DNA from: Desulfurococcales archaeon
Lineage (GTDB): Archaea > Thermoproteota > Thermoprotei_A > Sulfolobales > WAQK01
Direction of reading: 5' to 3'
Assembly (NCBI GenBank): GCA_027083135.1
Contig: JALWQH010000049.1
Coordinates: 1-39,017 of the forward strand
DNA: 39,017 nt
This document shows, one piece after another, positions 1 through 39,017 of this stretch. The translations under genes were made by a program, and so were the position numbers. The first letter of the stretch is position 1. Each line of letters begins with the position of its first letter. A model generated the notes under the pieces. The model made no database searches, was not told the DNA's origin, and saw nothing but the letters and a program-made list of their open reading frames with translations.

Positions 1-281
1 TCTTGATGGATAATCATATTCGGCCACCAGGGTACCATTCTCAGCCATGTTCTTTATTGTTTTCCAGGAGTAGGATATTGCATTGGAATATTGGGTGGAG
101 AATAGGAATAATGCTTAGAGCTAATGTATGGGGTGTTTGGGAAAAACAGGCTGATACTCTGCTACTCTATTGTAGTGTAGGATATTGCTATTATTATCAG
201 CACTATTATCCATATCAGCACTATTGTTAGTATGAGCTTCTCTCTCAGGGTTCTCTCCTTATATATGGGGCTCATGGCTTC
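1..281. other. AT-rich non-coding stretch downstream of the peptide transporter operon
   Basis: No convincing gene is seen. The only long open frame is rich in Tyr/Cys/His and has no start context or recognisable motif. The stretch holds an imperfect repeat (a 12-base unit with core ATCAGCACTATT occurs twice near 195-225; TAGGATATTGC occurs near 71 and 178). On the minus strand there is a T5 run near 142-146 that could end the operon, and a TATA-like CCATATATAAGG near 254-265 that could serve a gene to the left of the window. Confidence 0.5.
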
Positions 282-1292
282 TCACCTCTTGGCTAGGAGC
301 CAGCATGATGCATAGTGATCTGGGCCCACTTTAACCATGGGTGGCTCCTCTCTACTGCAAATATCCATTGCTAGTGGGCATCTCGGATGAAGTCTGCATC
401 CCTTAGGCGGGTTTATGGGTGTGGGTATTTCCCCGTATAATTCGAAGCGCTTCTTCTTCCTAGCGTATTCGGGGTCAGGGACAGGTATGGCTGATACTAG
501 GGCTTTAGTGTAGGGGTGCTGGGGGTTCTGTATGACCTCGTCTACAGGCCCTGTTTCAACGAATTTGCCTAGATACATTATGGCTATCCTGTCCCCGACA
601 TACCGGGCTGTTGCGAGATCATGTGTTATGTAGAGGAAGGTTACACCGTACTTAGACCTGAATTCTTCTAGGAGGTCTAGGACATTAGCCCTTATGCTTG
701 CGTCAAGCATTGATACAGGCTCATCGGCTACGACGAACTCTGGTTCAAGTATCATGCCCCTAGCAACCACTACTCTCTGCCTCTGCCCGCCGCTCAGCTC
801 GTGGGGGTATCTGAAGGCGAATTCCTCAGGGGGTATTAGTTTAACCTCCTCCAGTTTCCTCATTATCCTATCGTAGAGCTCCTCCCTGCTTGACACCACC
901 TTGTTGACTATGAGGGGTTCAGCCAGTATGTCGAACACGTATTGCCTTGGGTTGAGGCTCTCATAGGGGTCCTGGAATATCATCTGTATCTTCTTCCTCA
1001 AGCCATGCTTCTTCCACTTCTTAATCGGTATACCTGATATTTTCTCGCCATTATAGTATATCTCGCCTGAGGTGGGCTCCTCTAACCCCACCAGCAGTTT
1101 CCCCGTGGTCGTCTTACCTGAGCCTGTCTCACCAGCTATGACGAATATCTCCTTCCGCTTTATCTCGAAGCTGACGTCGTCGACTGCCTTGACGAATATT
1201 CTCTCCCCTCTCAGTATGCTTTCAAGGAAGCTTGTACGTACAGGATAGTATTTCTTGAGGTGCACGGCTTTTACCAGGATGTTCCCGCTCAT
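282..1292 (-). CDS. dppF: Peptide ABC transporter ATP-binding protein (DppF/OppF type)
   Basis: This is the second of the two cytoplasmic ATPases that drive peptide uptake. Visible motifs are Walker A GETGSGKTT, the ABC signature LSGGQRQR, Walker B ending VVADEP, and the H-loop THDL. The C-terminal oligo/dipeptide extension carries Cys residues in GCRLHPRCP and near DICSREEPP, which is diagnostic of this subfamily. I place the start at ATG 1292: it overlaps the stop of the upstream ATPase gene as ATGA and follows GGGAGAGG. The open frame runs on to 1325, but those extra residues (MLAVRKGGGEE) look like non-coding. It is the last gene of the operon. The exact substrate (di- or oligopeptide, possibly oligosaccharide) cannot be read from sequence. 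Confidence 0.93.
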   Translation of the reverse strand: MSGNILVKAVHLKKYYPVRTSFLESILRGERIFVKAVDDVSFEIKRKEIFVIAGETGSGKTTTGKLLVGLEEPTSGEIYYNGEKISGIPIKKWKKHGLRKKIQMIFQDPYESLNPRQYVFDILAEPLIVNKVVSSREELYDRIMRKLEEVKLIPPEEFAFRYPHELSGGQRQRVVVARGMILEPEFVVADEPVSMLDASIRANVLDLLEEFRSKYGVTFLYITHDLATARYVGDRIAIMYLGKFVETGPVDEVIQNPQHPYTKALVSAIPVPDPEYARKKKRFELYGEIPTPINPPKGCRLHPRCPLAMDICSREEPPMVKVGPDHYASCWLLAKR

Positions 1293-2272
1293 TTCCTCTC
1301 CCCCTCCTTTGCGAACAGCCAGCATGAAACGAAGTCGTCGGGCCCGAACTCTATTCTAGGTGGCTCCTTCTTGCCACATATGTCCATAGCCTTAGAGCAT
1401 CTTGGATGGAACCTGCAGCCGGGTGGCGGGAACCTCAGGTCAGGGGGCTCTCCAGGCAATGCTACCAGCTTCTTCTTAGGCCCACGTATGCTTGGCACCG
1501 CTCCTATGAGACCCTGAGTGTACGGATGGCGTGGAGACTTGAAAATCGTGAATACGTCGCCTGTTTCCACTATCTTGCCTGCATACATTATGTATACTCT
1601 GTCTGAAACCTCCGCCACCAACGGTAGGTCGTGTGTTATGAGGAGTATGGAGACCCCTGTCTTTTTCTGCACATCCTTCAGAACCTCCATTATCTTAGCC
1701 TGAGTTGTCACATCTAGCGCTGTTGTAGGCTCATCGGCTATTATTAGGTCGGGGTTTAGGGCCATAGCCATGGCTATTACCACACGCTGCTTCATTCCGC
1801 CGCTGAGTTCGTGGGGATAGCTGTCAATACGGTTGGGATCCAGTCCCACCAGCTCGAAGAGATGCTTAACTGTGCTTCTACCCTCCTCAGGCCTGCTTAT
1901 AACATCATGGTACAGCATGGCCTCTATTATCTGATCACCCACCTTCATGACAGGATTGAGAGAGTTCATTGCCCCTTGGAAAACCATACTAACCTTACTC
2001 CACCTTATCTTCCTTAGCTCCTCGTCACTAAGCTCCACAAGATTTATGTCGCTGAGGTATATTTTACCGCTTACTATTCTTCCTGGAGGGGGAACCATGC
2101 CCATTATTGAGAATGCTAGGGTTGACTTGCCGCATCCGCTCTCGCCTACAAGGGCTACAAGTTCGCCCTTATATACCCTTAGATCAACACCATCAACAGC
2201 TTTCACTATTCCTCCAAGAGTATAGTAGTGTGTTTTGAGCTTCTCTATCCTTAAAACCTCTTTCCTAGGCAT
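1289..2272 (-). CDS. dppD: Peptide ABC transporter ATP-binding protein (DppD/OppD type)
   Basis: This is the partner ATPase of the downstream DppF. It shows Walker A GESGCGKST, signature LSGGMKQR, Walker B LIIADEPTTALD, H-loop THDL and the C-terminal peptide-transporter extension with GCRFHPRCS. The frame opens with GTG at 2281, overlapping the DppC stop as GTGA. However, the perfect Shine-Dalgarno AGGAGGTGAT at 2277-2286 lies four bases before ATG 2272, so I prefer ATG 2272 (327 residues). Its end overlaps the next ATPase by four bases, implying translational coupling. The Dpp/Opp heterodimer of two different ATPases is standard for this family. Confidence 0.93.
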   Translation of the reverse strand: MPRKEVLRIEKLKTHYYTLGGIVKAVDGVDLRVYKGELVALVGESGCGKSTLAFSIMGMVPPPGRIVSGKIYLSDINLVELSDEELRKIRWSKVSMVFQGAMNSLNPVMKVGDQIIEAMLYHDVISRPEEGRSTVKHLFELVGLDPNRIDSYPHELSGGMKQRVVIAMAMALNPDLIIADEPTTALDVTTQAKIMEVLKDVQKKTGVSILLITHDLPLVAEVSDRVYIMYAGKIVETGDVFTIFKSPRHPYTQGLIGAVPSIRGPKKKLVALPGEPPDLRFPPPGCRFHPRCSKAMDICGKKEPPRIEFGPDDFVSCWLFAKEGERK

Positions 2273-2276
2273 TTCA

Positions 2277-2286
2277 ATCACCTCCT
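2277..2286 (-). promoter_or_regulatory. Shine-Dalgarno AGGAGGTGAT that decides the dppD start
   Basis: This is an exact complement of the archaeal 16S 3' tail (AUCACCUCCU), placed 4 bases ahead of ATG 2272. It covers the alternative GTG 2281, so that GTG is unlikely to be used. It gives a reference for how ribosome binding sites look in this genome. Confidence 0.85.
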
Positions 2287-3174
2287 CTGCCGTAGCTTGG
2301 GGTTAACCACTTCGTCCAGCGCGTAGCTTATGAACACGAAGGCCAGGCCTATACCCATGAGTGCTACTCCTGGAGCTATTATGTAGTAGGGGTTGGGGCT
2401 CAGCATGGCTCCCTCCTTGTCAGCGAAGTATAGCATTGTTCCCCAGCTTATGGCTGTCGGGTCTCCTAGCCCCAGGAAGCTTAGCCCGGCTTCAAGTATT
2501 ATAGCCCTGGTTACATTTAGCACCATGGTTGCTGACACTATGGGCAGGACGTTGGGGAGGATGTGATGCACCATTATGTAGAAGTCGCTTGCCCCTGCAA
2601 CCCTGCTTGCATGCACGAACATTCTCTCCTTAAGTGAGAGCGTCTCACTCCGCACTAGCCTTGCCGTGCCGGGCCATGCTATCAGGGCTATGACCAGGAT
2701 AATGTTCCATATGCTTGCTCCAAGAATCACTGAGAGCACTATGATGAAGGGAAGGCCAGGAATCACTAGGAACAGGTCTGTGAGCCTCATTAGCAAATCA
2801 TCTGTTATCCCGCCAATATAGCCTGAAGCTATTCCAATAGCCGTGCCTATAACCATAGTCAGCAATGCTGCCAATATGCCTACGAGGAGTGATGTCCTTG
2901 CACCATAGATAACCTCGCTTAGTATATCTCTCCCCATCTCATCTGTTCCCAAGGGATGCTTCCAGCTTGGAGGTTCGAAATGCTTCCCTACTAGAATAGC
3001 CCTAGGATTATAGGGAGCTATCCAGGGAGCGAAGACAGCCATTACAACATATATTAGTAGGAGCACTAAGCCTATCTTTCCAACCCTTATCCTAGAGTAA
3101 ACCCGCCAGAACTCCTTGGTCTTCTCTATAATCCCTCCCTTACGTAATCCAGGTCTACTGACATCTCCGCTCAT
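2278..3174 (-). CDS. dppC: Peptide ABC transporter permease (DppC/OppC type)
   Basis: Membrane subunit of the peptide importer, 298 residues. It has a long hydrophilic N-terminus, a first membrane segment (LVLLLIYVVMAVFAPWIAPY), the family motif HPLGTDEMGRDILSEVIYGARTSL in the outer loop, and about five further membrane segments. The EAA-type coupling loop lies near ASRVAGASDFYIMVHHILPN, followed by the usual LEAGLSFLGLGDP. The start ATG overlaps the DppB stop (TAATG). It pairs with DppB to form the pore; the two ATPases follow downstream. Confidence 0.93.
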   Translation of the reverse strand: MSGDVSRPGLRKGGIIEKTKEFWRVYSRIRVGKIGLVLLLIYVVMAVFAPWIAPYNPRAILVGKHFEPPSWKHPLGTDEMGRDILSEVIYGARTSLLVGILAALLTMVIGTAIGIASGYIGGITDDLLMRLTDLFLVIPGLPFIIVLSVILGASIWNIILVIALIAWPGTARLVRSETLSLKERMFVHASRVAGASDFYIMVHHILPNVLPIVSATMVLNVTRAIILEAGLSFLGLGDPTAISWGTMLYFADKEGAMLSPNPYYIIAPGVALMGIGLAFVFISYALDEVVNPKLRQRR

Positions 3175-4142
3175 TAGTATCTCACCCTGGGATCAAGGTA
3201 AGCATACATTAGGTCGGTTAGGAAGTTAGCAAGCAGTACGACTACTACCAGTATGAAGAAGAGTCCTTGGAGCACAGGATAATCCCTGTTAATCGCTGCC
3301 TCGTAGGTCAGCTTACCTATGCCATCCCATCCGAAAACAGTCTCGGTGAGCACAGCTCCACTTACGACGAAGGCCATGTCTAGGCCGGCCATGGTTACAA
3401 TTGGTAGGAGGGCATTTCTCGCAGCATGCTTCCATACAACAATTTTCTCTGGAAGGCCCTTAGCTATAGCTGTTGTTATATAGTCTTCCCTCACAACGTT
3501 TATCATGGTGTTCCTCATTATTAGGAAGTCTCCTCCAAGCCTGATCAACGTAATTGAAATCATGGGTAGTGTGAGATGCCATAAGTAGTCTCCTATATAC
3601 TGTAATATATCCTTGTAGCTTCTAGCAGGGGTTATTGTTCCTGATAGGGGGAACCAGTGTACGTGTACTGCGAACATCATTAGCAGCATCAGGCCAAGCC
3701 AGAACACAGGTATAGTGTATAGAACAAGAGCAGTCACTAGGGTGCCTATATCTATTGGAGTCCCCCTACGCCACGCGGCCCATACTCCCAGGATCATGCC
3801 TATAAGCAGCGCCATGCCGTGTGCTGATATTAGGAGTGCGAGAGTGTTAAGCAGTTTTCTGCTAAAAATGACGCTGGATACAGGTGCATTATACACGTAG
3901 CTTATACCCATGTCTCCTTTCAACAGGTTTTTAATATAGATGAGATACTGCTGCCATACAGGCTTGTCCAGGCCCCATAGATGTATGAGGCGTTGAGCAG
4001 CCTCAGGTGTAAGATTGTACTGCTCTAGTATTAGTCCAATAGGGTTGCCTGGCATTAGGCGGAATATGAAGAACATTATGGTTATGAAGAGGAACACCGA
4101 TATTACTAATTGGATGGTTCTGCGGATTACGTAGTCCCGCAG
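3174..4142 (-). CDS. dppB: Peptide ABC transporter permease (DppB/OppB type), start codon non-standard
   Basis: Membrane subunit paired with DppC. It carries the family's RLMPGNP motif after the first membrane segment, further membrane segments, and the EAA loop near TTAIAKGLPEKIVVWKHAARNALLP, ending DPRVRY. The first ATG/GTG/TTG in frame is GTG 4097, in the middle of the first membrane segment with no ribosome site. In-frame codons upstream encode LRDYVIRRTIQLVISV, exactly the expected DppB N-terminus, up to a stop at 4151-4153. Only CTG 4142 or ATC 4148 remain as starts, preceded by AGGTGGT near 4155-4161. I annotate from CTG 4142. A sequencing error is the alternative. Confidence 0.85.
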   Translation of the reverse strand: MRDYVIRRTIQLVISVFLFITIMFFIFRLMPGNPIGLILEQYNLTPEAAQRLIHLWGLDKPVWQQYLIYIKNLLKGDMGISYVYNAPVSSVIFSRKLLNTLALLISAHGMALLIGMILGVWAAWRRGTPIDIGTLVTALVLYTIPVFWLGLMLLMMFAVHVHWFPLSGTITPARSYKDILQYIGDYLWHLTLPMISITLIRLGGDFLIMRNTMINVVREDYITTAIAKGLPEKIVVWKHAARNALLPIVTMAGLDMAFVVSGAVLTETVFGWDGIGKLTYEAAINRDYPVLQGLFFILVVVVLLANFLTDLMYAYLDPRVRY

Positions 4143-4186
4143 TGCGATGGCCTAACCACCTGGCGGCAGTTTAGAATTAGGAGGGT

Positions 4187-4192
4187 AAAAAA
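4187..4192 (-). terminator. T6 run after the peptide-binding protein gene
   Basis: On the minus strand CCTTTTTTACCC lies just past the stop of the binding protein gene. Archaeal termination is typically at such U-rich runs. The same TTTTTTACCC appears after the M20 peptidase gene, which supports a shared terminator form. Confidence 0.5.
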
Positions 4193-4214
4193 GGGTTCTG
4201 GAGGTGGGAGCCGA

Positions 4215-6110
4215 CTACTTTCTCCTAGCTATCCATATGCCTGCTATTAGGAATATTATTATCAGGATTATTGCTGCCGCAACCTGGCTTGACGGCATAC
4301 CTTTCTTAACCGTAGTGGTGGCGGTAGTGGTTGACACCACGGTGCTTGTTGACGTCACAGTCTTCGTCACGGTTACTGTTGAGGTTCCAGGTGCTGGAGG
4401 CGTCGTGCTCGTAGTGGTCGTAGTACTGGTGGTCGTAGTTGTAGTGGTTGTAGTAGTGTGAGCCTTAGGAATGGCCTCCAATATGCCATCATTATCGATG
4501 TCCTTATAGGTGTATTTATCCGACTTGGCAAGCATCTCCTTAGCCTTGTCGAGCTGTGGCTGTATGCTACCTATCCATGGGTACTTCTTAGGGACATTGG
4601 GATCATTATAGCCATCAAAGTAGGGTGATATGTACCAAGTACATGGCTTTCCTAGGCCATTGAGAGGTCCTTCAACAACCTGCTCCTTGGGTACTAGATA
4701 TGCTATGGCTCTTCTCAGCCACACATCGTCTAATGGGGGTCTTCTTAAATTGAAGCCTAGGTAGTAGAAGGTGAATCCTGCCTGCAGGTTAAGATGCAGC
4801 TTAGGATTATTCTTCACGGTATTGACAGCGCTTGTGGGTATATAGTATACATAGAAATCAGCCTCGCCTGCCTGCATGGCCAGCAAAGCAGAGTTGAAGT
4901 TCGTTATTATTCTGAACACGAGTTTATCGACCTTGGGCATATCGCTTCTCCAGTAGTGTGGATACTTAACCAGTTCTACGTATTCTCCTTCAACTCTCTT
5001 TGCCCACATAAAGGGACCGCTTCCAACTTTAGGAGGCTTGGTTGCATTCCAGGGCACATTCTTCCATACATGTTCTGGTATTATAGGCATGCTTGCTAGA
5101 TCGAATAGGAACCAGGCATATGCTTTCTTAAGGTAAACCTTGATGGTATACTTGTCTACTACTTCTGCGTGATCATAGTACTGTGCAATCCTGGAGAACG
5201 ATGGTATATTGTTCTTCTTGATTATGTCGAAGGAGAATTTCACGTCTTCGGCTGTTATAGGTGTTCCATCATGGAATGTGGCGTTATGAACCAGGTAGAA
5301 TGTCCAGACCTTGCCGTCAGCGCTGTGCTCATACTTGTAGGCTAGCCAGGGCCTCGGCATGTAGCTGTCATTCAGGTATACTAGGGTGTCGTAGAGAGCA
5401 CTCCATACCATGCTTTCATAGATGCTCTTCTGCAGATACACGTTCTCCGACTTCAGATCATCTGCCAGGATTACGGTGAATGTGCCGCCTGTCTGACCTT
5501 TCTTGTGGACAGTTCTCCAGGTCATGGGGGATGCATAGCCCCAGTACTCCTTGTGGAACCCTGTCCAGTCAACACTCCATACTTGTGTTAGGTACCTAGT
5601 ATATATTCCAATCCAGGGCACAAGGTCTGCTAGAATTTCCTGGATCTTCCAGATGATTTGCTGCTGTTGTTTAAAGTCGATTGCGCTGTCCAGCTCGTCT
5701 GCAAGTTTATCGAGGGTAGCGTTATGCACTCCTTCAATATTGTATCCTCCAGGCCTATCTTCGCTGCTCCTTATGAACTCGCTGATATACATTGGCATGT
5801 TCTTGCCGCTCCAGCCTAGGATGTAGAGGTCAAAGTCATGCTGGTCTTGCACCTTGCCTATCTCGTAGTTGAAGTCTACAGGCTTAGGGATTATCTTTAT
5901 CCCTATCTTACTTGCATAGTCGGCTAGCAGCTCGCCAGCTCTTATTCTAACGGGATCATATGATGGCATCATTACTGTGAATTTCAGTTTGAGGGGCTTG
6001 GCCGCGGCGGAGGCTCTGAGGGCTCCGCCCAGCGCTGCGAACATTGATACTATGAATACTGTCATTATTATTGAGGCTGCTATTATCTTAGTGTTGAATC
6101 TTAGTCCCAT
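4215..6110 (-). CDS. dppA: Membrane-anchored peptide-binding protein of ABC transporter, circularly permuted (SBP family 5)
   Basis: Extracellular binding protein, 631 residues. Residues 1-36 form a signal peptide. Residues 38-205 match what is normally the C-terminal lobe (LKFTVMMPSYDPVRIRAGELL, GIKIIPKPVDF, HDFDLYILGWSG, QEILADLVPWIGIYTRY). Residues 208-550 match the normal N-terminal and middle parts (GGTFTVILADD, GKVWTFYLVHNATFHDGTPITAEDVKFSFD, VGSGPF, YLGFNLRRPPLDDVWLRRAIAY, ending DIDNDGILEAIPKA). In ordinary members DGDGILE...GKPLKL is continuous, so the chain appears cut there and re-joined at the old termini. A Thr-rich stalk (551-600) and a C-terminal membrane helix with IARRK follow, as known for archaeal binding proteins. 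It heads the dppBCDF genes. Confidence 0.92.
   Translation of the reverse strand: MGLRFNTKIIAASIIMTVFIVSMFAALGGALRASAAAKPLKLKFTVMMPSYDPVRIRAGELLADYASKIGIKIIPKPVDFNYEIGKVQDQHDFDLYILGWSGKNMPMYISEFIRSSEDRPGGYNIEGVHNATLDKLADELDSAIDFKQQQQIIWKIQEILADLVPWIGIYTRYLTQVWSVDWTGFHKEYWGYASPMTWRTVHKKGQTGGTFTVILADDLKSENVYLQKSIYESMVWSALYDTLVYLNDSYMPRPWLAYKYEHSADGKVWTFYLVHNATFHDGTPITAEDVKFSFDIIKKNNIPSFSRIAQYYDHAEVVDKYTIKVYLKKAYAWFLFDLASMPIIPEHVWKNVPWNATKPPKVGSGPFMWAKRVEGEYVELVKYPHYWRSDMPKVDKLVFRIITNFNSALLAMQAGEADFYVYYIPTSAVNTVKNNPKLHLNLQAGFTFYYLGFNLRRPPLDDVWLRRAIAYLVPKEQVVEGPLNGLGKPCTWYISPYFDGYNDPNVPKKYPWIGSIQPQLDKAKEMLAKSDKYTYKDIDNDGILEAIPKAHTTTTTTTTTTSTTTTTSTTPPAPGTSTVTVTKTVTSTSTVVSTTTATTTVKKGMPSSQVAAAIILIIIFLIAGIWIARRK
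4311..4460 (-). repeat. Low-complexity ACN tract coding the Thr/Ser stalk
   Basis: On the minus strand this is a run of ACN codons with interspersed Ser and Val, coding the stalk between the binding domain and the membrane anchor. The plus-strand open frame made of Val codons over the same stretch is its shadow. Confidence 0.85.
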
Positions 6111-6125
6111 ACATATAGCACCCCA

Positions 6126-6135
6126 CTATATAATA
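6126..6135 (-). promoter_or_regulatory. TATA box of the peptide-binding protein gene
   Basis: TATTATATAG on the minus strand ends about 15 bases before ATG 6110. This implies a transcription start at or very near the start codon, so a leaderless or very short-leader mRNA. No Shine-Dalgarno is seen before that ATG, which agrees. Confidence 0.5.
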
Positions 6136-6165
6136 CATCGAGTACTACTTAGAGTGGGTCTGGGT

Positions 6166-6171
6166 AAAAAA
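6166..6171 (-). terminator. T6 run after the M20 peptidase gene
   Basis: CATTTTTTACCC on the minus strand, about 28 bases past the stop of the peptidase gene and upstream of the binding protein promoter. It suggests the two genes are separate transcription units. Confidence 0.45.
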
Positions 6172-6198
6172 TGTAACCTAGAAGGCCCTCATATTCTC

Positions 6199-7452
6199 CT
6201 AGATGCCTCTGCCTTCACTCCTGCTTGATGCGAGGAGCCTTGCCAGATACTTATATACGTCTACGAATCCGTTAAGCTCCTCTATGAGCGTGTATTCGTC
6301 TGGCATGTGGGCTGTTCCCTCCGCTCCAGGCCCCATGACTACCACGCTGCTTCCATGGGCTGAGTAGTATACCTGGTCTGTACGCCCTGTTGAAACAAGT
6401 ATTTGCGGCTGCCTGCCTGTCACGCTGCTCATGGCTTCTGAGGCTTTGAGCACGAGCTCCGAGTCCGGCGGGGTTACTGATCCTGGAACCATGCTGAGTA
6501 TCTCCACCTTCACCCTAGCTCCTGTTCTCTCCGCTGCCTTCTCGAGGTATTCTTTAAGCTCTCTTGCAGCCTCCTCCACATTCTCCTCAGGCAGGACTCT
6601 GCGGTCAAAGGAGAATACGAATTCTCCGGGCACTATGTTATCCTTGTGTGACGTGCTTTCAGCCTGTCCTCCAAGATTAAGGGTTGGATGCTTGGCCTCC
6701 TCAGGTATTATGGGGTATTTTGAAACCCTTGGCTTAATCACGTTCTCCTCGTAGGCTGGTTTAAATGAGCCTAGAAGCATGCAGGCCTTCTCGAAAGCGT
6801 TTTCACCCATGAAGGGTACGCTTCCATGAACCTGGCGTCCATACACGTGGATCAGTCCCCTCACGAAGCCCTTATGCCCTATTGCTATTCTCCTCAGGGT
6901 TGAGGGCTCAGCTATCACCACGTAGCTCGGCCTAACCCCAGCCTCCTCTACCAGGTATTTTGTCCCGTCTCCGCCTGACTCCTCGTCTGGAACAAAGGCT
7001 GCCTCGAGGCCTAGATCACTAGTATCCACTATGTCTTCTGAGAGGATCTCCTCCAATGCTGTAACCGCTGATACTATGCCTCCCTTCATGTCTGTTGTTC
7101 CTCTACCATACATGCGTCCATCCTTGACCAGGGGTTTGAAAGGCTCAGTCACACTCCAGCCTGTGCCTGGAGGCACTACGTCGTAGTGGCCGTTGAAGTG
7201 TAGGACTCTGTCCCTCCTACCCGTATGAGCGTAGACTAATATTCTCGGATGCCCCTTATGCTGGGGACTGTAGGGATAGTTTTTCTCTAACCAGTCCTCA
7301 GGTATCCTTATGAGATCCACCTTCATCCCCGCATCTCTAAGCCACTCTGCTATGAGGCCTGCAGCATCCTCGTAACTCTCCCCCGGCGGGTTAACTGTGG
7401 GTATGGAGACGAGCCTAGATAAACGGGATACCAGGATCTCTCTCCTATTCAT
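6199..7452 (-). CDS. M20 family metallopeptidase (ArgE/DapE/ACY1-like)
   Basis: Cytoplasmic two-zinc amidohydrolase, 417 residues. The metal and catalytic motifs are in order: HFNGHYDVVPPG (zinc His and the Asp two residues on), GRGTTDMKGG (bridging Asp), PDEESGGDGTKYL (Glu-Glu pair), a dimerisation-domain stretch GSVPFMGENAFEKA, and the C-terminal zinc His in EGTAHMPDE. Family members cleave dipeptides, N-acyl amino acids or succinyl-diaminopimelate; sequence alone does not decide. Its place between a secreted protease and a peptide importer favours peptide breakdown after uptake. ATG 7452 follows GGTG. A TATA box (CCTTATATTCC) lies about 34 bases upstream. Confidence 0.88.
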   Translation of the reverse strand: MNRREILVSRLSRLVSIPTVNPPGESYEDAAGLIAEWLRDAGMKVDLIRIPEDWLEKNYPYSPQHKGHPRILVYAHTGRRDRVLHFNGHYDVVPPGTGWSVTEPFKPLVKDGRMYGRGTTDMKGGIVSAVTALEEILSEDIVDTSDLGLEAAFVPDEESGGDGTKYLVEEAGVRPSYVVIAEPSTLRRIAIGHKGFVRGLIHVYGRQVHGSVPFMGENAFEKACMLLGSFKPAYEENVIKPRVSKYPIIPEEAKHPTLNLGGQAESTSHKDNIVPGEFVFSFDRRVLPEENVEEAARELKEYLEKAAERTGARVKVEILSMVPGSVTPPDSELVLKASEAMSSVTGRQPQILVSTGRTDQVYYSAHGSSVVVMGPGAEGTAHMPDEYTLIEELNGFVDVYKYLARLLASSRSEGRGI

Positions 7453-7481
7453 GAGGGCACCATGGGTAGAGCGATTATCAT

Positions 7482-7492
7482 GGAATATAAGG
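7482..7492 (-). promoter_or_regulatory. TATA box of the M20 peptidase gene
   Basis: CCTTATATTCC on the minus strand, roughly 30-40 bases before ATG 7452, at the spacing expected for a short-leader archaeal transcript. The 109-base gap 7453-7561 otherwise shows nothing. Confidence 0.45.
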
Positions 7493-7561
7493 CCATCCCT
7501 ATGGTATCCTCAGCCAGGTAATGCCGGGCAGCCTATATGTTCCGCATTGCCTCATAGTACT

Positions 7562-8704
7562 CTAGGAGCTTAGCCTGACTGCAAGCGTGGCGGCGAGCAG
7601 GGCTACTACCAGTATTAGTACGAGGATTAGCGGGAAGCGTGGGGAGCTCCTCTCACCTGCTGTACGGCTCAGTGGTGATACTCTTATTGATGTATTTATT
7701 AGTGTACTACTGGTTTTCCGAGCGGTGTTTTCAGTGCTGGTTACTGTATCTTCTCCGCCTGAAGATATTGTTGGCTGGGCAGGCTGGGTAGTTTGAAGAG
7801 TCTTGCTTGATACTCTGCGGGTGCTTGTAGTGGTGGTGGGGGTTCTATAGGTGCTTGTGAGCGGCATGGTTGAACCAATATACATTATTCCGAGTTCATG
7901 GTAGTATGATATCTCGACGATGACCTCATGTATTGGGAACCCTATATTCCTCAAGGCTTCGGCAATATTCTTGGCTATCTGTTCGGCCTTAGCCCTAGCC
8001 TCGGCAGGATCCTCCTTTATCATTTCAAGATAGGTTGAGGTGTTCACCTGGATGTAAGGTGTGTTCAGGGGATCGGAGCTTATACCCGTGTAGGGCACCA
8101 GGTTTAACCCATACTTCCTCAGCTCCTTGTCCAGTAGCCCTATATAGCGGTTTATCTCGGGGTCTAGGCTAAGTAGCAGGGGTCCATATTTAAGCGGATA
8201 AACCTCAACTCTAATACCGTATTTCTCCATGTCCTCCCTATAAGGTGATATAAGTTTGTTCACTTCCTCAATAGCCTTCCCTATGTTTTCCTTAGGGGCA
8301 CCTACGGCTATCAGCTTCTTGGATGGACACATTATGGGGCCTATGCGTGTCTCATCAAGGAAGGTTAGATTAGCAAGCAGGTTATCATAAACAGCTCTAA
8401 GGGTTCTAGATGATCCTTCTTCTCCTGAAGCCATCACACTGCATTCGCTTCTTATGACGGCCGATAAATGCAGAGCAAAGCCAAAATATCTATAGTGTTC
8501 CTTATCCTGAGCTGGATGATAATAATAGACGTACACGGTATAACCCTCGTAGTTCGCCGCGAGCTTAAACAATCTGGCCTCGTAGTCTTCAAAGAAAGGC
8601 TTATCCACGGGCATAACCATGGTGCTAGTAGAACCTAAAGTAATGGGTATTAGAGCAAACAAGACCAACATCAATAAAGCCCATAGAGTTCCCTTAAGCT
8701 TCAT
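7562..8704 (-). CDS. Secreted membrane-anchored protein of unknown function, next to the serine protease
   Basis: I do not recognise the family. The 380-residue protein begins with a signal peptide (MKLKGTLWALLMLVLFALIPITLG). It then has an extracellular domain of about 260 residues with two Cys (SECSV, IMCPSKK) and long charged helices, then a Ser/Thr-rich stalk from about residue 290 (PTTTTSTRR onward), and ends with one membrane helix (LILVLILVVALLAATLAV). This is the same surface-anchor plan as the binding protein in this locus. It starts six bases after the protease stop with GGTGAGAGG as ribosome site, so the two are almost certainly co-transcribed. A role as anchor, chaperone or regulator of the protease is only inferred from position. 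Confidence 0.8.
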   Translation of the reverse strand: MKLKGTLWALLMLVLFALIPITLGSTSTMVMPVDKPFFEDYEARLFKLAANYEGYTVYVYYYHPAQDKEHYRYFGFALHLSAVIRSECSVMASGEEGSSRTLRAVYDNLLANLTFLDETRIGPIMCPSKKLIAVGAPKENIGKAIEEVNKLISPYREDMEKYGIRVEVYPLKYGPLLLSLDPEINRYIGLLDKELRKYGLNLVPYTGISSDPLNTPYIQVNTSTYLEMIKEDPAEARAKAEQIAKNIAEALRNIGFPIHEVIVEISYYHELGIMYIGSTMPLTSTYRTPTTTTSTRRVSSKTLQTTQPAQPTISSGGEDTVTSTENTARKTSSTLINTSIRVSPLSRTAGERSSPRFPLILVLILVVALLAATLAVRLSS

Positions 8705-8710
8705 TGCCTC

Positions 8711-9478
8711 TCACCACGTCTCCAAATATACTCCAAGGTCATTCATAGCATTTATAACGTCAACAGCTCCTCCAGCTATGATTCTTATACCATCATCGGT
8801 TTTTATGTATTCAACAAATGAAATAATGCCTGTTGCTAGCACAGTCCCATCATCCTGGACATATATTACTGGTCCGCCACTATCCCCGCTCCAGGGTCCC
8901 CTTCCAGAGCAATTATACTTGAATGTTGAGTCAGGATTTATCTTGAAAACCTCGCAATTTTGAATAATACCTGAAGTGATGCCTATCATGGTCACATAGG
9001 TATAAAGCTTTGGATGTCTAGCACCAACTACAGGTTTAGTTGCATCATTATACCAGTATACGAATGGATCAACTTCTACACCATATGGAGATGTGGCTAT
9101 CCATGCTGCATCCATATTATTGGAAACTCTCCAATCCTCTCCAATGTAATTATTATTTCCTAGAGTTGGTTGGTATACTTGGGCAGGCCCTACTTGGTTC
9201 TCTATTCTCACACAATGTGCTGCTGTAAGTATTCCGTAGAAATATTTACCGTTTATGTATATATGCGAGGAGAAACCTGTAGTGGCGAGACTATAGTATT
9301 CACCGCTACTGTTCTCCGTAGCTATAGTCATTTGAACACCAGCTATGAGAGGCCTAAACCTATCACTCTGCGATAATGGTAAGACTATGTGATTCTCCCT
9401 TGAGCCTGTAGGTATGGATACAAGGCTAACCAAGCTTATATAAGAAACTAAGAGCGCTATAACCCATGCATTACGCAT
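8711..9478 (-). CDS. Secreted trypsin-like (S1 fold) serine protease
   Basis: 255 residues: N-terminal signal segment (about 1-25, AWVIALLVSYISLVSLVS), then a chymotrypsin-fold domain. The catalytic triad is readable: His88 in LTAAHCV, Asp123 in NNMDAAWIA, Ser200 in GPWSGDSGGPV. Cys175 and Cys190 could form a disulfide; Cys89 next to the catalytic His has no partner where family members usually have one. The long pro-domain typical of bacterial streptogrisin-like enzymes is absent: only about 20 residues separate signal and domain. It is the first gene of a two-gene unit with the stalked protein downstream. It should act outside the cell, feeding the peptide importer. S1-type proteases are uncommon in hyperthermophilic archaea, so transfer is possible. 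Confidence 0.9.
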   Translation of the reverse strand: MRNAWVIALLVSYISLVSLVSIPTGSRENHIVLPLSQSDRFRPLIAGVQMTIATENSSGEYYSLATTGFSSHIYINGKYFYGILTAAHCVRIENQVGPAQVYQPTLGNNNYIGEDWRVSNNMDAAWIATSPYGVEVDPFVYWYNDATKPVVGARHPKLYTYVTMIGITSGIIQNCEVFKINPDSTFKYNCSGRGPWSGDSGGPVIYVQDDGTVLATGIISFVEYIKTDDGIRIIAGGAVDVINAMNDLGVYLETW

Positions 9479-9510
9479 GAGGCCTTCACTATCATAATGA
9501 AGTATTAATT

Positions 9511-9525
9511 CCTCTATATATATCG
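9511..9525 (-). promoter_or_regulatory. TATA box of the protease operon
   Basis: GCGATATATATAGAGG on the minus strand, about 40 bases before ATG 9478. It gives a short leader of roughly 15 bases. Confidence 0.55.
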
Positions 9526-9529
9526 CTAG

Positions 9530-9840
9530 CTGAAAGCAGCTGAAGGCGTTGAGGCGGTTAATGTAGTTAATATTAATTTAAGGCATCTATGGCTTGGAAA
9601 GTTTAAAAGTACTGCAATATTAGTAAAGTGTTAGGCCGCTCTCAGCGGAAAAGATCCTAAGGAACAGCTAGAAATTTAGAAGAATATCTTTGGGAAAAGC
9701 ACCTTCCAGGTAAAAATCTGCAAGTATATTTAAGTTTAAGCTAAGTAAGATCAGCTAGCTTGCCTAGGATGAGAATGGTATGGGTCCTGAAGTTCTCAAT
9801 ACTAACAACATAAGGATTTAGGGATGCGATCATGTGGGTG
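9530..9840. other. AT-rich intergenic region with no gene seen
   Basis: About 310 bases between the protease promoter and tRNA-Cys. It is richer in A/T than its surroundings. I found no open frame with a ribosome site, no tRNA, and no complete set of C/D or H/ACA box motifs. TTTAAG-like elements near 9600 and 9730 could be weak promoters. Confidence 0.4.
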
Positions 9841-9954
9841 TGGAGCCGGGGGCGGGATTCGAACCCGCGGGAAAGCGGGTTTCCGATGGGCGGGTTCCGC
9901 CTATTGGCGGTAGCCACTGCAGCCCGCCGCCTTAGACCGCTCGGCCACCCCGGC
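9841..9954 (-). tRNA. tRNA-Cys (GCA) with 37/38 intron and long variable arm
   Basis: Acceptor GCCGGGG/CCCCGGC, discriminator U and encoded CCA, T-arm GCGGG-TTCGAAT-CCCGC. The anticodon stem GCGGG/CCCGC closes the loop CTGCAGA after removal of a 21-base intron at 9896-9916. Within the precursor, loop bases CTGC can pair with GCGG near the intron end, giving a slightly relaxed bulge-helix-bulge. The U73, the acceptor sequence and the anticodon GCA all fit Cys. The variable region is 21 bases (9869-9889) with a GGAAA-CCCGC-TTTCC hairpin, whereas tRNA-Cys normally has about 5. I could not fit a second intron there, so the arm may be real. Confidence 0.85.
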
Positions 9955-10136
9955 CCCGGTAAATGCTGTTTTCAGAGGCCTATTAACTATTTTCCAAGCT
10001 GATGTTCCCTGGCATTGCTCCAGTGATAAGCGGGGTCTTAGATTGCTTGGGGGCGGAGATGCTTTGTATTTATCAGAGCATTAATAATGGATTTGGAGCT
10101 GAGTATGAGTTGGCTCTCAGGTCATGGTGATGTGGC

Positions 10137-10691
10137 GTGGTGTTTAGTATTGAGGAGCTATCCGTGATTATGGGTAAGGTGAGTAGGAGTGGAATAGAGT
10201 CGGTTATTATAGGTGGAACCGTTGTTCAGCTTGCCCTCAAGTCTAGGAGGCTTGAGGGAGACCTGGATCTCTTCGCTGTTAAGCCTAGCCCCCTGCTTGA
10301 GGAAGAGGTTTACAGGGAGCTGGCTGAGCGTGAGGGATGGTTGCTCTCCTATACTGGTCTAGGTACTCCTAGAATGCTTGCAAGGGTGGGGAGCGTGGAG
10401 ATCCCCGTGGAGTTCTATGAGAATATATATGACTTCTACGTGCCCCTCGAGATCATTGGGAATGCTGGTAGCGTTAAAGTTAGGGGTGTCAGGTTGAGGC
10501 TGATAGGCATTGAGGACTATCTTGTGCTTAAGGCTAGGGCCGGGGGAGACAGGGATCTAGCCAAGCTCAGAGAACTGGCATCCAACCCCAGGCTCAAAAT
10601 TGATTCTAGGAGGCTCAGAGAGACTGCAGGCTTGTTCGAGGAGGAGGGCATCATTATTAGGAGGCTCAGAGAGGCAGGCTTCAAGGTCTAG
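10137..10691 (+). CDS. Nucleotidyltransferase-fold protein
   Basis: 184 residues, resembling minimal nucleotidyltransferase (MNT/AbiEii-like) proteins. It has GGTVVQLAL followed by GDLDLF, which matches the GG...DxD active-site pattern; a later acidic strand (EIPVEFYENI); and a helical C-terminal part. The start is GTG 10137 with GGTGAT five bases upstream; a second GTG follows directly. It overlaps the convergent gene on the other strand by 11 bases. No HEPN or toxin partner is seen beside it, so a toxin-antitoxin role is not supported. Its substrate is unknown. Confidence 0.7.
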   Translation: MVFSIEELSVIMGKVSRSGIESVIIGGTVVQLALKSRRLEGDLDLFAVKPSPLLEEEVYRELAEREGWLLSYTGLGTPRMLARVGSVEIPVEFYENIYDFYVPLEIIGNAGSVKVRGVRLRLIGIEDYLVLKARAGGDRDLAKLRELASNPRLKIDSRRLRETAGLFEEEGIIIRRLREAGFKV

Positions 10692-11139
10692 GAGGCTCCA
10701 CTAGGCTTGGGGAAAGCTTTCTAAGAGCATTAAGCGTCTCCTTCACAAAGGCATCAATATCCTCGGGCCTTACACCCCTCTTGGATGCTATGCTCTTAAC
10801 TATCTTCTCAACTATCCAGTAACGCTTGTATTTTTCATTCAGCGCCCTCCACTTAACCCCTCTGAGAGCTTTGGCTAAATCCTCCCTATAGGGTAGTAGG
10901 CCCTTCACCATCATGACGGCTATTATAGGGTAGCCTACATACCCCCTATACACCGTCCCATTATCTGTGCTGTAAGCTTCCCTTCCATCGCTGCTAACCC
11001 ATACGCTGTACTTTCTAGACCCGTCAGATGAGACAACCTCAGCTCTCCCCCCATCCATCAGCCTGATCCTCCCGTCAGCTATGGAGCCCAGGGCTTCAAG
11101 CACCTTTATGCGTGGAGGCATGCTGAGGGGCTTAGGCAT
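10681..11139 (-). CDS. Conserved-looking hypothetical protein
   Basis: I do not recognise this 152-residue protein. The first half is predicted to be beta-rich (IRLMDGGRAEVVSSDGSRKYSVWV), with one short hydrophobic stretch (GYPIIAVMMVKGLLPY). The second half is basic and helical (WRALNEKYKRYWIVEKIVKSIASKRG). Codon use resembles its neighbours, and the frame is clean with a plausible start; Met7 is an alternative. Its tail overlaps the tail of the nucleotidyltransferase-like gene by 11 bases. No membrane segment or signal peptide is evident. Confidence 0.6.
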   Translation of the reverse strand: MPKPLSMPPRIKVLEALGSIADGRIRLMDGGRAEVVSSDGSRKYSVWVSSDGREAYSTDNGTVYRGYVGYPIIAVMMVKGLLPYREDLAKALRGVKWRALNEKYKRYWIVEKIVKSIASKRGVRPEDIDAFVKETLNALRKLSPSLVEPPRP

Positions 11140-11221
11140 ACTGTATGCACCAAGTAATAATTAGTATGCAGGAAGCCCATAACACTTCCGCATCCAGCGT
11201 TCTTTTCGCCCGAATTACAAC

Positions 11222-11296
11222 TGGCGCCGGGGAGGGGATTCGAACCCCCGACCACCGGGTTAACAGCCCGGCGCTCTACCGCTAAGCTACCCCGGC
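11222..11296 (-). tRNA. tRNA-Asn (GTT)
   Basis: A standard, intron-free cloverleaf: acceptor GCCGGGG/CCCCGGC, D-arm GCTTAGCGGTAGAGC, anticodon stem-loop GCCGGG-CTGTTAA-CCCGGT, T-arm GGGGTTCGAATCCCC, discriminator G and encoded CCA. A 12-base palindrome CTCGGCGCCGAG (11299-11310) lies just upstream of the 5' end, and a possible TATA element (GTTTTAAGG) lies near 11330-11339. Confidence 0.95.
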
Positions 11297-11340
11297 TCCT
11301 CGGCGCCGAGTATGGGGTTTTACAAGTACCCTTAAAACAA

Positions 11341-11925
11341 TTACTTCGGCGGCTCCTGATCCTCCCATAGCTGGAGCATTCGGCGTCTCTTCACCCTGTA
11401 CATAACTCTGTCGAGATACCTGTATACTGTGGCATGCCTTCTACCCTCTATCAGCATCTCAATAGCCTCTCTCGCCGCCTGCGCTTGCTCGTAGTCCCCT
11501 ATAATTGCTACATGAGTATCGCTTACAGATATGTATGTGCCAGTCATCTCCTCGAGGGTTCTCCTAGCCTTCCCTGCCTCCCCTATTATCCTCCCCTTAA
11601 CTCTTGAGAGGTGGTTCGGGGAGTCGCCCACGTATTGCTTTAGATCTATTACTATGAGTATTTGATCCTCCTCAAGTATTCTGAAGGCCCTCTCAGGGCT
11701 GAACCCGTAGCCTATGGCTCTTATGAAGTCCCTGGCCTTCATGAGGTTTATGGGTGGAACTCCAGGGGCTTCAGGCTCTATTATAACCATGCCTGAGGAG
11801 CTGTCAACGGTTATCTTAGTGCGGGTACGCCTCATAAGCTCCTCCTTAACTCTTCCCTTCTCACCTATCAGCACACCTATTCTGCCTAGGGGGACCTTAG
11901 CGTAAAGCCTTGTCACTCCCTGCAA
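11341..11925 (-). CDS. KH-domain RNA-binding protein (archaeal Pno1/Dim2)
   Basis: 194 residues with two KH domains. The first has the GxxG loop IGEKGRVKEEL (about residues 20-30); the second has IGEAGKARRTLEEMTG (about 113-128). This is the archaeal homologue of Pno1/Dim2, which acts in small-subunit rRNA 3'-end maturation together with RIO kinase. The gene directly overlaps the RIO1 gene, as in many archaea. The frame opens at TTG 11925 with GGTGGTGA a few bases upstream. GTG 11916, overlapping the rio1 stop as GTGA, is the alternative; the N-terminal TRLYAKVPLGRIGVLIG fits either. Confidence 0.9.
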   Translation of the reverse strand: MQGVTRLYAKVPLGRIGVLIGEKGRVKEELMRRTRTKITVDSSSGMVIIEPEAPGVPPINLMKARDFIRAIGYGFSPERAFRILEEDQILIVIDLKQYVGDSPNHLSRVKGRIIGEAGKARRTLEEMTGTYISVSDTHVAIIGDYEQAQAAREAIEMLIEGRRHATVYRYLDRVMYRVKRRRMLQLWEDQEPPK

Positions 11926-12704
11926 CTTGTCACCACCCGGTAGGCTTCATCTACGCTTGGAGCACTTATACCTACCTCCCTTGAGAAGAAGCGTATAATA
12001 TTCCTTAGATCCCGTGCCAGGAATTCCTCGGCCATGGGGTGTGAGAGATCAACAGCCTGGGATACATCTATGAGCACCACTTCTCCGTCTCGCAGCATCA
12101 CATTATACTCGCTTAGATCAGCATGTACGAGCCTTGCCTTACAGTATGCTAGGCGAACATATCTTAAAATCTCCTCCAGGATTCTCTCAGCCTCCTCTCC
12201 TCTAGGCGGATTTTCCTTGAGGAGGGGTGCCCGCACACCGTTTTCGCCTATGAACTCCATGACTATTATGGTCTTGTTGAAAGCTATTGGCCTCGGAACC
12301 CTTACGCCTGCCCTGCTCAGCCTTACAAGGTTGCCGTACTCCTTCCTAGCCCAGGCAGCCATTAGGCTCCTAGTATCCCTGGATAAGAGGCCCTGGAATC
12401 TAGGATCACCTTCAATATATTTGCGTATACTTTTCCTAAACTCGGCTGTCACTGTGAGGTATATTTTGACTGCTAGATCCCGTCCCCCTGGATCCTTGGC
12501 CCAGTAGATCCTTGCCTCCTTCCCCGAGCTTACAACACCGTACATGCGTGCTATTATTCTCCTACGCATAAGCTCGTAAAGGGCTGTGAGGGTGAAGGTG
12601 TCGAAGACCTCCTCCACAACCTCGTAGAGATCCTTATCCTTCCTCCTAGGCTCCTCTTTCCTCCTATACTTCTTTAGAAACTTCTCCTCGGGCTCTCCGC
12701 TCAG
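11913..12704 (-). CDS. rio1: RIO1-family serine kinase, apparent CTG start
   Basis: Atypical kinase/ATPase of small-subunit biogenesis. Motifs: nucleotide loop SSGKEARIYWA, lysine in LAVKIYL, hinge VMEFIGENG, catalytic VHADLSEYNVML, metal site LIDVSQAVDLSHP. The first standard start in frame is GTG 12617, but this would remove the conserved N-terminal helix. The frame continues upstream with KDKDLYEVVEEVFD, as in other RIO1 proteins, and contains no ATG, GTG or TTG there. CTG 12704 overlaps the aIF1A stop as CTGA, the same geometry as the ATGA/GTGA overlaps elsewhere, and follows AGGTGGTG by four bases. From CTG the protein has 263 residues, close to characterised archaeal RIO1. Confidence 0.9.
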   Translation of the reverse strand: MSGEPEEKFLKKYRRKEEPRRKDKDLYEVVEEVFDTFTLTALYELMRRRIIARMYGVVSSGKEARIYWAKDPGGRDLAVKIYLTVTAEFRKSIRKYIEGDPRFQGLLSRDTRSLMAAWARKEYGNLVRLSRAGVRVPRPIAFNKTIIVMEFIGENGVRAPLLKENPPRGEEAERILEEILRYVRLAYCKARLVHADLSEYNVMLRDGEVVLIDVSQAVDLSHPMAEEFLARDLRNIIRFFSREVGISAPSVDEAYRVVTSCRE

Positions 12705-13033
12705 AAAGCACCACCTTCCAGAAACTCGGGGGGCAGGTATCCCAGCTCTATCAGCTTCCTAACCTCGTCTCCAAGATACCTGTGAACTATGTCGCCCTTC
12801 CGATCCCCCTGAAACTCCCAGGGAACCATTAGTACAACGTCTCCCTCCCTAATCCACACTCTCTTCTTCATCCTGCCTGGAATCCTACCCATCCTGACCT
12901 TGCCGTCGAGGCATCTGGCCATTATGTGCTCTGCTCCAAGCATCCGTTCAACCACGCATAGTATCTCTCCCTCCCCCGGCAGCACGAGTTCCTTAGGCCT
13001 CTCCTCTCTTCTCCTCTTCTTCTTACGCGCCAT
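12701..13033 (-). CDS. eif1A: Translation initiation factor aIF1A
   Basis: OB-fold initiation factor, 110 residues. It has a basic tail MARKKKRRREERPKEL, then ELVLPGEGEILCVVERMLG and the OB-fold core ARCLDGKVRMGRIPGRMKKRVWIREGDVVLMVPW, ending with the helical GDIVHRYLGDEV. It acts in the ribosomal A site during start selection. I choose ATG 13033 because GGTGGGAGA precedes it and the sequence MARKKK is typical; the frame runs on to 13087 without support. It sits between NMD3 and RIO1, in a cluster of initiation and ribosome-biogenesis genes. Confidence 0.95.
   Translation of the reverse strand: MARKKKRRREERPKELVLPGEGEILCVVERMLGAEHIMARCLDGKVRMGRIPGRMKKRVWIREGDVVLMVPWEFQGDRKGDIVHRYLGDEVRKLIELGYLPPEFLEGGAF
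12709..12716 (-). promoter_or_regulatory. Shine-Dalgarno AGGTGGTG before the apparent CTG start of rio1
   Basis: AGGTGGTG sits inside the last codons of the aIF1A gene, four bases ahead of CTG 12704. The spacing equals that of the dppD site, which supports initiation at the CTG. Confidence 0.6.
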
Positions 13034-13052
13034 TCTCCCACCACTTGTTAGC

Positions 13053-13071
13053 AGGGTTCTCCATGAACCCT
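13053..13071. promoter_or_regulatory. Perfect 7-bp hairpin in the nmd3-aIF1A junction
   Basis: AGGGTTC-TCCAT-GAACCCT forms a 7-bp stem with a 5-base loop in the 40-base gap between the NMD3 stop and the aIF1A start. The end of nmd3 also reads AAATTTAAT on the minus strand, a possible TATA element for aIF1A. The hairpin could lie in the aIF1A leader or act as a processing or termination signal. Confidence 0.4.
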
Positions 13072-13073
13072 CA

Positions 13074-14144
13074 TTAAATTTTCCCAAGAATATGGAGTTC
13101 TCCGCTCCTCATAACTGCTTTCACCTTGTCCCCCGGCTTAAGTGTACCCGCCAGCCTTGCCTTGGAGAGTGGGATGTCAAGCGTCGAGTAGTTATCCATG
13201 TCTAGCAGGTATATGAGATCCCTGGTTATAGCTGTAACCATGAGCACCTTAACCTCTTTCTCACACACTATCTCCAGCCCCCCGGACTCCCAGAACTCTT
13301 CTCCGCTGAGACTTGTTCTTCTCCCTCCAGCCTCCTCTAAGATTATCCTGTTACCTGAAATCCCCTTAATCACGGCGGGCCTATCCTTATAGATCACTAT
13401 GTCTCCCTCCCTTATTCTAGGTATTCTTACAAGTATGGTTGTCTGCACCTTGGCCTTACCTCCCCTTCTCCCCACAACCTTATGTGTTTCAACAACCTTT
13501 GCGGCAAGCCTGCTTCTAAGCTTGGATGCTATGCTTCTAGCAGAGGCTTGGTCAAGTATTTTTAGATCAAGGCCCTCCCTCTTCTCCTCGACTTCACCAA
13601 TAGTATCGTAGAGGTGGCGTGGAAGCCTGCGTAGAAGCCTTGACACCTCCCTCCTCTCATCATCACTGAGCCTGCCGTCCTCTCCGCGTAGCTGTAGGAT
13701 CGCCTCATAGGCCCTACCAGCCTTTCTGAGGCATGAGGGGCAGAGCACGTGTTTTACGCGTAGCGGTATTATGGCCTCATACCTGGCTTCGATCCCCCTG
13801 TGAAACCTTGCTCCAAGAAGCACGCGTGCTACTCCTCTATTTCGATCCTCCATTCCCACCACTATGTTTTCAACCCATATCTCCCTTACCTCGGGATTAG
13901 GCTTAGCCTTGGAGAGGATCTCGGCTTCAACCGCTGCACGCAGTGTTTCCTCAACGCTGCCTTCGGGTGGAAGCCATGCTCCCTGAACTCTTAGGCTACT
14001 GCACCTAGGGCATATTGTAACCTCTATTTCCCCTGGAAGCTTGGCTACCCCCTTCTCCTCAAGATAGCATTCCAGGCATAGGTTCCCTATGAACGGCCTC
14101 CCAGGCTCCTCAGGCCTCCCACATCTAGCGCAGATTTTCCTCAC
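13074..14144 (-). CDS. NMD3-related ribosome export/biogenesis protein
   Basis: Archaeal NMD3, 356 residues. The N-terminal zinc-binding part has CARCGRPEE...NLCLECY and a second pair CPRCSSL, with another at VLCPSCLRKAG. The middle is helical. The C-terminal part is beta-rich (REGDIVIYKDRPAVIKGISG; GTLKPGDKVKAVMRSGELH), resembling the SH3/OB-like domains of NMD3. In eukaryotes it escorts the 60S subunit; in archaea it is thought to bind the large subunit. GTG 14144 overlaps the DUF424 stop as GTGA; GTG 14147 is the next alternative. Confidence 0.88.
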   Translation of the reverse strand: MRKICARCGRPEEPGRPFIGNLCLECYLEEKGVAKLPGEIEVTICPRCSSLRVQGAWLPPEGSVEETLRAAVEAEILSKAKPNPEVREIWVENIVVGMEDRNRGVARVLLGARFHRGIEARYEAIIPLRVKHVLCPSCLRKAGRAYEAILQLRGEDGRLSDDERREVSRLLRRLPRHLYDTIGEVEEKREGLDLKILDQASARSIASKLRSRLAAKVVETHKVVGRRGGKAKVQTTILVRIPRIREGDIVIYKDRPAVIKGISGNRIILEEAGGRRTSLSGEEFWESGGLEIVCEKEVKVLMVTAITRDLIYLLDMDNYSTLDIPLSKARLAGTLKPGDKVKAVMRSGELHILGKI

Positions 14145-14446
14145 CACCGTACACTCACCACCTGTGCGTGAGGCACGCCTGCAATCCTTATAATGGCTTC
14201 AGGATGCACGTATCCCTCCTCCACGGCCTTGGATACAGCATGCTCCCCTACAAGGTTCATTATGGTTGCCTTACCCATATATTCTGCAAGCTCATCCAGG
14301 CTTGCCAGGAAGCCTCCATAAAAGGCTGTGTTAACCTCTAATCTAAGCCTACCCTCCTCTAGACGCCTGCCGAGAAGCTCTGCATCACAGGCGGCGAGTA
14401 TGATGTCGCCGCCCACTCTATGCAGCTTCACATATACTTCCGGCAT
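14141..14446 (-). CDS. DUF424 family protein
   Basis: 101 residues matching the small archaeal DUF424 family: MPEVYVKLHRVGGDIILAACDAELLG, then FYGG and a C-terminal hydrophobic strand IRIAGVPHAQVVSV. The biochemical role is not established. The gene is commonly found between aIF2-beta and NMD3 in archaea, which points to translation. It lies 15 bases after aIF2-beta and overlaps NMD3 by four bases. Confidence 0.85.
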   Translation of the reverse strand: MPEVYVKLHRVGGDIILAACDAELLGRRLEEGRLRLEVNTAFYGGFLASLDELAEYMGKATIMNLVGEHAVSKAVEEGYVHPEAIIRIAGVPHAQVVSVRW

Positions 14447-14461
14447 GCCTAGCCATACACC

Positions 14462-14890
14462 CTAGAAGGGTTTAACAGGGGTTTCAGCCCCGCAGGCCTC
14501 GCATACGAGTATCCAGGCCTTCCCCCTCCTCTCAAGCCTCGTATCAGGCCTTCCACAGGTAGGGCATATGACATACTGCTTTACGAATAGCTGTATAAGC
14601 CTGTTAAGCGATGCTGCCGATACTCTTATGTTTATCATAAGTATCCCGCTGTCCTCATCATATGAGCCTGCTGCAGCTAGTTCTTTTAAGAGGTATCTCA
14701 TCAGTAGGCGTGGCTCACGCCTCAGCACGCCTGCAATCTCCCTGAAGTTTCTGACAAATGTGCGGTTGCCTATGTGCTCCACCTTTACAGGCGGAACCTC
14801 GAATCTCTCATGCCTGGCCTGCTTGCGCGGTATCTTGGAGTATAGTCTCTCCAACAGTGCATCATAGTTGAATGCTGCCTCGCCACTCAT
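14462..14890 (-). CDS. eif2b: Translation initiation factor aIF2, beta subunit
   Basis: 142 residues from ATG 14890 (MSGEAAFNYDALLERLYSKIP). It has the aIF2-beta core PPVKVEHIGNRTFVRNFREIAGVLRREP with helical groove, and the C-terminal zinc ribbon CPTCGRPDT...CEACGAETP. It binds the gamma subunit of the aIF2 heterotrimer that delivers initiator tRNA. The frame extends 17 codons upstream, but GGTAGGGAGGG just before ATG 14890 and the conserved N-terminus favour the shorter form. It is the first gene of the translation cluster. Confidence 0.95.
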   Translation of the reverse strand: MSGEAAFNYDALLERLYSKIPRKQARHERFEVPPVKVEHIGNRTFVRNFREIAGVLRREPRLLMRYLLKELAAAGSYDEDSGILMINIRVSAASLNRLIQLFVKQYVICPTCGRPDTRLERRGKAWILVCEACGAETPVKPF

Positions 14891-14925
14891 CTCCAAGCCC
14901 TCCCTACCTAGTGGTTCCCACAAGC

Positions 14926-14936
14926 TATTTAATATT
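14926..14936. promoter_or_regulatory. TATA-like element shared by two divergent genes
   Basis: TATTTAATATT lies about 35 bases from both aIF2-beta (minus, ATG 14890) and the ferritin-like gene (plus, GTG 14971). It reads as a TATA box in both directions, so it may serve both or be two overlapping promoters. Confidence 0.4.
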
Positions 14937-14970
14937 CTCACTGGAAAGATAATGAAGGCTTACCTGCCTA

Positions 14971-15384
14971 GTGGTGGAAGTATTGGATGAGCTTGAAGGA
15001 ATGATTAGAAGCGTGATCATGGATGAGGAGAGCGAGGCTGCTGCTTATTATAGGCTGGCCTCGCTGGCCGAGGCCGAGGATGTTAAGCGGACACTGCTAT
15101 CAATAGCTGAAGACTCAGTTGTCCACGCGGAAGTCATGAGGGGGATCCTCGCAGCATTGAGGAGGATAAGAGGCATGAGGAGGGAATTCAAGCCTGCTGA
15201 GGGAAGCCTCCTAGAGGAGCTTAAAGCCCATCTATCCATAGAGATCTTGGCGGGGGCTATGTATGATGATCTTAAACGCAGAGCCGACGTGGGTAGTATG
15301 AGGGCAGTGATAGAGGCCATTGAGCGTGAGGAGAAGAAGCATGAAAGGCTTGTTAGAAACATATTGGAGAGGATTTCAGCCTAA
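14971..15384 (+). CDS. Ferritin-like diiron protein (rubrerythrin-type four-helix domain)
   Basis: 137 residues, all helical. The diiron ligands can be read as a Glu in the first helix (MDEESEAAAYYRLA), an ExxH-like pair in the second (DSVVHAEVMRGIL), a Glu in the third (LSIEILAGAMYDDL) and EREEKKHERLV in the fourth. It lacks the rubredoxin domain of classic rubrerythrins, so a peroxide- or iron-handling role is inferred only. GTG 14971 is followed directly by a second GTG; no strong ribosome site is visible. It is divergent from the translation cluster. Confidence 0.8.
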   Translation: MVEVLDELEGMIRSVIMDEESEAAAYYRLASLAEAEDVKRTLLSIAEDSVVHAEVMRGILAALRRIRGMRREFKPAEGSLLEELKAHLSIEILAGAMYDDLKRRADVGSMRAVIEAIEREEKKHERLVRNILERISA

Positions 15385-15485
15385 ACGTGGAAATATTAGC
15401 CTTGATCCTACGGATCTATTCTAGAGGGGTTTCAAGGCGGTGGAAAACTGTGATGCTAGGCCGCACGGATAGATGCAAGCTAATA

Positions 15486-15499
15486 ATACCTGCAGGTAT
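15486..15499. repeat. 14-bp perfect palindrome ATACCTGCAGGTAT
   Basis: Lies in the 164-base gap between the ferritin-like gene and the methylthiotransferase gene, about 50 bases before the latter's start. It could be an operator for a dimeric regulator; I see no second copy in the window. Confidence 0.4.
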
Positions 15500-15548
15500 C
15501 AGGGTTTAGTATGCCTGGGCGGTGTGGAGAAGCTGTAGGGGATGAGGC

Positions 15549-16847
15549 GTGAAGCCGCCTAGGGTTTATATTGAAACATATGGATGTGCATTGAGCCATG
15601 CTGAGACCAGCATGATGGAATCCCTGCTTAAAAACAGGGGTATAAGCATAGTTGAAAGGCTCGAGGAAGCCGACGTCATAGTGATCAATACATGTATAGT
15701 TAGGGCTGAAACAGAGGATAAGATGAGGCGCCGGATCTCCCAGCTCTATGAGTACGCCTCCAAGAAGGGTAAGAAGCTCATAGTGGCTGGATGTATGGCT
15801 AGAGCTGAGCCCTACGTTATAAGCAGGATTGCCCCTAAAGCCAGCATGATCTCGCCTCAGAATACCCATAGAATAGTTGACGCTGTTCTAAGCCGGGATA
15901 GGAGGCTGTACCTGCTTGGGGAGAAACCCCGCAACACGTTATCGCTTGTGAGAAGAGGGCTTATAGGAATAGTGCCCATAGCTAACGGATGCCTAGGTAA
16001 CTGCAGCTTCTGTATAGTTAAGTGGGCTAGGAGGAGGCTTGTAAGCTATCCTCCCAGGCTCATAGTAGGTAATGTTGAGAGGCTTGTAGCTGAAGGCGTA
16101 AAGGAGATACAGATCACTGCTCCCGACACAGCTGTATACGGCTATGATCTAGGGAGGCCGATGCTGCCCGAACTCGTGGAGAGGATATCTGAGATAGAGG
16201 GGGATTTCATGATACGTGTTGGGATGATGACCCCTAACTACGCCTATAGAATAATAGATGGCCTCATAGAGGCCCTCAACAACCCCAAGGTATACAAGTT
16301 TGTCCACCTGCCCCTTCAGAGCGGAGATGATGGTGTGCTCAGAATAATGAGGAGGGAATACACTGTCGATGAGTATAGGTTGCTTGTAAGGGAGATTAGG
16401 GGGAAGGTTCCTGGAGTAAGCATAGCCACCGATATAATAGTAGGGCATCCAGGTGAAACCGAGGAGGCTTTTGAAAACACGCTTAGAGTGGTTAGGGAGC
16501 TAGGCTTTGAGAGGATACATGTAGCCCAGTATTCGATAAGGCCTCACACCGAGGCTGCATCTATGCGGCAGATACCCGAGCATGTGAAGAAGCAGCGTAG
16601 CCTTAGGCTTATGAGGCTTGCAGAGGAGATCGGCCTGAAGGCTCATAAGCCTTACATAGGACGCATTGTAGATGGAATAGTCGTCGAGCAGGGTAAAGGA
16701 GACACGCTTGTAGCCCGTCTTCCAAACTATATTCCACTCGTCTTCCCCGAGTCCCCCATGCTTATGGGTAGATGGTCTAGGTTTAGGGTTATGGACGCCA
16801 CATTCTATGATTTAAGAGGGCTCCCAGTACAGCCCGGCATTACTTAA
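15549..16847 (+). CDS. tRNA (N6-threonylcarbamoyladenosine37) methylthiotransferase, e-MtaB/CDKAL1 type
   Basis: 432-residue radical-SAM enzyme. It has the N-terminal UPF0004 domain with three Cys (YGCALSHAE, NTCIVRAET, AGCMARAEP) for an auxiliary 4Fe-4S cluster, the radical-SAM CLGNCSFC motif (about residues 148-155), and a C-terminal TRAM domain (YIGRIVDGIVVEQGKGDTLVAR). This is the archaeal/eukaryal subgroup that converts t6A37 to ms2t6A37 in tRNA. The start is GTG 15549 after GGGGATGAGG. The gene stands alone between the ferritin-like gene and a small membrane protein. Confidence 0.92.
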   Translation: MKPPRVYIETYGCALSHAETSMMESLLKNRGISIVERLEEADVIVINTCIVRAETEDKMRRRISQLYEYASKKGKKLIVAGCMARAEPYVISRIAPKASMISPQNTHRIVDAVLSRDRRLYLLGEKPRNTLSLVRRGLIGIVPIANGCLGNCSFCIVKWARRRLVSYPPRLIVGNVERLVAEGVKEIQITAPDTAVYGYDLGRPMLPELVERISEIEGDFMIRVGMMTPNYAYRIIDGLIEALNNPKVYKFVHLPLQSGDDGVLRIMRREYTVDEYRLLVREIRGKVPGVSIATDIIVGHPGETEEAFENTLRVVRELGFERIHVAQYSIRPHTEAASMRQIPEHVKKQRSLRLMRLAEEIGLKAHKPYIGRIVDGIVVEQGKGDTLVARLPNYIPLVFPESPMLMGRWSRFRVMDATFYDLRGLPVQPGIT

Positions 16848-16929
16848 CGGGAAGGCTATGCGCTACATATATATGGAGCCTGCAGTATTACTTAGCCCTG
16901 CATCTTTTAATCCAGTCTAGTCTTATAGG

Positions 16930-17280
16930 ATGCTCTACGGGGATGCAGGAATGATGGATGATGTCGCCTTAGAACTAAGCAGCAGCCTGGACTATATTAA
17001 AGAAGTTAATGCAGCCCTCTCCAATACTGTGAGGCTTATGAGGAGTGCTGAGGACGCACATCTTGTAAGCGACGGCTCCGCCGCGGGGAAGCTCTACAAG
17101 GCTGGGCTAAGCCTCATATTATTCGTGCCCGTACCCATAGCAAGCGAGGCAGCAGGCTTCATACTACTAGCGCTTGGAAAAATACTTTCGGAGCGCTCGA
17201 AAAAGCCTGTGGAGCTGAGACTCGACGAGCTCATGGATGCTACGTTAAAGGCTGCTGAAGACACACATTACTCCTTCTGA
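16930..17280 (+). CDS. Small protein with a hydrophobic hairpin, unknown function
   Basis: I do not recognise it. 116 residues from ATG 16930. An N-terminal helical part is followed by a hydrophobic stretch of about 30 residues (LSLILFVPVPIASEAAGFILLALG) that could be one membrane segment or a hairpin, then an acidic helical tail. CTTTTAATCC about 25 bases upstream would give a leaderless message from ATG 16930. GGGGATGCAGGA before ATG 16951 makes that a rival start. A TATA-like TACATATATATGG lies near 16864. Confidence 0.55.
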   Translation: MLYGDAGMMDDVALELSSSLDYIKEVNAALSNTVRLMRSAEDAHLVSDGSAAGKLYKAGLSLILFVPVPIASEAAGFILLALGKILSERSKKPVELRLDELMDATLKAAEDTHYSF

Positions 17281-17372
17281 ATACTTTCAGCCGCCCCTCA
17301 CCGCGCATCTGATTTACGGTCATCCTTAAAACATGTCTGCAGCCATAGCATCCTCTCCGGGGGAGAAGCCTC

Positions 17373-17564
17373 TTGCAGAGGATAGTGACCTTTAAGATGC
17401 CTGACGATATGTTGGAGAGGCTTGACGCCTATGCGGTTCGCAGGGGGATGGCTAGAAGCGAGGTTATAAGGGAGGCTATAATAGCCCTGCTTGCAAGAGA
17501 GGCTTATAAGGCTGGCTCCAGGAGAGATGTGAGGCTGGCCAGCCGGGCTACAAGCCTCCGATAA
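17373..17564 (+). CDS. Ribbon-helix-helix transcription regulator
   Basis: 63 residues of CopG/MetJ-like ribbon-helix-helix type: an N-terminal beta strand RIVTFKMPDDMLERL, the first helix, then RRGMARSEVIREAIIALLAR, the standard second helix. It forms DNA-binding dimers. The start is TTG 17373 with GGGGGAG seven bases upstream; GTG 17385 is possible but poorly spaced. No toxin gene is adjacent. The target is unknown. Confidence 0.75.
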   Translation: MQRIVTFKMPDDMLERLDAYAVRRGMARSEVIREAIIALLAREAYKAGSRRDVRLASRATSLR

Positions 17565-17600
17565 TCATTATATTCCCCTGATAGCTCATTCTAATCTGGT

Positions 17601-17713
17601 GCCGCCGTAGCTCAGCCTGGCGGAGCGCCGGACTCATACGGCCGCTGAAGGCTGGCCTGAGATCGGCCTGAGATATCCGGAGGTCCGGGGTTCGAAGCCC
17701 CGCGGCGGCACCA
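17601..17713 (+). tRNA. tRNA-Met (CAT, elongator-type) with 36-base intron
   Basis: Acceptor GCCGCCG/CGGCGGC, discriminator A, encoded CCA, D-arm GCTC...GAGC, T-arm CGGGG-TTCGAAG-CCCCG, anticodon stem CCGGA/TCCGG. Removing 17639-17674 gives loop CTCATAA. The bulge-helix-bulge is canonical: loop CTCA pairs with TGAG (17669-17672), and GGCCG pairs with CGGCC inside the intron. The first base pair G-C and the stem argue against the initiator. A tRNA-Ile2 read through a modified C34 cannot be fully excluded. The intron holds a tandem duplication of GGCCTGAGAT. Confidence 0.92.
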
Positions 17714-17722
17714 TATATTAAT
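17713..17722 (+). promoter_or_regulatory. TATA box overlapping the tRNA-Met 3' end
   Basis: ATATATTAAT starts at the last base of the encoded CCA and is centred about 30 bases before ATG 17748. It predicts a leaderless mRNA for the methyltransferase gene. Confidence 0.5.
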
Positions 17723-17747
17723 AATAAGGCTTCATCTAAGGGCTATT

Positions 17748-18344
17748 ATGGGCTGTGCTGAAATGCATGCTGATAATAGGTGGTTTGAAGCAAGGATAGT
17801 GTGGCTACCTATGAACGCCCTTACTGATCCACTATGGGTTCCATGGGTTCCCACAAGGAGGGAGCTCATGGATATTATCTTTAGTCTTGCAGGGCTAAGC
17901 GATAAGGATGTCTTCTATGATCTTGGGTCAGGTGATGGGAGAATGGTTGTTGAGGCTGCTAAGAGGGGGGTAAAGCTGGCTGTAGGGGTGGAGAAGAACC
18001 GTGAACTATACTTGAAGGCAGTTAAGCTTGCTGAAAGAGAGGGGGTTTCAAATAGGGTTTCATTCATAAATGGGGACTTCTTCTCTGTTAATATCTCTGA
18101 TGCCACGGTGGTTTACATGTATCTGTTAACCAGGGTTAACAGGCTTCTAGCCCCTAAGCTAGCATCCGAGCTTAGAAGCGGTGCTAGAATAGTGTCGCTT
18201 GACTTCGAGATCCCTGGGTGGAGGCCGCTGCAGATAGTTGAGGCAAGGATCGCTGGTATGGATCGCAAGTTATACCTATATGTTAAAGGAGTATCTGATC
18301 CGCCAATGATCCATGGCCTCATGCCCGGTATAAGGGGTAGATAG
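17748..18344 (+). CDS. SAM-dependent methyltransferase, aKMT4-like (protein lysine methyltransferase candidate)
   Basis: 198 residues with a seven-strand Rossmann methyltransferase core. The SAM loop YDLGSGDGRMV is at residues 57-67, an acidic ribose-binding strand AVGVEKNREL follows, and FINGDFFSV is next. The N-terminal VPWVPTRRELMDIIFSLAG resembles the PT-containing segment of crenarchaeal aKMT4, a Dot1-related enzyme that methylates chromatin and other proteins. That assignment is by family resemblance and moderate. No Shine-Dalgarno is seen; the TATA spacing fits a leaderless start at ATG 17748. ATG 17763 is an alternative. Confidence 0.75.
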   Translation: MGCAEMHADNRWFEARIVWLPMNALTDPLWVPWVPTRRELMDIIFSLAGLSDKDVFYDLGSGDGRMVVEAAKRGVKLAVGVEKNRELYLKAVKLAEREGVSNRVSFINGDFFSVNISDATVVYMYLLTRVNRLLAPKLASELRSGARIVSLDFEIPGWRPLQIVEARIAGMDRKLYLYVKGVSDPPMIHGLMPGIRGR

Positions 18345-18397
18345 CTTTCCTGCCTTTAAGCCTGGCTTCCATTCCGCCAGGCCTCTTTTACTGGAAT

Positions 18398-19285
18398 CTA
18401 AGTAGTTGTTGTTCCAGGGCCCTGCTCCCTACATATGAGCACCGAGGATGGTGAGTGGCGTAGCACCACGCTTAGAGTGCGGCCACGCAGTATTTCTGCC
18501 AGTCCCCTTCCCCTCTCCGGAGGACCCATTATTATGAGGGATGCATCTATTCTCACAGCGAAGTCCACTATGGCGTTTCCTGTTGTTCCCCGGAGTATGA
18601 GGCTTTTAGGATATAGGCCTGTCTTCCGTAAGGCCTTCACGTATTCGTCTAGCCTTGACCCCATGCTGGCTGTTTTTCTCCGAACCACGCTTACTATGAA
18701 GATCTCGGCTCCCGTGCTAAGCGCTATTGCTGCGGAGTGTCTAAGTATGCATGTCTCCGGACGGCTTAGATCAATTGCAGCAACTATTCTCCGGAAAATC
18801 AGGGGTTTTGCAACTATGCTTCTCCCTTTCTCATTATAGCTCACTATGTCTTTAACTATGAGCACAGGCTTGACAGCTGTTCTAGCAAGCTCCTCGCTGA
18901 CGCTTCCCAGGAGAATGGATTTAAACCAGCTTCTACCATGCGAGCCTGCAACTATTAGGTCAACGCTTAGCTTCTCAGCCAGCTCTGATATCACTGTGGC
19001 CGGCCATCCTCTACTCACAATCGAGCTTGCATCGAAGAGTTCCTTCAGCTTAGCCTCGTATTGCCTCAGCCTCCTCTCAGCCTCCTTCTCAGCTGCATTT
19101 AGAAGCGCGTTGACATCGTAGCCTGAGATCGGGTGCTCGTATTCACTGGGGTCAACCACGTGTACGAGTATTATTCTCCTTGTACCCAGGGCTTTCAGGC
19201 TCCTAAGCCACTCTACAAGCTTGTCTGAGACAGGTGAAAGATCCAGTGCTACGAGCACCTTCTCGTATCTTGCAGGCTCTATCAT
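18398..19285 (-). CDS. Tandem universal stress protein (two UspA domains)
   Basis: 295 residues made of two UspA domains (about 8-145 and 163-288). The first has the ATP-binding motif GSHGRSWFKSILLGSVS; the second has GPPERGRG...RGRTLSVVLRHSPSSVLI, a less canonical form. The start ATG overlaps the stop of the DUF1646 transporter gene upstream by four bases, so the two are translationally coupled. In bacteria and archaea UspA domains often regulate ion transporters, sometimes fused to them; a regulatory role for the partner transporter is inferred. Confidence 0.88.
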   Translation of the reverse strand: MIEPARYEKVLVALDLSPVSDKLVEWLRSLKALGTRRIILVHVVDPSEYEHPISGYDVNALLNAAEKEAERRLRQYEAKLKELFDASSIVSRGWPATVISELAEKLSVDLIVAGSHGRSWFKSILLGSVSEELARTAVKPVLIVKDIVSYNEKGRSIVAKPLIFRRIVAAIDLSRPETCILRHSAAIALSTGAEIFIVSVVRRKTASMGSRLDEYVKALRKTGLYPKSLILRGTTGNAIVDFAVRIDASLIIMGPPERGRGLAEILRGRTLSVVLRHSPSSVLICREQGPGTTTT

Positions 19286-20400
19286 ATCCTGAACACCTCC
19301 ACCACCACGAAGTATACTATGAGCAGCGCCATACCTATAGGTATCCCCCGCTTAGCCCATTCACCCGAGGATATCTGCAGCCTGCCTGCTGCAACAATGT
19401 TAGGTATGTTTCCAGGTATCAGCATTCCCCCCGATATTATTAGGCTTGTAAGCGCTGATCTTATCTGGTTTAATGTTAGGGATGGGCCTATCTCGGCTGC
19501 AGTGAGCGTAGCATTGTCTAGGACTGCTGAAACCATGTTTACCCAGTATAATATGTATCCAGGGATCTTGGAGAGATACCAGTTTATTAGGGGGGTGAAG
19601 CCGTGGCCTAGGAGCTCTAGCGCGGCTACAAACATATATACTCTTACTGCACGCATTATCACGCGGCCTAGTGTCTCAGTATACGTGGCTTTAAACACAC
19701 CCTCCCCTACGCTTCCAGCACGCTCCAACATGTACCCTGCATATATGGCTACGGCAACTATGCCTGGCACTAGGACTCTTCCAAGATGCGTGAAGAGGAA
19801 AGTGAATCCAGCATGGAAGGGCGGGCCGCTTAGCTTGGATATAGCTATGGTCGCCAGGGGCTCGCCTACAGGGGTCAGAGCGGCCCCCATTCCTATGGCG
19901 AAGGCTGACGCCACAGTATATCCTATCTTAGCCTCCCTACCTACAGGTAAGGCTGCTACAAGTTCTGCCAGTATGACCGCAGCAACTATGACTGAGATTA
20001 TGCTTGACGTGAGGCCTAGGAGCAGTGCTATGGCTATTCCAAAATATCTTGGGCCAAGCTTAGAGTACATGGAGGCTATGCCGCCATATATCTGCTCGTG
20101 GTAAGCATAGAAGGCGAGACCCGCTACGAGGACCACCTGGGTTATACCCATGGGTACTCCCTGAATGAAGAGGGGGGTCTTTAATGCCAGCAAGAACAGT
20201 TCTTTCAAAGCCTTAACTCCGAGCAGGCCCTTAAAGTACAGCAGGCCGACCGCAGTGAAACCCATAATGAGGAAGAAGAGTTCCAGATTGCCTTCTATAA
20301 TCTTAGACTTGAAGGGAAGCACGAGTACAAGCATAAGTATCAGTACAAGGCCTGCAGCAACCTCTGGTATGGGTTCCGGAGGTATGGCCTCTCCTATCAA
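19282..20400 (-). CDS. DUF1646 family putative cation transporter
   Basis: 372 residues, about ten membrane segments, matching DUF1646 (related to NhaD/ArsB-type ion transporters). Two re-entrant-like repeats are seen: GMGAALTPVGEPLATIAISKL and SAVLDNATLTAAEIGPSL followed by GGMLIPGNIPNIVAAGRL. The ion is not known from sequence; Na+ or another cation is the usual guess. The start is TTG 20400. A TATA element (GAGTATTTTATCC) lies at 20433-20445. It forms a two-gene operon with the universal stress protein. Confidence 0.85.
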   Translation of the reverse strand: MIGEAIPPEPIPEVAAGLVLILMLVLVLPFKSKIIEGNLELFFLIMGFTAVGLLYFKGLLGVKALKELFLLALKTPLFIQGVPMGITQVVLVAGLAFYAYHEQIYGGIASMYSKLGPRYFGIAIALLLGLTSSIISVIVAAVILAELVAALPVGREAKIGYTVASAFAIGMGAALTPVGEPLATIAISKLSGPPFHAGFTFLFTHLGRVLVPGIVAVAIYAGYMLERAGSVGEGVFKATYTETLGRVIMRAVRVYMFVAALELLGHGFTPLINWYLSKIPGYILYWVNMVSAVLDNATLTAAEIGPSLTLNQIRSALTSLIISGGMLIPGNIPNIVAAGRLQISSGEWAKRGIPIGMALLIVYFVVVEVFRI

Positions 20401-20501
20401 CTCTACGACCAGAGGCTAATGCACCCAGCCCCGGATAAAATACTCTTGCCCTATAATGATTTGATTGGCCGGGGGGTTAGGAGCCCTTCCTCCAGGCTGT
20501 G

Positions 20502-20696
20502 TGGTGGGCCCGGGGGGATTCGAACCCCCGACCTACGGGTCTCTCCGCCCAGCTCCAGTCGTATTTCATCCCCCTCTTAAAGGGGTCTCTAGACCCATAG
20601 ACGTGCATACGCCCTGGCTGGGCTCACGCCTGCAACTGGAGCATCGGCCCGCCCGAGAGAGCGGTCCGCCGCTCTGCCTGGCTGAGCTACGGGCCC
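20502..20696 (-). tRNA. tRNA-Trp (CCA) with two introns (30/31 and 37/38)
   Basis: Acceptor GGGCCCG/CGGGCCC, discriminator A, encoded CCA, D-arm GCTC...GAGC, T-arm GGGGG-TTCGAAT-CCCCC. Intron 1 (20643-20665, 23 bases) interrupts the anticodon stem after position 30. Its bulge-helix-bulge is canonical: CGGC pairs with GCCG, bulges GG/A and AT/G, inner helix CCGC/GCGG. Intron 2 (20541-20635, 95 bases) lies after position 37, with loop CTCC pairing GGAG. The mature anticodon arm is GCGGG-CTCCAGA-CCCGT, a standard archaeal tRNA-Trp. Intron 1 must leave first, because it splits the stem that intron 2 splicing needs. Confidence 0.93.
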
Positions 20697-20731
20697 ACCT
20701 CAGGGCACTAATTGAAAACTAGTGAGGCTTA

Positions 20732-20744
20732 GTTAATAAGGTTT
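20732..20744 (-). promoter_or_regulatory. Promoter element of tRNA-Trp (AAACCTTATTAAC)
   Basis: The 13-mer AAACCTTATTAAC on the minus strand, 36-48 bases before the tRNA 5' end, is identical to the one before the eL40 gene. It combines a BRE-like AAACC with a TTATTAA TATA box. Confidence 0.6.
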
Positions 20745-20761
20745 GGTCGCCTAGAAGCAGG

Positions 20762-20929
20762 CTACTTCTTGAAACCTGCGCCTCTCTTCTTAGGCCTTAG
20801 ATCCTTGCTGCCGCATCTCCTGCACTTCTTTGCGCCTGGAGGATTGAGGGCTCCGCACTTCCTGCACACCATCTTATTCAACACGCGTCTATACACTATC
20901 TCCAGCTTCACGGGATCAGTTATCGGCAT
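20762..20929 (-). CDS. rpl40e: Large ribosomal subunit protein eL40
   Basis: 55 residues. It begins [20 protein letters not shown] and has a zinc ribbon with four Cys, [20 protein letters not shown], then a basic tail ending [11 protein letters not shown]. This is archaeal eL40, equivalent to the protein fused to ubiquitin in eukaryotes. The short length is normal for the family. GGGGATAGTGG precedes ATG 20929, with the AAACCTTATTAAC promoter 32-44 bases upstream. It lies divergent from the endonuclease IV gene. Confidence 0.95.
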
Positions 20930-20960
20930 CCACTATCCCCGCAAACCCTGTAGTAATAGG

Positions 20961-20973
20961 GTTAATAAGGTTT
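20961..20973 (-). promoter_or_regulatory. Promoter element of eL40 gene (AAACCTTATTAAC)
   Basis: Identical over 13 bases to the element before tRNA-Trp, and similar to AAAACTTATTAGG before the eS26 gene. Position fits a transcription start about 10 bases before ATG 20929. Confidence 0.6.
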
Positions 20974-21038
20974 CCATGCTGTTCTGAAGGCATTATTATT
21001 TTACCATGATTCTAGGTAATTATTGATGGGGCTATGAT

Positions 21039-21896
21039 GTGACACGCATACGCTTTGGGCCTGCGGGAAAACCCCTTGGGTTCAAGGGGCCTATGGAGAG
21101 GGTTCCAGAGTACCTGGCTAAGCTGGGCTTAGATGCACTTGAATACGAAGCTGTGCGGGGAGTGAATATACGTGAGGAGAAGGCCCGTCTGTTGGGAGAG
21201 GAGGCAGAAAAGCATGGCATAACTCTCTCCATGCATGCCCCTTACTATGTAAACCTCGCATCAGGGAAGCAGGAGGTAATTGATAAGAGTGTGAGGAGGC
21301 TTGTCGATGCTTTAAGAGCTTCTGAATGGATGCATGCATACGTCGTGGTTTTCCATCCAGGCTACTATAAGGATCTTGGAAGGGAAGGATCCGTACGCCG
21401 CGTCATAGAGTCTCTGAGAAGGGTCTTAGAAGAGGCCAGTGCGCTTGGAGTAAAGTACCCGTTTCTAGGGCCTGAGACAACAGGCAAGACAAGCCAGGTT
21501 GGAAGCATAGAGGATATTATAGAGATATGCTCCTCGACTGAGAGGTGCAGACCTGTCGTCGACTGGGCTCACCTCTACGCTAGAAGCCTGGGAGAATTCC
21601 TCAGGGCTTCCGAGGAGGCTGTGCGCATCATAGATCTCCTTGAAAAAGAGCTTGGGAGGGAAGCCGTATCCCCCCTACACCAGCATTTCTCAAGGATAGA
21701 GTATGGGCGTGGAGGCGAGAAGCAGCATCATCCCCTAAACGAGGATGAATATGGGCCTGAGTTCAGCTACGTGTGCGAAGCATTAATGGAGACCGGGGTT
21801 GACAGCGTCATCATATCTGAGAGTCCTCTCCTAGACAGGGATGCCTTGGTGATGAAAGAAATCTGCAGGGAGAAGCAGAATGCTAACCAGGCTTAG
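21039..21896 (+). CDS. nfo: Endonuclease IV (AP endonuclease family 2)
   Basis: 285-residue TIM-barrel DNA repair enzyme that nicks at abasic sites. The three-zinc ligands can be read in order: His in LSMHAPYYVN, His in VVFHPGYY, Glu in LGPETTGK, Asp and His in VVDWAHLYAR, His in LHQHFSRIEYG, His in KQHHPLNEDE, Glu in IISESPLLDRDA. The start is GTG 21039 after GATGGGGC. Its 3' end overlaps the phosphatidyltransferase gene by 17 bases, so these are probably one unit. Confidence 0.9.
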   Translation: MTRIRFGPAGKPLGFKGPMERVPEYLAKLGLDALEYEAVRGVNIREEKARLLGEEAEKHGITLSMHAPYYVNLASGKQEVIDKSVRRLVDALRASEWMHAYVVVFHPGYYKDLGREGSVRRVIESLRRVLEEASALGVKYPFLGPETTGKTSQVGSIEDIIEICSSTERCRPVVDWAHLYARSLGEFLRASEEAVRIIDLLEKELGREAVSPLHQHFSRIEYGRGGEKQHHPLNEDEYGPEFSYVCEALMETGVDSVIISESPLLDRDALVMKEICREKQNANQA

Positions 21897-22470
21897 AGCA
21901 ATGAGCCGCAGGGTGACAACGCCTCTTGCAAGAGGCCTTCTAAGACTCGGCTTCAATGCAGATACTGTAACTCTCCTAGGCCTAGTCTTCTCACTTCCAG
22001 CAGTCTATTTAGCCTGGGCTAGGCACCCATGGGCAGCATTACTGCTAATAGGTGTTTCAGGCCTACTGGACGCGCTTGATGGAAGCGTGGCAAGGATTAG
22101 TGGGACAGCTTCCAGGCGCGGAGCCTTCCTCGACTCAACTACTGATAGGCTTGCAGACGCCGTATACTACATAGCGCTGATGGCCTTAGGCGTAAACCCC
22201 TTCGCAGCTTCAACCGCTATGGGCCTGGCACTCACAGTTAGCTATACTAGGGCTAGGGCAGGAGCGCTTGGCCTAAGGGAGGAGGAGGGAGTAGGGCTCA
22301 TGGAGAGGGGGGATAGAATCTTGTTCATAATGCTTATCATAGCATCATATATTTACAGCCACATGCTGGCGGATTACTTGACATGGCTACTGGCGCTTCT
22401 AAGCGGCTACACAGTGCTTGAGAGAAGCATCTACTATTATAGGGAGCTAAAGAGAATCGACTATGCTTAG
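21880..22470 (+). CDS. CDP-alcohol phosphatidyltransferase, likely archaetidylinositol phosphate synthase
   Basis: 196-residue membrane enzyme with the family signature DALDGSVARISG...GAFLDSTTDR (two Asp, Gly, Ala-Arg, Gly, two Asp) and about six membrane segments. The N-terminus MLTRLRAMSRRVTTPLARGLLRLG fits archaeal enzymes that join CDP-archaeol with inositol phosphate in lipid head-group synthesis; the alcohol acceptor is inferred. ATG 21880 lies inside the endonuclease IV gene; ATG 21901 is an alternative. The 3' end overlaps the convergent TrmY gene by 24 bases. Confidence 0.87.
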   Translation: MLTRLRAMSRRVTTPLARGLLRLGFNADTVTLLGLVFSLPAVYLAWARHPWAALLLIGVSGLLDALDGSVARISGTASRRGAFLDSTTDRLADAVYYIALMALGVNPFAASTAMGLALTVSYTRARAGALGLREEEGVGLMERGDRILFIMLIIASYIYSHMLADYLTWLLALLSGYTVLERSIYYYRELKRIDYA

Positions 22471-22995
22471 GACAAATGACACCGCGTGGCTTGCAAGGTA
22501 GCTGAGAGGCCCTATAGAGATTCTCTCCGCCTCCAGGCCGCTGAGCATCTCTGAAGGTATATCCTCTCTGCCCCCCAGAAGCACAGCTACACGTTTGCTG
22601 AGCAGGCTGGATAAAGATGATATGTCGCTACCTCCCTCCTCCAAGATAATTGTAGTGTCAGGCGAGAACTCTTCAACCAGTGTTGCTACTCCCCATGGAG
22701 GTCTGAGAACCCTGTATTCTCCTTCACACAGCTTTCCTCTTATTCCCCTCATAATATCCTTCTCAGCGCATCGAGCATGCCCGGGTAGAAATTCCAACAC
22801 TATGCCTGTATCAGCCATATACACGTAGACTCTTATGTCATCTCTGATCCCCTCAGCCGTGCAGAAGGATGCCCTGATAACTCTGGCGGCTATGTCTAGC
22901 CTATGGGAGGAGGATGCATAGCCTTTAAGCCTGAAGCAGGGGTTGGGTGTTGCATGATGGATGAGGATAAACGCTACCCTCGCATGGCTTCTCAT
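22447..22995 (-). CDS. trmY: tRNA pseudouridine(54) N1-methyltransferase TrmY
   Basis: 182-residue SPOUT-class methyltransferase (DUF358). The N-terminus ARVAFILIHHATPNPCFRLKGYASSSHRLDIAARVI is typical, and the C-terminal half holds the SAM-binding knot (VAVLLGGREDIPSEM, ISIGPLSYLASHAV). It makes N1-methylpseudouridine at position 54 of archaeal tRNA. ATG 22995 overlaps the eS26 stop as ATGA, so it is coupled to the ribosomal protein gene. Confidence 0.9.
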   Translation of the reverse strand: MRSHARVAFILIHHATPNPCFRLKGYASSSHRLDIAARVIRASFCTAEGIRDDIRVYVYMADTGIVLEFLPGHARCAEKDIMRGIRGKLCEGEYRVLRPPWGVATLVEEFSPDTTIILEEGGSDISSLSSLLSKRVAVLLGGREDIPSEMLSGLEAERISIGPLSYLASHAVSFVLSIVDSL

Positions 22996-23285
22996 ACTGG
23001 GGAGCGCCTCTTACGCTCAGCCTCAGGCCTAACCTTAACTATGCCTAGGTGGACAGCGCAGGATATGCAGTAGCACTTGGTCACAGGGTACCTCATAATT
23101 ATCGCCCCCTTCTTCTCCAGTTCTCTTGCAAGCTGTGGGTCAACAGGACTATACATGCGTGTAATACATATTGCCTTATCTCTGGGCACCCGTCTACCAC
23201 AATTATCGCATTGGACGTATGATACCTTCCCCTTATCTCCCTTATGTCTCCCTCTGCTCTCTCTCTTCTTAGGCACCTTGATCAT
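22992..23285 (-). CDS. rps26e: Small ribosomal subunit protein eS26
   Basis: 97 residues: a basic N-terminus KKRESRGRHKGDKGK, zinc-binding QCDNCGRRVPRDKAICI...YPVTKCYCISCAVHLGIVKVR with four Cys, and a short basic tail. eS26 occurs in eukaryotes and Crenarchaeota, which supports the taxonomic call. The promoter AAAACTTATTAGG lies at the end of the upstream ProRS gene. It is the first gene of a two-gene unit with trmY. Confidence 0.94.
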   Translation of the reverse strand: MIKVPKKRESRGRHKGDKGKVSYVQCDNCGRRVPRDKAICITRMYSPVDPQLARELEKKGAIIMRYPVTKCYCISCAVHLGIVKVRPEAERKRRSPV

Positions 23286-23314
23286 CCTCCGCTGGGGGCT
23301 TAGGTATGCCTTGA

Positions 23315-23327
23315 CCTAATAAGTTTT
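23315..23327 (-). promoter_or_regulatory. Promoter element of eS26 gene inside the proS stop region
   Basis: AAAACTTATTAGG spans the last codons and stop of proS, about 30-42 bases before ATG 23285. It is related to the AAACCTTATTAAC elements at eL40 and tRNA-Trp. Confidence 0.5.
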
Positions 23328-24755
23328 GGCCAACCTCATAGCTGTTACAGCCTTACCGCCACATATGGGGCATCTCTCCCCATCCACCCATTCAGGCTTC
23401 TCTAAGGGGCTTCCAAGTGCCCGGGCATCAGCAAGCTCCTCCATCTCCAGGCCGCATTTCTCTGAGCCGCACCACGGTATCTCTACTATGCCCCTCCTCT
23501 CCGCAAGTATTCTCCTAGCTTCTTCAAGGCTTTTCGTCCTGGCAACCCTGCTCTCCATTTCTTTCCCAGCCTTCTCCGCAAGCTTTCTCCCAATATCCTC
23601 GAATAACTCCATGATTCTTTCAGCAAGCTCTTCTTCCCTTACCTCTACTCTTTTCCCCTCATCTCTCCTAGCTATGGTTACGGATTTGCCCTGAAGCTCA
23701 CGTGCCCCAACCTCTATTCTCACAGGGACTCCTCTAAGCTCCCACTCATAGTATTTGGCGCCAGGGGTTACATCATCTCTAGAATCCAGGTGTACCCTAA
23801 TACCTATTGATGCCAGCTTATCGGCTATTCTCTCAGCATATTTTTCTATCGCCTCCCTATCCCCTGAAGGTATTGGAACCACTACCACCTGTATTGGGGC
23901 GACAATGGGGGGCAGTATAGCGCCTCTATCATCGCCGTGGATCGCTATAACTGCTGCAACTATTCTATCAGAGATCCCGTAGCTTGTCTGCCACCCGTAA
24001 TCCATGGAGCCGTCTCTGAGCTGTATTCTGACCTCGAAGGCCCTGGTGAAGTTTTGGCCCAGGTTATGCACTGTTCCTATTTGAAGCACTCTGCCGTCAG
24101 GCATTATGGTGTCGAAGGCTATGGTGTATAGGGCTCCTGCAAACTTGTCCCAGTCAGGCCTCTTGGATATAATGTAAGGTATGCCTAGCCTATCGAATAT
24201 TGCCTTGTAGATCTCTATAGCCTCTGCTACTTGGCGTTCAGCATCCTCGAAGGATTCATGAAGCGTGTGCGCCTCCTTAAATGTTGTAACCTCCCTCAGC
24301 CTTATCATAGGCTTTGTAGCCTTAGTTTCATAGCGGAATATACTTACAACCTGGTAGTATTTCTTGGGCAGCTGTCTGTAGCTCTTTATCCAAAGGCTCT
24401 CCATGTATGTTAGAGCAGTCTCGCTAGTGGGTCTTAGAGCAAGCCTTACTCCTAGCGGGGTCTCACCGCCATGTGTAACCCAGTAGACCTCTCCTTCGAA
24501 GCCTCTTATATGCTCGCTCTCCTTTCTCAGCAGATCCTCGGGGATAAGTATTGGGAGAAGTATTTCCTCATGCCCTCTGGAGTCAAGCTCCCATCTAACT
24601 ATGCTGAGTATTCTTCTCCGCAGCTGGAAGCCGTAGGGCATCCATACTCCTGTACCCTGCACAGGGTATCTGCCGTAATCATAGATCTCGGCGTTGCTTA
24701 TCACCCAGTTGAACCACTCTGTGAATTCCTCGTGTTTGCGTGGGCGTCTATGCAT
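23316..24755 (-). CDS. proS: Prolyl-tRNA synthetase (archaeal/eukaryal type)
   Basis: Class II synthetase, about 479 residues. Motif 2 reads [25 protein letters not shown] and motif 3 includes [11 protein letters not shown]. The anticodon-binding domain follows ([25 protein letters not shown]). The C-terminal zinc domain carries CGSEKCG and CPICGGKA and ends in Tyr (LAKTY), the conserved terminal tyrosine of this type. The frame opens at GTG 24764, but GTGAT four bases before ATG 24755 mirrors the dppD ribosome site, so I use the ATG. Confidence 0.96.
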
Positions 24756-24792
24756 CAGTATCACGCCTGCTGGCGGGAAAATTTAGGAGTAT

Positions 24793-24804
24793 GTTATTAA
24801 AAAC
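24793..24804 (-). promoter_or_regulatory. T-rich element: proS TATA box and possible ATP synthase operon terminator
   Basis: GTTTTTAATAAC on the minus strand lies about 40 bases before the proS start and about 40 bases after the AtpK stop. The TTTAATAA part can be the TATA box and the T5 run can end the upstream operon. Confidence 0.45.
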
Positions 24805-24840
24805 TGACTCTTCCTCTTAACAGCCTCTGAAGCAGCGATG

Positions 24841-25191
24841 CTAGAACTTGGTGAACAGCACGAGGATCGATATTAGCAGCCCATATATGGCTACTCCTTC
24901 TCCTAGAGCCACTATTAGTAGGACCTGGGACATCATTTCAGGCTTCTCTGTGAGGGCGCTTAGGCCTGAAGCTCCTGCTACACCTATAGCGTAGCCTGCA
25001 CCTATGCCTGCGAGGCCTACTGCTAGGCCTGCGCCTATGGCTTTGCCTGAAGTCGTTAGCCCTGAGCCAACGTACTCGCCTGCCTTAGCAGTAGCATTGG
25101 TTGCCTGGGCGTGTAGTATTAGAGGTATCATTGTCATTATGGCTGCGATTGCTATTAGGGGTATTATTTTGAGCATGGTTCTCCTATTCAT
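24841..25191 (-). CDS. atpK: A/V-type ATP synthase subunit K (proteolipid c ring)
   Basis: 116 residues. An N-terminal hydrophobic segment (MLKIIPLIAIAAIMTMIPLILHA) resembles a signal peptide. It is followed by the c-subunit hairpin: Gly-rich IGAGLAVGLAGIGAGYAIGVAGASGL and ALGEGVAIYGLLISILVLF with the ion-carrying Glu in the second helix. Subunits form the rotor ring. The lead segment may be cleaved, as proposed for some archaeal c subunits. It is the last gene of the F-E-A-B-D-x-K operon. Confidence 0.92.
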   Translation of the reverse strand: MNRRTMLKIIPLIAIAAIMTMIPLILHAQATNATAKAGEYVGSGLTTSGKAIGAGLAVGLAGIGAGYAIGVAGASGLSALTEKPEMMSQVLLIVALGEGVAIYGLLISILVLFTKF

Positions 25192-25207
25192 GCTTCTTCA
25201 ACCCTCA

Positions 25208-25393
25208 TCAGCTTTTACGTGCAAGGTTGGTGAGAAACCTCTCTTTAACTTTTTCGAGTTCTTCGGCATGTCTATTCACGATCTCCTCTATTTTTTCCTC
25301 CAAGGCTATCTGCGCCCTCCTCCTCTTCTCCTCCAACCTGCTACGCACCTTGCTTAGAAGCTGCTCTCTTGACGGCAGGGACAATTCACTCAC
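25208..25393 (-). CDS. Small coiled-coil protein in the ATP synthase operon
   Basis: 61 residues, almost wholly helical and charged: SREQLLSKVRSRLEEKRRRAQ then LEEKIEEIVNRHAEELEKVKERF. It overlaps the AtpD stop as ATGA and precedes AtpK by 16 bases, so it is clearly part of the operon. The Sulfolobus ATPase operon has a small (about 7 kDa) epsilon subunit at the same place; this gene is probably its counterpart or a short stalk protein. I cannot confirm homology by eye. Confidence 0.75.
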   Translation of the reverse strand: MSELSLPSREQLLSKVRSRLEEKRRRAQIALEEKIEEIVNRHAEELEKVKERFLTNLARKS

Positions 25394-26022
25394 CTCCCAG
25401 CTAGCTTTTTCTTCAGCATTTTTAAACGTATAAACTCCTCACGCATGCGTTCATCAAGTATTAGTCTTATATAATGTATGGCACGCTCATATGCTGGCAG
25501 TAAGGCATAGTCTATTGCGTTTATTAGCCTCTGCGTCTCTCTTAGCTCGTCTATGAGGCTGCGCAGCGATAGTTCAACTTCGATCAGCTTGATCAGGCTG
25601 GACATGGCTTTACGGATCTTCACATATGCGTCTGTAAGCTCTGAGGGCATCTCTGCGAGGCTGTAGGATGGTTCCCCTATGCTCTCCTCTGCTAGGCTGA
25701 GGGCAGGCACCTTTACTGCGAAGAGCGCTCTCTCCCCTATCTCTATTCTGAGGCTCGGCGGGGTTGACTCGGCTATGGAGCGTATCTGCTCGTAGCCTAC
25801 GGATGCTAGTGCGCGGAAATAACTATGGTATGCTTCTCTAAGGAGGCTGGAGACATCGTTATAGTATCTCTCATAGTAGTCTATGGACTCGCGGATATGT
25901 AGTAATAGGACCTCTCTCTTCTCCTCGAGGATTGCTCTAATCTTCCTTATAGTCTTCTCTTCTCTGCGCAGCCTAATGTAGTTTATCTTGGTGGGCAGTA
26001 TTTTGCGTGCTTCTAGGCTCAA
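25390..26022 (-). CDS. atpD: A/V-type ATP synthase subunit D
   Basis: 210 residues. Subunit D is the central rotor shaft, two long helices: [39 protein letters not shown] at the N-terminus and [43 protein letters not shown] at the C-terminus. The pattern TK(I)N.I.L....I...R..L..KR..L is the family hallmark. ATG overlaps the AtpB stop by four bases. Confidence 0.94.
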
Positions 26023-27434
26023 GCCCTACTCCCCGCGTATTTCGGATGGTATTTGCGTATGTGCTCATCCTTTATGTTGGTGAGCTCGCTTTCAGGCAGT
26101 ATTGAGAGTATCTCCCACCCTATGCTAAGTGTTTCCTCTATGCTTCTATTCTCATAGAATCCTTGGCTGAGGAAGCGGCGCTCGAAGGCCTCCGCGAATC
26201 TCAGGTATTTTCGATCAGTGTCGCTTAGGCTTTCCTCGCCGACTATTGTGGCTAGGCTTCTCAGCTCCTGGGCCCTACTATATGCGGCGTAGAGCTGGTT
26301 TGATACGCCTGCATGATCCTCCCTAGTCTTACCAGGCCCTATGCCCTCCTTCATGAGCCTTGAGAGGCTCATGAGCACATTTATAGGCGGATAGATTCCC
26401 CTATTGTAAAGCGTTCTATCCAGCACGACTTGCCCCTCAGTGATATATCCTGTTAGATCAGGTATAGGATGGGTTATATCGTCGTTAGGCATTGTGAGGA
26501 TAGGCATCTGGGTTATGCTTCCCTTCTTACCTATGACTCTTCCAGCCCTCTCATATATGGTTGCCAGGTCGCTGTACATATATCCAGGATATCCCTGTCT
26601 TCCCGGAACCTCCTCTCTAGCCGCGCTTATCTCTCTGAGTGCTTCACAGTAATTGGTCATGTCTGTAAGTATGACTAGGACATGCATATCCCTCGAGTAA
26701 GCTAAGTATTCCGCCAGGGTTAATGCTACTCTAGGTGTTATTAGCCTAATCATGGCTGGCTCGTCGGCAAGGTTCAGGAACATGGCTACCTTATTGATTG
26801 CCCCCGTCTCCTCGAAGAATCTTCTGAAGAACAAGGCTTCATCATACTTTATACCTATGGCTGCGAAGACTACGGCGAACTCCTCGCCTCTGCCAGGCAC
26901 TGTGGCCTGCCTGGCTATCTGTGCTGCAAGCATGTTGTGTGGGAGCCCTGCACCGCTGAATAAGGGGAGCTTCTGCCCTCTTACTAGGGTATTCATGCCA
27001 TCTATGGCTGACACTCCTGTCTGTATGAAGTCTTCGGGATAGTCTCTGGCCGCAGGGTTGAGGGGCTCGCCGTTAACATCTCTCTTCTCCTCGGCTACTA
27101 TGGGAGGACCGTTATCTATGGGCTCGCCGAGGCCGTTGAATACTCGGCCCAACATATCCTCGGATACGGGGATCTCTAACGGCCTGCCGAGAAACCTAAC
27201 CTTGGTGCCTATCCTCGTTATTCCCGTGGTGCCTTCGAAGACCTGTATTACTGCTACGCCAGCCCCTACTTCAAGTACTCTCCCCCTACGCTTCTCGCCG
27301 CTGGGGAGTTCAACCTCAACGATTTCATCATAGGCTACTCTGCTAACCCCCTCAACCACCAGGAGGGGGCCCTTAATCTCACTAATAGTTCTATATTCCC
27401 TTACACCTATTATCCATGATTCCTGGGTTGACAT
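26019..27434 (-). CDS. atpB: A/V-type ATP synthase subunit B
   Basis: 471 residues; the non-catalytic regulatory subunit of the A1 hexamer. It keeps the fold of AtpA but has [19 protein letters not shown] in place of a true P-loop. Other markers are GQKLPLF, the conserved [41 protein letters not shown] stretch and [30 protein letters not shown]. It starts two bases after the AtpA stop and overlaps AtpD. Confidence 0.96.
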
Positions 27435-27436
27435 TG

Positions 27437-30400
27437 CTACCCACCTCCCAACCTGCGGAGCTTTGATACAAGTGTATTGTATATTTCATCAAGCTTGCTC
27501 AGCTCGTCGTTAGGGACTGTGAACTTAGCTTTGATGAGCTCTGTTATCTCCTTGTCGAGATTCCTCCTGATCTCCCTTACAGGTACCCCCCTGGAAACCA
27601 GTCTTCTAGCCTCATAGTAGAAGTCTAGGATCGTTTTAAGGAGTTTAAACTGCTTTATAGGCGGTGTGAAGGCATCCACGGGGTCAAAGGCATTTTGCTT
27701 GAGGAATCCCTCCTTAATTATTCTTGCAGCCTCCAGGATAAGTTTATCCTGTTCTGATAGGCTTTCAGGCCCTACAAGCCTTACTATTTCTTTAAGCTCA
27801 TCCTCCCTTAGCAGCACACGCATGGCTTCATCCCTGTAGTGCTTCCATGAAGGATCAACGTTTTCATGCCACCATTTTGCAACGAGATCGGAGTATGCGG
27901 AGTAGCTGAGGATCCAGTTTATAGCTGGGTAGTGACGCGAGTATGCGAGAGCCGTGTCCAGAGCCCAGAATACTCTTATGAACCTCTTAGTATGGCTTGT
28001 AACAGGCTCTGTGAAGTCTCCTCCTGGAGGAGATACTGCTCCCACCAGTGTGACTGATCCTATTCTCTCAGGTCTTCCAGCTATTACTGCTCTTCCTGCA
28101 CGCTCATAGAACTCCGCCAGCCTTGAAGCCAGGTAGCTGGGATAACCCTCCTCGGCTGGCATCTCCTCTAGGCGGCCTGCTATCTCCCTCAGCGCTTCAG
28201 CCCATCTTGAAGTAGAATCAGCTACCAGCAGGACATCGTAGCCCATATCCCTGTAGTATTCGGCCATAGTGACGCCAACATAGATGCTTGCCTCTCTGGC
28301 GGCTACAGGCATATTACTAGTATTCGCTATCAATATTGTACGCTCCATGAGTGGTTTACCAGACCATGGGTCCTTGTATTGGGGGAACCTTAGCAGCACT
28401 TCAGTCATCTCATTCCCCCTCTCGCCGCATCCGATGTAGATTACAACTCTAGCAGCACTCCACTGCGCTAAGCTGTGAAGCGTTACAGTATTGTGGAGTA
28501 TGGAGGGCATCTCGCCGCCGACGAAATTATGGGTCTTAGGCACAGTTAGATCATAGACTGTGAAGTCTCCTTTAACCACCTCTATGCCTACAACCTCGTC
28601 TACAGCTACATGTTCCAGGGCCTTGGATGAAGATTCCAGTATGCTGTATCCTAGGACTCCAGCCATTATGGCTAGTTTCCTTGAGACTGCTCTCCCCCCA
28701 ATAATGATGCTGTCCGCCGGCTCTACTCCTAGACTACTCGACTCTTCAATATAGGCTGCCAGCCTGTCGATCTTAGGTATATCTAGGCCTCGGAGCTCTC
28801 TGAGGCCTAGCTTATCATAGAAGCGTTTCAGCTCCTCAAATCCTGTAATTAGTATTCTATGATGAGTCCTTTCTTCCAGCTTCTCCTCCTCAACACTATA
28901 GAGTACTCCTAGGCGGGATAGAAGGTAGGCTATCCCTGTTGCAAGGCATTTGTTGGTAGTAGTTATCTCCACCCTGCTTTCCTCGAAGCTGCCGCTGCCT
29001 AGATAATAGCCGCGTAGGAAGCCTGCTACAGCTTCCTCAGGGCTTCTTAGTATGGCTGGAGGCACACATACCTCGCCTGTCTTTCCATGGAGGGGTATAC
29101 CGATGTTTTCAAGTATTTTAACTAGGAGTATTGACCGTGCTGAGACGGCCTTCATTACCTTATAGTCGCTCTGAACTGGGCTTATGTCGAACAGCTGCTT
29201 CAAGAGTTCAGTAAACCTCCTTCTAACAGCTTTATTACTACTGAATAGTCTGACCTCTCTTCCCGTGAGCCGTCCCTCGGAGACAATTAGGCCTAGCAGT
29301 TCTGCCAGCCTGCCGTCAACATGGCTTGGCACGGATATATCTTTGCGGCTCCTAGCCATTCCTATGCGGCTGGGCTCCGGAGGCTCTCTTCTAAGCGCAG
29401 CGAAGAGTGATTTATAGTGGCTTAGCCTGGGATGCTGCTTCCCCTTTAACACACTGGAGAGTGACGCAGGGTTCATTCCTATTTTTTCTGCAACCTTCCT
29501 CAGGCTGCTCAGCCTTTCCCTCAGCCTCCAGGCAGCTATTCTGAACTCCTCTAAGGAGAATTCATCCCGAATCGTTGCATCCTCTGGGAGGAATCTGTGG
29601 AGAGGCTGAGGCTCGCCTGCTATGGGTATAAGCCTAGGTATGATGAGCCGCTCACCCGGCTTAATGAGCGCTGCAGGCTTCTCCTCAAAGTATCCCTTAG
29701 TATTGAGGATTATTAGGCGGTGTGCAGGAGTGACCTCTATCCTCCTCCCCTTTTTCGTCGTTATGCGGACTATGCTGTCCGACCTGCCCTTATATAAATG
29801 AGAGACCCTAGCTTCCCTAAGCCTCTCCCCGTCAAACGTTATTATTCTTAAGTTCAGGGCGGAGATGTCTATTAGGTTCTCGTCAGGCTCAGCAGGTATT
29901 CTGACACCCTTATCCGAGTATTTCTCATAGACTTTCTCTATGGGTAGAATAGTGCCATCAGCCAGCATCACTGGGGTTCCAGGCAGCACGCATTTCCCTG
30001 TGCCGAATCCTCCAGGTATGGCTCCTGTACCACCCTTAGCCATGGGGAAAAGCGTGTCAAGTATTCTCATACCTGTTATGAGGGGCTCTGCTGGCTCAAG
30101 CTTCTCCTTGAATGGCCTGGGCCTCCTAGCAGGCCACCTATGATACATTTTAAGATCTATTTTCCTCCCATCCTGTTCAAGAATGGCTATGGTGTCCTCA
30201 ATCGTGTATTCTCCTTCAGGCATCAGCTCGACTAGTTTGCCGTGGAGGTTAGGGGGAACCATGACGGTGTGCTCTATTAGGCTTGTCTCCTGCACTTTTC
30301 CAAGCATATCTCCTCCTTTCACCTTGTCTCCAGGCTTAACCTCGCTGCTAGGCTTAAACAGCCACTTCTTATCTCTTGGAAGGGCGTTTACCTTTACACC

Positions 30401-30718
30401 CCTCTTAACAAACACGCTTCCACTCTTCTCAACTATGCGTTCTAGGGGGCGCTGTATGCCGTCGAAAATTTGGGTTAGAAGGCCTGGCCCCAGCTCCACT
30501 GAGAGCGGGTAGCCTGTACCATATACTGGTTCACCTGGCCTTAGACCGCTTGTCGACTCGTAGACCTGCACATACGCCTTGTCTCCCACTATCCTTGTAA
30601 CCTCTCCTATCAGCCTATCCTCTCCTACTTCAACCATCTCGTACATCTGCGCACCGCTCATACCTTCAGCAACTACTAGCGGCCCGCTTATCCTAATGAT
30701 CCTGCCTACTACGGGCAT
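27437..30718 (-). CDS. atpA: A/V-type ATP synthase catalytic subunit A, interrupted by an intein
   Basis: 1093 residues as encoded; 592 after protein splicing, the usual AtpA length. The N-extein runs to Lys242 in GGFGTGK and the C-extein resumes at Thr744 with [11 protein letters not shown], so the intein splits the P-loop between Lys and Thr. Without splicing the ATPase cannot be active. C-extein markers include [43 protein letters not shown] and [22 protein letters not shown] overlaps the AtpE stop (TAATG). Codon use in intein and exteins looks alike. Confidence 0.96.
28490..29992 (-). other. AtpA intein (501 residues) with LAGLIDADG endonuclease domain, probably degenerate
   Basis: Intein from Cys243 to Asn743. 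Block A is [13 protein letters not shown], block [13 protein letters not shown] (TxxH), block [16 protein letters not shown], block G SILHN, and the +1 residue is Thr. A LAGLIDADG-type endonuclease lies at about 470-640: first motif [13 protein letters not shown] keeps an acidic residue; the second, [13 protein letters not shown], has Ser where the catalytic Asp is expected. A stretch at about 403-440 ([26 protein letters not shown]) looks like a helix-turn-helix DNA-binding module. The same P-loop site holds inteins in other archaeal AtpA genes. Confidence 0.93.
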
Positions 30719-31398
30719 TACCCTTCACCTCCAAACAATATGCGGGCTATTCTAGCCCGCATGTCGCGGGCTATCTGCCCTATTATTAAGTCTAAGCTGT
30801 AATCCACCATGATCTTAGAGTCAGGTGTATGTGCTCTGAGCCCTCCTAGGATGCTTGCAGGCTTGTCGCTGATCATTATTTCCTTTGATACTATTTTCTC
30901 AGGATCTAGCTGGAGGGAGTGTTTCTCGAGAAGCTTTCTTACACTGCTGGGTTTCTTCAGATTCCTGGCTATTTCGGCGAGGATTTTTCTATCATGCTCA
31001 TTAGCCTCTAACACGATTTTATCTGCCTCTATCTGGGATACTGCTTGCAGAACAAGTTTCTCTAATGCCTGCCTATATTCATCTGTTTGTGCGAACATGC
31101 TTAGCCTTTTCACAGCTTCCTCCACGACCTTATCTATCCATTCACTCCTCTTTTCCGCCAGCTTCATCCTGAACTCGGCTTCAAGCGAGGCTCTCTCCGC
31201 CGCCAGTTTATCCTGGGCATCGCTAAGTATTCTTGAGGCTTTCTCCTCGGCTTCCTTCAAGGCTTCTTCAAAGGCATCGTCAATCATCTTTAATGCTCCC
31301 TTGCTCACTTCTTCAAGCTTTGATCTAAGCTCCTCCTCAACTCCTCTCAGAGCCTCTTCAACCAGCTTCTCCGGGTCACCTATTATTTTCTCGCTCAA
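30718..31398 (-). CDS. atpE: A/V-type ATP synthase subunit E (peripheral stalk)
   Basis: 226 residues: a long N-terminal helix rich in Glu/Lys/Ala (EEALKEAEEKASRILSDAQDKLAAERASLEAEF) and a globular C-terminal domain ending DYSLDLIIGQIARDMRARIARILFG, as in archaeal subunit E. It forms the peripheral stalk with subunit H. The start is TTG 31398, two bases after the AtpF stop, with GGGTGGAT as ribosome site. Confidence 0.93.
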   Translation of the reverse strand: MSEKIIGDPEKLVEEALRGVEEELRSKLEEVSKGALKMIDDAFEEALKEAEEKASRILSDAQDKLAAERASLEAEFRMKLAEKRSEWIDKVVEEAVKRLSMFAQTDEYRQALEKLVLQAVSQIEADKIVLEANEHDRKILAEIARNLKKPSSVRKLLEKHSLQLDPEKIVSKEIMISDKPASILGGLRAHTPDSKIMVDYSLDLIIGQIARDMRARIARILFGGEG

Positions 31399-31400
31399 GC

Positions 31401-31739
31401 TTATCCACCCATGCCTAAGGCTCTCATCAGTAGAGCCTTCATGTCAACAGGTTTTCCAGGCGAGGCGGGTGTAGGTATGAGGAATACGAGTGGAGGGCGG
31501 GTTCGGGAGAGGAAGGGGGAGACCTTATCCATCACAGGCTCGGCTAGGACCCGGGCCACCAATATTAGCCCTACATCCTCCCTGGCAGTTAAGCGTTCAA
31601 GCTCTCCTACAAGATGCGAGCTATCCTCAACCTCTACGGACTCCGCTCCCAGCATTCTAAAGGATGTTACAAAATAGGGATCCCCTAGTACCATTACCCG
31701 CCTCACTATGCTCCTGCCCCAAGGCTTAGGATTCAGCAT
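31401..31739 (-). CDS. atpF: A/V-type ATP synthase subunit F
   Basis: 112 residues. The Rossmann-like core begins VMVLGDPYFVTSFRMLGAESVEV, then VGLILVARVLAE and PPLVFLIPTPASPGK, the pattern of the regulatory central-stalk subunit F. The frame starts at ATG 31739, probably leaderless from the AT-rich promoter just upstream; Met16 (31694) is the alternative and would give the usual family N-terminus. It is the first gene of the F-E-A-B-D-x-K operon. Confidence 0.9.
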   Translation of the reverse strand: MLNPKPWGRSIVRRVMVLGDPYFVTSFRMLGAESVEVEDSSHLVGELERLTAREDVGLILVARVLAEPVMDKVSPFLSRTRPPLVFLIPTPASPGKPVDMKALLMRALGMGG

Positions 31740-31747
31740 CCCATTTT

Positions 31748-31766
31748 AAACTTTAAGTTTTTATTA
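31748..31766. promoter_or_regulatory. Divergent promoter between atpF and atpI
   Basis: A symmetric AAACTT-T-AAGTTT (31748-31760) is followed by TTATTA. On the minus strand TAATAAAAACTTAAAG can serve atpF; on the plus strand TTTAAGTTTTTATTA can serve atpI (ATG 31811, preceded by GAGGGT). A single 71-base gap holds both promoters, so the two arms may be co-regulated. Confidence 0.5.
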
Positions 31767-31810
31767 CCCCGGTTCTACTACAGCCTGAACGCTGAGCGAG
31801 GGTAAACGTC

Positions 31811-33907
31811 ATGGCAGTGGGGCTTGTACCCGAGACTCTTAGACATGTAGTCATAGTATCGCCTAAAACAGTGTTCGGCAGGGTTCTCGCATCAATGTTG
31901 GAGCTAGGGATATTTCATCCCCTGGAGCCCTCAGTGAGCATGGGTGAACCTCTAGGGGAAGCTAAGCGCATATTATTTGAGGTTAACGAGTATGTGTCGA
32001 GGTTCGAGGAATATTATAGTGTGCTTGAAGTAGTTCCCCCCTCTATTGTTGGGCAGGAGAGGCTGGAGGTGGACGACTGGATTAAAGCTGGGCAGAAAGT
32101 CCTGGACGAGGCGGTGGGTATCGATAAGAGCCTTGAGTCGCTGAGCAGGATAGCATTAGAGTATAAGGCTAGGCTTCAGGAACTCGAAAGACAGGCATCT
32201 CTCATTGAACCTATATCATTCCTCGACGTAGATCTAGAGAAGCTGAGAAGCCTGAAGCACTTTATAGTATATGTTGCCAGGATCCCGCTACCCGTGGCTA
32301 AAGCTGTGGTAAAGGAGCTTGAAGGAGTGGAGGGAATTCTAACAGGCCTCAGGCAGCTCTCCGAGGAGGAGGCCTTGCTACTAGTTGTGGCTCCACGCTC
32401 GCTTGAAACAAGGGTTATGGCTGTGATGCAGAGCTATAGGGTCTCCTACCTAGAACTCCCTGAAGAAATGCCGAGTAATCCTGCAGAGGCCTATAAAAGC
32501 ATTAGAAGCGAGATAGAAAGGCTCCTGGAAGAGCAGCGAAAATTCAGAAACGAGGTCCGTAGATCCCTGCCCCGGTCATTCGAAATATACTATAAGCTTC
32601 TGACGCTTAGAGAAGCCTTCAGAATATACTCCTCTGCTAGAGCCATGAAGCTCTTCCTCATAGTTGAGGGCTATGTTCCTCAGAGGAGGCTTAAGGAATT
32701 CTTAGGCAAGGTCTCCGAGGCTGGCTCAGGCTCAGTACTGATTATCACTAGGAAAGAGGTTCACGGGCTTAGGGAGAAGCCGCCAACCTATGTTAAGATT
32801 CCATGGTACATGAAGCCTATACACATGATAACGGAGATGTATGGGGTTCCATCCCCCAAGGAGCTGGTGCCAACGATATTCATGGTAATAAGCTTCCCTA
32901 TAATATATGGGTTGATGTTTCCTGATGCAGGCCACGCATTATTACTGTTGATCGGGGGATGGTATTTCTATACTCATAGCAAGGGAAGCAGGTCTAGGAA
33001 AATCTTCGGCATGTTGGTTATCTACGTGGGTATAACATCCTTCATCACGGGGATCCTGGCAGCAGAGTTCTTCGGGCCGTGGAATCCTGTAAGCGAGGCT
33101 TTAACAAAGCTGTTTGGAGGGCACCCGCCCTATGCTTCGCCTGTGCATCCCCTAGCGGAGAAGATGATAGCAGGGGAGAAGATCACTGCGGCTGTTTCAG
33201 CCGAGGCGCAGGATCTATTGATGAATATAATGTTCCTCTCCCTAAGGATAGGCGCCATAATGCTTGTGCTTGGAACCCTCCTAGGGTTCCTCAACTCTCT
33301 TCTCGAGGAGAACTATGAGGAAGCCTTCTTAACTAGGCTTCCAAAAATGCTCATATTCTTCTTCGCTACAATGCCTTTCCTAGTAGCACCTACGATCAAC
33401 AAGGCTGCCATGTACATAGGAGTGGCCACAGGGCTAAGTCACACACATACGACGAGCATTGTGCCGGGGCTTGTTAGATGGGGGTATCTTATAGCCCTTC
33501 TAGCACTTATACTGGGAGAACCAATAATGAAGGCAGTCGAGGAGGGTGCCAAAGCATTTAAGACGGCTTTCTCCGACGCCTTCATGGAGGGTTTCGAAAC
33601 CCTACTAATGACGATAAGCAATACGGCATCATTCTTCAGGATCATGGGGTTAGAGCTAGCACACAGCGGCCTCATGTTCGGCTTCACGATCCTAGCATTA
33701 ATGGTGTATGGCGGGCCTGTAGGCGTGCTCTCAGCGGTAGCGATCTATATTATGGGTAACCTGCTGGTAGCAGGGCTTGAAGCCATAATAGTCTTCGCCC
33801 ACACGCTGAGGCTCCACTTCTACGAGTTCTTCAGCAAGTTCTATGAGGGGCAGGGAGTGAGATACGAGCCTGCAAGAACATGGATGCCCATAACGCTGAA
33901 AATGTAA
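31811..33907 (+). CDS. atpI: A/V-type ATP synthase subunit I (membrane stator, a subunit)
   Basis: 698 residues. The N-terminal half (about 1-330) is soluble with long coiled coils; the C-terminal half has about seven or eight membrane segments, including PTIFMVISFPIIYGLMFPDAGHALLLLIGGWYF, and a conserved segment NTASFFRIMGLELAHSGLMFGF with the arginine expected at the proton path. It is the stator facing the K ring. It lies on the opposite strand from all other ATP synthase genes: divergent from atpF and convergent with atpC. Confidence 0.95.
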   Translation: MAVGLVPETLRHVVIVSPKTVFGRVLASMLELGIFHPLEPSVSMGEPLGEAKRILFEVNEYVSRFEEYYSVLEVVPPSIVGQERLEVDDWIKAGQKVLDEAVGIDKSLESLSRIALEYKARLQELERQASLIEPISFLDVDLEKLRSLKHFIVYVARIPLPVAKAVVKELEGVEGILTGLRQLSEEEALLLVVAPRSLETRVMAVMQSYRVSYLELPEEMPSNPAEAYKSIRSEIERLLEEQRKFRNEVRRSLPRSFEIYYKLLTLREAFRIYSSARAMKLFLIVEGYVPQRRLKEFLGKVSEAGSGSVLIITRKEVHGLREKPPTYVKIPWYMKPIHMITEMYGVPSPKELVPTIFMVISFPIIYGLMFPDAGHALLLLIGGWYFYTHSKGSRSRKIFGMLVIYVGITSFITGILAAEFFGPWNPVSEALTKLFGGHPPYASPVHPLAEKMIAGEKITAAVSAEAQDLLMNIMFLSLRIGAIMLVLGTLLGFLNSLLEENYEEAFLTRLPKMLIFFFATMPFLVAPTINKAAMYIGVATGLSHTHTTSIVPGLVRWGYLIALLALILGEPIMKAVEEGAKAFKTAFSDAFMEGFETLLMTISNTASFFRIMGLELAHSGLMFGFTILALMVYGGPVGVLSAVAIYIMGNLLVAGLEAIIVFAHTLRLHFYEFFSKFYEGQGVRYEPARTWMPITLKM

Positions 33908-33924
33908 GGGTGAAAGGCTTTATT

Positions 33925-34959
33925 TTAAGCTATAACAATATAGCTGGATATTTCCTCGGGGGATAGTCCTCCCCTCTTCCCCGATATTATGCTTATCAGA
34001 TCCTCAGCCTCTATTCTGGATAGCTCTAGGCCTGCGACAAGATAGCCTGCATGGAACGGTATGCCGTCAACTATTGTGTTTGCCTCCCTCCATATACGGT
34101 GCCTAAGCATCCTCCTCAGGGCTCTTAATGTTTCCATGGGTGAACCCTCCTCTACTACTCCCCCATACTCAGTGTATTTTAAGAGGGCTGCAGCCTCCCC
34201 GAAGTCCGTGCTCTCAGCCATTTTCTGCAGTGTGTCTCTTGTCACCCTGCATTGCGGAAGCATTGAAGCCGCCTCGGCCATGATGTCATGTCCTACCCTA
34301 GCAATAATGCCGTGGAAAACAGTGTTAAGTGCTATTAGGTCTACTCTGGGGCACAGTATTCTCCATGAGAGCGTTCTACCATAGGTGTCAAGCTTACGCA
34401 TAATCGACAATATATTTGTGTATATATAGGCATCTACTGCTAGTTCGAAAAGCGTGATCGAGTTGCTGCTGGAGTAGGCTTCTAAGGCGTTCTTTAATGG
34501 CTTATAGAGAGGGGTTTTTTCAAGGTACTCCAGCATTCTTTGAGTAGATGGTGTGAGAACCAGCTCCTTCGACATTCTCTCTATTAATGGTGAGACGTCT
34601 TGGAGGGAGAATACCGTGGGTGAGGGTTTCTCGCCTCTAAGCAGATATCTGAGTGCTGCGATGATATCCTTCTTTACGACTAGGTACATGTATGCCTCGG
34701 CTATGGGTTTAACCTCGCGTGGAGAAGCTTTGACGAGCTTCTCCATGTCGTGGTATAGGGCCTTGTATACTGCATGCTCCGCCTCTATTGGAGTAGCGCT
34801 AGCTGATAGGAAGGGTGCTAGCCTAGTATCTCTTAGCAGTCTAAGAGCATCGCTCCACTGGGAGGCATGTATGAGTTCCCTAATAGTTTCAGGCCTAGCC
34901 AGCCTTGCCCTCAGCAAGTGTATTTTCGGTGCGGTATAGGCGTAGATGCTTGGCTTCAA
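33925..34959 (-). CDS. atpC: A/V-type ATP synthase subunit C
   Basis: 344 residues, mostly helical, with the family features: YAYTAPKIHLLRARLARPETIRELIHAS, then repeated helical thirds and the closing LVAGLELSRIEAEDLISIISGKRGGLSPEEI. Subunit C (V-ATPase d homologue) links the rotor shaft to the membrane ring. It overlaps AtpH by four bases. Its 3' end faces the 3' end of atpI 17 bases away. Confidence 0.9.
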   Translation of the reverse strand: MKPSIYAYTAPKIHLLRARLARPETIRELIHASQWSDALRLLRDTRLAPFLSASATPIEAEHAVYKALYHDMEKLVKASPREVKPIAEAYMYLVVKKDIIAALRYLLRGEKPSPTVFSLQDVSPLIERMSKELVLTPSTQRMLEYLEKTPLYKPLKNALEAYSSSNSITLFELAVDAYIYTNILSIMRKLDTYGRTLSWRILCPRVDLIALNTVFHGIIARVGHDIMAEAASMLPQCRVTRDTLQKMAESTDFGEAAALLKYTEYGGVVEEGSPMETLRALRRMLRHRIWREANTIVDGIPFHAGYLVAGLELSRIEAEDLISIISGKRGGLSPEEISSYIVIA

Positions 34960-35288
34960 GCCATAGCACCCTTGATCATTTGAAGCACTAGTTCCACGGC
35001 TTTCTCGAAATTCTGCTCTGCAGCCTTATCCGTGGCTTTCAGCCTGCTTTCCCCCTCTTCCCTTAGCTTCTCCCTGAGCTCCTCGAGGGCTTTTTCAAGC
35101 TCCCTCTTAATCTCTCCCTCCATGTCTGATGTAACCTCTTCTACGCTGCCTCTGATCTCGTCTGCGAGTTTTTCTGCAAGTCTCATTATCTCGGCTACTT
35201 CTTCCTGAGATGGCGTGGATATTCTCCCTGCATCCTCCTCTAGTTTCTGAATGGCCTTAAGCACCGCAGTAATCCTGCTTTCAGACAT
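34956..35288 (-). CDS. atpH: A/V-type ATP synthase subunit H (peripheral stalk coiled coil)
   Basis: 110 residues, one long charged coiled coil (EEVAEIMRLAEKLADEIRGSVEEVTSDMEGEIKRELEKALEELREKL). It fits subunit H/G, the partner of subunit E in the peripheral stalk. The assignment rests on composition and on its place directly before atpC. Start ATG 35288; stop overlaps the atpC start as ATGA. Confidence 0.85.
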   Translation of the reverse strand: MSESRITAVLKAIQKLEEDAGRISTPSQEEVAEIMRLAEKLADEIRGSVEEVTSDMEGEIKRELEKALEELREKLREEGESRLKATDKAAEQNFEKAVELVLQMIKGAMA

Positions 35289-35334
35289 GTCTTAAACCCC
35301 CTTATTCGCCGTCTTGAAGGGATGAGTAGCCGTA

Positions 35335-36156
35335 TTATTTCTTTTCGCCTCCCTCTATGAGCACCTTCCTGGCATGAATTATGAAGCCTGTGTGGCCGAT
35401 CATCCTTGTATGCGGCCTTACCCTCCCCTCCTCAACTATGTATTCGCGTAGCAGTATTTCTACAGCTCTTATATCAGTGAATCCTCCATGCTTCTTTAGT
35501 GCTGAGGCTGTTTTCTCCACTTGATTCACCGTAGGCTGGAATACTATTACTCTGCCTGAAGCTTTGAGGACGCTGTAGATGTGTCCAACAGTGTTCCAAG
35601 GGTCAGGCAGGTCGAGGAACACAGCGTCAACAGTGCTTTGAACAGGGAATCCTCTCCTTACATCATGTACTGCTAGTCGCACCCTGTTGAGGAGGCCTGC
35701 CATCATTAGATTAGACCTGGCGGTCTTAATCATATCCTCCCTGACGTCGAAGCCGTACACTATTCCATTATCACCTACAAGGTAGGCCAGCGTGAAGGTT
35801 AGGAAGCCTGAGCCTACTCCAGCCTCAACTACCCTTGATCCAGGCTTTACGCCGCTTAGCAGGATAATATAGCCTAGATCCTTCGGGTATATTACCTGGC
35901 TTCTCCTCCTAAATCCCAGCAGCATGAGATCCTCAGGCAGGGGGCGGAGAATATAGGCATACTGCCCTCCCCTCATCTCCACACGTGATCCGTAAGGTCT
36001 GCCTAGCACATCATCCATGCTTAGAACCCCCCTATCAGTCTGTAAGACTACTCCCCGCCTAGCTTCAACAATATATCTCCTCCTCTTATCGAGAATTACC
36101 AGAACCCTATCTCCAGGCATCACGATCTCAGGCTCGGTGCTGGTGTCCATCATCAT
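35335..36156 (-). CDS. trmI: tRNA (adenine-57/58-N1)-methyltransferase TrmI
   Basis: 273 residues. An N-terminal beta domain (MPGDRVLVILDKRRRYIVEARRGVVLQTDRGVL) precedes a Rossmann methyltransferase: SAM motif VVEAGVGSGFLTFTLAYLVG, acidic ribose site GFDVREDMIK, and the catalytic-side FLDLPDPWNTVGH. It makes N1-methyladenosine at 57/58 in the T loop. Three ATG codons in a row (36156, 36153, 36150) open the frame; GGTG upstream is best spaced for the last. It lies 46 bases downstream in transcription from nothing else visible, so it stands alone. Confidence 0.93.
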   Translation of the reverse strand: MMMDTSTEPEIVMPGDRVLVILDKRRRYIVEARRGVVLQTDRGVLSMDDVLGRPYGSRVEMRGGQYAYILRPLPEDLMLLGFRRRSQVIYPKDLGYIILLSGVKPGSRVVEAGVGSGFLTFTLAYLVGDNGIVYGFDVREDMIKTARSNLMMAGLLNRVRLAVHDVRRGFPVQSTVDAVFLDLPDPWNTVGHIYSVLKASGRVIVFQPTVNQVEKTASALKKHGGFTDIRAVEILLREYIVEEGRVRPHTRMIGHTGFIIHARKVLIEGGEKK

Positions 36157-36332
36157 GCACCATAATGGTCAGTAATACCAGCCATCCTCATCGCCTATCA
36201 GGGCTTACATCTTACAAGAATGCATAACATCCAAATTATAATATATGCTTCTTGAAGTCTCCTTCCATGCCTTTCCAAGCCTTATCCAAGAAAATATTAC
36301 TTTGAGTATTGTTTTCCAGCTTAGGGGGAGGT

Positions 36333-36794
36333 ATGGAGGCATACTTAATGTCGATTAGACCTAAGTTCGCTATGCAGATATTTAGAGGTGAGAAGCGGTT
36401 TGAGCTTAGGAGGCTTAGAGGCAGGGCAATACCTCCCCACTCACTTATAGTAGTTTATGCTTCAGGCAGGATAAGGGCAATTATAGGTGAGTTCAGGGTT
36501 GGACGCGTGATTATTGGAAGCCCCCGGAGTGTTTGGCGGGAGGCTACTAGTGTTCGGGGAGCAGGGCTCGATGAGGATGACTGGCCTTATATAAGGGGTA
36601 GTAGGAGGGCCATGGCTCTCGAAGTGCTTGACGCTAGGCTTTACTCTAGACCCATATCGCTTACAGAGCTTAGAAGCATATTTCCAGGCTGGAATCCTCC
36701 CATGAGCTTTAAACCCCTTCCTGAGGGAGACCCGTTATTCGAGATGGTTATTAAGAGGTTAAGGAAGGCTTCAGGTAAAAACCAGGTGAAGTAA
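36333..36794 (+). CDS. ASCH-domain (PUA-like) protein
   Basis: About 153 residues. The start of the ASCH fold is readable: LMSIRPKFAMQIFRGEKRFELRRLRGRAIPPHSLIVVYASGRIRAIIGEFRVG, with the GEK...ELR signature. ASCH proteins bind RNA or nucleotides; some cut or modify RNA. ATG 36333 follows GGGGGAGG very closely; ATG 36348 has GGAGG nine bases upstream and is equally plausible. TTG 36309 would add eight weak residues. The role is unknown; the next gene is a ribbon-helix-helix regulator on the other strand. Confidence 0.78.
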   Translation: MEAYLMSIRPKFAMQIFRGEKRFELRRLRGRAIPPHSLIVVYASGRIRAIIGEFRVGRVIIGSPRSVWREATSVRGAGLDEDDWPYIRGSRRAMALEVLDARLYSRPISLTELRSIFPGWNPPMSFKPLPEGDPLFEMVIKRLRKASGKNQVK

Positions 36795-36826
36795 TTTTAT
36801 TCCAGGTAGCTTATTCCACTTAGATG

Positions 36827-37033
36827 TTAATACATGTATTCCAGGCTGCTAAGCGCATGTCCTCTGATATGGTGTGGAACTGCGTGTTCACTCATCACCC
36901 ATAGCTCCTTTTTCAGCAGGTCTCTTACAGCTATTCTTATGACCTCGCTTCTAGAAGAATATCTTCCCAGCCGTACAAGCTCGTCTAACCCATCTATATA
37001 TGCTTCAGGCATCTTAACTGTTACGAGCTTCAT
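36827..37033 (-). CDS. Ribbon-helix-helix transcription regulator
   Basis: 68 residues: beta strand KLVTVKMPEAYIDGLDELV, then RYSSRSEVIRIAVRDLLKKEL, the helix pair that binds DNA as dimers. A 20-residue C-terminal tail with His residues (SEHAVPHHIRGHAL) is unusual for the bare domain and might be a ligand- or metal-binding tail; this is speculative. It is convergent with the ASCH gene and lies downstream of the ABC exporter genes on the same strand. Confidence 0.8.
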   Translation of the reverse strand: MKLVTVKMPEAYIDGLDELVRLGRYSSRSEVIRIAVRDLLKKELWVMSEHAVPHHIRGHALSSLEYMY

Positions 37034-37120
37034 TGATCCACCCGTAATGCCTGCTTTACCTCTCCTTTTATTTAAAAGAGTGTGGGGACACTAGAAGGTG
37101 ACACTCCTGCTAGGCTCCCG

Positions 37121-38416
37121 TCATCTCCCAAGAATGCTCTTCATCTTTGATTTAATTATGGAGGATAACCCCCTGTTTGATAGTAGAATCTCGCTTCCAA
37201 GCACATGTGTCAGGGCCTCGAAAGCAATGGCGATGTATACTCCATGAAGTATGAGGGAGAGCGTAGCATAGCCTACGTAAGCTCCGCTTAGATCCTTAGC
37301 TACAATGTATGGTAGTCCTAGTGGTATTGATGCTACTAGAATTTTGCCTATGGGGGATAGGGCATTGAAACTCGTGTAGAGGAGGCCAAAGCCAACTGCA
37401 AATAAAAGCATCCATATAATGCTCGCCAAGCTCTGACTACTCTTAACATTACTGCCTAATGCTCCCAGCACTGCTGCCAGCGTGTTAGCAAGCATCACTG
37501 CAGTGAGGAAGCTGATTAGAAGCCATGCCGCCCTCCAGGGGGAGAGATAGACTTCCACTAGACCTCCAGCCCCACCAAAACCACCTCTACCAGAAGACAA
37601 CATGTACATGTAGTATGCGAAGCCAACCATGTAGCTTATAGTAGCCAGGAGGCCTACGACAAGCGAGCCCAGCAGCTTGGATAAAGCTATGGATCTCCTG
37701 CTTAGAGGGAGGGAGAGAAGTGTTTCAAGCGTCTTTTCCTCCTTCTCCACGCCCATGCTCATCGCCGCCATCTGGGCTGCAAGCCCTATGGCTATCATAG
37801 GGGTGAAAGCAAATACAAACACCATTGCTGAAAGCATCTGAAGCTTCATGAGGCTTAAGTACTGGGATCCGGTCCACACCCTCATAACTGTTGAGACAGG
37901 CTGATCTAAGAAGCCTGGATTAACCCCCAGCCTTAAGGCTACAGAGGATCGCACTATCCCTGCAAACCCGTTGATCAGCCCCTCAATAGAGGAGAGCTTA
38001 GCCGTCGAGGCAAACCCCAGCTCCTTTACAATACTATAGATGAAGACTACTGCAGGCACACCATGCGATATGTTCTCCGAGAACCCATTGCTAATTACAA
38101 GTACCGCGTCTAAGCCCTCCCCCAACGCGTTTGCAGGGTTCTTCAAGGCAACGCTGCTTAACAGCTTTGTACTCCTAGTTCTATTGGAGAGGTAGTCATA
38201 CAGCATATGCGAGTATGCTCCATGGTCGAGGTCAATTACTCCCAGTCTTAGGGCCTTAGGGGCAGCTGACTCTGAAACCTGACGGGCACCCCACCCGGCA
38301 ACCTGCCCCATTAGGGCGAAGATTATAAGGGGCATTATTATGACGGACACAACTATATGTGGATCCCTAAGAGTATCCTTAATCTCCTTTACAGTGAGGC
38401 TGCTCAGCTCTCCCAC
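37121..38416 (-). CDS. ABC-2 type transporter permease
   Basis: 431 residues. One N-terminal membrane segment (IVVSVIIMPLIIFALMG) is followed by a large outer domain (about 45-190), then five to six membrane segments. The cytosolic EKEEKTLETLLSLPLSRRSIALSKLLGSLVVGLL is the typical ABC-2 motif (METLL...P). This is an exporter arrangement (NatB-like); the substrate (Na+, drug, lipid) is not evident. GTG 38416 overlaps the ATPase gene by 13 bases. Confidence 0.88.
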   Translation of the reverse strand: MGELSSLTVKEIKDTLRDPHIVVSVIIMPLIIFALMGQVAGWGARQVSESAAPKALRLGVIDLDHGAYSHMLYDYLSNRTRSTKLLSSVALKNPANALGEGLDAVLVISNGFSENISHGVPAVVFIYSIVKELGFASTAKLSSIEGLINGFAGIVRSSVALRLGVNPGFLDQPVSTVMRVWTGSQYLSLMKLQMLSAMVFVFAFTPMIAIGLAAQMAAMSMGVEKEEKTLETLLSLPLSRRSIALSKLLGSLVVGLLATISYMVGFAYYMYMLSSGRGGFGGAGGLVEVYLSPWRAAWLLISFLTAVMLANTLAAVLGALGSNVKSSQSLASIIWMLLFAVGFGLLYTSFNALSPIGKILVASIPLGLPYIVAKDLSGAYVGYATLSLILHGVYIAIAFEALTHVLGSEILLSNRGLSSIIKSKMKSILGR

Positions 38417-39017
38417 GGCTTCTCGCCCACAGCTCTTCTAAACACTTCTTCAAGGTTCCCAGCACCATACATCTCCTCCAGCTTCCTAGGAGGCCCTAAA
38501 GCCACTATTCTCCCCCTATGGATTATTGCTACACGATCACATAGGTATTCAACTTCAAGCATATTGTGGCTGCTAAGTATTATTGAGACTTCATAGCTGC
38601 GGGCATATTTCTTTATGATATCCCTTATCCTCATAGATCCTAGAACGTCTAGCCCTGATGTAGGCTCATCTAGGAGGGCTATCTTAGGCTTAACCATAAG
38701 CGTCCTAGCCAGCAGCAGCCTCCTCTTCATACCCTTACTATATTCTCTTACCTTCCGGTGAAGGGATCTGCCTAGCCCTGAGATCCTAGCTCCCTCTTCT
38801 GCAGCCTCTTCTGCAAGCCTTCTATCCCTCAAGTAGATGCGCGCCATAAAGACGAGGTACTCCCAACCTGTTAAGTTACGGTAAGCCCCGGCCTCTTCTG
38901 GTAGGTATGCTGTGTTTTTTCTTGCTTGTTGGGGGTTTTTCTGGGTGTCGTGGCCTGCTATGATTGCCTTGCCTCGGCTGGGTTTGAGGAGGGTTGCAAG
39001 TATTCTCAGGGTCGTTG
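38404..39017 (-). CDS. ABC exporter ATP-binding protein, truncated by the window edge
   Basis: The frame is open to the end of the window, and Met at 38847 is internal. The visible part begins just after the Walker A lysine (TTLRILATLLKPSRGKAIIAGHD), with the Q-loop region TAYLPEEAGAYRNLTGWEYLVF, signature YSKGMKRRLLLARTL, Walker B IALLDEPTSGLD and H-loop SSHNMLEVEYL. It matches the NatA/CcmA exporter subfamily and pairs with the ABC-2 permease. The signature reads YSKGMK rather than LSGGQ, which is common in this subfamily. Confidence 0.92.
   Translation of the reverse strand, partial: TTLRILATLLKPSRGKAIIAGHDTQKNPQQARKNTAYLPEEAGAYRNLTGWEYLVFMARIYLRDRRLAEEAAEEGARISGLGRSLHRKVREYSKGMKRRLLLARTLMVKPKIALLDEPTSGLDVLGSMRIRDIIKKYARSYEVSIILSSHNMLEVEYLCDRVAIIHRGRIVALGPPRKLEEMYGAGNLEEVFRRAVGEKPWES

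Follow-up and report, generated by a model that had tools for sequence, protein, structure and literature searches.

The first gene of a transporter operon in a Desulfurococcales archaeon (contig JALWQH010000049.1, of which the 39,017 nucleotides analysed are called the window here) encodes a binding protein (SBP) of family 5 (SBP_bac_5, cluster C) whose conserved blocks stand in swapped order. The gene (4215..6110, minus strand) raises the question of whether this order reflects a natural circular permutation, and what such a permutation would mean for the way in which the protein is held at the membrane. With a probability of about 0.85, we regard the window protein as a natural circular permutant of a family 5 SBP, and most likely as the membrane-anchored peptide-binding subunit of a Dpp/Opp-type importer.

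Order of the conserved blocks

The gene, delimited by open reading frame call, Pfam and a home-built profile, is intact from its ATG at 6110 to its stop at 4215. The product of 631 amino acids consists of a signal peptide, a body of ~510 residues, a Thr/Ser/Pro-rich stalk and a C-terminal membrane helix, all encoded on the minus strand. The signal peptide (residues 1–37, 6000..6110) was read from the sequence by eye and ends SAAA. It is followed by the segment that is ordinarily C-terminal (profile ~374–537, 5502..5999), placed by the profile and by matches to structure chains. A short linker (~residues 198–207, 5490..5519), located by the profile and of low confidence in the fold model, bridges the old C- and N-termini and leads into the ordinarily N-terminal segment (profile ~30–370, 4476..5492), which was identified by Pfam and the profile. 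The stalk (4284..4460; sequence and composition) is attached at the new break and the membrane helix (4227..4283; sequence and hydropathy) closes the chain, so that the stalk and anchor described in the initial annotation are both present at the new C-terminus.

The swapped order has been observed with three kinds of comparison. In a profile of 554 positions built from 44 ordinary archaeal family 5 relatives, residues 41–205 match positions 374–537 (115 bits) and residues 200–563 match positions 30–386 (342 bits). Both segments thus belong to family 5; jointly they cover the family core with little overlap and a join of ~10 residues, and these complementary, swapped segments span the whole profile, as in a circular permutant. 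The reversed order was found in none of the ordinary proteins compared with this profile, and the window protein, lacking the usual N-to-C order of the family, is a permuted variant rather than an ordinary member. The Pfam model SBP_bac_5 gives 273 bits against a cut-off of 32.4 bits, matching positions 2–298 to residues 252–562 in two stretches (E 5.5e-81), while a scan of the genome places positions 288–352 upstream in the same frame (C49:5793–5987, ~residues 42–106). A phmmer search against solved structures returns the reversed pair as well; in 8efz, for example, residues 38–307 match query residues 238–511 and residues 335–465 match query residues 40–174. These results bear out the swapped blocks, and the split Pfam matches, that had been anticipated from the sequence. 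The break falls where it had been proposed, between DIDNDGILEAIPK and KPLKLKF at profile ~372. The earlier description of the leading segment as the C-terminal lobe holds in that the segment is ordinarily C-terminal, but it comprises only the second half of lobe II together with the C-terminal part that returns to lobe I.

The importer operon

The SBP gene is the first of a complete DppBCDF-like operon on the minus strand, and thus has the neighbouring genes typical of family 5. By domain search, it is followed by a DppB/OppB-type permease (BPD_transp_1, 3174..4097), a DppC/OppC-type permease (2278..3174) and two ATPases with ABC_tran and oligo_HPY domains, one of DppD/OppD type (1289..2281) and one of DppF/OppF type (282..1325). 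Among the operons fetched from the same genome, the DppB-type permease closest to that of the window is the one on contig C20, which also encodes the nearest ordinary neighbour of the window protein in the tree (C20/L006, support 98/92).

Permuted relatives in the order and the phylum

The initial annotation had asked whether orthologues in the Desulfurococcales conserve the permutation. An orthologue (L010/L039) from the MAG of another Desulfurococcales archaeon, with 72% core identity, has the same block order and heads an operon of identical layout (SBP–permease–permease–ATPase–ATPase). On the orthologue contig, an ordinary family 5 SBP gene (L039:15–1994, minus strand) lies head-to-head with the permuted one, the two open frames being ~28 bases apart.

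Searched with the permuted profile, 214 genomes of the order yielded 16 full-length matches of 699–797 bits; ordinary SBPs in these genomes reach at most 296 bits, over the second segment only. Members of the permuted class also occur outside the order, and the named carriers of the class include an Acidilobaceae MAG and Desulfurococcaceae archaeon AG1, in which the gene lies on a contig of 296 kb.

In the genome of the window, at least two of the nine family 5 genes found, and probably three, are permuted. A second permuted paralogue is found on contig C36. The probable third (C43/L052; L052:6937–9771, plus strand) encodes 945 amino acids in which SBP_bac_5 positions 146–354 precede positions 28–162, an order read from Pfam alone in a protein absent from the trees. 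It is probably a divergent member of the second permutation type described below. Downstream of its SBP pieces, the C43 product has an apparent Ig-like domain, a Thr stalk and a membrane helix, and its gene is followed by a DppBCDF-type operon.

Two break sites and a displaced tether

When the sequences are rotated and placed on a tree, the permutants with their break in the lobe II loop (profile ~372) separate into four groups. The window group contains the window protein, L010 and L119; group A contains L004 from the same genome, L011, L012, L042, L064, L067, L068, L099 and L132; group B contains L027/L047, L044, L045, L046, L065 and L066; and group D contains L120 and L131. In group B, the membrane helix and stalk are N-terminal and the C-terminus has neither, whereas most proteins of the other groups have a C-terminal helix. 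Whether N-terminal or C-terminal, the tether meets the fold at one and the same loop of lobe II, which in group B it reaches from the opposite chain end. The position of the tether has moved in all permutants.

A second permutation, termed gamma, is broken at profile ~224, with most members starting at 218–225 and ending at 220–229, a nearly exact complementarity. About 15 near full-length members were found in the order, and across the phylum gamma is present in 19 of 398 genomes sampled. In gamma proteins the C-terminal helix is usually preceded by a segment of 100–190 residues, which to the eye appears in part to resemble an Ig-like domain. One gamma-type gene (L104; G384:C1:13425–15128) has one in-frame TAG. 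A placement of the gamma break in the hinge was considered and dropped, since the break maps near residue 208 of DppA, which by the domain limits of DppA belongs to lobe I.

The loop at ~372 adjoins one of the stretches that vary more in length among ordinary proteins; of windows nine positions wide, the one centred at profile 365 ranks third in length variability. Such a neighbour fits the view of the loop as a permissive site.

Number of origins

In a PMSF tree of 44 proteins with rotated sequences, C43/L052 not being among them, gamma forms one group (support 99/98), while four changes have to be assumed for the ~372 class, and well-supported branches force at least three of them. Placing all ~372-class proteins in one clade costs 48 log-likelihood units on the SBP tree, and a single origin of all lobe-II-loop permutants is rejected there (AU p = 0.0016); on the permease trees a single clade is not rejected (p = 0.31). 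The rejection on the SBP tree holds when the two group D proteins are removed (p = 0.022). A clade of the window group with group B gives p = 0.029, and clades of the window group with group A (p = 0.081) and of groups A and B (p = 0.27) are unrejected. The groups in these tests were named after inspection of the tree and several rows are long, and for this reason repeated origin at the loop is treated as probable only. Given the mixed clade tests and the permease trees, which do not resolve the question, our claim is that family 5 in this archaeal phylum has at least two break sites, and that several origins have probably occurred at the lobe II loop. A further proposal is that permutation has recurred in the family 5 SBPs of the phylum, at least once per site and with more than one event probable at the lobe II loop, and that the reason is the shift of the membrane tether to a different protein face; we hold it to be evenly balanced.

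Alternative explanations

The draft state of the genome, in 57 contigs, leaves room for the view that two partial SBP genes have been joined by chance, through an assembly error or a gene fusion. This view conflicts with the same order and operon in the orthologue, which comes from an independent MAG, with the 16 full-length copies across the order and with the long contig of archaeon AG1, and on these grounds assembly error has been ruled out. Neither a profile match in the normal order nor a joining of partial proteins by assembly, the two outcomes that the initial annotation had set against its proposal, was found. The two halves also group with the same ordinary clade, and the probability of a chance joining is negligible. 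A chimera, in which the halves of different family 5 proteins were fused in swapped order, finds material at hand in these genomes, where family 5 proteins are numerous, and the best ordinary match by plain identity does differ between the halves. However, in trees of the separate halves, both the N segment (0.67) and the C segment (0.84) of the window protein are placed with L006, L083 and L088. Although this support is moderate, the grouping of both halves with the same ordinary clade makes a fusion of unrelated halves unlikely, and we consider a chimera improbable. The circular permutation of a single protein is instead supported by the reversed profile matches, the orthologue, the intact operon and the many paralogues that are ordered alike.

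It could also be that the protein is permuted and no longer serves a transporter, for example as a degenerate or purely sensory binding protein. The function of the window protein is predicted from sequence, and for L119, L099 and both group D copies, no DppB/DppC-type gene was found within 3.5 kb downstream (loci L155–L158). On the other hand, wherever the downstream DNA is covered, the SBP genes of the window group within the order, of groups A and B and of gamma directly precede a DppB/DppC-type permease, except at L158. The window copy itself has an intact, conserved frame and belongs, as its SBP gene, to a complete importer operon that the orthologue shares, which makes the loss of the transporter role quite improbable. 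We favour the reading of the window protein as the binding subunit of the downstream importer.

Predicted fold and proposed mode of action

The AlphaFold2 model of the window protein, from an alignment of seven rows, has a moderate pTM of 0.65. For a homologue from group A that is broken at the same place, the pTM was 0.81 and the mean pLDDT 80.9, with the join between the old termini, ~10 residues in the window protein, as a low-confidence loop. Such a short linker, and the low-confidence loop that stands for it in the window model, would be compatible with old termini that lie near each other. With Foldseek, each model aligns to family 5 structures in part only, along a sequential stretch; the group A model aligns with 4oet over ~350 of 508 residues (2.5 Å, TM 0.56–0.58) and the match then stops, as would be expected of a sequential aligner on a modelled permutant. 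Among the matches listed, no solved chain spans both segments of either permuted profile in one stretch.

In the proposed arrangement, the chain would start midway through lobe II, at a surface loop, and run through the old C-terminus, from which the linker would cross to the old N-terminus, and the chain would end at the lobe II loop where it started. The Thr-rich stalk and membrane helix would follow from this loop, and the whole is predicted to adopt the usual two-lobed Venus flytrap fold. Peptides would be captured outside the membrane and handed to the DppBCDF-type importer, whose genes follow directly downstream. Physically, the swap would chiefly mean that the tether leaves from the lobe II loop, and not from lobe I as in ordinary anchored relatives. 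In the E. coli Dpp system, a periplasmic scoop of DppB touches DppA on both lobes, as well as two charged residues that bind the ligand (PMC12136057). A tether on lobe II could change the geometry with which the binding protein approaches its transporter, in keeping with the altered docking that the initial annotation had suggested as possible.

Relation to known binding proteins

The window protein resembles DppA, OppA, AppA and NikA (family 5, cluster C) in the sequence family of both segments, in its DppB/C/D/F-type operon and in its secretion signal, and differs from them in its swapped segments, in the break in the lobe II loop near profile 372 and in a tether that leaves from this loop. 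Its ordinary relative from the same genome (G000:C20, L006) shares the operon type, the Thr/Ser/Pro stalk and the C-terminal membrane helix; unlike the window protein, L006 has the ordinary order, with a stalk attached in lobe I, at the old C-terminus.

A natural circularly permuted SBP of an ABC importer has been described in Treponema pallidum, namely the sugar-binding TpMglB-2 (Tp0684), for which a "Cluster Bc" was proposed (PMC4990184). Its authors speculated that the permutation serves tethering, and left the idea as a proposal (PMC4990184). Both proteins are membrane-tethered natural permutants. TpMglB-2, however, is bacterial, belongs to cluster B, binds sugar, has another break and shows no family-level match to the window protein, which matches family 5 only and not the type I sugar-binding cluster B proteins. 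The initial annotation knew of no published description; this stands for family 5, as no report of a permuted family 5 SBP was found in the literature searched (which takes in a minority of subscription journals), but TpMglB-2 provides a published permuted SBP from cluster B.

As far as is known, natural circular permutants are uncommon, and most go back to a single event. Here, a single family within a single phylum of archaea has two break sites, signs of repeated origin at one of them and ordinary paralogues in the same genome as controls, so that selection on the position of the SBP tether becomes testable. In practical terms, searches with a one-piece profile report such permutants as partial matches, and comparisons that assume the ordinary order mis-align them.

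Neighbouring genes and possible ligand

Directly upstream of the SBP gene, and possibly co-transcribed with it, the domain search identified an M20 family peptidase gene (6199..7452, minus strand). A second M20 gene (L040:1939–3144, minus strand), 43% identical, precedes the permuted SBP gene on C36, so that both lobe-II-loop-broken SBP genes of this genome have an M20 gene directly upstream; none was found beside the ordinary SBP operons fetched from the same genome. Further upstream in the window lie two more minus-strand genes. One (7562–8704) encodes a protein of 380 amino acids that ends in a Ser/Thr-rich stalk and a membrane helix and that has no Pfam or NCBIfam match, and the other (8711–9478) encodes a secreted protein with weak similarity to trypsin. 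Together with the M20 gene, these two may form one cluster for peptide use. The M20 and trypsin-like context suggests peptide scavenging by the permuted SBP. Since nickel complexes, sugars and haem are also among the ligands of family 5 proteins, a peptide ligand is a guess from this context.

The DppC-type open reading frames beside the group B and gamma SBPs (L044:4087–5844, L048:3031–4566 and similar ones) are ~1,450–1,800 bases long, nearly twice the usual length.

Follow-up and report, generated by a model that had tools for sequence, protein, structure and literature searches.

According to a review, archaeal translation starts at AUG, GUG and UUG (PMC7531240). Starts outside this set are known from bacteria, where infC, a translation-initiation gene, begins with a near-cognate ATT or ATC codon that is selected against by an initiation factor and is often misannotated, and where Streptomyces sigR carries a non-canonical GTC start that is repressed by IF3 and keeps two coupled products in ratio (both described in PMC5472188). 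In eukaryotes, the initiation-fidelity factor eIF1 has a suboptimal start of its own (cited in PMC6237735), and the N-terminal tail of yeast eIF1A promotes suboptimal start use (PMC5756025). In archaea, S. solfataricus aIF1 favours discrimination against non-canonical starts (PMC6237735). In H. volcanii as in E. coli, loss of KsgA, which leaves the 30S subunit unmethylated, gives a set of up-regulated proteins in which non-AUG starts are over-represented (PMC7897474). Finally, archaeal termination-reinitiation pairs combine a stop/start overlap with an internal Shine-Dalgarno (SD) sequence (PMC6728339). Here we describe a RIO1 kinase gene of a Desulfurococcales archaeon that appears to combine such an overlap with a CTG start.

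The gene lies in a stretch of 39,017 nucleotides (contig JALWQH010000049.1, hereafter the window), in a minus-strand row encoding an NMD3-like protein, aIF1A, RIO1 and a KH-domain (Dim2-like) protein (Table 1). Its product matches Pfam PF01163 (E 1.1e-62) and, below the cut-off of that model, the haloarchaeal NCBIfam NF041310. The nearest solved structures are RIO1 kinases, with RIO2 matches far weaker, and on these matches the gene encodes a RIO-domain protein of the RIO1 type. The upstream aIF1A gene starts at ATG 13033, with an in-frame TTG 13087 also open further upstream; its N-terminus (MARKKK...) was aligned to relatives, and its last codons carry the RIO1 SD.

Table 1. Coordinates of the features at the aIF1A/RIO1 junction and of the flanking genes.
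Feature	Position	Strand	Remark
NMD3-family gene	13074..14147	minus	upstream, same cluster; Pfam PF04981
aIF1A gene	12701..13033	minus	NCBIfam NF003082 above cut-off; Pfam PF01176
Shine-Dalgarno AGGTGGTG	12709..12716	minus	inside the aIF1A coding sequence, 4 nt before CTG
Proposed RIO1 start codon CTG	12702..12704	minus	no other NTG/ATN codon of the open frame is well placed for the SD
CTGA overlap of RIO1 start and aIF1A stop	12701..12704	minus	read from the sequence
GTG, internal Val30	12615..12617	minus	gene finders would start here; Val column in homologues
RIO1 kinase gene	11913..12704	minus	263 codons from CTG, plus stop
KH-domain (Dim2/Pno1-like) gene	11341..11925	minus	downstream, same cluster; NCBIfam NF010328 above cut-off

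The open RIO1 frame extends over 11913-12758, where 12758 marks the first codon past an in-frame TAG; the TGA stop is at 11915-11913. The original prediction that this frame holds no ATG, GTG or TTG above GTG 12617-12615 was borne out, and no such codon is able to give the conserved protein. Eighteen open codons precede CTG 12704, and the only other NTG/ATN codon among them is ATA 12740. The predicted geometry proved exact: AGGTGGTG stands four bases before the CTG, which shares two bases with the aIF1A stop (12703-12701) to form CTGA. The duplex of AGGTGGTG with the 16S tail, whose sequence was taken from general knowledge, has an energy of -11.8 kcal/mol. Both sequence hallmarks of a termination-reinitiation pair, an overlapping stop and start and an internal SD, are found at this junction, as CTGA and AGGTGGTG, with CTGA partly accounted for by the aIF1A C-terminus (NTC TGA). 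Similar overlaps, also foreseen, occur elsewhere in the window as GTGA (2281-2278) and ATGA (22995-22992), and a TTGA overlap is found at 26022-26019. RNA structure at the aIF1A/RIO1 junction showed nothing beyond shuffles (z +1.06), and no inverted repeats were found there. On this sequence evidence, CUG 12704 is well supported as what appears to be the only credible RIO1 start in the window.

The RIO1 junction was compared across 98 genomes of the same order and 80 named loci, yielding 170 rows, with four loci from the window's own genome (L001-L004), 17 duplicates (170 to 153) and one fragment (L173) left out. Of the 152 distinct loci, 37 lack any ATG, GTG or TTG upstream of the conserved KDKD motif (hereafter start-less); another tally gave 36, as it took account of a GTG at codon -8 in L108. 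Start-less RIO1 genes occur in 25 of the 89 order genomes tallied and in seven of 11 families (f1 2/3, f2 8/13, f3 4/13, f5 2/6, f8 5/9, f9 2/6 and f11 2/12), with none in f4, f6, f7 and f10; the tally covers 89 of the 98 genomes, G069 having no match, G036 and G037 being fragments, and G008, G015, G034, G054, G063 and G081 having paralogue-level matches only. None was found among 34 named loci from Bathyarchaeota, Hecatellales, Methanomethylicota, Thermofilum and similar groups. In 30 of the 37 start-less loci a CTG, ATA, ATT, ATC or ACG stands in the RIO1 frame 3-9 nt after the strongest SD, against 7 and 4 loci for the two remaining frames; at this distance none of the 37 has a usual start in any of the three frames. 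The proposed starts are ATA (e.g. GGGTGAGTTCTAATA in L016, L018, L019 and L048; as an ATAG overlap in L095, at whose place L092 has TTG), CTG (L017, L080, L116, L118, L120, L128 and L133), ATT (L059), ATC (L040) and perhaps GTA (L157). Single-contig genomes also hold start-less RIO1 genes (L017, L116, L128, L133, L149 and L172). Comparison of this codon in orthologous loci had been put forward as a check, ATG or GTG in sister species being taken as support. ATG, GTG or TTG does stand in some loci, in agreement with this expectation, whereas others have ATA, CTG, ATT, ATC or GTA, so that the picture is not simply one of ATG or GTG. Since homologous places show varied near-cognate codons, the CTG of the window is no isolated oddity but a recurrent near-cognate start; the initial observation is real, and the pattern is broader than a single codon.

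The window's family comprises three genomes, all with an SD and CTGA (GTCTGA in L005 and ATCTGA in L006). Between L005 and L006, the 37 codons from CTGA on are weakly constrained (pN/pS 0.54), so that CTG is only a possible start there. Constraint is strong from codon -25 on (pN/pS 0.02), where L005 has ATA and L006 has GTG, and this sister genus may start at ATA or GTG at -25 rather than at CTG. Such an exchange of ATA and GTG at one place between sister species is evidence of the kind that the proposed ortholog comparison called for. No second candidate like the -25 codon of the sisters was found in the window RIO1.

A usual start is also lacking from aIF1A in 15 of 131 loci and in 12 of 79 genomes of the order, the other 10 of the 89 having no readable aIF1A; L127 and L130 enter as counts, their start regions not being displayed. 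Nine of the 13 f3 genomes are among these, and most of them read SD, six bases, ATA and then a short basic beginning of the protein. An apparent ATA start after a strong SD was seen in the Ignisphaera-type loci L012, L013, L015, L017, L020, L024, L030, L057, L062, L080 and L091, and an apparent CTG start in f10 and g37 loci, there preceded by an SD that contains GTG; in family f8, aIF1A reads CTG-GCN-AAG-AAG in L118, L120 and L133, the last of which also has TTG. RIO2 has no usual start in three of 30 genomes, and reading by eye gave ACG in some Ignisphaera-type genomes (L221, L224, L228 and L229) and CTG in genus g13 (L215, L216 and L218).

Under a similar rule, only one of 271 control genes in total has no usual start: KH 1/91, the 101-aa neighbour gene 0/37, aIF1 0/30, uS8 0/28, aIF2-gamma 0/29, RadA 0/27 readable of 28, and Kae1 0/29. 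Kae1 had seemed start-less in four stretches, which was ruled out by a usual in-frame start in 29 of 29 readable loci (the motif was not found in L377); in family f8 it carries a long N-terminal extension that overlaps the preceding gene, with GTG in frame (L348-L351, L364, L369, L372-L375 and L380). RadA of the window's genome (G000:C54:16193-18640, minus strand) matches its family in two pieces that lie in a single frame of 864 codons, a pattern that an intein would produce. An intein is present in the window gene for A-type ATPase subunit A (27437-30718, minus strand), with a splicing-domain match at 292-743 and a LAGLIDADG domain. NMD3 and aIF2-beta were kept out of the control set. NMD3 was flagged in 10 of 50 loci, and most of the flagged rows that were read show a usual start just past a badly placed anchor; aIF2-beta was flagged in 10 of 35, and its N-terminus is variable. 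In L092 the NMD3 gene reads GGGTGAGCGGGT ACG GGT and has no usual start ahead of its matched part; it possibly starts at ACG.

When the start was assigned simply to whichever codon had the best SD, near-cognates came out for RIO1 (72/151), aIF1A (33/130) and RIO2 (10/30), against lower counts for the controls KH (6/93), aIF1 (4/30), aIF2-gamma (0/29), RadA (4/26) and Kae1 (1/30); this rule gives false positives, and our conclusions do not rest on it. The base rate of near-cognate starts comes from sampled stretches. The sample comprised 564 conserved ORFs in 40 stretches, and the automatic screen flagged 41 of them (17 of 238 in Ignisphaera-type genomes and 24 of 326 in family f8), a looser earlier pass having flagged 42 of 250. 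By eye, four RIO1, four aIF1A and the candidates in L336 and L337 were judged real; the remaining flags are the four Kae1 genes and frames that look antisense, overlapping or unconserved. The L336 candidate is a CTG in a gene of the amino-acid-kinase family (18398-19180, minus strand) and the L337 candidate an ATA in an ERCC4-domain nuclease gene (3561-4295, plus strand). From the control and genome-sample counts it follows that the near-cognate habit is concentrated rather than general, though not exclusive.

The reading we favour, with a probability of roughly 0.85, is that RIO1 is translated from CUG 12704 as a 263-residue kinase, the ribosome being held on the CUG by the SD and the codon read by initiator Met-tRNA. 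The frame, the overlap, the SD, the conserved N-terminus and the repeated lack of usual starts in relatives are all directly observed. The CUG would be reached either by ribosomes that have just terminated aIF1A translation at the overlapping UGA or by 30S subunits that AGGUGGUG, within the last part of the aIF1A message, recruits. Strong pairing with the SD would keep them there, and the initiator Met-tRNA would be accepted despite the first-position mismatch. Termination-reinitiation would then be the route to RIO1, and the weak start may hold RIO1 synthesis at a low level that responds to initiation stringency.

Initiation at GTG 12617, the first usual in-frame start codon, would make the 29 codons that separate it from CTG 12704-12702 (LSGEPEEKFLKKYRRKEEPRRKDKDLYEV) fortuitous. 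An AlphaFold model built from 35 sequences leaves residues 1-31 at pLDDT below 50, in keeping with such a start; the fold alone does not demand the N-terminal segment, and we dropped structure as an argument for it. The strong SD, however, is at the CTG, and the upstream codons are conserved as protein. As originally predicted, the residues ahead of Val30, which include the stretch KDKDLYEVVEEVFD, fit a RIO1 N-terminus: they align to other RIO1 proteins, with Asp at the D23 and D25 columns in 121 and 119 of the 152 loci, and in a 35-row alignment D23 and V30 are invariant and D25 nearly so. From the proposed start to the KDKD motif, pN/pS was 0.00-0.26 in 14 of 14 near-relative pairs, close to the kinase core, showing purifying selection on the codons that follow the proposed starts. 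A protein begun at CTG is also as long as expected: window residue 11 aligns with residue 8 of A. fulgidus Rio1, which has 258 residues. The N-terminal segment is thus conserved on sequence comparison, and low-confidence in the model. The Val30 column itself is Val in 119 of 152 loci, encoded by GTT (63), GTA (24), GTG (21) and GTC (11), and because 98 of these 119 valines are GTT, GTA or GTC, GTG 12617 does not appear to act as a start. We therefore regard initiation at GTG as improbable, and the original proposal of a CTG start gains from the SD, the conserved N-terminus and the internal valine alike. It is still less probable that frameshifting near the aIF1A stop yields an aIF1A-RIO1 fusion with no separate initiation. 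The window RIO1 frame is open 55 nt before that stop, and -1 frameshifting has been described in archaea (PMC8037382), but among the 34 start-less loci with a stop found, the RIO1 frame opens after the aIF1A stop in 14 and 4 nt before it in nine more, so that a shift cannot, or hardly can, join the frames; fusion was accordingly rejected for most relatives, where a good SD and a near-cognate codon are present instead. Least probable of all is a base error masking a true ATG, GTG or TTG. The window does come from a 57-contig assembly, but the C of the CTG is kept in both other genomes of the family, which makes a lone error unlikely, and single-contig genomes too have RIO1 genes of the start-less kind.

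A different matter is whether a CUG start at RIO1 carries any regulatory meaning. The decoding region of the small subunit is the site of action of RIO1, RIO2 and aIF1A alike. A near-cognate start recurs in the genes of these subunit-acting factors (RIO1 25/89, aIF1A 12/79, RIO2 3/30; controls 1/271). By analogy, hyperthermophilic Thermoproteota may possess an equivalent of the infC circuit, in which the near-cognate starts of aIF1A, RIO1 and RIO2 (ATA, CTG and ACG) would report 30S stringency or maturity and feed back on initiation fidelity and 30S maturation. Alternatively, the start codon may drift without regulatory meaning, strong SDs and stop-start coupling having eased the selection on it, a reading to which we give even odds. 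It agrees with the strength of the SD, with the free variation of the codon (ATA, CTG, ATT, ATC, GTA, TTG, GTG and ATG) and with the isolated candidates in the L336 and L337 genes; against it, other genes of these genomes keep usual starts, as the controls do, and the habit is shared by RIO2 and by aIF1A, which is not preceded by the aIF1A/RIO1 junction. Drift permitted by strong SDs fits the data as the circuit does, and we consider the circuit plausible in the light of the published findings on infC, sigR, eIF1, eIF1A, aIF1 and KsgA, at odds well short of even.

A search of titles and abstracts, covering few subscription journals, for archaeal CUG, AUA, ACG and near-cognate starts, archaeal RIO1 and Aeropyrum N-termini found no description. 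If our reading is correct, CUG and AUA, and perhaps AUU, AUC and ACG, would be regular, evolutionarily kept archaeal starts in core translation genes, and annotation restricted to ATG, GTG and TTG would truncate RIO1, aIF1A and RIO2 in many hyperthermophiles. A weak start serving as a sensor of initiation stringency would then arise in archaea as it does in bacteria (infC) and eukaryotes (eIF1).

Collectively, the junction resembles the described archaeal termination-reinitiation pairs in its architecture and differs from them in its codon: coupling has been established for ATGA and TGATG, and neither 'CTG' nor 'non-canonical' appears in the main text of PMC6728339. Unlike the archaeal genes, sigR encodes a bacterial sigma factor and is no translation gene (PMC5472188), and the suboptimal start of eukaryotic eIF1 is an AUG in poor context that is used by a scanning mechanism and serves autoregulation (cited in PMC6237735). 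In the case of infC, the weak start is proven to be autoregulatory (PMC5472188), whereas for the archaeal genes such a role is suggested by sequence, and here several different codons are spread over RIO1, aIF1A and RIO2 and are read by archaeal machinery. Similar to infC, near-cognate starts recur in genes whose products act on the 30S subunit, and by this likeness they may have a regulatory role.
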